Origin: Microbacterium salitolerans
GTDB lineage: Bacteria; Actinomycetota; Actinomycetes; Actinomycetales; Microbacteriaceae
NCBI RefSeq assembly: GCF_019720895.1
Contig: NZ_JAHKSH010000003.1
Span: 186,001-250,000 of the forward strand
Direction of reading: 5' to 3'
Length of the DNA: 64,000 nt
Position numbers and translations under genes: made by a program. Numbering within the stretch: the first letter of the stretch is position 1; every line of letters starts with the position of its first letter. The notes beneath the pieces are model-generated. The model was not told the origin of the DNA. It did not search any database and saw only the letters and a program-made list of their open reading frames with translations. Of the stretch, positions 1 through 64,000 are shown one piece after another.

Positions 1-610
1 GACGCGGCAGGTCGACGTCGAGCACCGTGACCCGCGCGCCGAGCCCGAGTGCGTTGGCGATCGCGTGCTCGCCGGCGACGCCGCCGCCGATGACGACGAC
101 GTTCGCCCGCGGAACGCCCGCGACGCCGCCGAGGAGGGCGCCGCGCCCGCCGTGCGCCCGCATCAGGTGGTAGGCGCCGACGGTGATCGAGAGGCGACCG
201 GCGACCTCGCTCATCGGCGTGAGGAGGGGCAGCGAGCGGTCGTCGAGCTGCACGGTCTCGTACGCGACGGCCGTGGTGCCGGCGCGCACGAGCGCGTCCG
301 TCAGGGGCTGGTTCGCCGCGAGGTGCAGGTATGTGAACAGGGTGAGATCGTCTCGCAGGAAGCCGTACTCGCGTTCGATCGGCTCCTTCACCTTGAGCAC
401 GAGATCGGCGGCGCCCCACGTCGCGGCGGCGTCGGGCAGGATCGTCGCACCTGCCGTCTCGTAGTCGTGGTCGGAGATGCGGGAGCCGTCGCCGGCGCCC
501 GCCTGCACGAACACCTCGTGACCGCCGTGCACGAGCGCATCGACGCCCGCGGGCGTCACGGCGACGCGATCTTCGCTGTTCTTCACCTCGGTCGGGATCG
601 AGATCCTCAT
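1..610 (-). CDS. ald: Alanine dehydrogenase, partial (C-terminal part beyond left edge)
   Basis: The minus-strand frame starts at ATG 610 (protein begins MRISIPTEVKNSEDRVAVTP) and runs off the left edge, so about 203 N-terminal residues of a family that is usually about 370 aa are present. This enzyme interconverts L-alanine and pyruvate plus ammonia using NAD. The opening EVKNSEDRVAVTPAGV, the segment around KVKEPIEREYGFLR and the start of the NAD-binding fold (VVIGGGVAGEHAIANALGLGA) are characteristic. A Shine-Dalgarno-like CGAGGAG sits about 6 nt before the start. It is divergent from an Lrp/AsnC gene, an arrangement known for ald and its regulator AldR in actinobacteria, so activation by that neighbour is likely (inference). 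Confidence 0.95.
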   Translation of the reverse strand, partial: MRISIPTEVKNSEDRVAVTPAGVDALVHGGHEVFVQAGAGDGSRISDHDYETAGATILPDAAATWGAADLVLKVKEPIEREYGFLRDDLTLFTYLHLAANQPLTDALVRAGTTAVAYETVQLDDRSLPLLTPMSEVAGRLSITVGAYHLMRAHGGRGALLGGVAGVPRANVVVIGGGVAGEHAIANALGLGARVTVLDVDLPR

Positions 611-712
611 GGCTGCTCCTCGCGTTGTGGCGGACGACACAAGGAGGTTCGCAGAAGATTCGTGAGGTTTCACCACCAGCGGCAGATCCTTCTGTACGAG
701 GCGCGATTCGCC

Positions 713-718
713 TACGAT
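713..718 (+). promoter_or_regulatory. Leaderless -10 element of the Lrp-family gene
   Basis: TACGAT ends 7 nt before ATG 726, so the predicted transcription start coincides with the A of the start codon and no Shine-Dalgarno is needed. The 115-nt ald/lrp spacer (611-725) also holds CAGAAG (652-657) opposed by CTTCTG (689-694) and A/T-richer patches, plausible for an Lrp site but not diagnostic. Confidence 0.6.
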
Positions 719-725
719 TCACGGT

Positions 726-1235
726 ATGAAGAGTGCCGGATCCGACCTTCCCGCGAAGAATCTTCAGCCCGTCGAACTCGACGATCTCGATCGCCGAATC
801 GTGCGGATCCTCAGTCGCGACGGCCGCACGACGAACGCCGATCTCGCCGCGGCTCTCGACATCGCGCCGTCGACCGCGCATGCCCGCACCCGGTCGCTCG
901 TCGACCGGGGCGTGATTCGCGGATTCCACGCGAGCATCGACCACCAGCGCCTCGGGCGGGGGCTGCAGGCGATGATCGGCGTGACTCTGCGCGGCGGCAC
1001 GCGCCACGACAGCATCATCACGTTCATCGACGAGGTGAAGCAGCTCCCGCAGGTGCTGCAGCTGTTTTTCCTCGGCGGTCCCGACGACTTCATGGTGCAC
1101 ATCGCTGTGGCCGACTCGAGCGAGGTGCGGCAGTTCGTCGTCGAGAACCTCTCGACGGAGCCGTTCGTGGCCTCCACGCGCACGAGCATCATCTTCGAGT
1201 ACCACCGCCGCGGCGTGGCGGCGGGGTTCCGGTAG
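726..1235 (+). CDS. Lrp/AsnC-family transcriptional regulator, probable regulator of ald
   Basis: 169 aa. The N-terminal AsnC-type helix-turn-helix lies at about residues 17-65 (LDDLDRRIVRILSRDGRTTN, then ADLAAALDIAPSTAHARTRS). A C-terminal ligand-sensing RAM domain of about 80 residues follows. The usual family length is 150-170 aa. It is divergent from ald, and Lrp-family AldR proteins are known to switch ald on in response to alanine, so local regulation of ald plus autoregulation is the most economical role (inference from synteny). The start is set by the leaderless -10 at 713-718; a shorter start is not needed because the helix-turn-helix begins well inside. Confidence 0.9.
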   Translation: MKSAGSDLPAKNLQPVELDDLDRRIVRILSRDGRTTNADLAAALDIAPSTAHARTRSLVDRGVIRGFHASIDHQRLGRGLQAMIGVTLRGGTRHDSIITFIDEVKQLPQVLQLFFLGGPDDFMVHIAVADSSEVRQFVVENLSTEPFVASTRTSIIFEYHRRGVAAGFR

Positions 1236-1242
1236 GGGCCGC

Positions 1243-1854
1243 CTACGGCACCGTGATCTCGATGTCGTCGCCGTACGCGAACAGGGAGCCGCCGCCGGTC
1301 TGGCCGTCCTCGAACACGTACTCGAACTCGAGCATCTTCCCGTCGTCGTCGATCCACCACGTCTCGGTGCGGTCGTCAGAGGTCAGTTCGTAACCGCGCG
1401 CCATGACGCCGTCGATCTCGCGCGCGTCGACCTTCTCGACGTCGGTCGCCGCGTCGGCGAAGTCCTCCTGAACCTGCGCCCAATCCCAGATCATCGCGAA
1501 CTCTGCGGGGTCGATGCTGTCGCTCTGTGCGGGGCCGGTCGGAGGCTGCTCGAGCCAGTACTCGCCATCGATGACCCACTCCTCCTTCTCCTCACCCGTC
1601 GTCGTCGTCGCGACGTGGATCGCTGCGACATCGCCCTCTTCGTAGACGGCGGCGCCCTCGAAGGACTCGTCGGGCGTCGTCATGCGGAACTGCACGGATC
1701 CGGCGTCGCGGATCGCGTCGGCCGTGGTCTCGCCGATCGTCTCGAGTGTTGTGTCGTCGGCACTGCACCCGGCGACCGCTGTCAGGGCACCCGTCAGGGC
1801 GAGTGCGCCGAGGAGTCGTCGGCCGCCGGTGGTCCTCGTTCCTCTCGCGCTCAT
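1243..1854 (-). CDS. Secreted lipoprotein of unknown function (LppX/LprG-like)
   Basis: 203 aa. It has an Arg-rich n-region, a hydrophobic stretch (LLGALALTGALTAVAGC) and a lipobox ending in Cys at about residue 29, so it is predicted to be lipidated and anchored outside the membrane. The mature part is acidic and resembles actinobacterial lipoproteins that measure a mean change such as GSVQFRMTTPDESFEGAAVY, with later strands of the LolA/LppX-like type. That family placement is by general appearance only. The start codon is supported by TACGAT (complement of 1861-1866) 6 nt upstream. It converges with the Lrp gene, with only 7 nt between the stops. Confidence 0.75.
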   Translation of the reverse strand: MSARGTRTTGGRRLLGALALTGALTAVAGCSADDTTLETIGETTADAIRDAGSVQFRMTTPDESFEGAAVYEEGDVAAIHVATTTTGEEKEEWVIDGEYWLEQPPTGPAQSDSIDPAEFAMIWDWAQVQEDFADAATDVEKVDAREIDGVMARGYELTSDDRTETWWIDDDGKMLEFEYVFEDGQTGGGSLFAYGDDIEITVP

Positions 1855-1894
1855 GCCGACATCGTATGAGGGTGCACCGGTCTACGCTGACGTC
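1855..1894. promoter_or_regulatory. Compact divergent leaderless promoters
   Basis: The 40-nt space between the divergent lipoprotein (start 1854) and the 63-aa protein (start 1895) holds two -10 hexamers in opposite directions. TACGAT on the minus strand is at 1861-1866 and TACGCT on the plus strand is at 1883-1888, each exactly 6 nt from its ATG. Only 16 bp separate them, so the two polymerases must share or compete for the same DNA. Confidence 0.6.
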
Positions 1895-2086
1895 ATGTCG
1901 GGTGGGAAGAAGGGCAAGACGAAGCCCAAGAAGAAGTGCTGCAAGTCGACGCCTCGCTGCAAGCGCTGCCCGATCCGCATGCTCGCGGAAGGTCGACTCG
2001 CCCCGGAGGACGCGAAGGAGATCTTCGCGAAGGCCCGCAACCGCAAGCAGGCGAAGAAAGCGCACCTCGACATCCCCGGAGGATGA
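1895..2086 (+). CDS. Small Cys/Lys-rich protein (63 aa), unknown function
   Basis: 63 aa, very basic. The N-terminus is Gly/Lys-rich (MSGGKKGKTKPKKK), followed by a four-cysteine cluster, CC-x5-C-x2-C (KKCCKSTPRCKRCPIRML, residues 13-30), and then a charged helical tail (APEDAKEIFAKARNRKQAKK). The cysteine spacing suggests metal binding, and the charge suggests nucleic-acid or ribosome binding; both are inference. The start is chosen because TACGCT 1883-1888 lies 6 nt upstream and because all recognisable sequence begins here although the frame is open further upstream. It faces the XRE-cupin gene, whose stop is 12 nt away. Confidence 0.75.
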   Translation: MSGGKKGKTKPKKKCCKSTPRCKRCPIRMLAEGRLAPEDAKEIFAKARNRKQAKKAHLDIPGG

Positions 2087-2098
2087 CGGGCCGCGTGG

Positions 2099-2650
2099 TC
2101 ACTCGGCGCGGTGGGTGTGGATCCGCTCCCCGTCGATGCTGAAGATGCTGAGAACCTCGGCGGGGCCGTCGGCTGTTGCGCTGAGGCTGTGCGGGGTCTG
2201 GGTCTCGAACTCCGCCGCCTCTCCCGGGGTGAGGATGTGCTCGTGTCCGTCGAGAGCGAGGCGCAGCCGGCCGCTCAGGACGTAGAGCCACTCGTACCCG
2301 TTGTGCACGCGCGGCGCGGGCGCCTCATCGGTGGGCGGATACGTCACCTTGAAGGTCTTCATCGGCGACTGCTCGAGGGTGAGCGGGGCGATGGTCATGC
2401 CGTCGCGCCGCTCGACGGAGCGGCGCACGCGCGGATCCGTCGCGGGCGCGGGCAGCAGGTCGTCGATGCGCAGGCCGAGCTGCCGGGTGAGGGGCAGGAG
2501 CAGCTCGAGCGACGCCTGCCGTTTTCCGGACTCGAGGCGGGACAGCGTGCTCGGCGACATGCCGGCTCGCCGAGCGAGCTCGTCGAGCGTCCAGTCGCGT
2601 GCGCGACGGGCGGCGCGGAGTCGGGGGCCGATCTGATCGAGGGCGTCCAT
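2099..2650 (-). CDS. XRE-family regulator with C-terminal cupin sensor domain
   Basis: 183 aa from ATG 2650 (MDALDQIGPRLRAARRARDW). The N-terminal Cro/CI helix-turn-helix spans about residues 7-62 (TLDELARRAGMSPSTLSRLE). The C-terminal cupin_2 barrel spans about 105-180 (HNGYEWLYVLSGRLRLALDG, LTPGEAAEF). Such regulators bind a small ligand in the cupin and control a neighbouring gene. It is divergent from the oxidoreductase/methyltransferase fusion, with 65 nt between starts, and probably controls it (inference). The frame is open 8 codons further upstream but the helix-turn-helix is complete from 2650. Confidence 0.88.
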   Translation of the reverse strand: MDALDQIGPRLRAARRARDWTLDELARRAGMSPSTLSRLESGKRQASLELLLPLTRQLGLRIDDLLPAPATDPRVRRSVERRDGMTIAPLTLEQSPMKTFKVTYPPTDEAPAPRVHNGYEWLYVLSGRLRLALDGHEHILTPGEAAEFETQTPHSLSATADGPAEVLSIFSIDGERIHTHRAE

Positions 2651-2715
2651 GATTCCATCTTGCCATTTCCGCAAGAACCTTTGCCAGTATCGCCTGACGG
2701 GCTGATCATGGTTCC

Positions 2716-4254
2716 ATGACGAACGAATGGGATGCCGTGATCATCGGCGGAGGCATCGCGGGGCTGAGTGCCGCGCAGATGCTCGGGCGGTCGCGCCGGC
2801 GCACGCTCGTGATCGACGCGGGCGAGCCCCGCAACCGATTCGCCGCGCACATGCACGGCGTGCTCGGCCACGACGGAAAGGATCCGGCAGAGCTGCTCGA
2901 GGTCGGACGTGCCGAGGCGCGCGGCTACGGCGTCGAGTTCGCGGCGGGTTCCGTCGCCGAGCTCGTCGACGAGGGGCCGCGGATCCGCGTGGTGCGCGCC
3001 GACGGAGCGGTCGACACGGCGCGCGCGGTCATCATCACGACGGGCGTGCGCGACGACCTGCCCGACGTGCCCGGTCTGGCCGAGGAGTGGGGTCGCACCG
3101 TGCTGCACTGCCCGTACTGCCACGGATGGGAGGTCGCGGATACGCGGCTCGCCGTGCTGGCGACGTCGCCGATGAGCCTGCATCAGGCGGATCTGGTGCG
3201 GCAGCTCTCGGACGACGTCACGGTGTTCACCGCCGCCGCGGAGCCGCTCGACGAGGAGGCGGCCGTGCGGCTCGCCGCGCGCGGGGTCCGCATCGAACGG
3301 GCCCCCGTCGCGCAGGTTCGTCGCGCGGAATCCGGCCTCGTGGTCACGACGAACGGCGGCGCCGAGTACGGCGTCGATGCCATCTTCACGGGCGGAGCCC
3401 CCGAGCTCGACCTGGCCTTCGCGGCGTCGTTCGAGCTGGCGCGCACGGAGGCGCCCGGGGATCCGCTCGCCGTCGACATGCTCGGCCGCACGAGCCACCC
3501 GCGCATCTTCGCGGCCGGCAACGTCACGGCGCCGTTCGCGAACGTGCCGGTCGCGATGGGTGCAGGATCGATGGCCGGGGCCGGGGTGAACGCCGCCCTG
3601 GTGGCGCAGGATGCCGACGCCGCTGTCGCCGCGCGCGCCGCCGAGCGGAATGCGGCGTGGGAGGAGCGATACGCCGCGGAGGATCGATTCTGGACGGGCC
3701 GAGTGAACGCCACCGTCGCCGATGTCGTGCGCGCGCTTCCGCCGGGCACCGCCCTCGACGTCGGAGCCGGCGAGGGCGGCGACGCCGTGTGGCTCGCGGG
3801 AAACGGCTGGCGCGTGCAGGGAGTCGACGTCTCGGCCACGGCGGTTCGTCGGGCGTCGGTGTTCGCGCAGGAGCGCGGCGTCGACGTCGACTTCCGCGTC
3901 GGCGACGGCGCGGCGTCGGTCGACGGCACGTTCGACCTCGTGCTCACCACGTTCCTGCACTCCTGGGAACCCGACTTCCCGCGGATCCGGCTGCTGCGCG
4001 AGGCCGCGTCGCGCGTCGCGCCCGGCGGACACCTGCTGGCGGTCTCGCACGCCGCACCGCCGCCCTGGGTGTCGGAGATGCCCGCGCACGCGCCGGTCAT
4101 GCGTGCACCGGATGAGGAGCTCGCCCTGCTGGGGCTGGACCCTCAGGTCTGGCACCCCGCGCTGGTCGAGACACGCGCGCGAGAGGTGACGGCGCCCGAC
4201 GGCACTGCCGCGCACCTCGACGACGGGGTGCTGCTTCTTCGGCGGCTCGAGTGA
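2716..4254 (+). CDS. Fusion of thioredoxin-reductase-like FAD oxidoreductase and SAM-dependent methyltransferase
   Basis: 512 aa with two domains. Residues about 1-300 are a thioredoxin-reductase-like flavoprotein: FAD motif AVIIGGGIAGLSAAQ at 8-22, redox-active CPYC at 132-135, and a C-terminal FAD motif with AAGNVTAPFANVPVAMGAGSMAG cut into two parts. Residues about 315-512 are a class I methyltransferase with motif I ALDVGAGEGG (about 345-354), then VQGVDVSATAV. Each half looks complete, so this is a fusion and not a frameshift. Fused proteins of this kind are known in actinobacteria and the substrate is not established. The two halves may act on the same thiol compound (inference). It is probably controlled by the divergent XRE-cupin regulator. 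Confidence 0.88.
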   Translation: MTNEWDAVIIGGGIAGLSAAQMLGRSRRRTLVIDAGEPRNRFAAHMHGVLGHDGKDPAELLEVGRAEARGYGVEFAAGSVAELVDEGPRIRVVRADGAVDTARAVIITTGVRDDLPDVPGLAEEWGRTVLHCPYCHGWEVADTRLAVLATSPMSLHQADLVRQLSDDVTVFTAAAEPLDEEAAVRLAARGVRIERAPVAQVRRAESGLVVTTNGGAEYGVDAIFTGGAPELDLAFAASFELARTEAPGDPLAVDMLGRTSHPRIFAAGNVTAPFANVPVAMGAGSMAGAGVNAALVAQDADAAVAARAAERNAAWEERYAAEDRFWTGRVNATVADVVRALPPGTALDVGAGEGGDAVWLAGNGWRVQGVDVSATAVRRASVFAQERGVDVDFRVGDGAASVDGTFDLVLTTFLHSWEPDFPRIRLLREAASRVAPGGHLLAVSHAAPPPWVSEMPAHAPVMRAPDEELALLGLDPQVWHPALVETRAREVTAPDGTAAHLDDGVLLLRRLE

Positions 4255-4300
4255 GGCGCTGACGTCTGAGGCTGGCAGAGGTGCGCACCAATACGACTGT

Positions 4301-4338
4301 GCGGGTGGCGGCGGAACGCGAGTCCGGCCGCCACCCGC
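4301..4338. terminator. Bidirectional hairpin terminator
   Basis: GCGGGTGGCGGC (4301-4312) pairs perfectly with GCCGCCACCCGC (4327-4338) over 12 bp with a 14-nt loop. It lies between the converging fusion gene (stop 4254) and VOC gene (stop 4344). There is no strong U tract, as is common in high-GC actinobacteria. Confidence 0.6.
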
Positions 4339-4343
4339 GCGAT

Positions 4344-4757
4344 TCAACTCTGTTGCTCGCCGCCGCCCTCGATCATCCAGCTGACGCCGAAGCGGTCGGT
4401 GAGCTGCCCGAACCAGCTGCCCCACGGCGCCTTCGCCCAGGGCATCGTGACGCTGCCACCCGCGGACAGGCCCTCGAAGGCCCCGGCGAGCTCGTCGGCG
4501 TCGTCGCCGTAGAGGATGACGTCGATGCGCGATCCGCCGTCCGATCCCTCGGGGGTGTCGGCGGCCATGATCGTGGCGCCGCCCGGCAGCTCGAGCTGGC
4601 TGTGCATGACCCACTCGGGGTCGCCCTCCATCTCCGCCATCGGCATGTCCTTGTAGCGCGTGAGATCGAGCGTGCCGCCGAGCACGCTCTGGTACAGCGT
4701 CATCGCCTCCTCGGCATCTCCGCTGAAGCCGATGTACGACGTGATCTTGACAGGCAT
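4344..4757 (-). CDS. VOC-superfamily protein, PhnB/glyoxalase-like
   Basis: 137 aa. The protein has the PhnB-type pattern of the vicinal oxygen chelate fold: KITSYIGFSGDAEEAMTLYQ at the start, then the SVLGGTLDLTRYKDMP strand, a central GGATIMAADTPEG and the C-terminal WFGQLTDRFGVSWMI. Family members are single-domain proteins of 130-160 aa, often called 3-demethylubiquinone-9 3-methyltransferase-like, but most have no proven activity. It stands alone on the minus strand and shares a terminator with the preceding gene. No regulatory site is evident. Confidence 0.88.
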   Translation of the reverse strand: MPVKITSYIGFSGDAEEAMTLYQSVLGGTLDLTRYKDMPMAEMEGDPEWVMHSQLELPGGATIMAADTPEGSDGGSRIDVILYGDDADELAGAFEGLSAGGSVTMPWAKAPWGSWFGQLTDRFGVSWMIEGGGEQQS

Positions 4758-4913
4758 GGTGAACCCCTCCGTCCGGCCGGACCGTGTGCCCGGCGCCCGA
4801 GAGGATCCTCACGTGAACCCCTGACAAACGAAAGAGGGTTCACGAATCCGTCACGGAAGGGTCAGGCGCGAGGTGCGTGCGCGCTGAAGGGGCAGCGTGG
4901 AAGGATCGAACGC

Positions 4914-5462
4914 ATGTCGATCCTCACCCACGACGTGCTCGTCTTCCAGCAGACGAGGAACTTCTCGAAGAACGACTTCGCGATCATGGACGGCCAGGGT
5001 CAGCAGATCGCGCACGTCGAGACCGGCGGCAGCACGATGGGCCGGATGTTCATGGGGGCGCGTGAGCTCACCGTGTTCGACGGCCCCGGCAATCCGCTCA
5101 TCCACATCAGGGACACCGTGACGTTCGGCCGCGACCGCATGGAGATCCTCGACGCCGACGGCACGCTGCTCGCGAACCTCGTCAAGCGCATCGCCTTCTT
5201 CAAGACCCACGTCACGCTCGACGTGCAGGGCGAGGAGATCCACCTCGAGGGCAACATCTTCGGCTTCGACTTCCAGATCGTCGGCCAGTACGGCGTCATG
5301 GCATCCGCCTCCCGCCAGTGGTCCGGCATGGGCGCCGCGCTCATGGGCATGTCGACCTACGGCGTGCAGCTGGCGCCGAATCTCACGGAGACGCAGCGCA
5401 AGGCGATCATCGGCGCGACGCTCGCGCTCGATCTCATCCGCGAGAAGCAGAGCAGGGGCTGA
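4914..5462 (+). CDS. LURP-one-related / phospholipid-scramblase-like protein
   Basis: 182 aa from ATG 4914. The sequence is an alternation of short strands (DVLVFQQTRNFSKNDFAIMD, VFDGPGNPLIHIRD, ILDADGTLLANLVKR) typical of the LURP-one/Tubby C-terminal-like barrel, followed by a C-terminal helix (NLTETQRKAIIGATLALDLI). Bacterial members are uncharacterised; the barrel is thought to bind lipids in eukaryotic relatives. The frame is open for 200 codons upstream, but that part overlaps the VOC gene antisense and looks non-coding. AAGGAT 7 nt before the ATG could be a leaderless -10. Confidence 0.8.
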   Translation: MSILTHDVLVFQQTRNFSKNDFAIMDGQGQQIAHVETGGSTMGRMFMGARELTVFDGPGNPLIHIRDTVTFGRDRMEILDADGTLLANLVKRIAFFKTHVTLDVQGEEIHLEGNIFGFDFQIVGQYGVMASASRQWSGMGAALMGMSTYGVQLAPNLTETQRKAIIGATLALDLIREKQSRG

Positions 5463-5479
5463 CACCGCCGTTCCGGCAC

Positions 5480-5518
5480 GCGACAGGGGCCCCGAGGATC
5501 TCTCGGGGCCCCTGTCGC
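5480..5518. terminator. Strong bidirectional terminator
   Basis: A perfect 17-bp stem joins 5480-5496 (GCGACAGGGGCCCCGAG) to 5502-5518 with a 5-nt loop. It lies between the converging LURP-one gene and argG and would stop transcription from both sides. Confidence 0.85.
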
Positions 5519-5528
5519 GCCTCGCGCG

Positions 5529-9565
<4,037 letters not shown>

Positions 9566-9628
9566 GACGTCATTGTGCGGCACGACGGGGGCGAACTGGT
9601 GCGATCCGGCGCGGTACGACGAAAAGTA

Positions 9629-9667
9629 CGTATCAGTGCGTATGTCGAGTGCGTATGCGTATCAGTG
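9629..9667. repeat. CGTAT-motif repeats in the regulator/surface-protein spacer
   Basis: CGTATCAGTG occurs twice, at 9629-9638 and 9658-9667, with GTGCGTATG-type copies between them, and CGTAT recurs at 9717. The 175-nt spacer (9566-9740) is otherwise unremarkable. A run of similar short motifs in front of a regulated gene and its divergent regulator suggests an operator array; the bound protein is not known. Confidence 0.5.
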
Positions 9668-9740
9668 AGGGTCGTCCTACGCGAATGCTGCGAGCGACGC
9701 CGATCGTCGCCGCCACGCGTATCGGATGGGGGAACTCTGC

Positions 9741-12700
9741 ATGACATCTGGACCTGTGCGCTCCCGAAAGCGCACGAAACGCTCGGTGGCGCTGCTGGCG
9801 ACGCTGTCGCTGGTCGCCGGGATGGGCGCGGTGGCGACGAATCTCGTGTCTGCGTCGCCCGCGCACGCCGCGGCCGCCTATGAGCCTGCGCTGCCGGCCG
9901 CCTGCGGGGAGGGGACGCAGGCGCGCTGGACGACGAAGAACCTGTGGGTGCACGAGAGCGACATCACCAACTCCACCGGCGCCGTCGGCAATCTGACGAA
10001 CAACCTGTACAAGTCCACGTCGATCTTCCAGTACTCGAGCCCGCTTCCCGGGCAGAAGGTCGACGTGCTGGCGTCCATCGGCGCACCCGTCGCGGTCGCC
10101 GACCGCACGCTCGCGAACATGTCCGAGTACGCGGCGCAGACGCAGAGCGCCGTCGACCCCGGAACGGCCGATCGCGCCGCCCAATCGGACATCTTCCACA
10201 GCATCACGCGCGTCGACGGCACTCCCGGTGAGACCGAGACGCTGTCGATCTCGAGTGCGGGCTACCAGGACTTCAACTGGTTCTGGTTCGAGTCCGCCGG
10301 CGGCGCGGTGCAGGGCAGCTCGGGAGGGTGGAAGGACACGTGGAACGTCCGCCACGGGGAGCAGTTCTCCGTGACGGTCACCTACCCCGAGGACGGCACC
10401 CTGTACTTCCACAACGTCGGGGCCGACCCGACGCGTGACGGGCGCCTCATGAACCTCGCGAACTACGAGTGCCCCACAGAGACCGAGGAGCCCGACGTTC
10501 CCGTGAACCCGGGTCCCGCCTGGGTGTGCACGGCGAACGGCATCCTGTTCCAGCACTCCGAGGTGGCCGAGGTGGATCTCGCGTCCGGCGAGACCCGCGA
10601 GATCCTCGACCTCCGCCCGCACATGGTGAACGGCGTCGGCTACAACGCCCTCGACGGCCTCATCTACGGGTTCGACACGGAGTCCGAGCAGGCGGTGTCC
10701 GTCGCGCGCGATGGCACGGTCATGCCGCTCGGCACCGAGGGGCTGTCCGAGCACATCGTGGTGGGCGACGTCGACGACGAGGGCGTCCTGTGGCTCGTCG
10801 AGGACACGCTGACGGCGAACCCCAGCACCTGGTATGCGATCGACGTCGACCCGAGCTCCGGCACGTACGGCGAGCTGATCGACTCCGGCGGCGCGGCGCT
10901 TCCTGCCGGGCTGAAGACGGGCGGCTTCGACTGGGGCTACATCCCCGGTACGGACTCCCTGTGGTCGGTCGGGCAGACCGGCGCCGGCAGCGACGCACGG
11001 CTGCTCGAGTTCCCGCGCGGCGGCAGCGCCTACATCGATCACGGCCCGATCCTCGACGTCGGCGGCAACACCTTCGGCGCTGTCTACGTCGACGGCGACG
11101 GGCGTCTCTACGCCTCCGAGAACGGCACCGGCGAGATCTGGCGGATCGATGTCGCCGCGAAGACGGCCACGCACTTCGCCGACGGGCCGGCCGCCAGCGC
11201 GAACGACGGCGCCCGCTGCGCGTCCGCGATGCTGCCTCTCGACTTCGGCGACGATCCCGACTCCTACGACACGATGCTCGCCGAGGACGGCCCGCGCCAC
11301 GCGGTCGTGGGCTTCGACCCTGACGCGCGCACGGCGCCGCTGATGATCGGAGACACGGTCGACGGCGAGGCGGATGGTGCGCCCACGGGCGCCGCCGACG
11401 GCGACGGCGCCGACGAGGACGGGCTCGGCGCGACCGAGCTCGACCCCGCCGCACCGGTGGCGGAGGTCGCTGTGACGAACGACACCGATCAGCCCGCCAC
11501 GCTCGCGGGCTGGATCGATCTCGACGCGGACGGGTCCTTCGAGGAGGCGGAGCGAGTCACGCAGACCGTGCCGGCAGGATCCGGAATGACCGAGACCGAG
11601 CTGGACTTCCCCGAGGCGACGTCGACGGACCCCACCTACGCGCGCTTCCGACTCTTCCCGGGCGAGGTCGCCGCACCGACGCCCGGAAGCATGCCGGTCG
11701 AGGGCGGCGAGGTCGAGGACTACGCGGTGACGTTCTCGACGTCGCCCGACCTCGTGGTCGAGAAGACGTCCCTTCCGCCGGACGGGTCGACCGTTCGCGC
11801 CGGTGAGGAGATCACCTACGTACTCACGTTCGCGAACCGCGGCACCGCGGCGGCGACGGTCGACGGCTGGACCGACCACCTCGACGGCGTCCTCGACGAC
11901 GCCGAGGTCACGGTGGCGCCGACGTCGGCACGCGACCTGACGGTGACGGACATCGAGGACGGGGCGTTCTCCGTCTCGGGGTCCGTGGCTGCCGGCGACA
12001 GCGTCGACATCACCTACACGGTGCGGGTGCTCCCCGACGGCGAGCGCGGCGACCACGCGATCACCAACGTCGTGACCTCGCCGAACACGGCTCCTCCTGC
12101 CGAGTGCGCCGATGGCGATCCGCGCTGCACCGAGCACGTCGTGCCCGAGCTGACCGAGTGGAAGGCCGTCGAGGCCGAGGCGGATCCGGTGTCCGCCGGA
12201 ACCGACCTCGTCTACACACTGTTCTTCGAGAACAGCGGCGCGGCCGCGGCGCGCGTCGATCACCTCGATCAGCTGGTCCACGTGCTGGACGACGCTGACG
12301 TGACATCGGAGCCGGTCTCCGAGGACGGCCTCGAGGTGTCGCGAGACGGCGACGTGATCTCGGTCAGAGGAGAGGTTCCCGCTGGAGAGATCTCCGAGGT
12401 CACCTACCGGGCGACCATCCGAGACGACGGCCAGCGCGGCGACGGCATCGCGGCGAACTTCCTCGTCCCGAATGTCCCGCAGGGTCCGCCCGAGCCGCCC
12501 GAGCAGCCCGTGTGCGAGCCGCCGGCTCCCGCCGCGGCGATCGGCTCCCTGAGCGCGGGGCGCGAGCAGCTCGACTGCACCGTCACGCGGATCTCAGACG
12601 TGACCGCGGAGAAGACCTCCGACCCGGAGTCCGGCAGCGCCGTGGCCTCGGGCGAGGAGATCACCTACACGCTCACGTTCCGGAACACCGGTGCGGCGGC

Positions 12701-14003
12701 GGGGAGCGTCGACCGCGTCGACGACCTGTCGCATGTCCTCGACGATGCCGAGATCGTCGTCGAACCCGAGGCAACGGACGAGGCGCTCACGGTCGCCCGC
12801 GACGGAGCGCGGCTCTCGATCTCAGGATCGCTGGAGCCGGGCGCGGAAGCGACGGTCGACTACACGGTGAAGGTGCGCCCGGCGGCGGATCGCGGAGACA
12901 GTGTTCTCGCGAACTTCCTGATGGAACCGGGCGTCGGCGACCCGCCCACGGAGCCCGAGTGCACTCCCGCCGACGGTGAGAGGCCGGACTGCACTACGCA
13001 CGCGGTCGGCGAGATCCTCCCGTCGAAGACGGTGGACCCGGAGTCCGGGACGACGGTCGCTGCGGGCGACGAGCTGACCTACACGCTGGCGTTCGAGAAC
13101 ATCGGACAGGCGCCGATGGCCGTCGACGTCGTCGACCACCTCGGCGGCGTCCTCGACGACGCAGCGCTCGTGGGCGAGATCGCGGCCGACGACGGCCTCG
13201 AGGTCACCGGCCCCGAGGACGGAGCGCTCACGATCACCGGCGCGGTGGAACCGGGGCAGATCGCGACGGTGACGTACCGCGTGCTCGTCGCCGAGTCCGC
13301 CGCGCAGGGAGACCTCCTTCTCGAGAACTTCCTGCGGGCACCGGGGGAGGAGCCTCCCGCGTCCTGCGAGATGGGCGACCCGCTGTGCACCGAGAACCCG
13401 ATCGAGGAGCCGACGCCGGAGCCGACTCCGGATCCTGAGCCGACGCCGGAGCCGACTCCGGACCCTGAGCCGACGCCGGACCCTGAGCCGACGCCGGAGC
13501 CGGAGCCGACCCCGGAGCTGACGCCGGATCCTGAGCCGACGCCCGATCCGACACCGGGTCCGGATCCCACACCGGATCCTGAGCTGACGCCGGATCCCGA
13601 GCCGACGCCGGATCCGACGCCGGATCCGGAGCCGACGCCGGAACTGACGCCGGATCCTGAGCCCACGCCGGGTCCGTCCCCGGATCCTGAGCAGACGCCG
13701 GGTCCGTCCCCGGATCCTGAGCAGACGCCGGATCCGACACCGGACCCGGATCCGACGCCGGATCCCGAGCCCGAGCCGACGGAGCCGCCGAGCGCCCCGT
13801 CGCCGGACCCCTCAGATCCGTCCGAGCCCTCCGACCCGTCCGACCCGGCCGCGCCGCCGGCTCCCGGGGAGGACCTCCCCGCAACGGGCGGCGAGATCAG
13901 CGGCGTCGCCATCGGAGCCGCGCTGCTGGCGCTGCTGACGGGGGCCGCGCTGCTCCTGACGCGCCGCTTCCGAGACCAGCGAACGGAGAGCACGTCGTCC
14001 TGA
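9741..14003 (+). CDS. LPxTG-anchored surface protein with GEVED and DUF11-like repeats and a proline-rich stalk
   Basis: 1420 aa. ATG 9741 is preceded by GGGGGA at 9727-9732; an ATG at 9726 would overlap that site and is less likely. A signal peptide (basic RKRTKR, hydrophobic core, SPAHAAAA) ends near residue 38. The N-terminal 500 residues resemble adhesin or beta-propeller-like ectodomains (NGVGYNALDGLIYGFDTES). A GEVED-like segment is at about 535-665, followed by four DUF11-like repeats of about 130-150 residues starting near 670, 802, 952 and 1090. A Pro/Thr/Asp/Glu stalk covers about 1219-1368. The sorting signal LPATG (about 1378), a membrane helix and RRFRDQR end the protein. A sortase should attach it to peptidoglycan; none is in the window. 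Confidence 0.93.
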   Translation: MTSGPVRSRKRTKRSVALLATLSLVAGMGAVATNLVSASPAHAAAAYEPALPAACGEGTQARWTTKNLWVHESDITNSTGAVGNLTNNLYKSTSIFQYSSPLPGQKVDVLASIGAPVAVADRTLANMSEYAAQTQSAVDPGTADRAAQSDIFHSITRVDGTPGETETLSISSAGYQDFNWFWFESAGGAVQGSSGGWKDTWNVRHGEQFSVTVTYPEDGTLYFHNVGADPTRDGRLMNLANYECPTETEEPDVPVNPGPAWVCTANGILFQHSEVAEVDLASGETREILDLRPHMVNGVGYNALDGLIYGFDTESEQAVSVARDGTVMPLGTEGLSEHIVVGDVDDEGVLWLVEDTLTANPSTWYAIDVDPSSGTYGELIDSGGAALPAGLKTGGFDWGYIPGTDSLWSVGQTGAGSDARLLEFPRGGSAYIDHGPILDVGGNTFGAVYVDGDGRLYASENGTGEIWRIDVAAKTATHFADGPAASANDGARCASAMLPLDFGDDPDSYDTMLAEDGPRHAVVGFDPDARTAPLMIGDTVDGEADGAPTGAADGDGADEDGLGATELDPAAPVAEVAVTNDTDQPATLAGWIDLDADGSFEEAERVTQTVPAGSGMTETELDFPEATSTDPTYARFRLFPGEVAAPTPGSMPVEGGEVEDYAVTFSTSPDLVVEKTSLPPDGSTVRAGEEITYVLTFANRGTAAATVDGWTDHLDGVLDDAEVTVAPTSARDLTVTDIEDGAFSVSGSVAAGDSVDITYTVRVLPDGERGDHAITNVVTSPNTAPPAECADGDPRCTEHVVPELTEWKAVEAEADPVSAGTDLVYTLFFENSGAAAARVDHLDQLVHVLDDADVTSEPVSEDGLEVSRDGDVISVRGEVPAGEISEVTYRATIRDDGQRGDGIAANFLVPNVPQGPPEPPEQPVCEPPAPAAAIGSLSAGREQLDCTVTRISDVTAEKTSDPESGSAVASGEEITYTLTFRNTGAAAGSVDRVDDLSHVLDDAEIVVEPEATDEALTVARDGARLSISGSLEPGAEATVDYTVKVRPAADRGDSVLANFLMEPGVGDPPTEPECTPADGERPDCTTHAVGEILPSKTVDPESGTTVAAGDELTYTLAFENIGQAPMAVDVVDHLGGVLDDAALVGEIAADDGLEVTGPEDGALTITGAVEPGQIATVTYRVLVAESAAQGDLLLENFLRAPGEEPPASCEMGDPLCTENPIEEPTPEPTPDPEPTPEPTPDPEPTPDPEPTPEPEPTPELTPDPEPTPDPTPGPDPTPDPELTPDPEPTPDPTPDPEPTPELTPDPEPTPGPSPDPEQTPGPSPDPEQTPDPTPDPDPTPDPEPEPTEPPSAPSPDPSDPSEPSDPSDPAAPPAPGEDLPATGGEISGVAIGAALLALLTGAALLLTRRFRDQRTESTSS
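13402..13790 (+). repeat. Tandem PTPDPEPT-coding repeats
   Basis: Degenerate units of about 12-18 nt encode PTP(D/E)PEPT-type octads that form the wall-spanning stalk. Two adjacent exact 30-nt copies lie at 13668-13697 and 13698-13727 (both GTCCGTCCCCGGATCCTGAG-containing). Such tracts change length by slipped pairing, so strain variation is expected. Confidence 0.9.
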
Positions 14004-14028
14004 GGATGACGCCCGTCTCGCAGAGAGC

Positions 14029-14132
14029 CTGCCGATGACCGAGTGCATCGGCAGACGGGGCGGATGAGAACCCCATTTCTCATCCGCCCCAGGCCGCGAG
14101 GGTCCCGCGCACTGCGCGCAGGGCCCTCGCGG
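14029..14132 (+). terminator. Three consecutive hairpins after the surface-protein gene
   Basis: Hairpin 1 pairs 14029-14037 with 14046-14054 (9 bp). Hairpin 2 pairs GGGGCGGATGAGAA (14057-14070) with 14077-14090 (14 bp, 6-nt loop). Hairpin 3 pairs CCGCGAGGG (14094-14102) with 14124-14132. The second is the strongest terminator candidate. The rest of the 222-nt spacer holds only the promoter of the next gene. Confidence 0.75.
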
Positions 14133-14213
14133 TCGTGTGCGGGAAACCGGGATGTCGGTTATCGAATCGGTGACGGACCCATTCCCGACCGCTCGGATGT
14201 CGGACGTTCCCCC

Positions 14214-14219
14214 TAGCGT
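14214..14219 (+). promoter_or_regulatory. Leaderless -10 element of the ABC exporter operon
   Basis: TAGCGT is followed by 6 nt and ATG 14226, so transcription probably starts at the start codon. No Shine-Dalgarno is present. Confidence 0.5.
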
Positions 14220-14225
14220 CTCCTC

Positions 14226-15176
14226 ATGAGCATTTCGCCGCCCGCTCCGCCCGCGCACGACGGCATCTCCGTGCGCGGCGTCGCCCGCTCGTTCGGTGTC
14301 GTGCACGCCGTGCGCGACGTCACGTTCGAAGCCCCTCCGGGGCGCATCACGGGGCTCGTCGGCCCGAACGGGGCCGGCAAGACGACACTGTTCCTCATGC
14401 TCGCCTCGCTCCTCGCGCCCGACGCCGGTGAGATCCGGGTGGGTGGGGCGAACCCGGTCGACGACCCGTCGGCGGCGCGGGAGCGCCTGGGGTGGATGCC
14501 TGACGCGCTGGGCGCGTGGGAGAGCCTCACAGCGCGTGAGACGCTCGTCGTCGCGGGCCGCCTCTACGGCAGGTCGAAGGCCGAGGCCGGCGAGCGGGCC
14601 GAGCACCTCATCGCCGAGGTGGGGCTCGCCGAGCTCGCGACGGCGCCGGCGCGCGTCCTGTCGCGCGGGCAGAAGCAGCTCCTCGGCCTCGCGCGCGCCC
14701 TCGTCCACGAGCCGCGCGTGCTCCTGCTCGACGAGCCCGCGTCGGGTCTCGACCCGTCGGCGCGCATCGCGCTGCGGCACCACCTCCGCCGGATCGCCGA
14801 CGACGGCGCCGCGATCCTCGTCTCGAGCCACGTCCTCGCCGAGCTCGAAGAGATGGTCGACGACGCGGTCTTCATGTCGCAGGGGGCCACGGTCGCCGGC
14901 ACCTCGGGCGACGGCGCCGCGCGCCAGCGCGAGTGGCGCATCCGCGTGGCGGGCGCACCGGATCCCTGGGCGGTGCGCGATGCGGTGGCGGGCGCCCTCG
15001 AGGGTCGCGACGTGCGCGTCGAGCGGCGCGACCTCGTCGCGGCGTTCGCTGACGACGCCGACGCCGCCCGTGCCCTGCAGGCGCTCGTCGCCGCAGGCGT
15101 TCCGGTCGCGGCATTCGCTCCCGCCTCGGGCGACCTCGAGCGGGCCTTCCTCGACATGAAGGAGGGCACGGAATGA
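14226..15176 (+). CDS. ABC exporter ATP-binding protein
   Basis: 316 aa. The nucleotide-binding domain shows Walker A GPNGAGKTTL (about residues 46-55), ABC signature LSRGQKQLLGLARAL, Walker B VLLLDEPASGLDPSARI and the H-loop ILVSSHVLAELEE. The last 90 residues are an accessory domain found in CcmA/NatA-like exporter ATPases. It overlaps the downstream permease by 4 nt (ATGA), so the two are translationally coupled and form an ABC-2-type exporter. The substrate cannot be read from sequence. Confidence 0.92.
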   Translation: MSISPPAPPAHDGISVRGVARSFGVVHAVRDVTFEAPPGRITGLVGPNGAGKTTLFLMLASLLAPDAGEIRVGGANPVDDPSAARERLGWMPDALGAWESLTARETLVVAGRLYGRSKAEAGERAEHLIAEVGLAELATAPARVLSRGQKQLLGLARALVHEPRVLLLDEPASGLDPSARIALRHHLRRIADDGAAILVSSHVLAELEEMVDDAVFMSQGATVAGTSGDGAARQREWRIRVAGAPDPWAVRDAVAGALEGRDVRVERRDLVAAFADDADAARALQALVAAGVPVAAFAPASGDLERAFLDMKEGTE

Positions 15177-16369
15177 ACCTCTCCCGCCTCGGCGTCCTCA
15201 TAGGACTCGACCTGCGGCAGCGCGTGCGCCGCCCCGGCTTCTACGTGCTCGCCGGCATCTTCTTCGTCATCGTGTGCGCCATCACGTGGCTCGGATCGCT
15301 GATCTTCGCCTCGATGCGGGGTGCGGGCCTCGGCATGTTCTCGATCGCGATCTACGGCGTGCTCCTCATGGTCGTGCTCGTGACGCCGACCTTCACGGGA
15401 AACGCGATCAACGGCGAACGCGATCAGGCGACGCTCGCGCCCGTGCAGGTCACCCTGTCGACCACCGCCGAGATCCTCGTCGCCAAGCTCCTCGCGGGGT
15501 GGATCACAGGCCTCGCCTACCTGGCGGTCGCTCTTCCGGCGCTCATCTACGCGGCGGTGCAGGGCTCGCTTGCTCCGCCCACGTCCCTGTTCGGCTCGTT
15601 CGCCGACGTCGCGCTCGCCTCCGAGCCCGAGTCGTCGCCCGTCGCGCTCACGCTGCTCGTCTCGGTCCTCGTTCTCGCCGTCGAGATCGGCATCATCGCG
15701 GCGATCGGCGTGGGGCTGAGCGCGGTCATCGCCCGGCCGCTCTTCTCGGTCGCCGCGACGTATCTCCTCGTCATGCTCCTCACGGTGGGCACCCTCATCG
15801 CGTTCGGCCTCAGCACGCTCGCCACGCGTGTCGACACGTCGCTCCTGACCGAGGAGCCCGAGACGTACTCGGCCGAGTGGATCGACGACGAGCCGCAGCC
15901 GATCCGCGCGTGCGACGAGGGCGAGACGCCACCCACCGGCGACTACTGCGTCGTCGACCGCGACGACCTGTCGCCGACGTGCGTCGAGATCCGCGGCTGG
16001 AGCGAGGGATTCCGCACCGATCGCGTGTGGTGGGTCCTCGCGGCCAACCCGTTCGTCATCGTCGCCGACGCGACGCCGACGGTGTACGACTCGTACGGAT
16101 CGCCCGTCGACGCGTTCGGCGGCATCAAGTCGGCCGTGCGCTCGGCCCAGATCGCGCCCGAGACGGAGCAGGACGCCTGGGACAGCCCGTGCGGCGGGCG
16201 CGTCGTGGGCGATCCGCCGACGGCCGCCGAGGTCGAGCAGAGCACTGTGCCGAGCTGGTTCGCGGGCCTCGCGCTGCAGATCGTCCTCGCCGTCGGCCTC
16301 ATGCTGTGGGGCGCGGCGCGCACCCGCACCCCGTCGCGCCGCACGCCCCCGGGCAGCCGCATCGCGTAG
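15173..16369 (+). CDS. ABC-2-type transporter permease
   Basis: 398 aa. About six hydrophobic segments are visible: near residues 22-45, 55-75, 100-125, 155-180, 188-210 and one at 365-385. A soluble, Cys- and Asp-containing loop of about 150 residues sits before the last helix (RACDEGETPPTGDYCVVDRD). Start ATG 15173 overlaps the stop of the ATPase gene. It forms the membrane half of the exporter encoded with 14226-15176. The large extracytoplasmic loop with several cysteines is less usual for ABC-2 permeases. Confidence 0.88.
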   Translation: MNLSRLGVLIGLDLRQRVRRPGFYVLAGIFFVIVCAITWLGSLIFASMRGAGLGMFSIAIYGVLLMVVLVTPTFTGNAINGERDQATLAPVQVTLSTTAEILVAKLLAGWITGLAYLAVALPALIYAAVQGSLAPPTSLFGSFADVALASEPESSPVALTLLVSVLVLAVEIGIIAAIGVGLSAVIARPLFSVAATYLLVMLLTVGTLIAFGLSTLATRVDTSLLTEEPETYSAEWIDDEPQPIRACDEGETPPTGDYCVVDRDDLSPTCVEIRGWSEGFRTDRVWWVLAANPFVIVADATPTVYDSYGSPVDAFGGIKSAVRSAQIAPETEQDAWDSPCGGRVVGDPPTAAEVEQSTVPSWFAGLALQIVLAVGLMLWGAARTRTPSRRTPPGSRIA

Positions 16370-16410
16370 CGCGGCGAGGCGCCGCTCGCGGCGATGACCA
16401 CGGGCCTCGA

Positions 16411-16416
16411 TAGGAT
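16411..16416 (+). promoter_or_regulatory. Probable -10 of purA
   Basis: TAGGAT lies about 38 nt before ATG 16454, with an AAGGGGA Shine-Dalgarno in between, so purA is one of the few genes here with a conventional leader. No clear -35 is visible. Confidence 0.45.
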
Positions 16417-16453
16417 GAGGTGTACACCACCCGAACATTCAAGGGGATGACCC

Positions 16454-17740
16454 ATGCCGGGAATCGTGATCGTCGGCGTCCAGTGGGGCGACGAGGGCAA
16501 GGGCAAGGCGACGGATCTGCTCGGTGAGCGCACCGAGTGGGTCGTCAAGTTCAACGGCGGCAACAACGCCGGTCACACGGTCGTGATCGGCGACGAGAAG
16601 TACGCGCTGCATCTGCTGCCATCCGGGATCCTGTCGTCGGGCGTGACGCCCGTCATCGGCAACGGCGTGGTCGTCGACCTCGGCGTGCTGTTCGAGGAGC
16701 TCGAGGGCCTCGAGGCGCGCGGCATCGACACGTCGAAGCTCAAGCTCAGCTCGAACGCGCACATCATCACGCACTACCACCGCACGCTCGACAAGGTGCA
16801 GGAGCGCTTCCTGGGCAAGCGCCAGATCGGCACGACCGGCCGCGGCATCGGCCCGGCCTACGCCGACAAGATCAACCGCGTCGGCATCCGCGTGCAGGAC
16901 CTCTTCGACGAGTCGATCCTGCGGCAGAAGGTCGAGGGCGCCCTCGACCAGAAGAACCACCTGCTCGTGAAGGTGTTCAACCGCCGCGATATCACGGTCG
17001 ACGAGATCGTCGAGGACCTGCTGTCGTACGCCGAGCGCGTGCGTCCGATGGTCTGCGACACGGGGCTGCTCCTCAACGAGGCGCTCGATCGCGGCGAGGT
17101 CGTCGTCTTCGAGGGGGGCCAGGCGACGATGCTCGACGTCGACCACGGCACCTACCCGTTCGTGACGTCGTCGTCGGCGACGGCGGGCGGTGCGGCCACC
17201 GGATCCGGTGTCGGGCCGAACCGCCTCGACCGCATCGTCGGCATCGTCAAGGCGTACACGACGCGCGTCGGCGCGGGCCCGTTCCCGACGGAACTCTTCG
17301 ACGAGGACGGCGAATGGCTGGCCCAGCGGGGCCACGAGTTCGGCACCACCACCGGGCGACCGCGCCGCGTCGGCTGGTACGACGCCCCGATGACGCGCTA
17401 CGCGACCCGCATCAACGGCATCACCGACCTCGTGCTCACGAAGCTCGACGTCCTGACGGGCCGCGAGACGATCCCCGTGTGCGTCGCCTACGAGGTGAAC
17501 GGCGAGCGCTTCGACGAGGTGCCGGTCAATCAGACCGACTTCCACCACGCGAGGCCCGTGCTCGAGGACTTCCCCGGCTGGGCCGAGGACATCACGGGAG
17601 CCCGCACGTTCGACGACCTGCCGAAGAACGCGCAGGACTACGTGCTCGCCCTCGAGAAGATGAGCGGCACGCGCATCTCGGTCATCGGCGTCGGCCCCGG
17701 CCGCGACGAGGTCATCGTGCGCCACGACCTCATCGACTGA
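16454..17740 (+). CDS. purA: Adenylosuccinate synthetase
   Basis: 428 aa, the normal family length. It joins IMP and aspartate using GTP, the first committed step to AMP. The N-terminal P-loop-like [17 protein letters not shown] (residues 6-22), [10 protein letters not shown] (about 36-45), [16 protein letters not shown] and the C-terminal [14 protein letters not shown] are all diagnostic. The start is set by AAGGGGA upstream and by the motif position at the N-terminus. A DDN-family gene follows after 31 nt and may be co-transcribed. Confidence 0.98.
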
Positions 17741-17771
17741 CGCCGCGCGAACAGCCGCACGGGAGGCGCAC

Positions 17772-18218
17772 ATGCTCGAACGTCTGATCGCACGGCTCCT
17801 CGGTACGCCCTGGCTGATGCGCCTGCCGATCCCGATGTTCCGCGCGGGGCTCGGATGGATGCTCGGGCCGCGGCTCGTGATGATCGAGCATCTCGGTCGG
17901 ACGTCCGGCGAGCCCCGGTTCGTCGTCGTCGAGGTCGTCGAGCGCGAGGTGCGCGCCCTCCGCGTCGCGTCCGGCTTCGGCACGCGCGCGCAGTGGTACC
18001 GCAACCTGCGCGCGAACGGCGTCGCCTTCCTCAGCACAGGGCGCGTGCGGCGCGAGCGGGTCGGTGTGCGCCTCCTCGACGAGGGGGCCTCGCGCGCGGT
18101 CCTCGGCCGCTACGCGAGCGCCCATCCCGACGCGTGGCGCCGGCTGAAGGGCGCGATGGACGTCGCGCAGCACGGCGACGCGCGGATCCCGATCGTCGAG
18201 TTCACGCCGGTCGACTGA
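17772..18218 (+). CDS. Deazaflavin (F420)-dependent nitroreductase-family protein (DDN type)
   Basis: 148 aa. It has the split-barrel DDN signature: LVMIEHLGRTSGEPRFVVVE at about residues 36-55, then VASGFGTRAQWYRNLRAN and a C-terminal RIPIVEFTPV. DDN relatives bind F420 and reduce quinones or nitroimidazoles. Whether this one uses F420, FMN or haem is not decided by the sequence. A GGGAGG Shine-Dalgarno lies just before the start. It follows purA by 31 nt and is followed by a terminator. Confidence 0.85.
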   Translation: MLERLIARLLGTPWLMRLPIPMFRAGLGWMLGPRLVMIEHLGRTSGEPRFVVVEVVEREVRALRVASGFGTRAQWYRNLRANGVAFLSTGRVRRERVGVRLLDEGASRAVLGRYASAHPDAWRRLKGAMDVAQHGDARIPIVEFTPVD

Positions 18219-18222
18219 GGCG

Positions 18223-18258
18223 CGGGCCCGGGTCGCGTCATCCGCGGCCCCGGGCCCG
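18223..18258. terminator. Bidirectional terminator
   Basis: CGGGCCCGGG (18223-18232) pairs with CCCGGGCCCG (18249-18258), with an inner CGCG/CGCG stem. It sits between the converging DDN-family gene and ABC permease gene. Confidence 0.75.
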
Positions 18259-18268
18259 ATCTCTGTCG

Positions 18269-19045
18269 TCAGTTCACGTCGCGGCGGGCCGTGCGCCAGA
18301 ACCCGATCGCGAGCGGCACGACGCACCACACCGCAGACGCGGTGGCGAGCTGCGCCCATTCCTCGCCGGACGGAGCCCCGCCGACCAGCGTCGTCATCGC
18401 GCCGACGATGTCGATCCAGGGGATCAGATCGGCGAGCCACGGAACGAGGGCGATCGCGCCGAAGACGGTCGGCAGCACGACGAACGTCACGATGGCGAGC
18501 GGCGTGTTCAGGAGCGTCAGACCGAGACCGACGCCCATCGCGACGTAGATCACCATGCTCGCGAGGGATCCGACGAGGTAGTCGGGCTCGAGCGCCCACG
18601 AGCCGTCGCCGTCGAGGGCGGACGCGGCGATGAGGTTCGCGGCGGCCGACGCGGCGAACGTCGTGACGACCATGACGACGCCGACGAGCAGCGACGCGGT
18701 GAGCTTCGCGAGGTTCACGAGCGATCGCCGGGGCTCCAGGACGAAGGTCTGCAGGCCCGTCCGCTGCGTCCCCTCGCTCGTCGCGGCGAGGACGCCGATG
18801 ATGGGCAGCAGCATCGACCAGCCGGCCGAGGCGAAGTCGGTGAGCGAGCGCCACGTGAGCTCCGATGCCGGGAGCACCCACATCGCGAGGGCGGCGGCGC
18901 CGAGCGTGATCAGGGCGATCGCGATCAGCAGCCAGAGGCTCGCGCGGGTGTCGAGCTGCTTGCGGATCTCGACGCGCACGAGGCGCAGGAACGGCGTGCG
19001 GACGCCGACGAGGACAGGCGCGGGCGCTGTTGCGAGAGAGGTCAT
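18269..19045 (-). CDS. ABC-2-type transporter permease
   Basis: 258 aa with about six hydrophobic helices (ASLWLLIAIALITLGAAALA, WSMLLPIIGVLAATSEG, SLLVGVVMVVTTFAASAAA, DYLVGSLASMVIYVAMGVGL, LAIVTFVVLPTVFGAIALV, SAVWCVVPLAIGFW). The LEPRRSLVNLAKL motif after helix 2 is typical of the NosY/BceB-like ABC-2 permease family. It overlaps the ATPase gene by 4 nt (start ATG 19045). It may respond to the two-component system encoded divergently upstream (inference). Confidence 0.88.
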   Translation of the reverse strand: MTSLATAPAPVLVGVRTPFLRLVRVEIRKQLDTRASLWLLIAIALITLGAAALAMWVLPASELTWRSLTDFASAGWSMLLPIIGVLAATSEGTQRTGLQTFVLEPRRSLVNLAKLTASLLVGVVMVVTTFAASAAANLIAASALDGDGSWALEPDYLVGSLASMVIYVAMGVGLGLTLLNTPLAIVTFVVLPTVFGAIALVPWLADLIPWIDIVGAMTTLVGGAPSGEEWAQLATASAVWCVVPLAIGFWRTARRDVN

Positions 19046-19761
19046 GCGCCGACCTCCTCACGCGAGACGTCTGCCGTGGTCGCGAAGAACAGATCCTCGA
19101 GGGATCCCTCGCCGACGAGCTCGTCGCGCGATCCGTGCGCGTGCACGCGCCCGCCGCCCATGATGATGATGTCGTCGGCGACGGCGTCGATCTCCGGCAG
19201 CAGGTGCGAGGACAGCAGCACGGTGCCGCCGCTGTCCGCGAACTCGCGCACGAGCGTGCGCATCCATCGGATCCCGGACGGGTCGAGGCCGTTGACCGGC
19301 TCGTCGAGGATGAGGACGGCGGGATCCGCGAGCAGCGCGTGCGCGATGCCGAGCCGCTGCTGCATGCCCAGCGAGTAGCCGCCCGTGCGGCGGTTCGCCT
19401 CGCGCTGCGACAGGGCGACGCGGTCCAGCGCGCGGTTGACGGCGCCCTCTCCGAGCCCCATCGTCATCGCCGCGAGGGTCAGCGTCTCGCGACCCGTCCG
19501 GCCCTTGTGAGTGGCCGACGCGTCGAGCAGCACGCCGACGTGACGGCCCGGGTTGGGGACGTCCGCAAACGGGGCGCCGAGGATCCGGGCGGTGCCGGAG
19601 TCGGGCCGCGCGAGGCCGACGAGCATGCGCATCGTGGTCGACTTCCCGGCGCCGTTCGGCCCGAGGAAGCCCGTCACGCGGTAGGGCTTCGCGGTGAAGG
19701 AGACGTCGTCGACGGCGGTCGTGGATCCGTATCGCTTGGTGAGTTCTCGTGCTTCGATCAT
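19042..19761 (-). CDS. ABC exporter ATP-binding protein
   Basis: 239 aa from ATG 19761 (MIEARELTKRYGSTTAVDDV). It shows Walker A GPNGAGKSTTM, signature YSLGMQQRLGIAHAL, Walker B VLILDEPVNGLDPSGI and switch VLLSSHLLPEID. The C-terminal RVHAHGSRDELVG is usual for multidrug- or antibiotic-exporter ATPases. The frame is open for 39 codons upstream, but the domain begins at 19761. It lies divergent from a NarL-type kinase/regulator pair, a common arrangement for exporters induced by cell-envelope stress (inference). Confidence 0.93.
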   Translation of the reverse strand: MIEARELTKRYGSTTAVDDVSFTAKPYRVTGFLGPNGAGKSTTMRMLVGLARPDSGTARILGAPFADVPNPGRHVGVLLDASATHKGRTGRETLTLAAMTMGLGEGAVNRALDRVALSQREANRRTGGYSLGMQQRLGIAHALLADPAVLILDEPVNGLDPSGIRWMRTLVREFADSGGTVLLSSHLLPEIDAVADDIIIMGGGRVHAHGSRDELVGEGSLEDLFFATTADVSREEVGA

Positions 19762-19878
19762 GAACCCAGCGTCGCCGCGCGGGGCGTGCGGCCGCATCGC
19801 GCGGACGGCTCGGTCGGATCCGCCTTCCGGGGGACCCGGGCGAGCCCGAAGGCGGAGGTCGCCGGAGCCCGCGCTCAC

Positions 19879-19884
19879 TAGGCT
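19879..19884 (+). promoter_or_regulatory. Leaderless -10 element of the histidine-kinase operon
   Basis: TAGGCT is followed by 7 nt and ATG 19892. This, rather than an upstream start, fits the protein beginning just before the first membrane helix. Confidence 0.55.
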
Positions 19885-19891
19885 CGAGGGG

Positions 19892-21112
19892 ATGACAGCC
19901 GCGGATGCGAGGATCGAGTACGCGACGGGTGCGCGTCTGAGCTGGTGGTCGAGTGGATGGCGATACCTCCTCGTGGCGTCGCTCGGGGCGCTGTCGTACC
20001 TGCTGATCTACGGCGCGTTCGACGGCGAGGCGCCCGGCTCGACGCTGTTCGCCGTCCTCGCTCTCATCGACCCGATCGTGGGTCTCGTCGCGCTCGGCCT
20101 GCTGACTCTGAGGCGGCGGGCCCCGGCGACGATCGCCATCGTCACGGCGGTGCTGTCCTCGGTGTCGACCACGACCGCCGGCGGCCCCGCGATGCTCGCC
20201 GCGGCCTCGAATGCGACGCATCGACGCGCGGTGCCGATCATCGCGAACGGCATCGTGTACGTGGCCGCGCTGTGGACGTATGAGCGGATGATCCCCGTCG
20301 GCACGTTCGCACCGCTGCCGTGGTGGGGGACGCTCGCGACCACGGGGATCGCCTTCCTGATCCCCGTCGCCTTCGGCCTGTACATCGGCGCGCGCCGCGC
20401 GCTCGTGGCGTCGCTGCATGAACGCGCGCTCGAGGCGGAGCGCGAGCGCGAGCTCCAGGTGTCTGCGGCCCAGGCAGGGGAGCGCACGCGCATCGCGCGC
20501 GAGATGCACGACGTGCTCGCGCACCGCATCTCGCTCGTCGCGATGCACGCGGGTGCGCTCGCGTATCGCGAGGATCTCGATCGCGCGGAGACGAGGCGCG
20601 CGGCGACCCTCGTGCAGGACAACGCGCGCCGCGCGCTCACGGAGCTCCGTCAGGTGCTGGGGGTGCTCCGGACCGATACGCCGAACGTCGAGCCGCCGCA
20701 GCCGACGCTCGACGCGATTCCGGCGCTGCTCGACGATGCGCGTGCGGCGGGGGCGATCGTGGATCTGGAGGGCGGCGAGCTGGCGTCCCCGCCGCCTCCG
20801 CTCGTGTCGCGCACCGCCTTCCGCATCGTGCAGGAGGCGCTGACGAATGCGCGGAAGCACGCGCCCGGTGCTGCGATCCGTGTGCGCCTCGAGGGACGAC
20901 CCGGCGGTCTGCTCGCCGTGGAGGTGACGAACGGATCCCCGGTGCCGGCCGTTCGCGGGGCGGACGCACCCGGCGCGGGGTTCGGACTGACGGGCCTCGC
21001 CGAGCGGGTCGAGCTCGCGGGCGGCACACTGGAGCACGGACCGGACGGCAGGGGAGGGTTCGCCGTGCGGGCCTGGCTGCCGTGGGATGCGGAGGAGGAC
21101 GCAGATGACTGA
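19892..21112 (+). CDS. Two-component sensor histidine kinase (NarL-partner type)
   Basis: 406 aa. Residues about 20-175 form the N-terminal membrane sensor with five or so helices and no large external domain. A HisKA_3 dimerisation segment follows with phospho-acceptor His206 in REMHDVLAHRISLVAMHAG, then an HATPase_c domain with N box VQEALTNARKHAPGA and G boxes (GAGFGLTGLAERVELAGG). The response-regulator gene overlaps its end by 8 nt. It probably senses a membrane or cell-wall perturbation and controls the divergent ABC exporter (inference). Confidence 0.93.
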   Translation: MTAADARIEYATGARLSWWSSGWRYLLVASLGALSYLLIYGAFDGEAPGSTLFAVLALIDPIVGLVALGLLTLRRRAPATIAIVTAVLSSVSTTTAGGPAMLAAASNATHRRAVPIIANGIVYVAALWTYERMIPVGTFAPLPWWGTLATTGIAFLIPVAFGLYIGARRALVASLHERALEAERERELQVSAAQAGERTRIAREMHDVLAHRISLVAMHAGALAYREDLDRAETRRAATLVQDNARRALTELRQVLGVLRTDTPNVEPPQPTLDAIPALLDDARAAGAIVDLEGGELASPPPPLVSRTAFRIVQEALTNARKHAPGAAIRVRLEGRPGGLLAVEVTNGSPVPAVRGADAPGAGFGLTGLAERVELAGGTLEHGPDGRGGFAVRAWLPWDAEEDADD

Positions 21113-21758
21113 GGCGACACGGGTCGTCCTCGTCGACGACGACGCGCTCGTGCGCGCGGGGCTCACCATGATCCTCGGCGGCGACGCGGGTACGCACCTG
21201 GTGGGCGAGGCGGCGAACGGGCGCGAGGGCGTCGACCTGATCCGGCGCGAGCGTCCCGACGTCGCGCTCATGGACATCCGCATGCCGGTCATGGACGGTC
21301 TGGAGGCAGTGCGCGAGGTGGCGGCGAGCGGATCCGCGACGCGCGTGATCGTGCTGACGACGTTCGACACCGACGACATGGTGCTCGCGGCGCTGCGCGA
21401 TGGGGCAGCCGGCTTCCTGCTCAAGGACACCCCGCCCGCCGACCTCGTCGATGCCGTGCACCGTGTCGCGCGGGGCGAGCCGATGCTGTCGCCGAGCGTG
21501 ACGACGCAGCTCATCCATGCCGCGGTGCGCGGCCACGGCGCCGATTCGGACGCGCGGGAGCTTGAGGCATCTTTGACGGAGCGGGAGCGCGAGGTGGCGG
21601 TCGCGGTGGCACGGGGGATGAGCAACGCCGAGATCGCGAGCGAGCTGTTCATGGGCGTCGCGACGGTGAAGACCCACGTCGGGCACCTCTTCATGAAGCT
21701 GGACGCCGCCAACCGGGTGCAGCTCGCCCGCCGGGTCCACGACGCCGGCCTGCGGTGA
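21105..21758 (+). CDS. NarL/FixJ-family response regulator
   Basis: 217 aa from ATG 21105, preceded by GGAGGAGG at 21091-21098, which fixes the start. The receiver domain has acidic residues at 11-13 (VDDDALVR), phospho-acceptor Asp57 (VALMDIRMPVMDG) and the conserved Lys in FLLKDTPP. The C-terminal LuxR helix-turn-helix is SLTEREREVAVAVARGMSNA then EIASELFMGVATVKTHVGHL. It is translationally coupled to the kinase and forms a classical two-component system with it. Confidence 0.95.
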   Translation: MTEATRVVLVDDDALVRAGLTMILGGDAGTHLVGEAANGREGVDLIRRERPDVALMDIRMPVMDGLEAVREVAASGSATRVIVLTTFDTDDMVLAALRDGAAGFLLKDTPPADLVDAVHRVARGEPMLSPSVTTQLIHAAVRGHGADSDARELEASLTEREREVAVAVARGMSNAEIASELFMGVATVKTHVGHLFMKLDAANRVQLARRVHDAGLR

Positions 21759-21833
21759 TGTCCGCGCCGGCCGGCTGAGGCGCGGATCCGGTCTCGCACG
21801 CGGGTGGTCTGTTCCCGTGTCGGGGGTCCGGGA

Positions 21834-21839
21834 TACGTT
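21834..21839 (+). promoter_or_regulatory. Leaderless -10 element of the tricorn protease gene
   Basis: TACGTT is followed by 6 nt and ATG 21846. It selects this start over a frame-open region 14 codons longer. Confidence 0.55.
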
Positions 21840-21845
21840 GAGCGC

Positions 21846-24800
21846 ATGGCATCCGCGTATCTTCGATACCCGCACATCCACGACGATCTCGTCACCTTCA
21901 CCGCAGCAGACGACATCTGGATCGCGCCGCTCGAGGGGGGCCGTGCCTGGCGCCTCACCAGCGACCGCGCTCCCGTGCGTCAGCCCCGCTTCTCTCCCGA
22001 TGGATCCCAGATCGCGTTCGTCTCGCACCGGGACGGCCACCCCGAGCTCATGGTCGCGGGCGTCGCGTCGGGCGACGTGCGCCGGCTCACCTACTGGGGC
22101 GGGCAGGCGATGCTGCTGCTCGGGTGGACGTCGTCGGGCGACGTGCTCGTCGCATCGAACGCCGGCGAGGAGAACGGCCGCCACACGGTCGTGAAGTCCG
22201 TCGCCCTCGACGGGCGATCCGAGCGCCTCGACCACGGCATGGCGTCCGGACTCGCGGTCCGCTCCGATGGACGCACGGCCCTCTCGACGCCGTACAGCCG
22301 CCCGCCGGCGTGGTGGAAGCGCTATCGCGGCGGCACCGCCTCGCGCCTGTGGCTGCGCGACGGCGACGCCGCGTGGTCCCGCCTCCTCGGCCACGACGAG
22401 GCGTCGCTCGTCGACCCGATGTGGGTCGGCGACGCGTTGGTCTTCGTTTCCGATCGCGCCGCGCGGTTCCCCGATTCCGCCGGCGAGCAGGCCAACCTGT
22501 GGCTCTGGGAGACACCGGGCGAGGGCGAGCCGCGCCAGCTGACCTTCCAGACCGAGGCCGACGGATACGTCCGCGACGCGACGACCGACGGCACGCGCAT
22601 CTCCTGGCACAGCCGTGGGCGCATCCGCGTGCTCGACGCTCTCGACGCCGAGCCGCGCACGCTCGACGTCGTGCTGCCGGGCGTGCGGCCCGAGCCGATC
22701 GCGATGGATCCGTCCGAGAACCTCACCGACATCGCGCCAGACCACGGCGCCGACGGCAGCGTCGTCGCCTGGCGCGGCAAGGCGTTCTGGCTCACGCACC
22801 GCGACGGCCCCGCCCGCGCGCTCTCCGCCGACTCCGGCGTCCGCGTGCGCGAGCCCGTCGTGCTCGGCACCACGGGCAGAGCCGCCTACGTCACCGACGT
22901 CGAGGGCGAGGACGCGATCGAGATCGTCGCGCTCGACGGGTCCGACGACGCGCTGCCGATCCTCACGGGCCAGCTCGGCCGGGTCCTGCACCTTGCGTCC
23001 GATCCGAAGGGCCAGACGCTTGCGGCGATCTCGCACGACGGCTGGGTGCGTCTCATCGACGTCGAGGCCGGCTCCGCGCGCGACATCGCACGTTCGATGC
23101 AGGGCGAGGCGCTCGCGCCGCGCTTCTCGCCCGACGGCCGATATCTCGTGTGGTCGCAGCCGACCGACGGCGAGGGCGAGCTGCACGCGCTGTGGATCCT
23201 CGACATCGCGCACGACGACGAGCCCGTGCGCGTCACGACCGGGCAGTTCCACGACCACTCGCCCGACTTCACGCGCGACGGCAGGCACCTCGTCTTCCTC
23301 TCCAACCGCACGTTCGACCCGCAGTACAACGCGCAGGCGTTCGACCTGTCGTTCGCCGGGTCGACGCGTCCGTGGCTGCTGCCGCTGTCGGCGACCGATC
23401 CGGCGCCCTTCGGGCCGTCCTCCGGCGGCTGGCGCCTGTCGCAGGAGAAGAAGAACGGGACGTCGCGGAAGAAGCCCGTGGAGTGCCCCGACCTCGACGT
23501 CGAGGGCGCCGAGCAGCGCGTCGTCGCCTTCCCCGTGCCGTCGGCCGACTACCGCGATCTGCAGGCGACGACGGGCGGCGTCGCCTGGATCGCCGAAGGC
23601 AGCGACGTGGGCGTGCTCGGGTCGCGGCGCGCCGGCGTCCCCGGCGAGAAGCAGGCCAACCGCCTCGAGCGCTGGTCCTTCGAGGAGCGCGAGGCGTGGA
23701 CCGTCATCGACGGGCTCGACGAGTACGAGGTGTCCGGAGACGGCGACCGTGTCGTCGCGCGCGACGGGGCGGACGTCACGGTCACGCGGGTCACCCGCAA
23801 GGCCTCCGGCGAGGACGAGCCCGTGAAGGTCGACCTGTCGCGCCTGCGCTTCGAGCTGGACCCTGCCGCGGAGTGGCGACAGATGTTCGACGAGAACGCG
23901 CGCCTCATGCGCGACCACTTCTGGCGAGCCGACATGGACGGCGTCGACTGGGACGCGGCGACGGCCCGCTGGCGCGAAGTCGTCGGTCAGGCGCGCACAC
24001 ACGACGACCTCGTCGACATCATGTGGGAGCACGTGGGCGAGCTCAACACGTCGCACGCCTACGTTATGCCGGCCGCGCCGCTCGGTGATGCGTCGCGCAT
24101 GCTCGGCTTCCTCGGAGCCGACCTGTCGCCGGCGGAAGACGGCTGGCGCATCGACCGGATCCTCCCCGGCGAGTCGAGCGATCCCGGCGCGCGCTCGCCG
24201 CTGCGCCAGGCGGGCGTCGGGGCGATCGAGGGCGACGTCATCGTCGAGGTCGACGGCGGTCCCGTCGACCCGGCCTTCGGCCCCGGCGCCTCCCTGGCCG
24301 GCGCCGCCGGCAAGCCCGTCGAGATCACGCTGCGGCGCGGGGGCGACGACCGCCGCGTCGTCGTCGTCCCGCTGCCGGACGAGTCCGACCTGCGCTACCA
24401 GGACTGGGTGCGCTCGCGGCGCGAGTACGTCGCTCAGCACTCCGGCGGGCGCCTCGGCTACCTGCACGTGCCCGACATGCAGAGCCTCGGGTGGGCGCAG
24501 CTGCACCGCGACCTGCGCACGGCGTCGCAGGCCGAAGGGGTCATCGCCGACGTGCGCTACAACCGCGGCGGCCACACGAGCCAGCTCGTCATCGAGCGCC
24601 TGTCCTCACGCGTCATCGCCTGGAACCTGGCGCGCCACTACGACGACATGACGGCCGACCCGGATCGCGCGCGCCGCGGCCCCGTCGTGTTCGTCGCGAA
24701 CGAGTTCTCGGGATCCGACGGCGACATCGTCAACGCCCGCGCGCAGGAGCTGGGCCTCGGCCCGGTGGTCGGCGCCCGCACGTGGGGAGGCGTCGTCGGC

Positions 24801-25052
24801 ATCGACGGCCGCTTCGATCTCGTCGACGGGACGAAGGTCACGCAGCCGCGCTACGCGTACTGGCTCGGCGACAAGGAATGGGGGGTCGAGAACCACGGCG
24901 TCGACCCCGACATCGAGGTGATCCACGACCCGTCCGCGCTGTTCAGCGCGGCGGATCCGCAGCTCGACCGCGCGATCGACGAGGCCCTGTCGCGGCTCGA
25001 GTCCGCCCCGGCGGCGACGGCCCCGCCGGTCCCCGCGCCGAAGGTGCGCTGA
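21846..25052 (+). CDS. Tricorn protease homologue (S41 family peptidase)
   Basis: 1068 aa, the usual size of tricorn. The N-terminal half contains WD40/TolB-like propeller repeats (RQPRFSPDGSQIAFVSHRDG, LAPRFSPDGRYLVW, HSPDFTRDGRHLVFLSNRT). A C1 helical domain, a PDZ domain (about residues 760-840) and the S41 catalytic core follow, with the nucleophile Ser957 in EFSGSDGDIVNA. Tricorn degrades 6-20-residue peptides released by the proteasome or other proteases into di- to tetrapeptides in the cytoplasm. No signal peptide is present. It is monocistronic, with a leaderless start and a terminator shared with the convergent dipeptidyl-peptidase gene. Confidence 0.95.
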   Translation: MASAYLRYPHIHDDLVTFTAADDIWIAPLEGGRAWRLTSDRAPVRQPRFSPDGSQIAFVSHRDGHPELMVAGVASGDVRRLTYWGGQAMLLLGWTSSGDVLVASNAGEENGRHTVVKSVALDGRSERLDHGMASGLAVRSDGRTALSTPYSRPPAWWKRYRGGTASRLWLRDGDAAWSRLLGHDEASLVDPMWVGDALVFVSDRAARFPDSAGEQANLWLWETPGEGEPRQLTFQTEADGYVRDATTDGTRISWHSRGRIRVLDALDAEPRTLDVVLPGVRPEPIAMDPSENLTDIAPDHGADGSVVAWRGKAFWLTHRDGPARALSADSGVRVREPVVLGTTGRAAYVTDVEGEDAIEIVALDGSDDALPILTGQLGRVLHLASDPKGQTLAAISHDGWVRLIDVEAGSARDIARSMQGEALAPRFSPDGRYLVWSQPTDGEGELHALWILDIAHDDEPVRVTTGQFHDHSPDFTRDGRHLVFLSNRTFDPQYNAQAFDLSFAGSTRPWLLPLSATDPAPFGPSSGGWRLSQEKKNGTSRKKPVECPDLDVEGAEQRVVAFPVPSADYRDLQATTGGVAWIAEGSDVGVLGSRRAGVPGEKQANRLERWSFEEREAWTVIDGLDEYEVSGDGDRVVARDGADVTVTRVTRKASGEDEPVKVDLSRLRFELDPAAEWRQMFDENARLMRDHFWRADMDGVDWDAATARWREVVGQARTHDDLVDIMWEHVGELNTSHAYVMPAAPLGDASRMLGFLGADLSPAEDGWRIDRILPGESSDPGARSPLRQAGVGAIEGDVIVEVDGGPVDPAFGPGASLAGAAGKPVEITLRRGGDDRRVVVVPLPDESDLRYQDWVRSRREYVAQHSGGRLGYLHVPDMQSLGWAQLHRDLRTASQAEGVIADVRYNRGGHTSQLVIERLSSRVIAWNLARHYDDMTADPDRARRGPVVFVANEFSGSDGDIVNARAQELGLGPVVGARTWGGVVGIDGRFDLVDGTKVTQPRYAYWLGDKEWGVENHGVDPDIEVIHDPSALFSAADPQLDRAIDEALSRLESAPAATAPPVPAPKVR

Positions 25053-25057
25053 CGCCC

Positions 25058-25095
25058 GGAGGGCGGGAGATTCCGCACGGAATCCCCCGCCCTCC
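25058..25095. terminator. Bidirectional terminator
   Basis: GGAGGGCGGG (25058-25067) pairs with CCCGCCCTCC (25086-25095), with an inner ATTCC/GGAAT stem (70-74 with 79-83). It fills the 51-nt gap between converging protease genes. Confidence 0.75.
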
Positions 25096-25103
25096 GCTCC
25101 GCG

Positions 25104-27011
25104 TCAGGGCAGGAGCTGGATGTCGTTCGTCACGATCGAGTCGTCGATCTCGTCCGGCGACGGGACCAGCGACTGACCGGGCGCGAAGCTCGACATCGGG
25201 CCGACCACCGGGAGGTCGAGCGACGTCTGCTTCAGGTCGATCTCGTACTCGGAGGCGGCGCCGTCGAGCGTGACGGTCGCTCCGCGGTCGACGCCCATGA
25301 CGACGAGTCCGAGCTGGTGTCCGGCCGGCACGACGAGGTCGTTCGGCAGCATCTCGACGGTGACGCGCTGCGTGCCGCCGTCGAGTCGCGCCCAGCCGCG
25401 TCCGAGCACTTGATAGTCGGTCTCTCCGATGCTCCGCTCGACGTCGAAGTAGCAGGCGTCGTCGACGTCGCTCGACTCGCCCCAGCAGCTCTCGGTGTCG
25501 AGCGTCACCGCGCCGTCGTTCTGCGTCAGGACGCGATCGGCCGGGCCGTAGTCGACGAGCCCCACCGTGATCTGCCCCACGTCGGCGGAGGTCGTGACGG
25601 TCGTCGAGACCGATGCCGTGCCGGACAGGCGCAGGTCATCTCGCAGCACCCCGGTCGTGAACAGCAGGCGGTGCGGGTTCTCGCCGTCGGCGAGGGCCGT
25701 CCCGAACCGCTGCTGCCGGTCGTTCACCCAGGCGGCGGATCCCTGCCGCCCGCCCGCTCCGAGCGAGAGGGATCCGTTCGCCTTCGGCCGCAGCTTCGCG
25801 ACGCGGTCGACGATCGGCCAGGAATCGGACTCGGCCCACTCGTTCGGCGCGACCTCGACGTCCACCGCGGGCTCGTCGGACATGCCGTTCTCGATCCCCA
25901 TGAGCTCCTGGTCGAACCAGCGGTGCAGCGTGTCGACCCACATGTCGCGGTCGCTGTCGAAGGCGTCGACGTGGCCCAGCCTCGTCAGCAGCATCTTGCG
26001 GTCGACGTCGTTCTCGACGAGGAGCTCCCAGAAGCGGCTGACGTGGTGCATGTCGACGTTGGTGTCCTGCAGGCCGTGCATGATGAAGACCGACGCCTCG
26101 ATCTGCGAGGCGTCGCCGAGGGTGCCCTCGCGATAGTCGCGCTCGGCCCACCAGTCGGTGTACAGGCCGGTGTCGTCTGCCGCGTCGATGTCCATCTGGT
26201 CCCAGATCGCGGTGCAGTCCTGCGGCATCGTGCGGTTCCCGCCGACATACGACGAGAGCCACCGCGGGTATCCGTACGAGTACGGGATGTTCTGCGCGCG
26301 GTCGTAGTCGTACCACGACGAGATCGCGCTGATCGGCACGATGGTCTCGAGGCCGTCGGGCGCCATCGCGGCGACCCCGTTGGCGATCGTGCCGTCGTAC
26401 GACTTGCCGATCATGCCCGTCTTCCCGTTCGACCAGTCGGCGACGGCCGCGGATCCGTCGGCGTAGGTCGCCGTCGCGTTCCCGTTGAGCCAGTCGACGG
26501 CCGCCTTCGCCGAGAGGATGTCACTTGGGCCTCCCTGGTCGACGCACCCCGTCGAGCGCGACGTGCCCGCCATGTCGACGGAGACGTACGCGTAGCCGCG
26601 CGGCACGAAGTAGTTGTCGTAGTACAGCGGGGACTTCTCGATGACGCCGTTCTCGTCGTACGTCTTGCGCTCGGCCTCGTTGCCGCGGCCGCTCGTCGAG
26701 TAGTACGGGCTCGCATCCATGATGACGGGCACGTCGGCCGCGCCGTCGAGCTCGGCAGGACGCACGATGTCGAGGGCGATCTTCTCGCCGTCCCCGTCTC
26801 CGTCGAGATCGGGCGCGTCGACCCACACCGACTCCTTGACCGCCGAGTCGTAGTCGTATGCGACGGCGGTCGTGCCGTCGTCGCCGAGGACGTACGGATC
26901 CGGCTCCTCCGCCGCGATGGCCGGAACGACGGTCGTCGCGACGAGTGCTCCTGCGGCGACGATCGACAGCGCGCCGACGCGCGCCGATCTCTTCGTGAAC
27001 AGCGTTGTCAC
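25104..27011 (-). CDS. Secreted Xaa-Pro dipeptidyl-peptidase-like hydrolase (CocE/NonD, S15 family)
   Basis: 635 aa from GTG 27011, with AAGGAGA 5 nt before it. A signal peptide (KRSARVGALSIVAAGALVAT, cut after PAIAA) directs export. The catalytic alpha/beta-hydrolase domain has the nucleophile Ser204 in GMIGKSYDGTIANG, a likely acid/His in HGLQDTNVDMHH and RLGHVDAFD, and a C-terminal PepX_C jelly-roll domain from about residue 425. Family members cleave X-Pro dipeptides from peptides or hydrolyse esters such as cocaine; streptomycete relatives are annotated Xaa-Pro dipeptidyl-peptidase. It is likely to process extracellular peptides, and peptides from other proteases could be taken up afterwards (inference). 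Confidence 0.9.
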   Translation of the reverse strand: MTTLFTKRSARVGALSIVAAGALVATTVVPAIAAEEPDPYVLGDDGTTAVAYDYDSAVKESVWVDAPDLDGDGDGEKIALDIVRPAELDGAADVPVIMDASPYYSTSGRGNEAERKTYDENGVIEKSPLYYDNYFVPRGYAYVSVDMAGTSRSTGCVDQGGPSDILSAKAAVDWLNGNATATYADGSAAVADWSNGKTGMIGKSYDGTIANGVAAMAPDGLETIVPISAISSWYDYDRAQNIPYSYGYPRWLSSYVGGNRTMPQDCTAIWDQMDIDAADDTGLYTDWWAERDYREGTLGDASQIEASVFIMHGLQDTNVDMHHVSRFWELLVENDVDRKMLLTRLGHVDAFDSDRDMWVDTLHRWFDQELMGIENGMSDEPAVDVEVAPNEWAESDSWPIVDRVAKLRPKANGSLSLGAGGRQGSAAWVNDRQQRFGTALADGENPHRLLFTTGVLRDDLRLSGTASVSTTVTTSADVGQITVGLVDYGPADRVLTQNDGAVTLDTESCWGESSDVDDACYFDVERSIGETDYQVLGRGWARLDGGTQRVTVEMLPNDLVVPAGHQLGLVVMGVDRGATVTLDGAASEYEIDLKQTSLDLPVVGPMSSFAPGQSLVPSPDEIDDSIVTNDIQLLP

Positions 27012-27126
27012 AGTGTCTCCTTGTCGAGCTTCAGGACGCCGGACGGCGCACTGCCCCCGATTCGGAACATATCGGTTCGGCGTTGCCGGGTGGTTTCGAT
27101 CTTCCGTCGGGCCGACAGCAGCCGCG

Positions 27127-28287
27127 TCAGTTCACCGGGCTGTCGGCGATGCGGCGCTCGAACTCGTCGACGTCGTTCTCGCTGAGTCGTTCGGGCGCCT
27201 GGAACACCAGATCCAGTCCTTCGATCGGCTCGCCGGGGTCGACCGTGGCCTCCTCGGCGGCGCGGAAGTCGCCTGTCGGGTCGTTCGAGAGGTCGGTGAT
27301 GATCGCCCACATCAGGGTCGGCGACGGGCCGTACGCGCCGTCGCCGTCGATCTCGGAGGTGCCGTACTCCCAGACGGCCTGCGTCGCGGGGTCCGCGCTG
27401 CCGTAGAGCGCCTCGAGCGACGCCTCGTCCATGTTGCCGCCCTCGTTGAGCGGATACAGCGAGTAGTAGGCGCCGTCCGCGTAGAGCACCTCGTCGATCG
27501 TGCGCATCATCGCGGCCTTCTCTGTCGGATCCTGCACGGCCTGCTCCGTGCGCCACGTCGGCGCGATGTACCGCTGCAGCATCGATTCGCCGCCGTAGCC
27601 GTTGCGCTCGGGGCGCGCTTGCGCCTCGGAGATCTGCACCCACGTCACGCCGTACTCGGCCGACAGGCGGTCGCGGATCTCCTGCGACAGCTCGTCGATG
27701 CTCTGCTGCGTCTGCTCGAGGGAGCCGTGCGACAGGATCGCGTCGGGGTTCATGTCCTTGATGCCGGGGTAGGCGACGCGCTCGCGCTCCTCCGGCGTCA
27801 TCGTCCCGTCGTAGTCGCCCGTCACCGTCGAGACGAGGGCGCTCGTCGCCCCCATCGTGCCGATGTTGCAGACGAGGGCGATGGTCAGGGCTGCCCCGGC
27901 GAGCAGCCGCGCGCGTGGGACGAAGAGGGATCCGATCACGAGCGCCAGGATGATCAGCTGCACGACGAGCATCGTCGCGCTGACGAGCTGATGCCCCTCG
28001 CCGCTGACGAGCAAGCCCGTCATGACCAGCGCGAACACGATGACCGCCCCGAGGGCACCCCAGCCGAGCGGATGGGACGGCGCGGATCGACGCGGGCGGG
28101 AGGGCTGCGGCGCCGACGGCGCGAGCGGGATCCGCGTCGGATCGTCGGGGAAGCGGCGCTCGCCGCGGTACCCGCCCGGCGGAGGCAGGGGAGGGGCGCC
28201 GGCGTCGGCGGCGATGTAGTCGCGAGACATCCGGCGGTTCGCATGGGCGCGCGGATCGTGCGCCGGGGGCTGCGGTTCGGTCACCAT
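27127..28287 (-). CDS. Membrane protein of unknown function, last gene of the MoxR-VWA operon
   Basis: 386 aa from ATG 28287, overlapping the TPR gene by 7 nt. The N-terminal 75 residues are Pro/Arg-rich and probably disordered (PPLPPPGGYRGERRFP). Three membrane helices follow (WGALGAVIVFALVMTGLLVS, LVVQLIILALVIGSLFV, LLAGAALTIALVCNIGT). About 235 residues on the other side of the membrane then contain aromatic, acidic sequence (YGVTWVQISEAQARPERNGYGG). I do not recognise the outer domain. Its place at the end of a seven-gene operon with coupled starts suggests it works with the VWA proteins, perhaps as their client or outward-facing part (inference). Confidence 0.8.
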   Translation of the reverse strand: MVTEPQPPAHDPRAHANRRMSRDYIAADAGAPPLPPPGGYRGERRFPDDPTRIPLAPSAPQPSRPRRSAPSHPLGWGALGAVIVFALVMTGLLVSGEGHQLVSATMLVVQLIILALVIGSLFVPRARLLAGAALTIALVCNIGTMGATSALVSTVTGDYDGTMTPEERERVAYPGIKDMNPDAILSHGSLEQTQQSIDELSQEIRDRLSAEYGVTWVQISEAQARPERNGYGGESMLQRYIAPTWRTEQAVQDPTEKAAMMRTIDEVLYADGAYYSLYPLNEGGNMDEASLEALYGSADPATQAVWEYGTSEIDGDGAYGPSPTLMWAIITDLSNDPTGDFRAAEEATVDPGEPIEGLDLVFQAPERLSENDVDEFERRIADSPVN

Positions 28288-29048
28288 GGCCTGTCCACCC
28301 CGGGCTCTGCGCCGCCCTCCTGGCTCTCGTCGCGCTCGTCCCGCTCGCGCTGGCCATTCTGCAGCTTCTCCTCGATGTCCTCGAGGTCGCCCTCGCTCGG
28401 GCCCTTCTGCTCGTCCTGCTCCTCGGGAGACGGCTGCTCCTCGCCCTCGTCCTGCTGCTCCTCTTCCGGCTGCCCCTGCTGCTTCTGCGTCAGACGCTCC
28501 TCGAGCTGGTCGAGCGTCTCCTCGGGGTCGCGCTGCGGATCCGGCGACTGCTCCCGCGCCTCCTCGCTGCGGCACTCCTTCGGAGTGTCGAGCGTGATCT
28601 GCAGCGCCTCGCCGTAGAGCGCGGCGGCACCCGCGGGGTCGGCGGCGCGGGCCGCGTCGCCCATGCGCTCGATCGTGATCGCCAGGTTCGTGCGGACCGG
28701 GCAGACGTCGAGACCTGACGCGAGCGGCAGCGCGCGCTCGAACTCGGCGCGCGCCTCGGGCAGCTGCTCGTCGAGGCCGTATCCGACACCGAGGTCGTAG
28801 GGCGCCTTCCACGGCTCGAACCAGTTGAGGGGCTGCAGGTGCTGCGCGGCGGCGACCGTCTGCGGAGCGTCGCCGCGCACATACGCCTCGATCGACTGGT
28901 GCGCGAAGGCGTACATGGCGAGGATCTTCACGACGAGCGCGAGGGCGAGCAGCACGACGGGAGCGCTCACGAGAGCGATCCACAGGCGTGCCCGCTGCCG
29001 CTTCCTCGTGGCGTCGCGGAGGGCTGCCATCGGGTCGGGAGTCGTCAT
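28281..29048 (-). CDS. TPR-type membrane-anchored protein with acidic Gln/Glu tail (BatC/BatE-like)
   Basis: 255 aa from ATG 29048. One N-terminal membrane helix (IALVSAPVVLLALALVVKIL, about residues 20-45) is followed by helical repeats with the TPR feel (YDLGVGYGLDEQLPEARAEF, RTNLAITIERMGDAARAADP). The last 90 residues are extremely Glu/Gln-rich and probably disordered. Position between VWA genes and the last membrane protein matches the TPR protein of Bat/aerotolerance-type operons. Overlaps of 4 nt upstream and 7 nt downstream indicate coupled translation. Confidence 0.82.
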   Translation of the reverse strand: MTTPDPMAALRDATRKRQRARLWIALVSAPVVLLALALVVKILAMYAFAHQSIEAYVRGDAPQTVAAAQHLQPLNWFEPWKAPYDLGVGYGLDEQLPEARAEFERALPLASGLDVCPVRTNLAITIERMGDAARAADPAGAAALYGEALQITLDTPKECRSEEAREQSPDPQRDPEETLDQLEERLTQKQQGQPEEEQQDEGEEQPSPEEQDEQKGPSEGDLEDIEEKLQNGQRERDERDESQEGGAEPGVDRPW

Positions 29049-30043
29049 CGGGTCTCCTTCGCGGGGCGCGTGCTGCGGAGGGTCGCGCGCAGGCGGGCGG
29101 CGCCGAGCGCGACCTCCGACAGCAGCAGCGCTGAGACGACGATCGCGACGGCCCACGACAGCTCGGTGCGCGCACCGAGCGTCTCATCGCCCGTCACGGC
29201 GGTCGTCTCCTCGGGGGCGGCGGGGAGCGCGATGTCCGAGTCCGCCGTGCGGTGCGCGTAGGGGACACCGAGCTGATCCGCGATGGTCTCGAGCGACGCC
29301 TCGTCGATCGTCGACAGTGCGGTCTCACCCTCGTGCTGGATGTACGGCGGATCCTCCGTGCCGTCGCCGAACTCGGGCATCGGGCCGCCCTCCGCCGTGC
29401 CGTATCCGAGCACGGCGCCCCCGTCGATCCACTCGGCGGCCGGTGCGAACGACTCGGGCTCGCGGGCCGTCGTCTGCTCGCCGTCGCCGAGGTAGAACGC
29501 CATGCGCGCACGACCGTCGGCGTCGGGCCCCTCGGCGGCGGCCTGCACCGTCTCGGCGAGCAGGGGAGCGGCGAGCGCGATCGAGGATCCGGCCGCGTAC
29601 GCGGTCGCGGGCGGGGTCAGGACCTCGAGAGCCGACAGGACCGCGTTCTGGTCGGTCGTCAGCGGCAGCCTCTGCTGGGCCGAGTTGTCGAACGTGATCA
29701 GGGAGAACCGCGCGCCGGGGTACGCGTCGACGATCGCGCGTGCGTCCTGACGGACGCCCTCGAGTCGCGCCGCGTCGCCGGCCCAGTCCTCCGCGGTCAT
29801 GCTCGTCGTGCTGTCGACGACGAGGAAGACGTCGACGTTGGTCGTGACGGTCGCGGCGGATCCGTCGGGGATGCCGGGGCGCAGAGCGAGCACCCCGCAG
29901 GCGAGGACCAGGAGCACGCGCAGCGCCCACGTGGTGCGGGCGGCGACGGATCGCGCGCGTACGAGCGCCCAGATCGCGAGAGCGAGCACCGGCAGCACGA
30001 TGAGTGCGAGCAGCGCGGGGTGGAGGACGGGGAGGAGGCTCAT
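29045..30043 (-). CDS. VWA-domain membrane protein (BatB-like)
   Basis: 332 aa from ATG 30043. Two N-terminal helices (LLALIVLPVLALAIWALV, WALRVLLVLACGVLAL) precede a von Willebrand factor A domain, and a last helix lies near residue 300 (WAVAIVVSALLLSEVALG). The metal-ion-dependent adhesion site reads VVDSTTSMTAED, that is DxTxS with Thr in place of the first Ser, a conservative change. It starts inside the stop of the preceding VWA gene (4-nt overlap). In Bat-type systems the two VWA proteins pair at the membrane. Confidence 0.88.
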   Translation of the reverse strand: MSLLPVLHPALLALIVLPVLALAIWALVRARSVAARTTWALRVLLVLACGVLALRPGIPDGSAATVTTNVDVFLVVDSTTSMTAEDWAGDAARLEGVRQDARAIVDAYPGARFSLITFDNSAQQRLPLTTDQNAVLSALEVLTPPATAYAAGSSIALAAPLLAETVQAAAEGPDADGRARMAFYLGDGEQTTAREPESFAPAAEWIDGGAVLGYGTAEGGPMPEFGDGTEDPPYIQHEGETALSTIDEASLETIADQLGVPYAHRTADSDIALPAAPEETTAVTGDETLGARTELSWAVAIVVSALLLSEVALGAARLRATLRSTRPAKETR

Positions 30044-31029
30044 ACGCGGGCCCTCCAGGCGACGACGATGCCGGCGAACACCGTGACGATCAGCACGATG
30101 ATCCACGGCGCCGGGGCATCGGTCTCGACCGTCTCGGCGGTGCCCATGAGGGCGCGCGCCTCCTGCTCCTGCACGTCGGCGATGATGTCGCCGACCGTCG
30201 TCGCACCCCGCAGGCCGTACGCCTCGCCGTCGGTCGCCTCGGCGGCCTGAACGAGCTGCCGGCTGACCTCCGACCGATCGTCCTGGATGGGGTTGAGGGC
30301 GAACACGCGGATCTCGTGGGACGCCGAGTAGGCGGCGGCCTCCTCGAGCGAGACGATGCTCTGGCCGACGAGCTCGTTGTCGGTCGCGAGGATGATCGAC
30401 CGTGAGCGCTCCTCGCCGGCGTGGTCGAAGCGCAGCGCGCACGCGGCGAGCCCGTCGCCGATGAGGGAGGATCCCGGGCCGTCGAGCGTGCCCGTCCACT
30501 GCTCGGGGAGCTCCTCGCTCGTGCGGTTCTCGATGCTGTCGCGCAGCGACGTGACGCGCTGCTCGATGAAGGCGTAGTCGTCGGTGAGGGGGAAGACCTG
30601 CACGGGCGAGGCGTTGAAGATCGTCAGCCCGATCCGCTCTCCTTCGAACCCGTCGAGCAGTTCGGTGAAGACGTCGAGGATCTCGACGTCGACATCGCTC
30701 ATGGATCCCGAGACGTCGAGGCAGAGCATGATGTCGCGGCTGTGGTTCTCGGGGATGATCGTCTGCAACTGCACCGGGCGCGCCGTCACGACGCCGCCCA
30801 CGACGGCCGCGCCACCGGCGAGCACCACGATCGCGCTCAGCGCGATGAGGCGCAGGCGCGTGGCTCTGCGCACCGCCGGCAGCCGCCGGATGCGTTCGGC
30901 GCGCGAGACGAGCGCGCCGGTCTGCGTGCGGGGCCGCTGCCTTCGTCCGCCCCACACGAGGCCGATCGCGAGGACGACGATCACGGCGGCGAGCGCCGCC
31001 AGCGGGATCCACCAGACGGTCAGTGCCAC
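30040..31029 (-). CDS. VWA-domain membrane protein (BatA-like)
   Basis: 329 aa from GTG 31029, which overlaps the stop of the upstream gene by 10 nt. Two N-terminal helices (WIPLAALAAVIVVLAIGLVW and RLIALSAIVVLAGGAAVVGG) are followed by a VWA domain with an intact MIDAS motif, LCLDVSGSMSD, and ILATDNELVG further on. A C-terminal helix (WIIVLIVTVFAGIVVAW) closes the protein. This is the canonical VWA partner of MoxR ATPases, thought to be acted on by MoxR in metal insertion or assembly of other proteins. The GTG start was chosen over longer frames because of the coupling. Confidence 0.88.
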   Translation of the reverse strand: MALTVWWIPLAALAAVIVVLAIGLVWGGRRQRPRTQTGALVSRAERIRRLPAVRRATRLRLIALSAIVVLAGGAAVVGGVVTARPVQLQTIIPENHSRDIMLCLDVSGSMSDVDVEILDVFTELLDGFEGERIGLTIFNASPVQVFPLTDDYAFIEQRVTSLRDSIENRTSEELPEQWTGTLDGPGSSLIGDGLAACALRFDHAGEERSRSIILATDNELVGQSIVSLEEAAAYSASHEIRVFALNPIQDDRSEVSRQLVQAAEATDGEAYGLRGATTVGDIIADVQEQEARALMGTAETVETDAPAPWIIVLIVTVFAGIVVAWRARV

Positions 31030-31505
31030 GCGGTCACCACCCTGCGGGCGGCCTCGGCGCCGGCGACAGGATCGACGACCATGCCGCGGCGGAACAGGCT
31101 CGGGTAGTAATGGCGTCGCAGCGCGTCGATGAGCGCCGGGTGCACGCCGCGCTCGGCGAGGTCGTCGAGTGCGAGCACGGGGGTCTCGAGACCGGTGTAC
31201 TCGTTGACGAACGCGCGCGTGAGCGCGCTGAGCTCGGCGTTCGCGTGCTGCGCCGTGATGGCCTGCGCCTGATAGGCCGCCTCGATCTGGCCGATGCGGT
31301 CGAGATAGTGCGAGCGCAGCCGGTCGAGATCGGTGCCGGTCGGCGGGGCGGGCTCGGGCGAGAGGAACGCGTCGATCCTCGGCGGACGCGTCAGCGCCCA
31401 CACGATCCATGCGCCCGCCGCGATCGCGACGAGCACCGCGAGCGCGATCAGCAGCCAGAGCGCGCCGTACTGCACGGGAGGGTAGAGGTCCTCAGGACCG
31501 GACAT
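31020..31505 (-). CDS. Small membrane protein of the MoxR operon (DUF4381-like position)
   Basis: 161 aa from ATG 31505. One N-terminal membrane helix (LWLLIALAVLVAIAAGAWIV) is followed by a cytosolic helical domain (LDRLRSHYLDRIGQIEAAY, HANAELSALTRAFVNEYTG). Its position between the DUF58 and first VWA genes is that of the DUF4381 protein in many MoxR operons; sequence similarity to that family is not certain. It overlaps the DUF58 gene by 14 nt and the VWA gene by 10 nt. Confidence 0.78.
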   Translation of the reverse strand: MSGPEDLYPPVQYGALWLLIALAVLVAIAAGAWIVWALTRPPRIDAFLSPEPAPPTGTDLDRLRSHYLDRIGQIEAAYQAQAITAQHANAELSALTRAFVNEYTGLETPVLALDDLAERGVHPALIDALRRHYYPSLFRRGMVVDPVAGAEAARRVVTAWH

Positions 31506-32379
31506 GCGACCTCCTCGCGAGCATGGCGAGGATGCGCGGCACGGCCGTCTCGGCATGCGACAGCTCGGCGTGGCTCACCTCGAGTCGGTCGAGGGTCGCC
31601 GCGCGCCGGCGGCCGGCCTCGGCGCGCTCGGCGGCGAGGTCGGCCACGACCTGCGCGTCGCCGTGGAGGAACTCGGGGACGAGCCACCCGCTGTCGACGT
31701 CGCGGCGGGCGATCTCGACGCGATGATCGAGGACGGGATCCGCGTCGCGCACCGTGACCCAGAGCACGTCGTGCTGCACCTGGAGGCGCCGCAGCAGGCT
31801 CTCGTGCGCGGGCGAGATCGGCTGCTCGTCGGTGACGACGACGAGGATCGTGCGCTTCTGGACCGTGCGCGCGACCGAGCCGAGCAGCGTGTCCCGCGAG
31901 CTCGCGGGCGAATCGAGCGACGTCGCCGCCGAGATCGCCCGAAGGGCGTGCTCGAGACCGGCCTCGGAGCGCCGCGGCGGCGTTCGCGTCACGCCGCTCG
32001 CGTCGCCGTGGATGACCGACACGTCGTCGCCGTGGCGCGTCGCCAGCAGTCCGAGGGATCCGACGGCGAGCACCGCGAGCTCGCTCTTGGGACGCTCGTC
32101 CGGAGACAGCGCCGCCATGCCGTGTCCCGTGTCGACCGCGAAGACGACCGTGTGCATGCGCGTCGCGCGCGACCGCTTGATGAGCAGCTCGCCCGCCCGC
32201 GCCGTCGCCCGCCAGTCGACATCGCGCACGTCGTCGCCGTGCTCGTACTCCCGCAGATCCTCGAAGTCGAGGCTGCGGCCGCGCTGCAGCGACGCGTACG
32301 CGCCGTCGAGCGGATGCGACGAGGCGAGTCGCGTCTGGATGAAGAGTCTGCTCTTCACCGCGGTGAGCAGGGCCGTCAT
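31492..32379 (-). CDS. DUF58-domain protein
   Basis: 295 aa. The DUF58 signature is present near the N-terminus: EYEHGDDVRDVDWRATAR at about residues 45-62, then ELLIKRSRATRMHTVVFAVD. The rest has a VWA-like fold pattern (TILVVVTDEQPISPAHESLL). DUF58 proteins are constant companions of MoxR ATPases; their action is not established, but they probably bridge the ATPase and the membrane VWA proteins. It begins 10 nt after the moxR stop and has no membrane helix, so it is likely cytosolic. Confidence 0.92.
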   Translation of the reverse strand: MTALLTAVKSRLFIQTRLASSHPLDGAYASLQRGRSLDFEDLREYEHGDDVRDVDWRATARAGELLIKRSRATRMHTVVFAVDTGHGMAALSPDERPKSELAVLAVGSLGLLATRHGDDVSVIHGDASGVTRTPPRRSEAGLEHALRAISAATSLDSPASSRDTLLGSVARTVQKRTILVVVTDEQPISPAHESLLRRLQVQHDVLWVTVRDADPVLDHRVEIARRDVDSGWLVPEFLHGDAQVVADLAAERAEAGRRRAATLDRLEVSHAELSHAETAVPRILAMLARRSHVRS

Positions 32380-32389
32380 CTGCCGGCTC

Positions 32390-33394
32390 CTACGGTGTCG
32401 GGACGGCGGCGAAGATGGCGTCGATCAGCTCTTCGCTGCGCACGCCGTCGGCCTCGGCCTCGAAGGTGAGCAGCACACGGTGGCGCAGGACGAGGTATCG
32501 CAGCTCGCGGACGTCTTCGGGGATCACATGCGTGCGTCCCTGGATGAGCGCGAGCGCCCGCGCCGCCTGCAGGAACGCGATGGATCCGCGGGGGCTCGCG
32601 CCGTACTTGATGTAGCGGGCGCGCTCCTCGCCGATGTATGGCCCGGGATTGCGGGTGACGTACGTGAGGCCGACGATGTAGTTCCGGATCGCCTCGCTCA
32701 CGTGGATGCGTGCGGCGACGTCGTGGAGCAGCGCGACATCGTCGAGCGAGGCGCTCGAGGCGACGTGATTGTCGGGGTCGAGCGCGCCCGAGTCGATCCG
32801 CGTGAGGATCTCGAACTCGTCCTGCGGACTCGGGTAGCTGACGATCTCCTTGAGCAGGAAGCGGTCGAGCTGCGCCTCGGGGAGCTCGTACGTGCCCTCC
32901 TGCTCGATCGGGTTCTGCGTCGCGATGACGAGGAAGGGGCGCGGCAGGCGGTGCACCTCGCCGCCGATCGTCGTCTGGCGCTCCTGCATCGCCTCGAGCA
33001 TCGCCGACTGGGTCTTGGCGCTCGACCGGTTGATCTCGTCGAGCAGCACGAAGTTGGCGTGGACGGGGCCGAGCACCGTGCGGAAGGATCCCGTCGACGC
33101 GTCGTAGATCTGGTTGCCCGTGATGTCGCTCGGCATGAGGTCGGGTGTGCACTGGATGCGCTTGAACGACGCCTGCACGGTGTCGGCCAGCGTCATCGCC
33201 GCGGTCGTCTTCGCGAGGCCGGGCACGCTCTCGAGCAGGATGTGCCCACCGGCGATCAGGGCGACGAGCAGACTCGTGCGGAGCTCCGCCTGCCCCACCA
33301 TCTTCGCGGCGTACGAGGTCGAGATGTGGTCGAGCACCTCGCGTGCGCGCGCCAGCTCGGCCTCGTTCGGCGCGGTCTTCTGCTGATCCGTCAT
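32390..33394 (-). CDS. MoxR-family AAA+ ATPase
   Basis: 334 aa from ATG 33394. It shows Walker A ESVPGLAKTTAAMTLA (about residues 55-70), Walker B NFVLLDEINRSSAKTQSAML, sensor 1 PFLVIATQNPIEQEGTYELP and the lid helix EDVRELRYLVLRHRVLLTFE. MoxR ATPases act as chaperones for assembly or metal insertion of partner complexes. It is the first gene of a seven-gene operon running to 27127, and a TACCGT hexamer at 33417-33422 (minus strand) with GGGGGAC before the start provides a leadered promoter. The head-to-head chorismate mutase promoter lies within 80 nt. Confidence 0.95.
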   Translation of the reverse strand: MTDQQKTAPNEAELARAREVLDHISTSYAAKMVGQAELRTSLLVALIAGGHILLESVPGLAKTTAAMTLADTVQASFKRIQCTPDLMPSDITGNQIYDASTGSFRTVLGPVHANFVLLDEINRSSAKTQSAMLEAMQERQTTIGGEVHRLPRPFLVIATQNPIEQEGTYELPEAQLDRFLLKEIVSYPSPQDEFEILTRIDSGALDPDNHVASSASLDDVALLHDVAARIHVSEAIRNYIVGLTYVTRNPGPYIGEERARYIKYGASPRGSIAFLQAARALALIQGRTHVIPEDVRELRYLVLRHRVLLTFEAEADGVRSEELIDAIFAAVPTP

Positions 33395-33462
33395 GTGTCC
33401 CCCATCGACGGATCCACGGTAGCGCGGACCTCCGACATGCGGAGCGGGCAGGAGTGCCCCGA

Positions 33463-33468
33463 TACGCT
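33463..33468 (+). promoter_or_regulatory. Leaderless -10 element of chorismate mutase
   Basis: TACGCT is followed by 6 nt and ATG 33475. Confidence 0.55.
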
Positions 33469-33474
33469 CGGAGC

Positions 33475-33777
33475 ATGAGCGAGACGCACGAGGATCCCCT
33501 GGCAACACTGCTGCGCCTGCGCGCCAGCATCGACAACATCGACGCCGCCCTCGTCTACATGCTCGCCGAGCGCTTCCGGTGCACGAAGCAGGTCGGCGAG
33601 CTGAAGGCCGCCAACGACCTGCCGCCGAGCGACCCGGCCCGCGAGGAGCTCCAGATCGCACGCCTGCGCGAGCTCGCCGAGCAGGCGGAGCTCGATCCCG
33701 AGTTCGCGCAGAAGTGGTTCCGCTTCGTCGTCGCCGAGGTCATCCAGCACCACCAGCAGGCCGCGGGCGGGAACTAG
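33475..33777 (+). CDS. Chorismate mutase (AroQ type), monofunctional
   Basis: 100 aa from ATG 33475. It converts chorismate to prephenate on the way to phenylalanine and tyrosine. The three-helix AroQ pattern is visible: LLRLRASIDNIDAALVYMLA, then RFRCTKQVGELKAANDLPPSD with the catalytic Arg/Lys, and FAQKWFRFVVAEVIQHHQ. Actinobacterial monofunctional mutases of 90-105 aa often need DAHP synthase for full activity. It stands alone, without aro genes nearby. The longer upstream frame is rejected because of the leaderless -10 at 33463-33468. Confidence 0.92.
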   Translation: MSETHEDPLATLLRLRASIDNIDAALVYMLAERFRCTKQVGELKAANDLPPSDPAREELQIARLRELAEQAELDPEFAQKWFRFVVAEVIQHHQQAAGGN

Positions 33778-33815
33778 TCCCGCGGGTCCGCCGTGGTTCG
33801 CTGTGGGGCCGCTGC

Positions 33816-33908
33816 GCGGTCGCGTCCCCGGCACCGCAGTCCCCCGATCGGCGCTCCGCGCGGATCTCCCGCCAAGCCCGATGCCAGCGGCGCCGGGGAC
33901 GCGGCCGC
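33816..33908. repeat. Long imperfect inverted repeat in an intergenic space
   Basis: 33816-33837 pairs with 33887-33908 over 22 bp with two mismatches, around a 49-nt spacer. The arms contain GCGTCCCCGGC and GCCGGGGACGC. It fills much of the 227-nt space between chorismate mutase and an ABC permease. It is far longer than a terminator requires, and a separate terminator lies downstream at 33962, so it may be a small palindromic repeat element. Confidence 0.6.
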
Positions 33909-33961
33909 TCCGCTCCTCGGGCAGTGCGCATCAGCTTCTCAGGCGCGCCGCACAGAAGAAC

Positions 33962-33990
33962 GCCGGGGAACGCGATGCGCGCTCCCCGGC
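33962..33990. terminator. Hairpin terminator
   Basis: GCCGGGGA (33962-33969) pairs with TCCCCGGC (33983-33990), with an inner CGCG/CGCG stem. It lies just beyond the stop of the minus-strand permease gene and also serves chorismate mutase. Confidence 0.7.
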
Positions 33991-34004
33991 CGTCTCTCCG
34001 TGCG

Positions 34005-34739
34005 CTACGCGACCGCCCTCCGCAGCGTGAGCGAGGATCCGCCCGCGAGGATCACGGTCAGCGCGAGCCCATAGAGCGTGAGCAGGACGGGACCGGACTC
34101 GCCGAACCACTGGAACACGGAGCCCCACCATTCCATGCGCGTGATGAGGAATCCCAGGCCGACGAGCGCGAGCCCGATCGCCATCAGCACGATCGTCAGC
34201 ACCATCGTGCCCCAGCGCTTGTAGATCGTGGCGGCCCAGAACCCGACGACGAACACGAACATCATGACGGTGAAGTAGGTGAGCCACGCGGCCCAGATGC
34301 CCGGCTCCCACAGCCACGGCAGATGCGCGACGTACCCGTTGATGCCGTAGCCGTCGGTCGCGAGCTCGAACAGCCCGATGAGCACGAACGCCGTCGCGAG
34401 TCCGGCCGCGCTGACCGCCGCCGCCGCGAGCGTGCCGAGGTAGAACTCGCGCCTGGTCACGCTCATCGCCTGCGAGAACGGGAAGGTGAGCGTCAGCGCT
34501 TGCACGCCGATGACGGCGAAATACCACATGGGCGCCTGCGCCCCGCCGCCCCACATCGGCTCGTCGGTGGGGATCATCGCGAAGATCGCGAGCGAGATGA
34601 CGATCGTGCCGCCCAGCACGCTCAGCGGCACCCAGACGAAGGTCTGCGTGTTGATGAACTGCATGCGGATCACGTTGAGGATCCGGTTGCCGGAGGACGT
34701 GCGCGTCGGCAGATCGGTGAGGGGGTGTGCGGTGGTCAT
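34005..34739 (-). CDS. ABC exporter permease of a GntR-controlled operon
   Basis: 244 aa from ATG 34739. About six hydrophobic helices: TFVWVPLSVLGGTIVISLAI, MWYFAVIGVQALTLTFPF, YLGTLAAAAVSAAGLATAFV, WLTYFTVMMFVFVVGFWAA, TMVLTIVLMAIGLALVGLGF and LLTLYGLALTVILAGG. It overlaps the ATPase gene by 4 nt. The trio of YtrA-type GntR regulator, ATPase and permease is typical of small exporters induced by cell-wall antibiotics in Gram-positives; the substrate is unknown. Confidence 0.85.
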   Translation of the reverse strand: MTTAHPLTDLPTRTSSGNRILNVIRMQFINTQTFVWVPLSVLGGTIVISLAIFAMIPTDEPMWGGGAQAPMWYFAVIGVQALTLTFPFSQAMSVTRREFYLGTLAAAAVSAAGLATAFVLIGLFELATDGYGINGYVAHLPWLWEPGIWAAWLTYFTVMMFVFVVGFWAATIYKRWGTMVLTIVLMAIGLALVGLGFLITRMEWWGSVFQWFGESGPVLLTLYGLALTVILAGGSSLTLRRAVA

Positions 34740-35674
34740 CGCAGGGCTCCTTCCTGCTCGGACGTGTCGATCGCGTTGAGATCGTTCGCGTCGGTGCTCG
34801 CGCTCGCCGCGTGGCGCGTCGAGCGCACGATGAGCTCCTGCAGCGAGACGGGAGCGAGGTCGAGGCCCGCGGCGCGTGCCTCGTCGAACTCGGACGGCGA
34901 CAGCTGGCCGAGGAAGGTGACGGAGGCGACCCGGCCGAGCGACTCGCGGTGGATCACCTCGCGTCGGCCGATGAAGCGCTCGACGACCTGCGCGTCTCCG
35001 ACGAGGTTCGTGGCGCGCTCGCGCGCTTCCTCGGTCGACTGATCCATGATGATCTGCCCCTTGTCGATCACGAGGACGCGCTCGATGAGGTTCGAGATCT
35101 CGTCGATCAGGTGGCTCGACAGCAGGATCGTGCGCGGGTGCTCCGCATAGTCGGCGAGCAGCCGGTCGTAGAAGATCTGGCGCGCGACCGCGTCGAGGCC
35201 GAGGTACGGCTCGTCGAAGAACGTGATCTCGGCGCGGGAGGCGAGTCCGATGATGACGCCCACCGCCGACAGCTGGCCGCGCGAGAGCTTCTTGATGGTC
35301 TGCTTCATCGGCAGCTGGAACTCGTCGATCAGCTCGTCGCAGATCGCCTGATCCCAGTTCGGGAAGAACAGCCGCGCCGCACGGAATGCGTGCTTCGCCT
35401 TCGCGTCGTCGGGGTACTTCTGGCTCTCGCGCACGAAGCAGATGCGCCGCAGCACCCTGCTGTTCTCGTACGGATCCTCGCCGAACACCTTCACGGATCC
35501 GCTGGTCGCGAAGTTCTGCGCGGTCAGGATCGACATGGCGGTCGTCTTGCCGGCGCCGTTGCGGCCGAGGAACCCGTAGATGGCATTGCGCTCGATGTCG
35601 AAGCTGACGCCGTCGAGTGCGAGGGTGTCCTTGTATCTCTTCGTGAGGTCGCGGACCTGGATGACGGGGTCCAT
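34736..35674 (-). CDS. ABC exporter ATP-binding protein (YtrB-like)
   Basis: 312 aa. Walker A GFLGRNGAGKTTAMSIL, signature LSRGQLSAVGVIIGLA, Walker B EITFFDEPYLGLDAVAR and H-loop ILLSSHLIDEIS are all present. A C-terminal region of about 100 residues (FIGRREVIHRESLGRVASVT) is the accessory domain. AAAGGGATC before the start serves as ribosome-binding site. It lies 23 nt after the GntR gene and is coupled to the permease. Confidence 0.92.
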   Translation of the reverse strand: MDPVIQVRDLTKRYKDTLALDGVSFDIERNAIYGFLGRNGAGKTTAMSILTAQNFATSGSVKVFGEDPYENSRVLRRICFVRESQKYPDDAKAKHAFRAARLFFPNWDQAICDELIDEFQLPMKQTIKKLSRGQLSAVGVIIGLASRAEITFFDEPYLGLDAVARQIFYDRLLADYAEHPRTILLSSHLIDEISNLIERVLVIDKGQIIMDQSTEEARERATNLVGDAQVVERFIGRREVIHRESLGRVASVTFLGQLSPSEFDEARAAGLDLAPVSLQELIVRSTRHAASASTDANDLNAIDTSEQEGALR

Positions 35675-35697
35675 GTGATCCCTTTCGGTGTGCGGCG

Positions 35698-36078
35698 CTA
35701 CGGCCGCGGTGAGGACGTGGAGGGGGTCGCGTACTGCGCGATGAGGGTCGCGACGTCATCGGGACCGAGGTCGAGCTTGCGAGCCTCGTCGATGAGTGGG
35801 GCGATGTACCGCTCGGCGAAGGCGGTGCGGCGCTCGGCGAGAACTCGCTCGCGCGCGCCGTCGGAGACGAACATGCCGATGCCTCGGCGCTTGTACAGCA
35901 CGTCCTTGTCGACGAGCATATTCACTCCCTTCGCTGCGGTGGCCGGATTGATGCGGTAGAAGGCGGCGAGTTCGTTGGTCGAGGGCGCCTTCGTCTCCTC
36001 CGGCAGGGTGCCGTCGACGATCTGGTCTTCCACCTGTTCGGCGATCTGCACGAACAGCGGCTTGCCCTCGTCGAACAT
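35698..36078 (-). CDS. GntR-family regulator, YtrA subfamily
   Basis: 126 aa from ATG 36078 with GGAGG 6 nt upstream. The winged helix-turn-helix covers about residues 8-75 (PLFVQIAEQVEDQIVDGTLP, STNELAAFYRINPATAAKG, DVLYKRRGIGMFVS). The short C-terminal tail of about 50 residues without a ligand domain defines the YtrA subfamily. It is the first gene of its own operon with the exporter, as in Bacillus ytr and other systems where YtrA represses the operon. A dyad at 36101-36124 is the likely operator. Confidence 0.92.
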   Translation of the reverse strand: MFDEGKPLFVQIAEQVEDQIVDGTLPEETKAPSTNELAAFYRINPATAAKGVNMLVDKDVLYKRRGIGMFVSDGARERVLAERRTAFAERYIAPLIDEARKLDLGPDDVATLIAQYATPSTSSPRP

Positions 36079-36100
36079 GCACGCCTCCGGTTGCTGTGTT

Positions 36101-36124
36101 GGTTACTTACTGGACTAATGAACC
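36101..36124. promoter_or_regulatory. Candidate operator for the YtrA-type repressor
   Basis: The 24-bp segment has the imperfect dyad GGTT-N2-TTA-N6-TAA-N2-AACC, centred 34 nt before the GntR start. It is markedly A/T-richer than its surroundings and lies where the operon promoter must be. Confidence 0.55.
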
Positions 36125-36202
36125 ATGGAACGTGAGCGGCGTCAAGCCCCGCGCCGATTCCCGCAGTGCGGGCGCACGGCAGGCCAGGGCGTGGAGCGGC
36201 GG

Positions 36203-36290
36203 CAACACAACGCAGTCGTTCTCAGCGCCGACGCTGCGACGGCCGGCGTGTCGGGGGCGCTTGGTGGTGGATCGACTGCGTTGTGTTGGG
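36203..36290. repeat. Palindromic repeat element, copy 1
   Basis: A perfect 16-bp inverted repeat, CAACACAACGCAGTCG at 36203-36218 and its complement at 36273-36288, encloses 54 nt that can fold further through AGCGCC (36224-36229) and GGCGCT (36256-36261). It lies 16 nt beyond the ASCH gene's stop. A second, diverged copy lies at 36803-36889 in the same orientation. The remaining part of this 228-nt space (36125-36202) holds nothing I recognise. Confidence 0.8.
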
Positions 36291-36306
36291 GGCCGGGAGC
36301 CGGCGG

Positions 36307-36777
36307 TCAGATCGAATAGACCACGCGGAAGCGTTCGCACACGATCGGCATGTCGTCGCGGAAGCCGCGATCGTGGCTCGCGTAGCGCGTGAAGAAGTCC
36401 TGATGGATCCGCCGCCACGACGCGAGCGTGCGGTCGTCCTCGCCCTCGGAGAAGGCGTGCTCCTCGGTGACGTCGCGGAACGGCGCGACCTCGACCGACG
36501 TGTTCTCGAGGACGGCGCGGGGGGCGCCAGCCCCGTCGAGGATCACGTCGTGCTCGCCTACTCGTGTGACCGGCTCGCCGTCCGCCTCGTAGTCCCAGAG
36601 CGATCCGGCCGTGCCCGTCTTCGTCCCGGCGAGCACGAGGGCGAGCAGCTCGTCGGCGTGCTCGGGCGTCGCGCCGAAGCCCCACACACGGTCGGCGGGA
36701 GGCGGGTCCGCGGGAAGCGCCGGGACGGCGGCGCGGGCGGCGCGCCAGAACTCGGCGATGTCGGGGGAGGCGGTCAC
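36307..36777 (-). CDS. ASCH-domain protein
   Basis: 156 aa from GTG 36777 (an ATG at 36810 would read through the repeat element). The ASCH fold signature is LALVLAGTKTGTAGSLWDYE at about residues 47-66, then VGEHDVILDGAGAPRAVLEN and SWRRIHQDFFTRY. ASCH domains resemble PUA domains and are thought to bind RNA; some bacterial members are nucleases or amidohydrolases. The function here is not known. The gene is boxed by two copies of a palindromic element, which suggests that it could have moved as a unit (inference). Confidence 0.85.
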   Translation of the reverse strand: MTASPDIAEFWRAARAAVPALPADPPPADRVWGFGATPEHADELLALVLAGTKTGTAGSLWDYEADGEPVTRVGEHDVILDGAGAPRAVLENTSVEVAPFRDVTEEHAFSEGEDDRTLASWRRIHQDFFTRYASHDRGFRDDMPIVCERFRVVYSI

Positions 36778-36802
36778 CTCGTCATCCTCGCACGGTGGCC
36801 AC

Positions 36803-36889
36803 CAGCACAACGCAGTCGATTCGCCCGCTGGAGCGCCGTGGGGGCGCTTCTGGGGGTGTTTCGGCGCAGAATGACTGCATTGTGTTGGG
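36803..36889. repeat. Palindromic repeat element, copy 2
   Basis: The left end CACAACGCAGTCG (36806-36818) is identical to copy 1. The right end GACTGCATTGTGTTGGG (36873-36889) differs from copy 1 by one base. The inner AGCGCC (36832-36837) and GGCGCT (36843-36848) are also shared. The inverted repeat is imperfect here (two substitutions and one extra base). The two copies are 600 nt apart and flank the ASCH gene. Confidence 0.78.
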
Positions 36890-36911
36890 CGCGGGTCGGG
36901 AGCTCGTGTCG

Positions 36912-36952
36912 CGGGCTCGGCATCAGGCGTCGGGCGCCGCGTGGCGAGCCCG
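36912..36952 (-). terminator. Possible terminator of the zinc-ribbon protein gene
   Basis: CGGGCTCG (36912-36919) pairs with CGAGCCCG (36945-36952) across a 25-nt loop that can itself fold. It lies 13 nt past the stop at 36965. Confidence 0.4.
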
Positions 36953-36964
36953 GAGAACAGCGCC

Positions 36965-37468
36965 TCAGGCGTCGCAGGTGTCGCAGATGCCCGTCGACGG
37001 CAGCACCATGAAGCAGGTGGGGCAGATCGCCTCGGGCTTCTCGGGCACGGACGGGCGCGCGGGCGGTCGCGTCGTGCCCTGGCGCGTGCCGCGCCGGGCC
37101 GGCTTCTGCTCGACGATCGGACCCGAATCGGGATGGGTGACGCCCCATGCGCCCTGGAAGCGGCGGCTCGGCCAGCGCTCGACGTCGCCTGCGCGCCGCA
37201 CGGCGTCGCTCTCGGACCGGAAGCCGGTCGTGTATCCCGCGTGCACCTCGAGACCCGGGCCGCCGCCGCGGCGCGTCACCCGGAACCAGGAGCCGAAGCC
37301 GATGAGCTCGGCCACGTCGGTGCTCTCGACGATGCGGCGGATGAGCGCCTGATTGGCCGAGGGGGTGCGGTATCGCTGGAACGCCTCCTCCAGCGAGGCG
37401 AGCGACGTCGGGCGCTCCCGGCTCTTCTGCGTGCGCGCGCGGTCGGCCGTCTCGGGAGTCTCGTTCAT
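36965..37468 (-). CDS. Unknown protein with C-terminal zinc-ribbon-like CxxC pair
   Basis: 167 aa from ATG 37468. I do not recognise the family. The N-terminal half has a short alpha/beta segment (EEAFQRYRTPSANQALIRRI, ELIGFGSWFRVTRRGGG). The middle is Arg/Pro-rich and probably disordered, and the end has two CxxC pairs (ICPTCFMVLPSTGICDTC) able to bind one zinc. Both TACCCT (complement of 37476-37481, 7 nt before ATG) and GGGAGGA next to the ATG are present. Context, an ASCH gene after it and a coiled-coil membrane protein before it, does not define a role. Confidence 0.7.
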   Translation of the reverse strand: MNETPETADRARTQKSRERPTSLASLEEAFQRYRTPSANQALIRRIVESTDVAELIGFGSWFRVTRRGGGPGLEVHAGYTTGFRSESDAVRRAGDVERWPSRRFQGAWGVTHPDSGPIVEQKPARRGTRQGTTRPPARPSVPEKPEAICPTCFMVLPSTGICDTCDA

Positions 37469-37494
37469 TCCTCCCAGGGTACTCTCCGCCGGCG

Positions 37495-38214
37495 TCAGGA
37501 CCCGCGCTCGAGCTGGCCGGCGACCTTCTGCTCGAGGTTCTGAACGCTCTTGTCCGACAGCACGATGAGCCCGTCGAGTTCGTCGCGCACGCGGCGGTAG
37601 GCGGTCTGCCGCTCGGCGGCCGTCGCCGACTGGTCGACGGCGACGTTGAGCACCTGCTGCGCACGGGCGAGGCGCTGCCGCTCCGATTCGGTGAAGCCGG
37701 TGTCGCGGACGCGCCGGGCCTCCTGCTCGGCGACGTCGAACGCGACCTCGTAGTCGTGCACGGCGTCGCGGTACTCTCCGTACGCCTCGGCGTCGATGCG
37801 CGCCTCGGCGGCGTGGGGCCGCAGGGCGTCGGCGACCTTCTTCGCGCGGAGGAACGCGGCAGTGTGCGGATCCCTGCCGTCGCTCATCGTCGGAAAGGCG
37901 ATGAGCTTCGCCGCGTCGAGCTCGTACTCGAGCCAGCGACGCGACACCTCGTCGTGGGTGTCCATGAGGCGCTGGATGCGGTCGGATCGGCTCTGCACGT
38001 CCGCCTCTTCGACGGCCTCCGGCGTCAGCTGCGCCCCCGACGAGATCGCCTGCGCGCGGGCCTTCGCCTCGATGATTTCGAGCTTGCGCTTGTGCGAGAG
38101 CTCCTCCTGCTCGCGCCACCAGCCCTTCGCGGATCCGACGATGCCGACGATCGGCCCGGCGACGACGAACCCCAGCCACCAGTAGCTGCCAATGAAGTTC
38201 AGCAGGGCATCCAT
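37495..38214 (-). CDS. Membrane-anchored coiled-coil protein, unknown function
   Basis: 239 aa from ATG 38214. One N-terminal membrane helix (WWLGFVVAGPIVGIVGSA, about residues 9-26) is followed by about 200 residues of charged helix (WREQEELSHKRKLEIIEAKA, ESERQRLARAQQVLNVAVDQ) that look like a long coiled coil. The arrangement resembles DUF-type envelope proteins with a LiaF/PspA-like cytoplasmic coil, but the family is not recognised. TACGAT (complement of 38222-38227) ends 7 nt before the start, which sets this start over a frame 12 codons longer. Confidence 0.75.
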   Translation of the reverse strand: MDALLNFIGSYWWLGFVVAGPIVGIVGSAKGWWREQEELSHKRKLEIIEAKARAQAISSGAQLTPEAVEEADVQSRSDRIQRLMDTHDEVSRRWLEYELDAAKLIAFPTMSDGRDPHTAAFLRAKKVADALRPHAAEARIDAEAYGEYRDAVHDYEVAFDVAEQEARRVRDTGFTESERQRLARAQQVLNVAVDQSATAAERQTAYRRVRDELDGLIVLSDKSVQNLEQKVAGQLERGS

Positions 38215-38301
38215 GGTCGTCATCGTACGAGGCGGGCCGCACTCCGACACGGGATCCGAGTGGATCCGTGACGTCTGTCATGCCGGTCGGAGCGCCGCGC
38301 C

Positions 38302-38460
38302 CTACCCGAACAGGAGCAGAAGGACGGTCGCTCCGCCGCCCGTGAGGATCAGCGAGCCGATCACGATCCACGCGACCGTGCGGATGCGCTGGTTGCGCTC
38401 GTAGAGGTACGACGGCTTGTCGTCGTCGCTCTCTTCGAGCTCGGGAGGGACGTTGCTCAT
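38302..38460 (-). CDS. 52-aa single-span membrane protein after purL
   Basis: MSNVPPELEESDDDKPSYLY opens an acidic N-terminus of about 20 residues, followed by ERNQRIR and a hydrophobic helix (TVAWIVIGSLILTGGGATVL) running to the end. The start lies 7 nt after the purL stop with GAT/AGC spacing suitable for re-initiation, so it is co-transcribed with purL. The function is unknown. The Arg-rich flank before the helix predicts an N-in, C-out orientation. Confidence 0.7.
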   Translation of the reverse strand: MSNVPPELEESDDDKPSYLYERNQRIRTVAWIVIGSLILTGGGATVLLLLFG

Positions 38461-38467
38461 CGTGCGA

Positions 38468-40777
38468 TCAGCCCTTCTGCTCGGCGATGGTCGGGCCGAA
38501 GTGCTTCGGTAGCGTCGAGGCGGACAGCTCGCGGAGCTCGGCGGCGGAGAACGTGCACACGTCCTGGATCTCGAGGTCGCTCTCGGTGTCGGTGACGCCG
38601 ATGCGCATGACGGGGTAGCCGCGCCCCTCGCACAAGCCGCGGAACTTGACGTCCTCTTCGCGCGGGACCGTGACGAGAACGCGGCCCGTCGACTCGGAGA
38701 AGAGGGCGTTCGAGAGGTCGACGCCGTCGCGCGTCATGAGCTCGCTCAGCCAGACCCGGGCGCCGACGCCGAAGCGCATGACGCCCTCGGCAAGGGCGAG
38801 GGCGAGGCCGCCCTCGGAGAGGTCGTGCGCGCTCGAGATGAGCCACTCGTCGCGCGCCGCCTGGAGAAGGCCGCCGAGGCGCTTGTGCGCCGGGAGGTCG
38901 ACGACGGGGGGCGTGCCGCCGAGGTGACCGTGGATCACGTCGGCCCAGGCGGAGCCGCTGAGCTCGCCCGCGGTGATGCCGAGCAGGTAGATGTTCTCGC
39001 CCGCGTCCTGCCAGCCGCTGGGGATGCGGCGGGAGACGTCGTCGATGATGCCCATCACGCCGACGACGGGCGTCGGGTGGATGGGGGTGTCGCCCGTCTG
39101 GTTGTAGAACGAGACGTTGCCGCCCGTGACCGGGACCGCGAGCTCCTGGCAGGCGTCGGACAGGCCGTCCACTGTCTGCGAGAACTGCCACATGACCTCG
39201 GGGTTCTCGGGGGATCCGAAGTTGAGGCAGTCGGTGACCGCGGTCGGCACGGCGCCCGTGACGGCCACGTTGCGGTACGCCTCGGCGAGGGCGATCTGCG
39301 CGCCCTGATAGGGGTCGAGCTGGCAGAAGCGGCCGTTGCAGTCGGTCGCGAGCGAGACGCCGAGACCGGACTGCTCGTCGACGCGGATCATGCCGGCGTC
39401 GTCGGGGAACGAGAGGGCGGTGTTTCCGAGCACGTAGTAGTCGTACTGGTTCGTGATCCAGCTCGTGTCGGCGAGGTTGGGGCTCGCGACGAGTTGCGCG
39501 AGCTGCTTCTTCAGCACCTCGGGGTCGTTCGATCGGGGAAGCGCGCCGGCCGAGTCGTCCTGCAGCGCATCGATCCACGTCGGGCGGGCCACGGGGCGGT
39601 CGTAGACGGGGCCGTCGACGGCGACGGTCGACGGGTCGACGTCGACGATCGTCTCGCCATCCCAGGTGATGATGAGGCGGCCGTCTCCGGTGACCTCGCC
39701 GAGGACGCTGGTCTCGACGTCCCACTTGCCGGTGACGGCGAGGAAGGCATCGAGCTTCTCGGGAGCGACGATCGCCATCATGCGCTCCTGCGACTCGCTC
39801 ATGAGGATCTCCTCGGCGGTGAGCGAGGGGTCGCGGAGCAGCACGCTCGTGAGCTCGACGTTCATGCCGGATCCGCCGTTGGCCGCGAGCTCGCTCGTGG
39901 CGCAGGAGATGCCGGCCGCGCCGAGGTCCTGGATCGCCTCGACGAGCTCGCCCGAGTAGAGCTCGAGGCAGCACTCGATGAGCACCTTCTCGGCGAACGG
40001 GTCGCCGACCTGCACGGCGGGGCGCTTCGTGGGGCCGCCGTCGCTGAACGAGTCGGACGCGAGGATCGATGCGCCGCCGATGCCGTCGCCGCCCGTGCGC
40101 GCGCCGAAGAGGACGACCTTGTTGCCGGCGCCCGTGGCATTGGCGAGGCGGATGTCCTCGTGGCGCATCACGCCGACCGCGAGCGCGTTGACGAGGGGGT
40201 TGGCCTGGTAGCAGGAGTCGAACACCGTCTCGCCGCCGATGTTGGGCAGGCCGAGCGAGTTGCCGTACGAGCTGATGCCCGCCGTGACGCCGTGGACGAC
40301 GCGCGCCGTGTCGGGGTCGTCGATGGCGCCGAAGCGCAGCTGATCCATGATGGCGACGGGGCGGGCGCCCATCGAGATGATGTCGCGGACGATGCCGCCG
40401 ACGCCCGTGGCCGCGCCCTGGAACGGCTCGATGTACGACGGGTGATTGTGGCTCTCGACCTTGAAGGTGACGGCCCATCCCTCGCCGACGTCGACGACGC
40501 CCGCGTTCTGGCCCATGCCCACCATGAGGCGCTCGCGCATCTCGTCGGTGACCTTCTCGCCGAAGCGCTTGAGGTACTTCTTGCTCGACTTGTAGGAGCA
40601 GTGCTCCGACCACATGACCGAGTACATCGCCAGCTCGCCCGACGTGGGGCGGCGGCCGAGGATCTCGCGGATCTCCGCGTACTCCTCGGGCTTCAGGCCG
40701 AGGGCCTCATACGGCTGCTCGCGGTCAGGGGTCGCGGCGGCGTTCTCGACGGTGTCGGCGACGTGTTCGATGGTCAC
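38468..40777 (-). CDS. purL: Phosphoribosylformylglycinamidine synthase subunit PurL
   Basis: 769 aa from GTG 40777. It is the ATP-dependent synthetase subunit that makes FGAM from FGAR in purine synthesis, working with PurQ and PurS, which are not in the window. Typical blocks: [50 protein letters not shown] and [14 protein letters not shown] near the end. Two AIRS-type domain pairs fill the normal length of about 740-770 aa for the small-subunit type. CTGGAG lies before the start. A 52-aa membrane protein follows at 7 nt. Confidence 0.97.
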
Positions 40778-40816
40778 GCGTGAGGCTCCAGAAGTGCGGC
40801 GGGGCGGGGTGGGTTC

Positions 40817-40822
40817 AGTCTA
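40817..40822 (-). promoter_or_regulatory. Probable -10 of purL
   Basis: TAGACT on the minus strand lies about 40 nt before GTG 40777. It implies a leader of about 33 nt. No purine riboswitch fold is visible. Confidence 0.45.
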
Positions 40823-40886
40823 GTTGGCGAGATCGGCCGTTTCGGGCGAGAGGTGCCGACATCGGGCCCGCTCTCGGCGCCCTGGG

Positions 40887-40892
40887 TACGAT
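40887..40892 (+). promoter_or_regulatory. Leaderless -10 element of the N-acetyltransferase gene
   Basis: TACGAT is followed by 6 nt and ATG 40899. Confidence 0.55.
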
Positions 40893-40898
40893 GCCCGC

Positions 40899-41717
40899 AT
40901 GGACGCTGCGGTGCGGGTCGACGATGAGGCTCTGTGGGGATCCGAGGCGCTCGACCTCGATCGCTACCTCGAGCGGATCGGGCTGCCGCGGCGCGACCCC
41001 TCGGCCGAGGCGCTCGCCGAGCTGCACGAGGCGCACGTCCGCACCTTCACCTTCGACGACGTCGATGTGCTGCTGGAGCAGCATCCCGGTGTCGATCTCG
41101 CCGCGGTGCAGGAGAAGTTCCTCGGTCGCGGCAGAGGCGGCTACTGCTTCGAGCACTCGACCCTGTTCGCGGCGGCTCTCGCGCGCCTGGGCTACGGCGT
41201 CACCCGTCGCCTGGGCCGGGTCGGCGACCCCGTGCGCGCGGCCCGGACGCATCTCGTGGTCGGGGCGGTCGTCGACGGTCGCCGCTACTTCTGCGATACC
41301 GGCTTCGGGTTCTCGATCGTCCGCCCGGTTCCGTGGCACGACGCCACGGAGGTCGACTTCGACGGCTCGCTGTTCCGCTTCCAGCACGGCGTGCACGGCT
41401 GGGAGCTGCACCGGAGGGGTTCCGACGGCTGGCAGCTGATGCACACGACCGACGAGCTTCCGGTCGTTCCGCAGGACGTCGTCGTGGGGCATCACTTCAC
41501 GAGCACGTCCCCGACGTCGCACTTCCGGCGCGACCTCGTCGTGGCGCGGCTGATGCCCGAGGGCCACGTCACGCTGACGGCACGCGGCATCACGATCCGG
41601 CGCCCCGGCGCGGCGACGGAGCGCCGCGAGCTGGGCCCTGACGAGGTCGGGGACTGGATCCGCACCCTCGCCCCGTCCCTGTCGGAGGACGAGCTCGCGG
41701 CGCTCCTCGCTCGCTGA
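40899..41717 (+). CDS. Arylamine N-acetyltransferase (NAT)
   Basis: 272 aa from ATG 40899. NAT enzymes transfer acetyl from acetyl-CoA to arylamines and hydrazines. The catalytic triad can be read: Cys83 in GRGGYCFEHSTLFAAAL, His118 in RTHLVVGAVVDG and Asp133 in YFCDTGFGFS. The length fits the 255-290 aa family, and the end helical segment (LGPDEVGDWIRTLAPSLSED) is usual. It is monocistronic, leaderless, and ends against a palindromic repeat element. The upstream frame of 25 codons is rejected. Confidence 0.92.
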   Translation: MDAAVRVDDEALWGSEALDLDRYLERIGLPRRDPSAEALAELHEAHVRTFTFDDVDVLLEQHPGVDLAAVQEKFLGRGRGGYCFEHSTLFAAALARLGYGVTRRLGRVGDPVRAARTHLVVGAVVDGRRYFCDTGFGFSIVRPVPWHDATEVDFDGSLFRFQHGVHGWELHRRGSDGWQLMHTTDELPVVPQDVVVGHHFTSTSPTSHFRRDLVVARLMPEGHVTLTARGITIRRPGAATERRELGPDEVGDWIRTLAPSLSEDELAALLAR

Positions 41718-41723
41718 GGTCCG

Positions 41724-41791
41724 CGAAAGTGGTCGTTCCCTCCGAGAGTGGGGCATGCAGCACCCACTCTCGCGAACAGCACCCACCCTCG
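41724..41791. repeat. Symmetric four-unit palindromic repeat filling an intergenic space
   Basis: Consensus CGARRGTGG occurs twice in forward orientation (41724-41732, 41743-41751) and twice inverted (41764-41772, 41783-41791). Units within each arm are 19 nt apart. The inner pair forms a perfect 10-bp stem (41743-41752 with 41763-41772) around a 10-nt loop. The element occupies nearly the whole 81-nt gap between converging genes and can act as a terminator. Confidence 0.75.
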
Positions 41792-41798
41792 GCGCGAG

Positions 41799-43235
41799 TC
41801 AGACGTCGCCGCGGCCCGCCGCGAAGGACCCCTGGAGTGCGCTCCAGCGGACGCTCTTCAGCAGCGTCCCCGCGAGATAGACGGCGGCGCCGGCGATGAT
41901 CGCGGCGGGCGCGCTCGCGAGCCAGGCGAACGCGGCGCCGGCCGCGACGAGCGACCCCGTGCCGCGCAGGACGCGGTGCAGGCGCATCGCTCGCCGCACA
42001 CGGTGCCGGGCGGCCACCACCACCGGGGCGGGGTCGGACTCTCCCGCGTGCGTGATCTGCCGATCGAGTTCGGTGAGCACCTCGATCTCGTTCGCGAAGT
42101 ACCGCGCGTGGTCGGCGAGCGATGCCGACTGGACGATCTTCGTCACGCGGCTCGGGTCCCCGAGCACCGTGAACGGGTGCGACACCAGGTCGAACGTGGC
42201 GCACATGTCGACGCCGGGGAGATCGGGCCGGCACAGGTCGCGGACGCCCTCGACGGCGGGCGAGAACACGCGGGCGTAGACGATCACGGCGAGCGCGATG
42301 AGCGGGATGCATACGAGTGCGGCCAGGGCACCGGGCGAGAACATGGCGCTCGCGACGGCGTCGGGCACGGAGGTCGGATCCGTCCTGAGCGCCCGGACGG
42401 CCGCGACGGCACCCGCGATGGCCTCGAAGACGCCGACGAAGAGCGCCCTCATGACGACGAGAGCGGCGGCGACGTAGGTGAGGATCGCGACGACGAGCGC
42501 GACGATCGACGCGCCGGGCACCCCGAGCGATGCGCGCACCGGCGCGAGCAGCGCCTGCCCCGTGCCCATCGTCACGAGGGTCGTGCGGTTGGGATCCAGG
42601 ACCCGTGAGGCGTTCGTCGCGATCGCGCCGCCCTGCGAATGGCCGATCAGCACCGTGTGCTGCGCGCCGACCTCGAGGACGCGCGCGGCGACCAGCTCGA
42701 TGACCCCGAACCGTGTCTCGGGGTCGCTCGTCCAGCCGAGCGCGTCGGTGACGAAGTGGCGCAGCTGCGGCACGATCACGACGCCGATCGAGAGCGGGAT
42801 CGCGAGCCCGATCGCGAGGGTGCCGATCACGAGCATCCACGTCATCGCCCGGACGATGCGCCACAGGTACAGGAAGAAGTCGCGGAAGCGCGCTCCCGGC
42901 ATCTCGGCGACCACCTGCCCGTTGACGAGCAGGTGGACCGCGCACAGGACGAACAGGGTGCGCAGGAACCACCAGGCCGCGCGCCACCGCGACGGCTCGC
43001 GCATCTCGGCGTGCCACATGAGGGGATCCAGCACGAGCGAGCGCCCCGATGCGTCCGCCAGGTGCGCGTGGCCCGGGCGGAAGACCTCGCAGGGGTCGGG
43101 GCAGGGCTGCGACGACCACCCGCTCGGCGACGCGTGCAGGTGCGCCGCCAGGCTCTGCACGGAGTACTCGGCGAATGCCTCGTGATCGCGGACGCCGATG
43201 CCGTGGATGACCGGGGCGTAGATGTCGAGAGGCAC
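41799..43235 (-). CDS. Multi-pass membrane protein with lipase-type GxSxG motif
   Basis: 478 aa from GTG 43235; no better start exists, so the start is uncertain. Residues about 75-165 hold two or three hydrophobic helices, then the alpha/beta-hydrolase-like VLIGHSQGGAIATNASRVL motif with the potential nucleophile Ser. More helices at about 240-330 (IVALVVAILTYVAAALVVM, AALVCIPLIALAVIVYARVF) and a C-terminal pair follow. A pattern of membrane helices around a soluble hydrolase core is unusual, and the enzyme class is not certain. It lies 14 nt after the LOG gene and may be co-transcribed with it. Confidence 0.75.
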   Translation of the reverse strand: MPLDIYAPVIHGIGVRDHEAFAEYSVQSLAAHLHASPSGWSSQPCPDPCEVFRPGHAHLADASGRSLVLDPLMWHAEMREPSRWRAAWWFLRTLFVLCAVHLLVNGQVVAEMPGARFRDFFLYLWRIVRAMTWMLVIGTLAIGLAIPLSIGVVIVPQLRHFVTDALGWTSDPETRFGVIELVAARVLEVGAQHTVLIGHSQGGAIATNASRVLDPNRTTLVTMGTGQALLAPVRASLGVPGASIVALVVAILTYVAAALVVMRALFVGVFEAIAGAVAAVRALRTDPTSVPDAVASAMFSPGALAALVCIPLIALAVIVYARVFSPAVEGVRDLCRPDLPGVDMCATFDLVSHPFTVLGDPSRVTKIVQSASLADHARYFANEIEVLTELDRQITHAGESDPAPVVVAARHRVRRAMRLHRVLRGTGSLVAAGAAFAWLASAPAAIIAGAAVYLAGTLLKSVRWSALQGSFAAGRGDV

Positions 43236-43249
43236 GTGTCGCGGGTGGG

Positions 43250-43849
43250 TCAGGCGTCTGACATCTCGGCGTGCGCCTCCCACTTCGGGGTCGGCGCCCG
43301 CCACGAGCGAAGCGCGTCGAGCAGCTCGTCCGGCGACGTCGCCACGATGAGGCCGTCGCGCAGCTCCGCCTTGACGAACCCCTCGGAGACCAGGCGGTCC
43401 ATCAGGTCGAGCAGCGGCTGCCAGAAGCCGTCGACGTCGTACAGCGCGATCGGCTTGGCGTGGATCCCGAGCTGCAGCCAGGTCCACGCCTCGAAGAACT
43501 CCTCGAGCGTGCCGATGCCGCCGGGCAGCGCGACGAACGCGTCGCCGAGCTCGGCCATGCGCATCTTGCGTTCGTGCATGTCGTCCACGACCTCGAGCCG
43601 CGTGAGCTCTTCGTGCGCGATCTCCTTGTCGACGAGCACCTTCGGGATGACTCCGTAGACCTCGCCGCCGGCATCGCTCGCCGCCGTCGCGACCGCGCCC
43701 ATGAGCCCGACGTTCCCGCCGCCGTAGACGACGCCGATCCCCTCGGAGGCGAGGGCGGATCCGACCGCGACCGCCGCCTCCCGATAGGTGGGCTTGGACC
43801 CCGGGGAGGAACCGGTGAACACGGTGACGCGCGAGATCGAGGAGGGCAT
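43250..43849 (-). CDS. LOG-family protein (putative cytokinin riboside 5'-monophosphate phosphoribohydrolase)
   Basis: 199 aa from ATG 43849. The LOG/Rossman-like motif [16 protein letters not shown] carries the PGGxGTxxE active-site signature. [20 protein letters not shown] upstream binds the nucleotide. LOG enzymes release free cytokinins in plants and plant-associated actinobacteria, and related proteins hydrolyse AMP or other nucleoside monophosphates; the real substrate here is unknown. A minus-strand TACGCT (43856-43861) ends 6 nt before the start. Confidence 0.9.
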
Positions 43850-43855
43850 GGGGCC

Positions 43856-43891
43856 AGCGTATTCGGAGCGGCGCCGACCCCCGAATAGGAT
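43856..43891. promoter_or_regulatory. Divergent leaderless promoters of LOG and PanE-like genes
   Basis: TACGCT on the minus strand (43856-43861) and TAGGAT on the plus strand (43886-43891) each lie 6 nt from their ATG within a 48-nt spacer. The arrangement is similar to that at 1855-1894. Confidence 0.55.
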
Positions 43892-43897
43892 CGCTCC

Positions 43898-44809
43898 ATG
43901 CGCATCGCGATGATCGGAATCGGGGCCCTCGGCGGCATCTATCTCGATCGGCTCGCACGCGGCCTGCCCGACGCGGACGTCGTGGTGGTGGCCGACGGCG
44001 AGCGCGCCGATCGGCTCGAGCGCGACGGCATCACGATCAACGGCGAACGCCGCGTGTTCCCGGTCCTGCGACCGGGCGACGCGACGTCGTCCGCCGATCT
44101 GCTGATCATCGCGACGAAGGCGGCCGGCCTCGACCCGGCGATCGCCCTCGCCGCTCCCCATGTCGGCAGGGGCACGATCGTGCTGAGCCTCATCAACGGG
44201 ATCCACAGCGAGCCGATCCTGGCGCGTGCGTTCCCTCGGGCGCACGTGGTCCCCTCCATGACCGCGGGCAGCGACGTCATGCGGCGGGGGAACGAGATCC
44301 GGTTCGCGAACTTCGGACGCATCGCGTTCGGCGACACGGCGCAGAGCGACGCGGTCCGGCGCCTCGGCGAGGTCTTCGCCGGGGCCGATGTCCCCCACGA
44401 GATCCCGCGCAACATGACGCACGTGCTGTGGTGGAAGTTCATGGGCAACGTCGGAATCAACCCGGCCTCCGCGCTCCTCGACGCGACCTACGGCGAGTTC
44501 CAGGGCGGCGACTCGCCTGCCGGCGCGGTCATGGTCGCGGCGCAGCGGGAGCTCATCGCCATCGCGAACGCGAAGGGCGTCGCGCTCGGAGAGGACGACC
44601 TCGCGGAGTGGCTGCGCGTCGTCGGCACCCTCGACCCCGCGGGTGAGACCTCGATGCTGCAGGACATGCGCGCCGCCCGCCCCACCGAGATCGACATCTT
44701 CGCCGGCGTCGTGGTCGAGATGGGGCGCGAGCTCGGCATCCCGACGCCGGTGAACGAGACCCTCTTCCACGGCATCCGAGCGCGTGAGCGGATCCTCGGA
44801 TCCCGCTGA
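43898..44809 (+). CDS. Ketopantoate reductase-family protein (ApbA/PanE)
   Basis: 303 aa from ATG 43898. The N-terminal Rossmann fold binds NADPH ([20 protein letters not shown], residues 3-22). The C-terminal ApbA_C domain contains the family helix [20 protein letters not shown] with catalytic Lys and Asn, and [20 protein letters not shown]. PanE makes pantoate for coenzyme A. Many actinobacterial relatives have other roles, so the call is at family level. It is leaderless and divergent from the LOG gene. The ParR-like gene follows after 121 nt. Confidence 0.9.
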
Positions 44810-44833
44810 CGAGCCGGGCGTGTGGGAGGCCAG

Positions 44834-44930
44834 TATCCTCAGGGGAGGAGCCGACATGCGTGTACGGTGACAGTGGCGGGCGGAGAGCCCCGCGCGCGTC
44901 GCGCAGGCTCGAGGCTGGAGGGGCAGAACG
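44834..44930 (+). promoter_or_regulatory. Promoter and leader region of the actin-like cassette
   Basis: TATCCT (44834-44839) and TACGGT (44863-44868) are possible -10 hexamers. GAGCC (44885-44889) with GGCTC (44906-44910) and an inner GCGC/GCGC stem forms a leader hairpin, and GGAGGGG (44917-44923) is the ribosome-binding site of the first gene. GGAG-based words recur at 44825, 44844, 44882 and 44917 without regular spacing, so no parC-like iteron array is proven. Confidence 0.4.
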
Positions 44931-45314
44931 ATGGCGGAGACCGCATCCACGCGCAAGGTGCAGATCACCGTCCCCGTCGCCGACGTCTCGGTCATCGAAT
45001 GGCTGGACGCCCAGTACTCGACGGCGGAGTCGATCCGACGCCTGATCCGCGAGTCCGTGGCCCGCGAGGGCTTCGTCGACGTCGCCAATCGGCCCGTCAC
45101 GCCGCCGGCGCACCCCGCGGCCGTGACACCCGACGTGCCGCTCGATCGGTCCGCCGCCCCCGACGTCCCTCTCGACAGGTCCATCCCGGATGTCGCCGAT
45201 GATCCGGCTGACGAGACCGAGGTCGACCCCGAACCTGCGGCGAAGAAGACGCGCCGTCCGACCGCCGCGGCCACCGCCGCGTCGAACACGATCGACGACC
45301 TCCTCGGCTTGTGA
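44931..45314 (+). CDS. ParR-like adaptor candidate: ribbon-helix-helix protein with disordered linker and C-terminal peptide
   Basis: 127 aa. Residues 8-16 (RKVQITVPV) form a strand, and 18-28 and 31-47 ([16 protein letters not shown]) form two helices, the pattern of a ribbon-helix-helix DNA-binding domain. Residues 52-117 are Pro/Ala/Asp-rich and disordered, with PDVPLDRS repeated at 67-74 and 77-84 and a basic patch at 105-110. The end, [10 protein letters not shown] (118-127), is a short hydrophobic-acidic peptide. ParR proteins bind DNA through such an N-terminal domain and bind the ParM filament through a C-terminal peptide, so the layout fits. The actin-like gene follows 49 nt on. The family name is inference. 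Confidence 0.6.
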
Positions 45315-45363
45315 CTCCCCTCATCTCCCACCACACGAAGCGGAACGAAAGGCTTCTCCCCCT

Positions 45364-46683
45364 ATGACCGCGGACACCATCCATCTCACTGGCGGCATCG
45401 ACGTCGGCAACGGGTACGTCAAGGGCATGATCCTGAACACCGACACCGACGTGCGGGACCGGATCGACCTTCCGAGCGCGGCTGTCGCGACACCGCGCCA
45501 GTCGCCGAAGGTCCCCATCGAAGACGCGGACGCCGCGCAGGTGATGGTCGACGCCGAGCAGGACTTCTACAACCGCCTCGACGCCTCCTTCTCGTCGCCG
45601 CTGGTCGCCGACAGCGACCGCCGTATCTTCGGTCGCGCCGCACTCAGCGTGCGCGGATCCGTCTTCACCGAGTTCGAGGTGCACGACGGGCACGCGAGCA
45701 AGGCCGACCAGGAGCTGAGCAAGCTCCTCGTGCTCGGCGTCTTCGCCGCGAAGGCGCTGCGCGACCACGTGCGCGCCGAGGGCTCGCTGCCCCGACAGGA
45801 GCTCCGCGTCAAGGTGCGGGCGGGACTGGCGCTCCCGATCGCCGAGTTCGTCGCACGCCGTTACGGCCACGCCGGTGAGTTCATCGGCGGCAAGGGCTCG
45901 TCGGTGCACCTCGTGACGATCAAGAACTTCAACACGCCCGTGAGCGTGCGTCTGGAGTTCGAGGACGTGCAGGTCGTGGCCGAGGGCGCCTCGGCGCAGT
46001 TCGCGATCACCGAGAAGGGCGAGCCGCTCGCCGATGCGCTGCTGGCCGACCTGCGCTCGCGCGAGCTCGGGATCCTCCCGGGTGTCACGGGCGCCGACCT
46101 GGTCGCCGCGCAGAACACGATCGGCATCGACGTCGGCGAGGGCACGGTCAACTTCCCCGTGTTCACGATGGGGCGCTTCAACGCCGAGGCCGCGTCGACG
46201 CTCGAGCTCGGCTACGGCACGATCCTCGAGAACGCCCTCGATCGCCAGGACGAGGCCGATCTGCGCTTCACCAGCCGTAAGCAGCTGGCTGACTTCCTGC
46301 AGACGACCCCGACCGTGCTGCAGCGTGGCCGTCACCAGCGTGCGCAGCGCCTGGTCGAGCCCGACATCAAGCACCTGGTCGAGCAGATCCGCCGTTCGTT
46401 CAGCGAGACGCTCAGCCAGTCGGGTGAGTCCACCGAGGTCGTCTACGTGTACGGCGGCGGTTCGGGTCCCATCAAGGACGCGCTGTACCCGGTGCTCATC
46501 GAGGCGGCCGGCGACGTGCCCGTCCTGTACCTCGACGCGCGGTACTCCCGGCACCTGAACCGCGAGGGACTCTTCCTCGCCGTGCGTGCGGCGGAAGAGG
46601 CGGCCAACGCGGCGAAGGACGCGCCGGCCGAGTCGCGCCGTGCGACGCGCACCAAGGAGAAGAAGCCGGCCGCAACGGCCTGA
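45364..46683 (+). CDS. ParM/StbA-family actin-like ATPase, chromosomal
   Basis: 439 aa from ATG 45364. The actin ATPase fold is shown by phosphate-1 motif GGIDVGNGYVKGMIL (residues 10-24), phosphate-2 motif IGIDVGEGTVNFPVF (about 253-267) and adenosine motif VVYVYGGGSGPIKDALYP (about 359-376). The insertion between the motifs (HASKADQELSKLLVLGVFAA) fits the ParM/Alp group. The C-terminal 25 residues are basic and disordered (ESRRATRTKEKKPAATA). ParM polymerises to push plasmids apart. The surroundings are chromosomal, so its cargo is unknown. It is co-transcribed with the adaptor-like gene and followed by a strong terminator. Confidence 0.85.
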   Translation: MTADTIHLTGGIDVGNGYVKGMILNTDTDVRDRIDLPSAAVATPRQSPKVPIEDADAAQVMVDAEQDFYNRLDASFSSPLVADSDRRIFGRAALSVRGSVFTEFEVHDGHASKADQELSKLLVLGVFAAKALRDHVRAEGSLPRQELRVKVRAGLALPIAEFVARRYGHAGEFIGGKGSSVHLVTIKNFNTPVSVRLEFEDVQVVAEGASAQFAITEKGEPLADALLADLRSRELGILPGVTGADLVAAQNTIGIDVGEGTVNFPVFTMGRFNAEAASTLELGYGTILENALDRQDEADLRFTSRKQLADFLQTTPTVLQRGRHQRAQRLVEPDIKHLVEQIRRSFSETLSQSGESTEVVYVYGGGSGPIKDALYPVLIEAAGDVPVLYLDARYSRHLNREGLFLAVRAAEEAANAAKDAPAESRRATRTKEKKPAATA

Positions 46684-46693
46684 CGCGCTCCAT

Positions 46694-46733
46694 CGACGAC
46701 GGCGCCGTTCCGAGAGGGACGGCGCCGTCGTCG
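46694..46733 (+). terminator. Strong terminator of the actin-like operon
   Basis: 46694-46708 pairs perfectly with 46719-46733 (15 bp, CGACGACGGCGCCGT), extended by TCC/GGG pairs and closed by a GAGA tetraloop (46712-46715). It begins 11 nt after the stop of the actin-like gene, so the cassette is a two-gene transcription unit. Confidence 0.85.
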
Positions 46734-46801
46734 TGCGCGAGAGGGAACACGGATGCCCGCTCCCGTGTTGCACGCTGAGCCGGCCCCGACGAAAGGCGCT
46801 C

Positions 46802-47521
46802 ATGACCACTGTTCTCCCGTCCTCCGACTCGACGGCGACCCCGGATGCCGTGCTCGATGCGCCAGCGTGGTCCTCGCTCACGGGCGCGCACGCGCATCTC
46901 GCGATCGGCAACGCGCTCGTCCGCCGATACCCCGACGACGTGTCGCCCTTCGCCGGTGTCGCCTCCTGGGAGGATCCGGACGTCTGGGGCGCATTGATCG
47001 AGGAGTTCGGGACGGGAGCCGAGACGATGATCTCGCATGCGGACCCCGCCCTCCCGGCGGGCTGGTCCGAGATCTGGCGGGGGAGCGGGCTGCAGCTCGT
47101 CGAGACGGATCGGCTGACGCCGGCGCCCTTCGCGGACGCGGTCGAACTGGGCGCCGACGATGTCGAGGACATGCTCGCGATCGTCTCCCGCAACCAGCCG
47201 GGACCGTTCCTGCCGCGCACGCACGAGCTCGGGCGCTATGTGGGGGTGCGTCGCGGCGGACGCCTCGTCGCGATGGCGGGCGAGCGCCTGCATCCGGACG
47301 GCTGGACCGAGATCAGCGCCGTCTCGGTCGACGAGGAGGTGCGCCGACAGGGCCTCGCCTCGGCCCTCACCCTCGACGTCGCGCACGCGATCCGCGCGCG
47401 CGGCGACCGGGCGTTCCTCCACGCGTCCGCCGCGAACACGGGCGCCGTCGCCGCGTACGAGAAGCTCGGCTTCGAGCTCCGTCGCCGCGTGCCGTTCCTG
47501 CGGGTGCGCACGCCCGCGTAG
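46802..47521 (+). CDS. GNAT-family N-acetyltransferase
   Basis: 239 aa from ATG 46802, preceded by GAAAGG. The N-terminal 110 residues are variable. The GNAT core lies at about 115-235: ELGADDVEDMLAIVSRNQPG, acetyl-CoA binding VSVDEEVRRQGLASALTLDV with the Q/RxxGxG/A pattern, and AANTGAVAAYEKLGFELRRR. The substrate is unknown. It follows the actin-like operon after its terminator and is an independent unit. Confidence 0.85.
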   Translation: MTTVLPSSDSTATPDAVLDAPAWSSLTGAHAHLAIGNALVRRYPDDVSPFAGVASWEDPDVWGALIEEFGTGAETMISHADPALPAGWSEIWRGSGLQLVETDRLTPAPFADAVELGADDVEDMLAIVSRNQPGPFLPRTHELGRYVGVRRGGRLVAMAGERLHPDGWTEISAVSVDEEVRRQGLASALTLDVAHAIRARGDRAFLHASAANTGAVAAYEKLGFELRRRVPFLRVRTPA

Positions 47522-47560
47522 GCGATCTCCGCGACCGCGAGGAGAACTGCCCCGCACGTG

Positions 47561-47589
47561 CTGACACCGCGCGTCGGGCGGCATACACT
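47561..47589 (+). promoter_or_regulatory. Promoter of the GAF regulator gene
   Basis: CTGACA (47561-47566) and TACACT (47584-47589) are separated by exactly 17 nt, a consensus-like sigma-70-type promoter. Transcription would start near 47596, giving a leader of about 32 nt before ATG 47628. Confidence 0.6.
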
Positions 47590-47627
47590 CGACGTCACCA
47601 CCTCCCTCGACGGCGATCGGAGCGTGC

Positions 47628-48920
47628 ATGGCGTCTCCCTGGGCTGCGGCGCAGAGCGGATCCTCGCGGCTGATCCTCGAGCGCGCCTACGACGAGCTCC
47701 TCGCCGGGCATGCGGGGGATCCGCGCCTGCAGGACGTTCGTGCGGTCGTGCGCGAATCGTGGATCCGCTCGCTCGACTCCCTCGTCGCGCCGGACGGGAT
47801 CCCGGAGCTCGACTTCGCCGGCGAGGCCCTTGAGGTGCACCGGCGGGCGCATCCCCTGGCGGCGAGCATGGAGATGATCCGCGGACTGCTGCTGCCCGGC
47901 GACGTCGATGAATCCGGCGTGGTCGTCGCGGTGGGCGATGCCGCAGGGCGCCTGCTGTGGATCGAGGGCGACCGCGAGGTGCGTGCGAGCGTCGGCGAGA
48001 TGGGGTTCATCGAGGGGGCGAACTGGTCCGAGGAGCGCGTCGGCACCGCCGCCCCCGGGACGGCGCTCGCGCTCGATCGGTCCGTGCAGGTGCGCGGGTC
48101 GGAGCACTTCAACCGCCATGTGCTTCCGTGGTCGTGCACGGCGGCCCCCGTGCATGACCCCGAGACGCGTGCGCTCATCGGCGTCATCGACGTGACCGGG
48201 CGCGAGACGGCGGCCGCGCCGCAGGCGCAGCTGCTGGTCGACGCGACCGTGCGGGCCGTCGAGAGCGAGCTGCTCATCGCCCGCATGCGACAGCGCGACG
48301 AGCGGCCTCGCCGGCGCGCTGAGGCGACGCCCGCCCGTATGGTCCTCCGCGTGCTCGGGCGCGATCGCGCGATCCTCGAGGCGGGCCGCGCATCCGTCGC
48401 CCTCGGGGTGCGCCATGCGGAGGTCCTGTTCCTGCTCGCCGCGCATCGCGACGGGCTCAGCGCCGAGCGTCTCGCGGAGCTCGTCTACGGGGATCCGCGC
48501 GCCGTCGGCACTCTGCGGCCCGAGCTCGTCCGTCTGCGCAGGGTCCTCCACACGCACGCCCTGCCGCTCACGCTCGAGTCGCGGCCGTACCGGCTCACGG
48601 GGCCCCTCGACACCGACGCGCAGGACCTCCTGTCGCTGCTCGATCGTGGCGCGCACCGGGTCGCGCTGGCGGCGTGGAAAGGCGACGTGCTGCCCGACTC
48701 CCGTGCTCCCGGCGTGGAGGAGTTGCGCGAGACCGTGCGAGGCGCTCTCCGCGAGGCGATGCTCGACGAGGCCGGCGTCGACGCGCTCCACGACTACCTG
48801 CAGACCGACGTGGGCCGAGACGACATGGAGGCCATGCGGCTCTGCCTCGGCATGCTGCCCGCGAAGTCGCCGCGTCGCGCGGGCCTCGTCGCCCGTCTCG
48901 AGCGGTGGGGGCGGGTCTGA
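47628..48920 (+). CDS. GAF-domain transcriptional regulator of aldehyde dehydrogenase
   Basis: 430 aa. A helical N-terminus is followed by a GAF sensor domain (about residues 60-195: [60 protein letters not shown]). The C-terminal region (about 235-320) is a winged helix-turn-helix-like segment ([20 protein letters not shown]). The gene order regulator, aldehyde dehydrogenase, DUF779 is widespread in actinobacteria, where the regulator is thought to sense aldehydes or alcohol metabolites. It has its own promoter at 47561-47589. The ALDH gene starts 83 nt downstream behind a dyad at 48922. Confidence 0.85.
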
Positions 48921-48921
48921 C

Positions 48922-48933
48922 GCAACTCGTTGC
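48922..48933. promoter_or_regulatory. Candidate operator upstream of the aldehyde dehydrogenase
   Basis: GCAACTCGTTGC is a perfect 5-bp dyad around TC, followed at once by a third GCAACTC half (48932-48938). It begins directly after the regulator's stop codon, 71 nt before the ALDH start. It fits a binding site for the GAF regulator. Confidence 0.5.
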
Positions 48934-49003
48934 AACTCCCGGCGGCGTAGCGTCGCGCACGACGCGGCAGTGCCGCCGCGGACGCCATCAAGGGAGACCA
49001 GCG

Positions 49004-50551
49004 ATGACCATCGTCGAAGAAGCCGTTTCGAGTGCCTACGCGGCCCCGGGGGCCGCCGGATCCGTCGTGAGCTACCAGCCGCGCTACGGCCACTACATCG
49101 GGGGCGAGTGGGTGGATCCCGTCCAGGGCGGGTACTTCGAGAACCCCACGCCCATCACCGGTAAGACGTTCACGGAGATCGCCCGCGGCACGGCTGAGGA
49201 CGTCGACCGCGCCGTCGATACGGCGTGGAAGGCCTTTGAGGGCTGGAAGAAGACGTCGCCGACCGAGCGCGCGAACATGCTCAACCGGATCGCCGACCGC
49301 ATGGAGCAGAACCTCGAGCGGCTCGCGGTCGCCGAGACGTGGGAGAACGGCAAGCCCGTCCGCGAGACGCTCGCCGCCGACATCCCCCTCGCGATCGACC
49401 ACTTCCGCTACTTCGCGGGCGCGCTCCGGGCGCAGGAGGGATCCCTCAGCCAGCTCGACGGCGACACTGTCGCCTATCACTTCCACGAGCCACTCGGCGT
49501 CGTCGGGCAGATCATCCCGTGGAACTTCCCGATCCTCATGGCGACCTGGAAGCTCGCGCCGGCGCTCGCCGCGGGCAACTGCGTCGTGCTGAAGCCGGCC
49601 GAGCAGACGCCCGCGTCGATCATGCTTCTGATGGAGATCATCGGCGACCTCATCCCCGACGGCGTGCTGAATATCGTCAACGGATTCGGGATCGAGGCGG
49701 GCGCGCCGCTCGCGTCGCATAAGCGGATCCGCAAGATCGCCTTCACGGGGGAGACCACGACGGGCCGCCTCATCATGCAGTACGCGTCGCAGAACCTCAT
49801 CCCCGTGACGCTCGAGCTCGGCGGAAAGAGCCCGAACATCTTCTTCGAGGACGTCGCCCGCCAGAAGGACGACTACTACGCGAAGGCGCTCGAGGGCTTC
49901 GCGATGTTCGCCCTCAACCAGGGCGAGGTGTGCACGTGCCCCTCGCGCGCGCTGATCCAGAAGTCGATGTACGACGACTTCCTCGGCGACGCGCTCGACC
50001 GCGTCGGGAAGATCACGCAGGGCAACCCGCTGGATCCCTCGACGATGATCGGCGCGCAGGCGTCGAACGACCAGTACGAGAAGATCCTCTCCTACATCGA
50101 CATCGGCAAGCAGGAGGGCGCGAAGGTGCTCACGGGCGGCGAGCCCGTCGATCTCGGGGGCGAGCTCTCGGGTGGGTACTACATCACGCCGACGGTGTTC
50201 GAGGGATCCAACAGCATGCGGATCTTCCAGGAGGAGATCTTCGGGCCCGTCGTCTCGGTCACCGACTTCGCCGACTACGACGACGCGATCGCCACCGCGA
50301 ACGACACCCTCTACGGGCTCGGGGCCGGGGTCTGGAGCCGCAGCGCCGATACGTGCTACCGCGCCGGGCGCGCGATCGAGGCGGGTCGCGTGTGGACGAA
50401 CACCTATCACCAGTACCCGGCGCACGCCGCCTTCGGCGGGTACAAGCAGTCGGGCATCGGCCGAGAGAACCACCTGAAGATGCTCGACCACTATCAGCAG
50501 GACAAGAACCTCCTGGTGTCGTACGCCGAGGGGCCCGCGGGGCTGTTCTGA
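49004..50551 (+). CDS. NAD-dependent aldehyde dehydrogenase (ExaC/AldA type)
   Basis: 515 aa from ATG 49004 with AGGGAGA at 48991-48997. It oxidises aldehydes such as acetaldehyde to acids. The Rossmann region has [15 protein letters not shown], general base Glu271 in LELGGKSPN, and catalytic Cys310 in [14 protein letters not shown], the doublet CTC typical of the ExaC/acetaldehyde group. The length is normal. The next gene, DUF779, overlaps its stop by one base. The regulator gene lies upstream. Together they form an aldehyde detoxification or ethanol-use unit. Confidence 0.95.
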
Positions 50552-50943
50552 TGACGGATCCCGTGGAGAGGGTGGCGGTCTCGGGGGAGGCCGCCGCCCT
50601 TCTGCGCACACTGACGGCGCAGCATGGTCGACTCATGTTCCACCAGTCGGGCGGCTGCTGCGACGGCTCGTCCCCCATGTGCTATCCCGTCGGGATGTTC
50701 CTGACGGGGCCGGGCGACGTGCTGCTCGGCACGATCGACGTCGGGCTCGACGATGCCATCGAGGTGTACATGTCGGAGAGCCAGTTCGAGTATTGGAAGC
50801 ACACACACCTCACGATCGACGTCGTCGACGGTCGCGGCTCGGGCTTCAGCGTCGAGGCGCCGACCGGGAAGAGGTTCCTCATCCGCTCACGTCTGCTCTC
50901 GGACGAGGAGGTGCGGGAGCTCGGACTGCTCGATGGGGCGTAA
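50551..50943 (+). CDS. DUF779-family protein linked to aldehyde dehydrogenase
   Basis: 130 aa. The family block LMFHQSGGCCDGSSPMCYPV (about residues 29-48) carries three cysteines, then DVLLGTIDVGLDDAIEVYM and FSVEAPTGKRFLIRSRL. DUF779 proteins always accompany ExaC-type dehydrogenases; their role is unknown, and the conserved cysteines suggest metal or cofactor binding. The ATG overlaps the ALDH stop (TGATG), so translation is coupled. The HNH gene converges 4 nt away. Confidence 0.92.
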   Translation: MTDPVERVAVSGEAAALLRTLTAQHGRLMFHQSGGCCDGSSPMCYPVGMFLTGPGDVLLGTIDVGLDDAIEVYMSESQFEYWKHTHLTIDVVDGRGSGFSVEAPTGKRFLIRSRLLSDEEVRELGLLDGA

Positions 50944-50947
50944 CCCG

Positions 50948-52531
50948 TCACGCCGGGACCGGTGCCATCTCGCGCGGCGGGGTGATCTCGCCGTTCGCGA
51001 TCCGGTCCGCGAACACCCGCTCGCAGGTCTCGACGCGCGCCTCGTCCCACGCGAGAGCATGCGCAAGCATCGCGTCGGTGTCGGCATGCCGCTCCCGCTC
51101 ACACATCTCCCGAGCCTCCGCCTCGCGCTCGCGTCGTTCCCGAGCAGCACGATCATCGGGCTCCTCCCGGAAGAACACCCGACTGATCGGCTCGTCCGTG
51201 TAGACCAGCCCCGCCGGGCTCGTCCACTCCATGACCCCGCCGGTGATCTGTCTGACCTGCCAGCCGGAGTGGTGCTTCATCACGTGATGCGCCTCACACA
51301 GATGCGCGAGATTCACCACGTCGGTCGGGCCGCCGCGGGCATAGCCTCGCGTGTGATCGATGTCGGATCTTCGGGCCGGTGTCGTGCATCCCGGGAACCG
51401 GCACGTCACGTCGCGCCCGATCAGTGCCCGTCGCTGCTGCTCGGAGGGCCGATATCGATCCACGGCGACGATCTCGCCGGTGTCGGGGCGAGTGAACAGC
51501 CTCTCCCACCCGGCCGCGGACCCCGCGACGATCCGCGCCGTATCGGGTGCGGCGAGCCCGCCCTCGTCGATCCAGGACGTGCCGGTGTCGGGGTCGATGA
51601 TCTGCGAGACCGGGATCGTCACCTGCACGCTCGCCACGATCCCCTGAAGCGCTGTTCCGGTGCCGGCGGAGTGGAGTTCGTGCCCGGTGGGTGAGGCGGT
51701 CAGGAGGATGTCGGCGAGCAGGTCGGCACGCAGCTGATCCATCGTGCGCACATCACTCGCCCCCACCGACAGCGCATCCGACATGTCGATACCGCCGGTG
51801 ACCGGCACACCCCACCCCTGTTCCGGAGCGAACCCGTGCTCCCGTTCGTAGGCGGTGCGGGCACGGCGCCGGTCGGTCTTGATGATCGTCGCCATCTGCG
51901 TGACCCGGCCCTGGATCGCGCGCGCTTCGAGCGTGGGCAGGAACGCCCACAGCTCACTCATCCCGTCCTCACGCTCGGTGACGACCACACGGCGGCCGGT
52001 GCGGGCACGCTGGTGGCGTTCGCGCAGCGACAGCGGGGCGAGGTGCGCGGCGCGCATCGTCGCGATCTTCTCCACCTCCCGGGGAGTGCGCGTCTCCGCG
52101 AACGCCACCACCTGCGCATCGAGCGTCGCCCGGGCACCGGCCTCGAGCGACGCCCCGGTGTCCGCGATGACATCCGCGTGGCGCTTCGAGATGCGCCCCT
52201 CGACCAGGGCGGTATGCGTGACGGGGTAGTCGGTGACGAGTCGCTCGGAGGCGTCCATCCGGTTCTTCGCCGCAGCAGGGTGCGTGCGGGTCGCGGCGGC
52301 GACTTCCGCGGCCATCGCCCGCCGCGCATAGTCGGGACCGTGAGACGACACCGACCGCGCCCCGTCGGCATGAGCGATGCGGGCGAGCTCGGCCAGCAGG
52401 ACGGCCTTCTCGCCCTCGGCGCGCGCGATCACCCGGTCACGATCGACGACCTGCGCGATGAGGCCCCGCACCCGGTCACGCTCGGCAGGTGTCAGCCCCG
52501 CCAGTCGCGTCGCGAACCGTTCCTCATCCAT
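50948..52531 (-). CDS. DUF222/HNH endonuclease-domain protein (13E12 repeat family)
   Basis: 527 aa from ATG 52531, with TAGCCT (complement of 52539-52544) 7 nt upstream. The N-terminal DUF222 domain covers about residues 20-330. The C-terminal HNH motif is TCRFPGCTTPARRSDIDHTR, then HLCEAHHVMKHHSGW, with zinc-binding cysteines and the catalytic His. The family is present in many copies in actinobacterial genomes (REP13E12 in mycobacteria) and is thought to spread by recombination; its function is not known. No repeats or target duplications were seen at its ends. Confidence 0.9.
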   Translation of the reverse strand: MDEERFATRLAGLTPAERDRVRGLIAQVVDRDRVIARAEGEKAVLLAELARIAHADGARSVSSHGPDYARRAMAAEVAAATRTHPAAAKNRMDASERLVTDYPVTHTALVEGRISKRHADVIADTGASLEAGARATLDAQVVAFAETRTPREVEKIATMRAAHLAPLSLRERHQRARTGRRVVVTEREDGMSELWAFLPTLEARAIQGRVTQMATIIKTDRRRARTAYEREHGFAPEQGWGVPVTGGIDMSDALSVGASDVRTMDQLRADLLADILLTASPTGHELHSAGTGTALQGIVASVQVTIPVSQIIDPDTGTSWIDEGGLAAPDTARIVAGSAAGWERLFTRPDTGEIVAVDRYRPSEQQRRALIGRDVTCRFPGCTTPARRSDIDHTRGYARGGPTDVVNLAHLCEAHHVMKHHSGWQVRQITGGVMEWTSPAGLVYTDEPISRVFFREEPDDRAARERREREAEAREMCERERHADTDAMLAHALAWDEARVETCERVFADRIANGEITPPREMAPVPA

Positions 52532-52829
52532 GCCTCCGAGGCTACGAGCAACCCCTGACATTCGAAGAGATGTTCGATTCTGAGAGACGTGCTGGAACGC
52601 GCCTCAGCCAGAGCTGCCCTCCGATCGCGGGCAACAGCCGGGCCCGCCGATGTAGCCGAGGCGGCGGTGCCGGGGCGAGCGGGAACCGCTGTGCCAGAGG
52701 GCGGCACGGCGGTGCCGGATCGGGCGATCTGCGTCTCGTGCATGCGTCGGCGTCCTCGCCGCCACGCGTGTCGCCCGTCGGCGTAGAATCCGGCCACACG
52801 GTTTTCCCTGACCGGATCGGAGTTCCGAC

Positions 52830-53240
52830 ATGCGCACGCTCCATACCGCCCTGCGTGTCGCCGACGCCGAGCGCTCGGTCCGCTTCTATGGCGCCCTCGG
52901 CTACGAGGTCGTCGGCCGCGTGCCCGAGTCGCCGGTCGGCGCGCTCACGATGCTCAAGCTCCCCGGCGATCCGTTCGTGGCGATCGAGTTGGCGCACGAC
53001 CCGTCGCGCGGGCCCGTCACTCCCCACGACGGCCATATCGCCGTGCAGGTCTCGTCTGCGCGCGACAGCGCCGCGCGCCTCGCGGACGCCGGGTTCTCCG
53101 TCGAGGATCCCGTTCTGCTCGATTCCGACACCGACTTCTGGACGGCCTGGGCGAGCGACCCGGACGGCTATCGGATCGAGCTCGTCCAGTGGCCCGCGGG
53201 CCACAGCGCCGGCATGACGGCGGCCGATTTCGCCTCCTGA
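52830..53240 (+). CDS. VOC-superfamily protein, glyoxalase I-like
   Basis: 136 aa from ATG 52830. The first residues MRTLHTALRVADAERSVRFY and GALGYEVVGRVPE are the glyoxalase I opening with a possible metal-binding His5. The second module is GHIAVQVSSARDSAARLADAG and FWTAWASDPDGYRIELVQW with a Glu ligand at the end. Lactoylglutathione lyase-like activity is possible, but actinobacteria generally lack glutathione, so mycothiol or another substrate is more likely (inference). TAGAAT at 52786-52791 is a likely -10. The 298-nt spacer before it (52532-52829) is G/C-rich and repetitive with no convincing gene. Confidence 0.88.
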   Translation: MRTLHTALRVADAERSVRFYGALGYEVVGRVPESPVGALTMLKLPGDPFVAIELAHDPSRGPVTPHDGHIAVQVSSARDSAARLADAGFSVEDPVLLDSDTDFWTAWASDPDGYRIELVQWPAGHSAGMTAADFAS

Positions 53241-53274
53241 GTCGCTCCGCCGCACGCGGGATCGACGGCTCCGA

Positions 53275-54405
53275 TCAGTCGAGCTGCGAGAGGACCTGGA
53301 GGATGACGAAGATCGCGACCGCGAGGAATCCCGTCCAGGCGAATCCGCGGCGCTTCAGACGCCGGCCGGGGTCGGCGACGCCCTTCGGCGGGCGCAGCGT
53401 CGCGGGATTCTGCATCGCCGGATTCTCGATGTGGTCGGGCGCGATGGGCGCGACCTGCGCCGGTGTCGCGTGTGACTGCTCGGCGCGGAGGCGGTCGTCG
53501 CGCCAGCGCCCCCACTGCGCCATCTTGTCGAGCATCGCGCCGACGACCGAGAACAGCCACGCCCAGCGCCGAGGATCCAGCGTCGAGACGTCCTTCCCGG
53601 TGTAGAAGAACAGCCAGTCATCGACGATCTCGACGTCGAGCTGTGCCGAGCTGTCCATGAAACGCGCCATGATGTCGGGCGTGAACAGGTAGAGCGCGTC
53701 GGCCTCGTAGCCCTCGGGGCAGTAGAGGCTGAAGTGCTTGTGGAAGTCGCCCTCGAGTTCGAGCCGCTGATCCTTCCTGAACCCGATCGGCAGGTTCGAT
53801 CCGAACAGGCCGTTGTTGCCCTCGGCGTCGAGGACGATGTGGGGCAGCGGGGCGTCGAGCCGCACGGCGATGTATCCCCAGGTGTGCGTCTTCTCGGACT
53901 TGCCCGATCCGGTCTTGTAGCGGTAGTTGCCGAACTCCACGAAGCGCGGCTCGTCACCGCGGACGAGGTCGTTCGACCGTCGCCCGCGCCCGACCCCGAA
54001 CAGCATTCCGGGCAGCTTCGGCGCGCTGTACCCCGGGTGGAAGGTCATGTTGTTCGCCTGCGCGAACCGGTCGAGCCGGTACGCCGTCGTGGCTCCGCCC
54101 GCGACCTGATGGACGATCGCGAGCACGACGAACACGCCGCCGACGAGCAGGAACGGCAGGCCGGCGAACCATGCCGGCGAGCGCGCGATGATGCCGCTGG
54201 CGATCGCGCCGAGCCCGACGAGCACGAACACGCTGCCGATCGCGACGAACAACACGAACGTGAGCGTCTCGCCGAGCGACCGGTCGTTCGCGTGCCAGAG
54301 CGGGAACCGCGTCGAGAGCGAGCCCTTGAACGCTTTGACGGCTCGCCGGTCGACAGGCTCCGTGAGCGCCCGCGCGTCGAATCCGTACGTCTCCGTCTGC
54401 TGCAT
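53275..54405 (-). CDS. Membrane protein of unknown function
   Basis: 376 aa from ATG 54405; TACCGT (complement of 54413-54418) ends 7 nt upstream. Two membrane helices lie near residues 40-85 (TFVLFVAIGSVFVLVGLGAI, WFAGLPFLLVGGVFVVLAIV). A soluble domain of about 220 residues follows (RFVEFGNYRYKTGSGKSEKT, LPHIVLDAEGNNGLFGSNLP), then a last helix (FLAVAIFVILQVLS). This layout, two helices then a YRLDRFAQANNM-type domain, is common among actinobacterial conserved hypotheticals. It is divergent from the orphan at 54482. Confidence 0.78.
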   Translation of the reverse strand: MQQTETYGFDARALTEPVDRRAVKAFKGSLSTRFPLWHANDRSLGETLTFVLFVAIGSVFVLVGLGAIASGIIARSPAWFAGLPFLLVGGVFVVLAIVHQVAGGATTAYRLDRFAQANNMTFHPGYSAPKLPGMLFGVGRGRRSNDLVRGDEPRFVEFGNYRYKTGSGKSEKTHTWGYIAVRLDAPLPHIVLDAEGNNGLFGSNLPIGFRKDQRLELEGDFHKHFSLYCPEGYEADALYLFTPDIMARFMDSSAQLDVEIVDDWLFFYTGKDVSTLDPRRWAWLFSVVGAMLDKMAQWGRWRDDRLRAEQSHATPAQVAPIAPDHIENPAMQNPATLRPPKGVADPGRRLKRRGFAWTGFLAVAIFVILQVLSQLD

Positions 54406-54469
54406 GACCTCTACGGTAGGACGAACCCCCGATACCTCCAGCGGGCAGGTCTGCCCGGGGCGAGTTCCG

Positions 54470-54475
54470 TACGCT
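54470..54475 (+). promoter_or_regulatory. Leaderless -10 element
   Basis: TACGCT is followed by 6 nt and ATG 54482. It is divergent from the minus-strand TACCGT at 54413-54418. Confidence 0.55.
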
Positions 54476-54481
54476 GGCCGC

Positions 54482-55426
54482 ATGGAATGGGTGAGCGATG
54501 TGTCGGCGGGCGACTGGATCCGGGAGCGGCTGGAGTGGGATCCGCAGGCCTGGACGATCCACCACCTCGTGCCGGAGGGGATGCCCGCCTACGCGCGGAT
54601 CTTCCATCCGATCCACCGCGAGCGGCCGGTCGGGCGGGCGTGGCCGCCGGAGGGCGACCTCGACGCGTGGGAGCGGTTCGCCACCGACGAGCCCGAGATC
54701 GACGCGGAGAGGATCACCTGGAAGCAGGCCGCAGATGTCTTCGGTGCGACGATGCACCCCTTGGCCCAGTGGGGCGGGATCATCGGTGCGGAGCCCGACG
54801 ACTGGAACCCCGAATCGGCCCGCGACGCCGACGGATGGCGCTACGACGGTCCGAACGGGGGTGGGATCATGCCGGAGGTGCTCGCCGGCCTGGCGGCACC
54901 GCTCCTCGCGCACACGTCGACGCCCGACGACGGCTTCGTTGCCGTCTGGGAGGGCTGGGGTGATCTCGTGGGGGCGATGTCATCCCGCCACGGGCTCCGT
55001 GGCGACACTCCCCACGAGGCACTGATGCAGGCCAGCGTGAAGGACGTGTTCAACAACGTCTTCCGTCGACCCAAGTGGCGCCCGGGGATCCTCTCCGACG
55101 AGATCTCGCGCGGTCCGCGACTCGAGCTTCGCGATCGAGGCCATGTGCTCTTCCGCGCGACGCCGCGCACGTGGGCAGATCCGTCGTGGCCTGCACGCGT
55201 GCCGTGGAGCGAGGAGAACTCCGAGTGGACGCACCCGCCGAGCCTCATCTGGCCGGCGGGGCGAGAGTGGGTCGTGGCGGGCGACATCGACCTTGACACG
55301 TCCCTCGTCGCGGGATCCGTCGACCTGATCCACGCCCTTGTCGAGGATCCGGCGGTCGAGGCGTCCGAGATCCCCGCCGGCGGACGGCTCTGGGGCCCCG
55401 ACCCGATCAATGGGCCGCGCGGCTGA
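54482..55426 (+). CDS. Conserved-looking hypothetical protein, unknown function
   Basis: 314 aa from ATG 54482. No family is recognised. The protein is Trp- and Asp-rich with no signal or membrane helix, so it should be cytosolic. Segments with regular structure include WDPQAWTIHHLVPEGMPAYA, DVFGATMHPLAQWGGIIGAE and DLDTSLVAGSVDLIHALVED. The C-terminal part resembles SMI1/KNR4-like or toxin-immunity proteins in its Trp-rich composition, but this is weak. A strong hairpin lies just after the stop. The leaderless promoter and regular codon use support a real gene. Confidence 0.78.
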   Translation: MEWVSDVSAGDWIRERLEWDPQAWTIHHLVPEGMPAYARIFHPIHRERPVGRAWPPEGDLDAWERFATDEPEIDAERITWKQAADVFGATMHPLAQWGGIIGAEPDDWNPESARDADGWRYDGPNGGGIMPEVLAGLAAPLLAHTSTPDDGFVAVWEGWGDLVGAMSSRHGLRGDTPHEALMQASVKDVFNNVFRRPKWRPGILSDEISRGPRLELRDRGHVLFRATPRTWADPSWPARVPWSEENSEWTHPPSLIWPAGREWVVAGDIDLDTSLVAGSVDLIHALVEDPAVEASEIPAGGRLWGPDPINGPRG

Positions 55427-55431
55427 GCTCG

Positions 55432-55459
55432 TACGGGATCCGAGACCGCGGATCCCGTA
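55432..55459 (+). terminator. Hairpin terminator
   Basis: TACGGGATCCG (55432-55442) pairs perfectly with CGGATCCCGTA (55449-55459) over 11 bp with a 6-nt loop, 6 nt after the preceding stop. Confidence 0.75.
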
Positions 55460-55466
55460 ACCCCGT

Positions 55467-55488
55467 GTTCACTCAGTATTCCGTTCCG
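55467..55488 (+). promoter_or_regulatory. PHO-box-like direct repeat upstream of the phn operon
   Basis: GTTCACTCAGT (55467-55477) matches the 11-nt PhoP unit known in streptomycetes (GTTCAYYYRGN). The next 11 nt, ATTCCGTTCCG (55478-55488), is a degraded second unit. Its position before a phosphonate-type transporter is suggestive; the second unit is poor. Confidence 0.4.
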
Positions 55489-55530
55489 GTACCGACAGTC
55501 TCGTAATTGCCGGTCACCTCGCGTCGCCAC

Positions 55531-55579
55531 GATGAAGCCATCCCCGCTCGGGGAGCCTCCCCTCCCGAAAGGCTTCATC
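55531..55579 (+). promoter_or_regulatory. Structured 5' leader next to the PhnD-like start codon
   Basis: GATGAAGCC (55531-55539) pairs with GGCTTCATC (55571-55579), ending one base before ATG 55581. A nested hairpin TCCCC/GGGGA (55541-55545 with 55550-55554) sits inside. The GAAAGG that could serve as ribosome-binding site (55567-55572) overlaps the 3' strand of the outer stem, so folding would hide it. Confidence 0.5.
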
Positions 55580-55580
55580 C

Positions 55581-56498
55581 ATGCGACTTCGCGCACCCCT
55601 CGCCCTCGGCGCTCTCGCCGCAGGTTCCGCGCTCCTTCTCGCCGGATGCTCGGCGAGCTCCGCCGACGCCGGCACCGATGACGACGTGATCCGCCTCGCG
55701 ACGCTTCCGCTGACGGACGACCCGTCGGTCGAGACGCCTGTCGAGGCGCTGACGACCCTCCTCGAGGAGGAGACGGGCATGACCGTCGAGGTCACCGATG
55801 TGCCCAACTACTCGGCCGTGATCGAGGCGATCCGCGGCGGCCACGAGGACATCGGCCTCATGAGCGGCTTCCCGACGGCGCTCGCGGTCAGCACGGGCGA
55901 GGTCGACTCGCTCGTCGCGTGGCCCGGAACCGACGAGCCCGTCTCCACGTGCCTCGTGCTCGACGACTCGCCCCTGCAGTCGCTCGAGGACATCGAGCCC
56001 GACACGACGATCGCGTTCGCCGACCCCGCCTCCAGCTCGGGCTTCTTCATGCCGACGCACATGCTCGACGCGGCCGGGCTCACGGCGGGCGAGGACTACG
56101 AGGAGCTCTTCGCCGGCGGTCACGACCGCAGCTTCATCGCGCTGCAGGAGGGCCAGGCCGACGTCGCCTGCACGTCGACGATCTTCCCGTCGATGGCGGG
56201 GCAGGGCGATCCGATGTTCCCCTTCGACGAGGGCGAGACGCGCTCGATCGGCGAGAGCATCGGCATGCCGATCTCGATCTCGGTGCTCGGAAACCAGGAG
56301 ATGAGCGAGGAGAAGCGCGCGGCTCTTCTCGAGGCGCTTCCCGCCGTCTTCTCGGAGGACAACCGCGACGAGCTCGGTCTCTACATGGAGGGCTTCCCCG
56401 AGGGCGTCGAGCCCGTCGTGGAGCCCGACACGGAGATCTTCCAGCCCTTCGTGGACATCGCCGCCATCGCCGACGTCGACATCTCGGACCTCGAGTGA
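55581..56498 (+). CDS. Phosphonate/phosphite-type ABC transporter substrate-binding lipoprotein (PhnD-like)
   Basis: 305 aa. A signal peptide with lipobox (LRAPLALGALAAGSALLLAG, Cys23) anchors it to the outer membrane face. The PhnD fold follows: IRLATLPLTDDPSVETPVEA, VEVTDVPNYSAVIEAIRGGH, GLMSGFPTALAVSTGEVDSL and DPASSSGFFMPTHMLDAAG, which carries the Ser/Thr phosphonate-binding loop. PhnD relatives also bind phosphite, hypophosphite or other oxyanions, so the ligand is open. First gene of a five-gene operon with translational coupling throughout. Confidence 0.9.
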   Translation: MRLRAPLALGALAAGSALLLAGCSASSADAGTDDDVIRLATLPLTDDPSVETPVEALTTLLEEETGMTVEVTDVPNYSAVIEAIRGGHEDIGLMSGFPTALAVSTGEVDSLVAWPGTDEPVSTCLVLDDSPLQSLEDIEPDTTIAFADPASSSGFFMPTHMLDAAGLTAGEDYEELFAGGHDRSFIALQEGQADVACTSTIFPSMAGQGDPMFPFDEGETRSIGESIGMPISISVLGNQEMSEEKRAALLEALPAVFSEDNRDELGLYMEGFPEGVEPVVEPDTEIFQPFVDIAAIADVDISDLE

Positions 56499-56500
56499 TC

Positions 56501-57304
56501 ATGCAGACCGCGACGGCTCCCGAGCCCACGATCACCGACGAGCGGCGTGTCCGCATCCGCGACCTGCGCGTGCAGTATGCGCCGGACGCGCCCTTCGTCC
56601 TCGACGGCGTCGACCTCGACCTGCACCGCGGCGAGATGGTCGCCCTTCTCGGCTCGTCCGGATCCGGCAAGTCGACGCTCATGAAGGCCCTCACCGGCTT
56701 CGCCCCCATCAGCTCCGGCACCGTGCAGGCCGGGGACTTCGACGTCGCGCACCTCGGGCGCGGCCAGCTGCGCCACCTGCGGTCGCACGTCGGCCAGGTG
56801 TTCCAGCAGTTCAACCTCATCGGCCGCCTCAGCGTGCTGACGAACGTGCTGACCGGATCCCTGTACGGCGCGGGCCCGGTCAACATGCTCGGCACGTTCC
56901 GCAGCGAGGACCGCAAGCGGGCGCTCGAGCTCCTCGACCGCGTCGGCATCGCGCACAAGGCGGGCGACGAGGCGCGCTCCCTCTCGGGAGGTCAGCAGCA
57001 GCGCGTCGCGATCGCGCGGGCTCTCATGCAGAACCCGAAGCTGATCCTCGCCGACGAGCCCGTCGCGTCGCTCGACCCCAAGATGAGCCGCGTCGTGCTC
57101 GAGCTGCTGCACGCCATCGCGCGCGAGGAGCGGATCCCCGTGCTCGTCAGCCTGCACGTGGTGCCGCTCGCGCTGGAGCACTCCGACCGGATCGTCGGCC
57201 TGCGCCACGGCGAGATCGTCGTCGAGGGCGCGACGCCTCAGCTCGATGAGGCGATGCTCGCCCCGGTCTACGACATCGACGACGACGCGGAGGAGGCGAA
57301 CTGA
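56501..57304 (+). CDS. Phosphonate-type ABC transporter ATP-binding protein (PhnC-like)
   Basis: 267 aa from ATG 56501. An in-frame GTG at 56495 overlaps the preceding stop (GTGA) and may be the true start because it couples translation. Walker A LLGSSGSGKSTLMKAL, Q-loop GQVFQQFNLIGRLSVLTNVL, signature LSGGQQQRVAIARALM, Walker B LILADEPVASLDPKMS and H-loop LVSLHVVPLALEHSD are clear. The NLIGRLSVLTNVLTG block is typical of PhnC. It energises the permease encoded next. Confidence 0.93.
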   Translation: MQTATAPEPTITDERRVRIRDLRVQYAPDAPFVLDGVDLDLHRGEMVALLGSSGSGKSTLMKALTGFAPISSGTVQAGDFDVAHLGRGQLRHLRSHVGQVFQQFNLIGRLSVLTNVLTGSLYGAGPVNMLGTFRSEDRKRALELLDRVGIAHKAGDEARSLSGGQQQRVAIARALMQNPKLILADEPVASLDPKMSRVVLELLHAIAREERIPVLVSLHVVPLALEHSDRIVGLRHGEIVVEGATPQLDEAMLAPVYDIDDDAEEAN

Positions 57305-58176
57305 TGGCCATGCTCGAAGCCCAGGCCCACCCGCAGGAGCCCAAGAGGAAGCCGCGCAGGAAGGCGACCCAGCAGACCCAGCTGGATCCGCACGCCCGCG
57401 AGCGCATGGAGAGAGCGTTCCGGATTCCGAGGGCGCGCTTCCTCGTCGGCGTCGTCGCCGCGGTCGCCCTCTTCCTCTGGTCGGCGAACGGCGCGCAGTT
57501 CGACTTCCTCAAGCTCGGCGAGGGCGCCGCGAACATGGGCGAGTTCGTCCTGCGGATGTTCCCGCCGGACTTCTCGAACTTCGACACCATCGTGCTGCTG
57601 CTCATCGAGACGCTGCAGATGGCGATCGTCGGAACCGTGCTCGGCTCGGTCCTGTCCCTCATCATGGCGTTCGGCGCCGCGAGCAACATCGCGCCGAGGT
57701 GGCTGTACTACCCCTGCCGCTGGGCGATGAACATCATCCGCGCGCTGCCCGACCTGGTGATCGCGCTGATGTTCGTGTCGGCCGTCGGACTCGGGCCGTT
57801 CGCGGGGATCCTCGCCATGACGATCGGATCCATCGGCACGATCGGCAAGATCTTCGCCGAGGCGATGGAGGCCGTCGACCGCGGACCCATCGTCGCGATG
57901 GAGTCGGTCGGCGCGTCGAAGCGCCAGGTCATCCAGTACGCGATCCTGCCGCAGGCCCTGCCGATGCTCACCAGCTACACCCTGCTGCTGTTCGAAGGCA
58001 ACGTGCGCGGAGCGACGATCCTCGGCCTCGTCGGCGCGGGAGGCATCGGCCTCGAGCTCACGACCGCCATGAACCGCTATGAATACGGCTACCTGTTTGC
58101 GATGGTGATCTGCATCATCGTGCTCGTCACGATCATCGACCAGGTCAGCGCCATCATCCGAAAGAAGATCACATGA
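57304..58176 (+). CDS. Phosphonate-type ABC transporter permease (PhnE-like)
   Basis: 290 aa. ATG 57304 overlaps the PhnC stop by one base. The N-terminal 40 residues are basic and cytosolic, then about six helices (FLVGVVAAVALFLWSANGAQ, IVLLLIETLQMAIVGTVLGS, LVIALMFVSAVGLGPFAGIL). The EAA loop for ATPase contact is AMESVGASKRQVIQYAILPQ followed by the conserved ALPMLTSY. One permease gene serves as homodimer. The end overlaps the phosphatase gene (ATGA). Confidence 0.92.
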   Translation: MAMLEAQAHPQEPKRKPRRKATQQTQLDPHARERMERAFRIPRARFLVGVVAAVALFLWSANGAQFDFLKLGEGAANMGEFVLRMFPPDFSNFDTIVLLLIETLQMAIVGTVLGSVLSLIMAFGAASNIAPRWLYYPCRWAMNIIRALPDLVIALMFVSAVGLGPFAGILAMTIGSIGTIGKIFAEAMEAVDRGPIVAMESVGASKRQVIQYAILPQALPMLTSYTLLLFEGNVRGATILGLVGAGGIGLELTTAMNRYEYGYLFAMVICIIVLVTIIDQVSAIIRKKIT

Positions 58177-58937
58177 CTCTCACGTCCGAGCTCCCGCTCA
58201 CCGCCCCCGTCAACCTGCGCGACCTCGGCGGGATCCCCGTCGCGGGCGGCACGCTGCGCCCGGGATTCGCGATCCGGGCCGACGATCTCTCGGTCGTCGA
58301 TCACGCGAGCGCGGCGGATCTCGTCGACGCGGGCCTCGCGGCCGTCGTCGACCTGCGTTCGCACAACGAGGCGCAGTTCACGGGGCGCGGGCCGCTGGGC
58401 GAGATGCCCGTGACCTACCACCACGTGCCGTTCATGGCGTCGCTCGGCGAGGCGCGCGAGAGCGCGTCGCCCGACGAGATGATCGACCAGACGCAGTTCG
58501 AGCGGATGTACATCCGCATGTACGAGTCGGCGGCGCCGCGCATCGTCGCGTCGCTCGGCGTCATGGCGACGGCGCCCGGGGCGACCGCGTTCCACTGCGC
58601 CGCGGGCCAGGACCGCACCGGCGTGCTCGCCGCGTCGCTGCTGCTCGCGCTCGGCGCCGCGCACGACGTCATCGTCGAGGACTACACGCGGACGGGTGTG
58701 AACTCGCAGGCGATCATGGAGCGTCTCGCGCCCGTGATGGGGCCGATCATGGCGCAGCATGGCTTCGACCTCGAGGACGCCGCCCGGGCGGCGACCCGCA
58801 AGGAGTTCTCGCCCGCGCCGATGGAGGGACTGCTCGCCCACCTCGAGAAGACGTACGGAGATCCCCTCGTGCCGCTGCGCGAAGCCGGGCTCACCGACGG
58901 CCTCGTCGCGACGCTTCGGGAGCGAGCGCTGGCGTGA
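58173..58937 (+). CDS. Tyrosine/dual-specificity phosphatase-like protein in the phn operon
   Basis: 254 aa. The N-terminal NLRDLGGIPVAGGTLRPGFA is the opening of the bacterial PTP (MptpB/LipA-like) family. The active-site CX5R signature is HCAAGQDRTGVLAASLLLAL with Cys142 and Arg148. The general-acid region is VVDLRSHNEAQF. Members hydrolyse phosphotyrosine or phosphoinositides, and other phosphoesters are possible. Start ATG 58173 overlaps the PhnE stop by 4 nt. Membership in a transporter operon suggests it works on the imported compound or senses it (inference). Confidence 0.9.
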   Translation: MTLTSELPLTAPVNLRDLGGIPVAGGTLRPGFAIRADDLSVVDHASAADLVDAGLAAVVDLRSHNEAQFTGRGPLGEMPVTYHHVPFMASLGEARESASPDEMIDQTQFERMYIRMYESAAPRIVASLGVMATAPGATAFHCAAGQDRTGVLAASLLLALGAAHDVIVEDYTRTGVNSQAIMERLAPVMGPIMAQHGFDLEDAARAATRKEFSPAPMEGLLAHLEKTYGDPLVPLREAGLTDGLVATLRERALA

Positions 58938-59548
58938 GCGGAGCGGTTCTCGACGCCGGGGTCGCCGCGCGCGGCCCCGGCCGTCCGCGCACCGAGGGTC
59001 ACGACGAGCGGATCCTCGACACCGTCACCCGGCTGATCGACGACGGAGCGCAGGTCACGGTCAATGCCGTGGTGGCCGGCTCGGGCGTCTCGCGCGCCGC
59101 GCTGTACCGGAGATGGCCGAGCATGACCGACCTCATCGCGGCCGCCCTGGACCGCGGCCGCGCGGCGGTCGAGGTCGACCTGAACGGCGACATCAAGCAG
59201 GCGCTCGTCGCGCTGCTGTTCGGGGATCCCTCGGCGGTGCGCGGCGCGACGTACACCGAGCGGCGGTTCCGCACGCGGCTCGCCCTCGTGATGCAGAACC
59301 CCGAGCTGCAGCAGGCCTACTGGACGTCGCACGTGCGGCGGCGCCGCGGATCCGTCCACGCCGCGCTCGCCGAGGCGGTGCGCCGGGGCGAGCTGCGCGA
59401 CGACATCGACATCGACGCCTGCATCGACATGATCAACGGCGTCTTCTACTATCAGGCCGTCGTGCGCGGCTCCCGCATCGAGGCTCCCGACGTCCGTGCG
59501 CGCTGCCGCGCGGCATTCGAGGTGGCCTGGCGGGGGATGGCGGCGTAG
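58934..59548 (+). CDS. TetR-family transcriptional regulator
   Basis: 204 aa from GTG 58934, overlapping the phosphatase stop by 4 nt (GTGA). The N-terminal TetR helix-turn-helix lies at about residues 20-65 (DERILDTVTRLIDDGAQVTV, SGVSRAALYRRWPSMTDLIA). The C-terminal ligand domain has the usual helices (DDIDIDACIDMINGVFYYQA). As last gene of the operon it probably controls phnDCE and the phosphatase in response to a ligand (inference). Confidence 0.92.
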   Translation: MSGAVLDAGVAARGPGRPRTEGHDERILDTVTRLIDDGAQVTVNAVVAGSGVSRAALYRRWPSMTDLIAAALDRGRAAVEVDLNGDIKQALVALLFGDPSAVRGATYTERRFRTRLALVMQNPELQQAYWTSHVRRRRGSVHAALAEAVRRGELRDDIDIDACIDMINGVFYYQAVVRGSRIEAPDVRARCRAAFEVAWRGMAA

Positions 59549-59621
59549 CGCCACGGATCCGTTCCGGCGGACCCGCGACGGGTGTCCCGGATCCGCGCCG
59601 CATCTCGCCCATACTGGCCAG

Positions 59622-60659
59622 ATGATCGCGATCGACATCGTTCCCGTGGCGCTGCCCGAGACCGTCGATGCACCCGATGCGCGCGACTTCGTCGACTACG
59701 TCGCCGTGACGAACGCGGCGATGCGCGAGCAGACCGGATCCGCCGCGCTGCGGCAGCGGCCGGAAGACGTGCTCGCGAGCATGCGGGAGACGGACCATGC
59801 GATGTGGTCGGCGTTCCTCGCACGGATCGACGGCGACGCGGTCGGCGCCGCGCAGCTCGTCGCGCCGTTCGGCGAGGGGTCCCACGCGAGCATGGGCGTC
59901 TTCGTGACGCGGCGCATCAGCGGCGGCCGCATCGAGACGATGCTGATCAAGGAGGTCGAGCGGGCCGCACGCGATCTCATGCGCAGCCGGATCCGCGCCG
60001 TCTCGCTGCACCGTGCGGATCCCGGCGGGCCGACGATCGCGTCGGAGGACGACGCCGGATCCGTGCCGAGGGATCCGCAGTCGCGCTCGCTGTCCGACGC
60101 GGGGTACGCGCTCGGCCAGGTGATGCGGTACAGCAGCTGCGACCCGCAGGATCGTCGGATCGACGAGCATCTCACCCGGGCGCGCTCGCGGACGACGCAC
60201 GACTACGAGATCGTCTGGTGGGTGGGATCCGCCCCCGAGGACATGGTCGACGACTACGCCGACGTGCTGGGCCACGCGACCGCCGACGAGTGGGACATCG
60301 CGCGGGTGCGAGCGCGCGAGGCGCGGTTCCGCGAGAGGGACGGTGTGCTCGGCGTCGCGGGAGCCCGCCACCTGCGCACGGGGCGCCTCGTCGCCGTCAG
60401 CGAGCTCTTCATCGGCCAGGACCGCTCCGCGACCACGGCGACGAAGAACACGCTCGTCGTCCCCGAGCATCGAGGCCACCGGCTCGGCCTGCTCACGAAG
60501 TGCACAGCTCTCACCGCGTGGCGCGACGTCGCGCCCGCGTCGACGGAGATCGTCACCGCCAACCCGGAGGACGACGCCCACCTGCTCGCCATCAACGAGG
60601 CCGTCGGCTTCGAGCCGATCTACTCGTCGGGGGAGTGGCACAAGATCATCGCGGTGTGA
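59622..60659 (+). CDS. GNAT-superfamily N-acetyltransferase, two-module type
   Basis: 345 aa from ATG 59622. Length and layout suggest two GNAT-like modules, as in mycothiol synthase-type proteins. The N-terminal module (residues about 1-130, FLARIDGDAVGAAQLVAPFG) lacks a clear acetyl-CoA site. The C-terminal module has VAVSELFIGQDRSATTATKN, acetyl-CoA loop VVPEHRGHRLGLLTKCTALT and TANPEDDAHLLAINEAVGFE. The substrate is unknown. The possible -10 CATACT (59610-59615) ends 6 nt before the ATG. The following 139 nt (60660-60798) hold nothing I recognise. Confidence 0.85.
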   Translation: MIAIDIVPVALPETVDAPDARDFVDYVAVTNAAMREQTGSAALRQRPEDVLASMRETDHAMWSAFLARIDGDAVGAAQLVAPFGEGSHASMGVFVTRRISGGRIETMLIKEVERAARDLMRSRIRAVSLHRADPGGPTIASEDDAGSVPRDPQSRSLSDAGYALGQVMRYSSCDPQDRRIDEHLTRARSRTTHDYEIVWWVGSAPEDMVDDYADVLGHATADEWDIARVRAREARFRERDGVLGVAGARHLRTGRLVAVSELFIGQDRSATTATKNTLVVPEHRGHRLGLLTKCTALTAWRDVAPASTEIVTANPEDDAHLLAINEAVGFEPIYSSGEWHKIIAV

Positions 60660-60798
60660 AGCGCTCCCCGAGGCAGGATCCGGCGCGTGTCGCCTCCGAG
60701 CGCGCCGAGACGCTGACGATGCGCTCGCTCGCTGGGGATTTCGGCGGATCCGCGGATCTCTCGACGAATGTTCAGCGGCTCGCGGCAGCCCCGACCGG

Positions 60799-61128
60799 TC
60801 AGCTGAACGCGACGACGGCCGCGGCCGCGATGCCCAGCAGCATCACGAGGCCGCCGAGCGCGAAGACCGCGGACGGCGGGGGCGCGACGCCGTTGCGGGA
60901 GCCGGCGAGCAGTCGCCGCGAGCGGGAGCGCTGCGTCGCGCCGAGCACGACGGCGCCGACCGATGTCAGAAGCGCCGTGACGATGAGGACGATGCCGATG
61001 GTCTCCGCCCATCGCACGCCGATGAGCCCCGCGAGCAGCATCGCCGACGACGTCCTGCTCCACGCGAGCCACGTGCGCTCGGGCTGCAGGCCGGCGTCGC
61101 CGACCGTCTTCGCGGGCGCCGCGGTCAT
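60799..61128 (-). CDS. DUF202-family membrane protein
   Basis: 109 aa from ATG 61128, overlapping the upstream gene by 4 nt. The DUF202 opening GLQPERTWLAWSRTSSAMLL is followed by three membrane helices (IGIVLIVTALLTSVGAVVLG, FALGGLVMLLGIAAAAVVAF). Function unknown. The protein is paired with a second DUF202 protein encoded just upstream, and the two may form a heteromer. Confidence 0.85.
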   Translation of the reverse strand: MTAAPAKTVGDAGLQPERTWLAWSRTSSAMLLAGLIGVRWAETIGIVLIVTALLTSVGAVVLGATQRSRSRRLLAGSRNGVAPPPSAVFALGGLVMLLGIAAAAVVAFS

Positions 61129-61529
61129 GCCGTGAGGACCATCACGATCGCGCCGGCCGCGCCCGCCGCCGAGACGAGGGCGAGCAGCGGCACGATTCCG
61201 GGAACGGGAAGCGGCCGTCCGTGGCGCATGCTCGACTCGACCCGCCACCAGCGGGTGCAGGCACCGACGCTGATCAGCACGCCGACGGTGATGACGGCGA
61301 TTGCGATGCTCTTGTGCGCCACCTCGGGCCAGGTGCCGATCCCGAATGCGCCGAGCGCGACGCCGCCCGCGATGAACGCGAGGGCGGTCCGGATCCACGC
61401 GAGGAACGTGCGCTCATTGGCGAGCGAGAAGCGCGGATCCGGTTCCGTCCCGCCGCGGAAGACGCGTCGCGTCAGCGGCCCGCGGCTCGGGGACCGGGGT
61501 GCGGGATCTTTCGACTCGTCAGGCGTCAT
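61125..61529 (-). CDS. DUF202-family membrane protein (YidH-like)
   Basis: 134 aa. The N-terminus carries an Arg/Pro-rich cytosolic stretch, then the family motif DPRFSLANERTFLAWIRTAL and three helices (LAFIAGGVALGAFGIGTWPE, SIAIAVITVGVLISVGACTR, LLALVSAAGAAGAIVMVLT). It forms a two-gene operon with the 109-aa DUF202 protein. YidH-type proteins have no established function. The 76-nt gap to the MFS gene has no clear hairpin. Confidence 0.88.
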   Translation of the reverse strand: MTPDESKDPAPRSPSRGPLTRRVFRGGTEPDPRFSLANERTFLAWIRTALAFIAGGVALGAFGIGTWPEVAHKSIAIAVITVGVLISVGACTRWWRVESSMRHGRPLPVPGIVPLLALVSAAGAAGAIVMVLTA

Positions 61530-61605
61530 CGGGCACCACGCTACTCGCTGGCATCCGCGCCAATCCGGGTGGGGTGATGGGGATTCGGGCGGCGGCGAGG
61601 TCGAG

Positions 61606-62991
61606 TCATCGTGCGGACCTCGTCAGCTGCGGCGTCGCGGCCCCCTTCGGACCTGGACTGGCGGAATCGTCGTCAGTCTCTAGCGGCCGGCGGCGGTAGA
61701 GCGCCACTGCACCGGCGCCGACCAGCGCGAAGAAGGCCCAGTACGCCCCGATCCACCATTCGCCGCCCGAGGGGAGCAGCATGAATGCCGACGCGATCAT
61801 CGGAGTCATACCTGCGCCGATGGCCGCGGCGGCCTGATAGCCCAGCGAAGCTCCTGAATAGCGCACCTCCGGCGGGAAGAGTTCGGCGACGTACGCAGCG
61901 ATGGGTCCGTAGACCATCCCCTGGACGATTCCGTTGCCGACCACGATCGCGACGGCGTAGTTCCCGAGCTCGCCCGTCGCGATGAGGTGGGCGAGCGGGA
62001 AGGCCGCTGCTGCGGTCGTGAGCGTCGCGATCACGAGCGCACGTCGGCGGCCGATTCGGTCGCTCACGCGGGCCATCGCGAAGGTCACGATCATCGTGAC
62101 CACGGCTGCAGCGGCCTTCCAGTTGAGGACGGCGGTCTTGTCTTCCCCCGCCTCCACGGCGACGGAGACGCCCCATACCGTCACGATCGCCTGCGTCGTG
62201 TAGACGCTCATCGTGACGAGCAGCGCGATCGCGACAGGGGCGAGATGGTGCCGCATGACGTCGACGAGGGGAATCCGACGGGAGTCGCGCTCTGCTTCGA
62301 GCGACTGGAAGGCGGGGGTCTCAGCGACGCGCAGCCGGACGACGAGCCCCACGACGATGAGCACGGCCGACAACAGGAAGGGAATCCTCCAGCCCCAGAT
62401 GACGAATTGGTCGCCGGTGAGGACGGTCATGAGGGAGAGGACGAGCGTCGCGAGCACGGCGCCGGCCGGCCCGCCGGCGTTGGCGAACGCCGCGGCGAAG
62501 CCGCGCTTGTCCTTCGGAGCATGCTCAAGCGCCATGAGGGCCGCCCCGCCCCACTCTCCGCCGACGGCGATGCCCTGTGCGATCCTCAGCACCAGGAGCG
62601 AGATCGGCGCGATGGCGCCGATCTGCGCGGTCGGCGGCATGAGACCGATCAGGATCGTGACGGCACCCATCATCAGCATCGAGAACACGAGGGCCTTCTT
62701 GCGCCCGACGCGGTCGCCGAAATGGCCGAAGATGATGCCGCCCAGCGGTCGAGCGATGTACCCCGCTGCGAGTGTGGCGAACGAGGCGAACAGGGCCAGG
62801 CCCGGACCGAGGTCAGCGAAATACAGGGCGCTGAACACGATCGACGAAGCCGTCGCGTAGAGCATGAAATCGTAGAACTCGATCGCCGACCCGATGAAGC
62901 TCGACGCGAGGATGCGTCGCATATCGGTGGTGTTGAGCGACGTCTGGACACCTTCGGCGTCTGTCGTGGAGCTGCGTCGTTGCTGATCCAT
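61606..62991 (-). CDS. MFS transporter, metabolite:H+ symporter (MHS) family
   Basis: 461 aa from ATG 62991. Twelve helices with MHS hallmarks: RRILASSFIGSAIEFYDFML at the start, loop 2-3 FGHFGDRVGRKKALVFSMLM and loop 8-9 ARVSDRIGRRRALVIATLTT. The Ser/Asp/Arg-rich motif GEWGGAALMALEHAPKDKRG is typical. Relatives carry citrate, proline/betaine, shikimate or dicarboxylates; the substrate is unknown. It starts 26 nt after the stop of the metallo-hydrolase gene, so a hydrolase product may be the transported compound or the reverse (inference). Confidence 0.92.
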   Translation of the reverse strand: MDQQRRSSTTDAEGVQTSLNTTDMRRILASSFIGSAIEFYDFMLYATASSIVFSALYFADLGPGLALFASFATLAAGYIARPLGGIIFGHFGDRVGRKKALVFSMLMMGAVTILIGLMPPTAQIGAIAPISLLVLRIAQGIAVGGEWGGAALMALEHAPKDKRGFAAAFANAGGPAGAVLATLVLSLMTVLTGDQFVIWGWRIPFLLSAVLIVVGLVVRLRVAETPAFQSLEAERDSRRIPLVDVMRHHLAPVAIALLVTMSVYTTQAIVTVWGVSVAVEAGEDKTAVLNWKAAAAVVTMIVTFAMARVSDRIGRRRALVIATLTTAAAAFPLAHLIATGELGNYAVAIVVGNGIVQGMVYGPIAAYVAELFPPEVRYSGASLGYQAAAAIGAGMTPMIASAFMLLPSGGEWWIGAYWAFFALVGAGAVALYRRRPLETDDDSASPGPKGAATPQLTRSAR

Positions 62992-63017
62992 GGGGTTCTC
63001 TCTTCCGAACGGAGGTG

Positions 63018-64000
63018 CTACGCCCGAGCAGTGTCGAAGTGAGCGCTTCGCACGCGTGGGTTTCGCGAGTCGATGGGGATGATGTCGAGGTCGCCGGGCA
63101 CGAGGAAGCGGCCAGGGAGCCTGGCCTCGCCTCGTGCCCAGACGGAGGCGTCCGCGTGTCCGGGAACGAGGTGGTGGAGAGCGAGACGCCGCGCGTTCGC
63201 CCGTTCTGCGATCCGGCAGGCCCCTTCCACCGAGGTATGCGACCGGTAGTGATGGTCGCGTGACGCGCGCCCTTCTCCATCGGAGCGAGCGCCGTAGAGC
63301 TGCTCGACCCATTCGAAGTCGATGGCCTCGTGCAGCAGGAGGTCGGTATCGGCGGCGAGATGCACGAGGTTGTCGCTCTCGCATGTGTCGCCTGAGATCG
63401 TGACGGATCCATGCTCCGATTCGACGCGAAAGGCGAATGCGGGCGCGACCGGTGGGTGATCCACCAATGTCGCCGTCACCCGGACGCGATCGTCCTCGAA
63501 GACGAGGAACGGGGCCATCTCGGGGCTGGCGGCATCATTCGGGTGATATCCGATGTCGTGTGGGAGGGGGATGTCGTGCAGATCGAAGAGCTCGAGAGGG
63601 TGGGTGCGCAGAGAGTCGAGGACGCGATCGTTGAGATCGGTCGCGTAGGCGTCGACGATTCCGCGGACGAGGCCCGTCGTCCCCGGGGTCGGGTCATGCG
63701 GCGCGACGGGCTGCGGTGCGACGACAGCCCGTTCGGAGACGGGAGGCAGCATCCCCCGGTCGCCCGGCCCGTAGACGGGGACGGGGCCCGTCGCGCGGTC
63801 CTGCAGGTAGTGCATTCCGAACAGGACGAGTGCGGGAAGTCCTACCGTGTGGTCCGAGTGGAGATGAGTGAGGAAGACGCCGCCGAGACCGGACATGTCG
63901 AGCCCCGCTTGGCGGACGCGTCTACCTGCGCCATCGCCGACATCGATGAGATAAAAGCGATCGCCGACGGTGATCGCCGTGGAGATTCCCGCACGGTCGG
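63018..64000 (-). CDS. MBL-fold metallo-hydrolase (RNase Z/arylsulfatase-like), partial at right edge
   Basis: About 327 C-terminal residues are present; the start lies beyond the window. The metal-binding HLHSDHTVGLPALVLFG is preceded by AITVGDRFYLIDVGDGAG, which fixes the frame to the edge. Later ligands are SGDTCESDNLVHLAA and the final His near ALHHLVPGHAD. The layout fits RNase Z-like or AtsA-type enzymes of the MBL fold, which cleave sulfate or phosphate esters or RNA; a secreted form cannot be excluded because the N-terminus is missing. It lies upstream of the MHS transporter in the same operon. Confidence 0.88.
   Translation of the reverse strand, partial: DRAGISTAITVGDRFYLIDVGDGAGRRVRQAGLDMSGLGGVFLTHLHSDHTVGLPALVLFGMHYLQDRATGPVPVYGPGDRGMLPPVSERAVVAPQPVAPHDPTPGTTGLVRGIVDAYATDLNDRVLDSLRTHPLELFDLHDIPLPHDIGYHPNDAASPEMAPFLVFEDDRVRVTATLVDHPPVAPAFAFRVESEHGSVTISGDTCESDNLVHLAADTDLLLHEAIDFEWVEQLYGARSDGEGRASRDHHYRSHTSVEGACRIAERANARRLALHHLVPGHADASVWARGEARLPGRFLVPGDLDIIPIDSRNPRVRSAHFDTARA

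Follow-up and report, generated by a model that had tools for sequence, protein, structure and literature searches.

The locus raises the question of whether an actin partition pair of the plasmid or prophage type can settle on a bacterial chromosome, and what it might do there. The window (the whole stretch of 64,000 nucleotides of Microbacterium salitolerans DNA that was analysed) holds an adaptor ORF followed after 49 nt, on one strand, by an ORF for an actin-like protein. The earlier note had placed this pair among housekeeping genes, and purL (38468–40777), purA (16454–17740) and argG (5529–6962) were all confirmed in the window, each scoring above its NCBIfam equivalog cut-off. The parts of the locus and the gene in front of it are:

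43898..44809, + strand: ketopantoate reductase (PanE/ApbA family) gene, identified by Pfam PF02558 and PF08546.
44810..44930, + strand: 121-bp upstream gap with the putative promoter or operator element GTAC[CG][GT]T, from an alignment of 10 upstream regions.
44931..45314, + strand: adaptor gene (AlpA/ParR-like), 127 aa, identified by its ORF, an alignment of 10 adaptors, selection by segment and a plasmid match.
Within 44931..45314, + strand: adaptor layout of a conserved N-terminal domain (about residues 1–56), a variable linker and a C-terminal peptide of 10 residues, from the same alignment.
45364..46683, + strand: actin-like ATPase gene (AlpC/ParM-like, here parM), 439 aa, identified by Pfam, PHROG, alignment, AlphaFold and Foldseek.
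About 46694..46739, + strand: RNA hairpin 3′ of parM, a possible terminator lacking a T run, from folding energy and a terminator scan.

Of the promoter and strong terminator that were thought to bound this unit, the very stable hairpin stands (−50.7 kcal/mol for an 80-nt stretch, z −4.5), but the terminator scan listed no T-run terminator on the + strand and the scan of the locus gave no sigma-70 consensus promoter.

In the alignment of 17 actin sequences residues D13, G15, G17, K20, D256, G258, G260, T261 and G364–G366 are invariant, and we take them to represent the phosphate-1, phosphate-2 and adenosine motifs. The ORFs and these residues agree with the original description of an actin ATPase with three nucleotide motifs lying 49 nt past a 127-aa protein. 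Against Pfam the window protein scores above the cut-off for PF21522 [MreB-like_C] and below it for PF17989 [ALP_N], while both Pfam families are detected in all 17 family members at E 0.1 or better. It is matched by no NCBIfam model. Its match to PHROG 691 [“partition protein”, 1.9e-17] is not specific, since this family is found in the C. glutamicum control genome but in 12 of the 14 controls overall. A profile of the 17 relatives reaches chains of Bacillus thuringiensis ParM by sequence, the best being the hybrid 4xhp [1.7e-07].

The AlphaFold model of the actin (pLDDT 82.6, pTM 0.83) has as its top four Foldseek matches ParM of B. thuringiensis, pSK41 ParM, pCBH ParM and Alp7A, with TM-scores of 0.46–0.68 depending on normalisation and rmsd values of 6.2–8.7; the fold therefore agrees, without close superposition of the whole chains. 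Sequence identity to the solved ParM/Alp chains listed is 10–16%. The Foldseek matches also include 4a62, which is R1 ParM with the ParR C-terminal peptide, and CorM of Anabaena. PHROG 691, the best structures (ParM and Alp7A) and a 44% match on Gordonia plasmid pGKT2 place the protein with the polymerising ParM/Alp actins, where it had been put at the outset. Nucleotide-dependent polymerisation has been shown for AlpC (PMC4446434).

The adaptor gave no convincing family match against Pfam, NCBIfam, PHROG or PDB sequences, and its AlphaFold model is weak (pLDDT 56.7, pTM 0.25), with one helix at residues 21–46 and a short C-terminal helix. By eye its N-terminus follows a strand-helix-helix pattern, and it may on this basis be called ribbon-helix-helix-like; given the failed family searches and the low-confidence model, the ribbon-helix-helix domain announced in the earlier note is not confirmed. 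The net charge of the first 60 residues runs from +1 to −3 in the 10 adaptors, hardly positive, and the N-terminal domain of the adaptors of plasmid-borne relatives is likewise not basic. Median pN within the adaptor (45 pairs, 10 genomes) is 0.146 for residues 1–56, 0.482 for 57–116 and 0.104 for 117–127, a low-high-low course which indicates that both ends are kept and that the linker, including its PDVPLDRS repeat, is free. The duplication of PDVPLDRS is present in the window adaptor as described, whereas all the other listed adaptors lack it; the short C-terminal peptide, on the other hand, is both present and conserved in the alignment of 10 adaptors. A C-terminal peptide and the same N-terminal domain also occur in the plasmid-borne relatives. 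When plasmids were searched with the adaptor, allowing E values up to 1, they gave a single match, to the neighbour gene of the Streptomyces parM [55% over 49 aa, 3e-9]. The Arthrobacter locus has an additional copy of the N-terminal domain that lacks the tail (L004:5325–5519, 64 aa, 40% identical over 43 aa), and its end overlaps the start codon of the adaptor (L004:5516–5920).

Matches to the actin were found in 71 of 72,556 plasmid records, at 69% identity in Streptomyces, 44–45% in Rhodococcus and Gordonia and 24–33% in the rest of the 40 listed. That of pGKT2 covers 92% of the protein at 44% identity, and those of Lactobacillus salivarius UCC118 and L. mucosae LM1 stand at 28–30%. Proteins of the latter two strains appear in a figure legend of PMC4446434, the correspondence being by strain only and not by locus tag; the same paper describes alpA and alpC homologues on pGKT2, in an adaptor-first order unlike that of ParMR. 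An adaptor gene lies directly upstream of the actin, on the same strand, in all 17 actinobacterial loci examined (10 from Microbacterium, one each from Arthrobacter, Streptomyces and Gordonia, and two each from other Microbacteriaceae and from Rhodococcus), in agreement with the assumption that the small gene is conserved with the actin. The adaptors of Gordonia and of Rhodococcus DN22 have the same sequence and are therefore not independent. On the distant IMG/VR contig L066 the adaptor is again beside parM, the order being retained. A similar small gene in L. reuteri lies downstream of the actin, not upstream, and its homology to the adaptor was rejected on a weak profile match (hhalign probability only 22).

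The closest characterised relative is AlpAC-alpS of the C. glutamicum prophage CGP3 (PMC4446434, PMC5539076), which has the same adaptor-then-actin order in an actinobacterial host; the link to AlpC runs via the homologue on pGKT2, which is common to both. According to these papers AlpA too is without recognised homology to ParR; free AlpA disassembles filaments and alpS-bound AlpA stabilises them. AlpAC belongs to an excisable prophage with 24 alpS repeats (TTAAnnG) upstream, whereas here we have a bare chromosomal cassette with a gap of 62–121 bp. With the type II plasmid ParMRC systems (B. thuringiensis ParM, pSK41 ParM, Alp7A) the pair shares the actin fold, the nucleotide motifs, the small adaptor gene and a C-terminal adaptor peptide. 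The usual order in those systems is motor-first (PMC4446434), whereas here the adaptor comes first, no centromere was found and identity is 10–16%.

Two chromosomal precedents were also compared. The chromosome-encoded cParMR of Firmicutes (PMC12270681) likewise joins a ParM to an adaptor, but in another lineage and, for one of them, with an adaptor-bound centromere, Cb-cparC; here several sites are occupied in one genus and no centromere was found. In filamentous cyanobacteria FcmB/FcmC (PMC12645912) is a plasmid-derived actin and adaptor pair which moved to the chromosome. It is conserved in these cyanobacteria, required for rod shape and has the actin first, whereas the present pair is sporadic and has the adaptor first. 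CorM of Anabaena (PDB 9rmi) is grouped with FcmBC for this comparison.

The actin gene is found in 11 of 367 Microbacterium genomes, 10 of which have complete cassettes; in the eleventh (G497) only 92 residues are present, as a fragment at the end of a contig. The genomes G452 and G449 each consist of one contig, so that the cassette in them is chromosomal. These carriers uphold the view that the pair is chromosomal and not confined to one strain, and a single-strain integrated plasmid is ruled out by the several carriers, the chromosomal sites and the empty sites described below. Conservation of the locus across Microbacteriaceae, which had been raised as well, did not hold: the actin is carried by only 3 of 199 genomes in a sample of the family, the window's own included, the flanks differ, and the window site is found in its own genome alone. 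A profile search of a sample of the class at E 1e-20 returned 1 of 394 genomes, again the window's own. The 10 complete Microbacterium cassettes occupy five chromosomal sites:

Site 1, window genome only: between the PanE-like and GNAT genes.
Site 2 (HAD site), G223, G452, G418, G210, G449, G380 and the G497 fragment: after a HAD phosphatase gene near nucS and before a cold-shock gene (neighbours named by family search in G449 only, and by DNA match in the other genomes).
Site 3, G295: after a sucC-like gene, sucD and an Hsp70-like gene, and before a nitroreductase-family gene.
Site 4, G276: between SRAP and M18 aminopeptidase genes, the ORF of the latter, as called, overlapping the parM stop.
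Site 5, G531: flanked on one side by a gene of the enoyl-CoA hydratase family and on the other by an AMP-ligase gene (most like o-succinylbenzoate-CoA ligase, below the cut-off of that model).

The PanE-like gene of the window has no flank match beside the cassette in the other carrier genomes. No integrase or transposase was seen among the annotated genes flanking the Microbacterium cassettes, and the neighbours that were examined included no recognisable plasmid genes.

G242, which of the non-carriers is nearest by purL, has the LOG-like and GNAT genes of site 1 side by side; the window thus has about 3 kb more at this point, made up of PanE, adaptor and actin. G242 alone showed this empty junction: of the regions fetched, 7 of 8 on the purL side and all 3 on the GNAT side are arranged otherwise. 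When window positions 41900–50950 are set against G242 (L119) the blocks are rearranged, with that of 47581–50909 directly after purL; this is a plastic region. The HAD site was empty in all six non-carriers fetched, their HAD and cold-shock regions lying 80–253 bp apart; because the spacer fails to align, the end points are only approximate. Of 363 genomes, 362 gave a match to the HAD gene itself.

In the actin tree the Microbacterium sequences group as a single clade (ultrafast bootstrap 100), followed by Arthrobacter and then by the Streptomyces plasmid. Trees of parM and of purL, built for the 10 complete carriers and holding carriers only, reject each other in an AU test (p 0.0015 and 1.9e-8), from which we infer that the pair moves. 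The six HAD-site genomes form one clade in both trees. Ten non-carriers, however, have a HAD gene closer to that of G210 than are those of the carriers G449, G452, G418 and G223; since non-carriers thus rank among carriers, losses or repeated gains are needed at the HAD site too. This ranking and the small number of carriers (11 of 367) show that the pair is dispensable.

Both genes are open in all 10 complete loci. Median dN/dS (Nei-Gojobori, 45 pairs, 10 genomes) is 0.176 for parM, 0.270 for purL and 0.486 for the adaptor, the G449 purL being represented by its first 1,233 nt only because the gene is in two pieces. These pieces (G449:C1:2685724–2688019) overlap slightly in different frames, through a frameshift or a sequencing error. 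The pair is not decaying; it is under purifying selection.

A centromere array was looked for upstream of the adaptor. The gaps there measure 62–121 bp in the ten Microbacterium loci and, as annotated, 314–811 bp on three plasmids, where the incomplete PLSDB gene table may make them over-long. Iterated repeats (12-mers and shorter words) did not rise above shuffles in the 10 Microbacterium gaps, although degenerate repeats could escape such a search and a binding site may lie elsewhere. Across the 16 upstream regions covered, 12-mers gave nothing and shorter words placed two regions at 1 of 60 shuffles, GTGTCTC four times on the Streptomyces plasmid and GAGACCAC five times in Arthrobacter; with 48 tests made, this is about the chance expectation. 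Places of GAGAC were listed in 15 upstream regions. The alpS motif TTAAnnG is absent from the 10 Microbacterium gaps. The element GTAC[CG][GT]T occurs once in 8 of these 10 gaps as against none of 6 other loci, without a p-value since it was picked after the alignment had been viewed; it may represent a −10 box or else an operator. Dispersed sites were sought in 4 genomes with a 20-mer taken from the promoters at the HAD site, tolerating 3 mismatches at most; this returned the cassette promoters of three carriers and one other place with 3 mismatches, as against 3 hits for a backward-pattern control; none was found in the window's genome.

We favour the explanation, with a probability of roughly 0.6, that this is a plasmid- or prophage-type actin partition pair (of the AlpAC/ParMR kind) which has become established in the chromosomes of Microbacterium as a cassette of these two genes and nothing more. 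Being chromosomal, intact, selected and present at several sites, it may now serve a function of the host cell. By analogy with what is described for AlpA and AlpC, the N-terminal domain would let the adaptor dimerise on DNA close to the adaptor's promoter, and the C-terminal peptide, carried on the flexible linker, would dock on the filament of actin. ATP-driven growth, or shrinkage, of the filament would then move or anchor the DNA held by the adaptor. Since a centromere array would hardly fit in, the cassette probably works from a short operator-like sequence within the locus, or from a few sites elsewhere. A role in chromosome segregation is possible. Counting against this reading are the failure to demonstrate a DNA-binding fold for the adaptor, the near-absence of net positive charge in its first 60 residues, the searches that identified no centromere, and the dispensability of the pair. 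ParB_N-domain genes occur in all 13 genomes searched, which makes replacement of parABS improbable; the function is probably one of accessory positioning, with essential segregation left to parABS. Proximity to the origin was considered but is not claimed: the ParB_N gene is about 57–69 kb from the cassette at the HAD site in G452, G449 and G210 (in G452 counted across the contig ends, a circle being assumed) and 229 kb from that of the window's genome, while the remaining 6 complete carriers have it on a different contig.

A non-DNA role like that of FcmBC would fit the sequence data almost as well, and the strongest rival, which we nevertheless consider rather unlikely, is a domesticated cytoskeleton in which the pair builds cortical or other filaments and no longer moves DNA. 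The chromosomal, selected state of the genes, the failure to detect a centromere array and the non-basic N-terminal domain of the adaptor are all compatible with it, as are the direct FcmBC precedent (PMC12645912) and the appearance of CorM among the Foldseek matches. A presence in 11 of 367 genomes would be odd for a shape system, however, and the adaptors of the plasmid relatives have the same N-terminal domain and a C-terminal peptide and are likewise non-basic, so that nothing specific to the chromosomal copies points away from DNA.

It is quite improbable that the cassette acts in trans on plasmids or excised elements with matching adaptor sites, either stabilising them or destabilising them by competition. 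Its patchy distribution and the tree conflict would suit such a role, and so would its relatives, which are found on plasmids and also, for the distant cassette L027 (G096:C1:324000–343900), some 8 kb away from the gene of a serine recombinase (Resolvase/Recombinase), suggesting an integrated element. Two carriers are single-contig genomes, however, no element with matching sites turned up in searches that did not extend to a motif scan of plasmids, PADLOC gave no defence-system match and tblastn of parM against 50,697 phage records gave none either. A phage origin by sequence was rejected on the latter result; an IMG/VR scan yielded nothing with the single actin protein and 7 contigs with the alignment. 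On NZ_CP109461.1 (L028), the Streptomyces plasmid which is the closest plasmid relative, a TnsA-like protein, an integrase, an ATP-binding protein and TniQ are annotated beside the cassette, and these genes look Tn7-like. That the Microbacterium pair is a functionless relic of integrated plasmids is very hard to credit: plasmid relatives, the sporadic distribution and the ranking of non-carriers among carriers at the HAD site would allow it, but the open genes in 10 of 10 complete loci, the strong purifying selection, the HAD site common to six carriers forming one clade among carriers, and the absence of recognised plasmid genes among the neighbours examined do not.

Chromosomal ParMs have been published for Firmicutes (PMC12270681), FcmBC for cyanobacteria (PMC12645912) and Salactin for Haloarchaea. 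Among the papers listed by our searches of the open-licence literature, none dealt with such a pair in Microbacterium or on core chromosomes of actinobacteria, and a version on the actinobacterial core chromosome at several sites appears to be new. Only tentatively would we go further than the settled partition pair favoured above and suppose that a plasmid pair, as a minimal centromere-less cassette, travels among the core-chromosome sites of actinobacteria and has become a cytoskeletal or chromosome-positioning device of its host, independently of FcmBC. A survey from 2026 (PMC13245405), which covered about 60,000 accessions of plasmids, reported type II (actin) systems only in Pseudomonadota and Bacillota. 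The occurrence of actin and adaptor pairs both on plasmids of Streptomyces, Rhodococcus and Gordonia and in the chromosomes of Microbacterium indicates that plasmid surveys probably miss a divergent actinobacterial branch. With several placements in one genus, and with both carriers and non-carriers, the role of chromosomal ParMs becomes testable by gene removal in soil bacteria.
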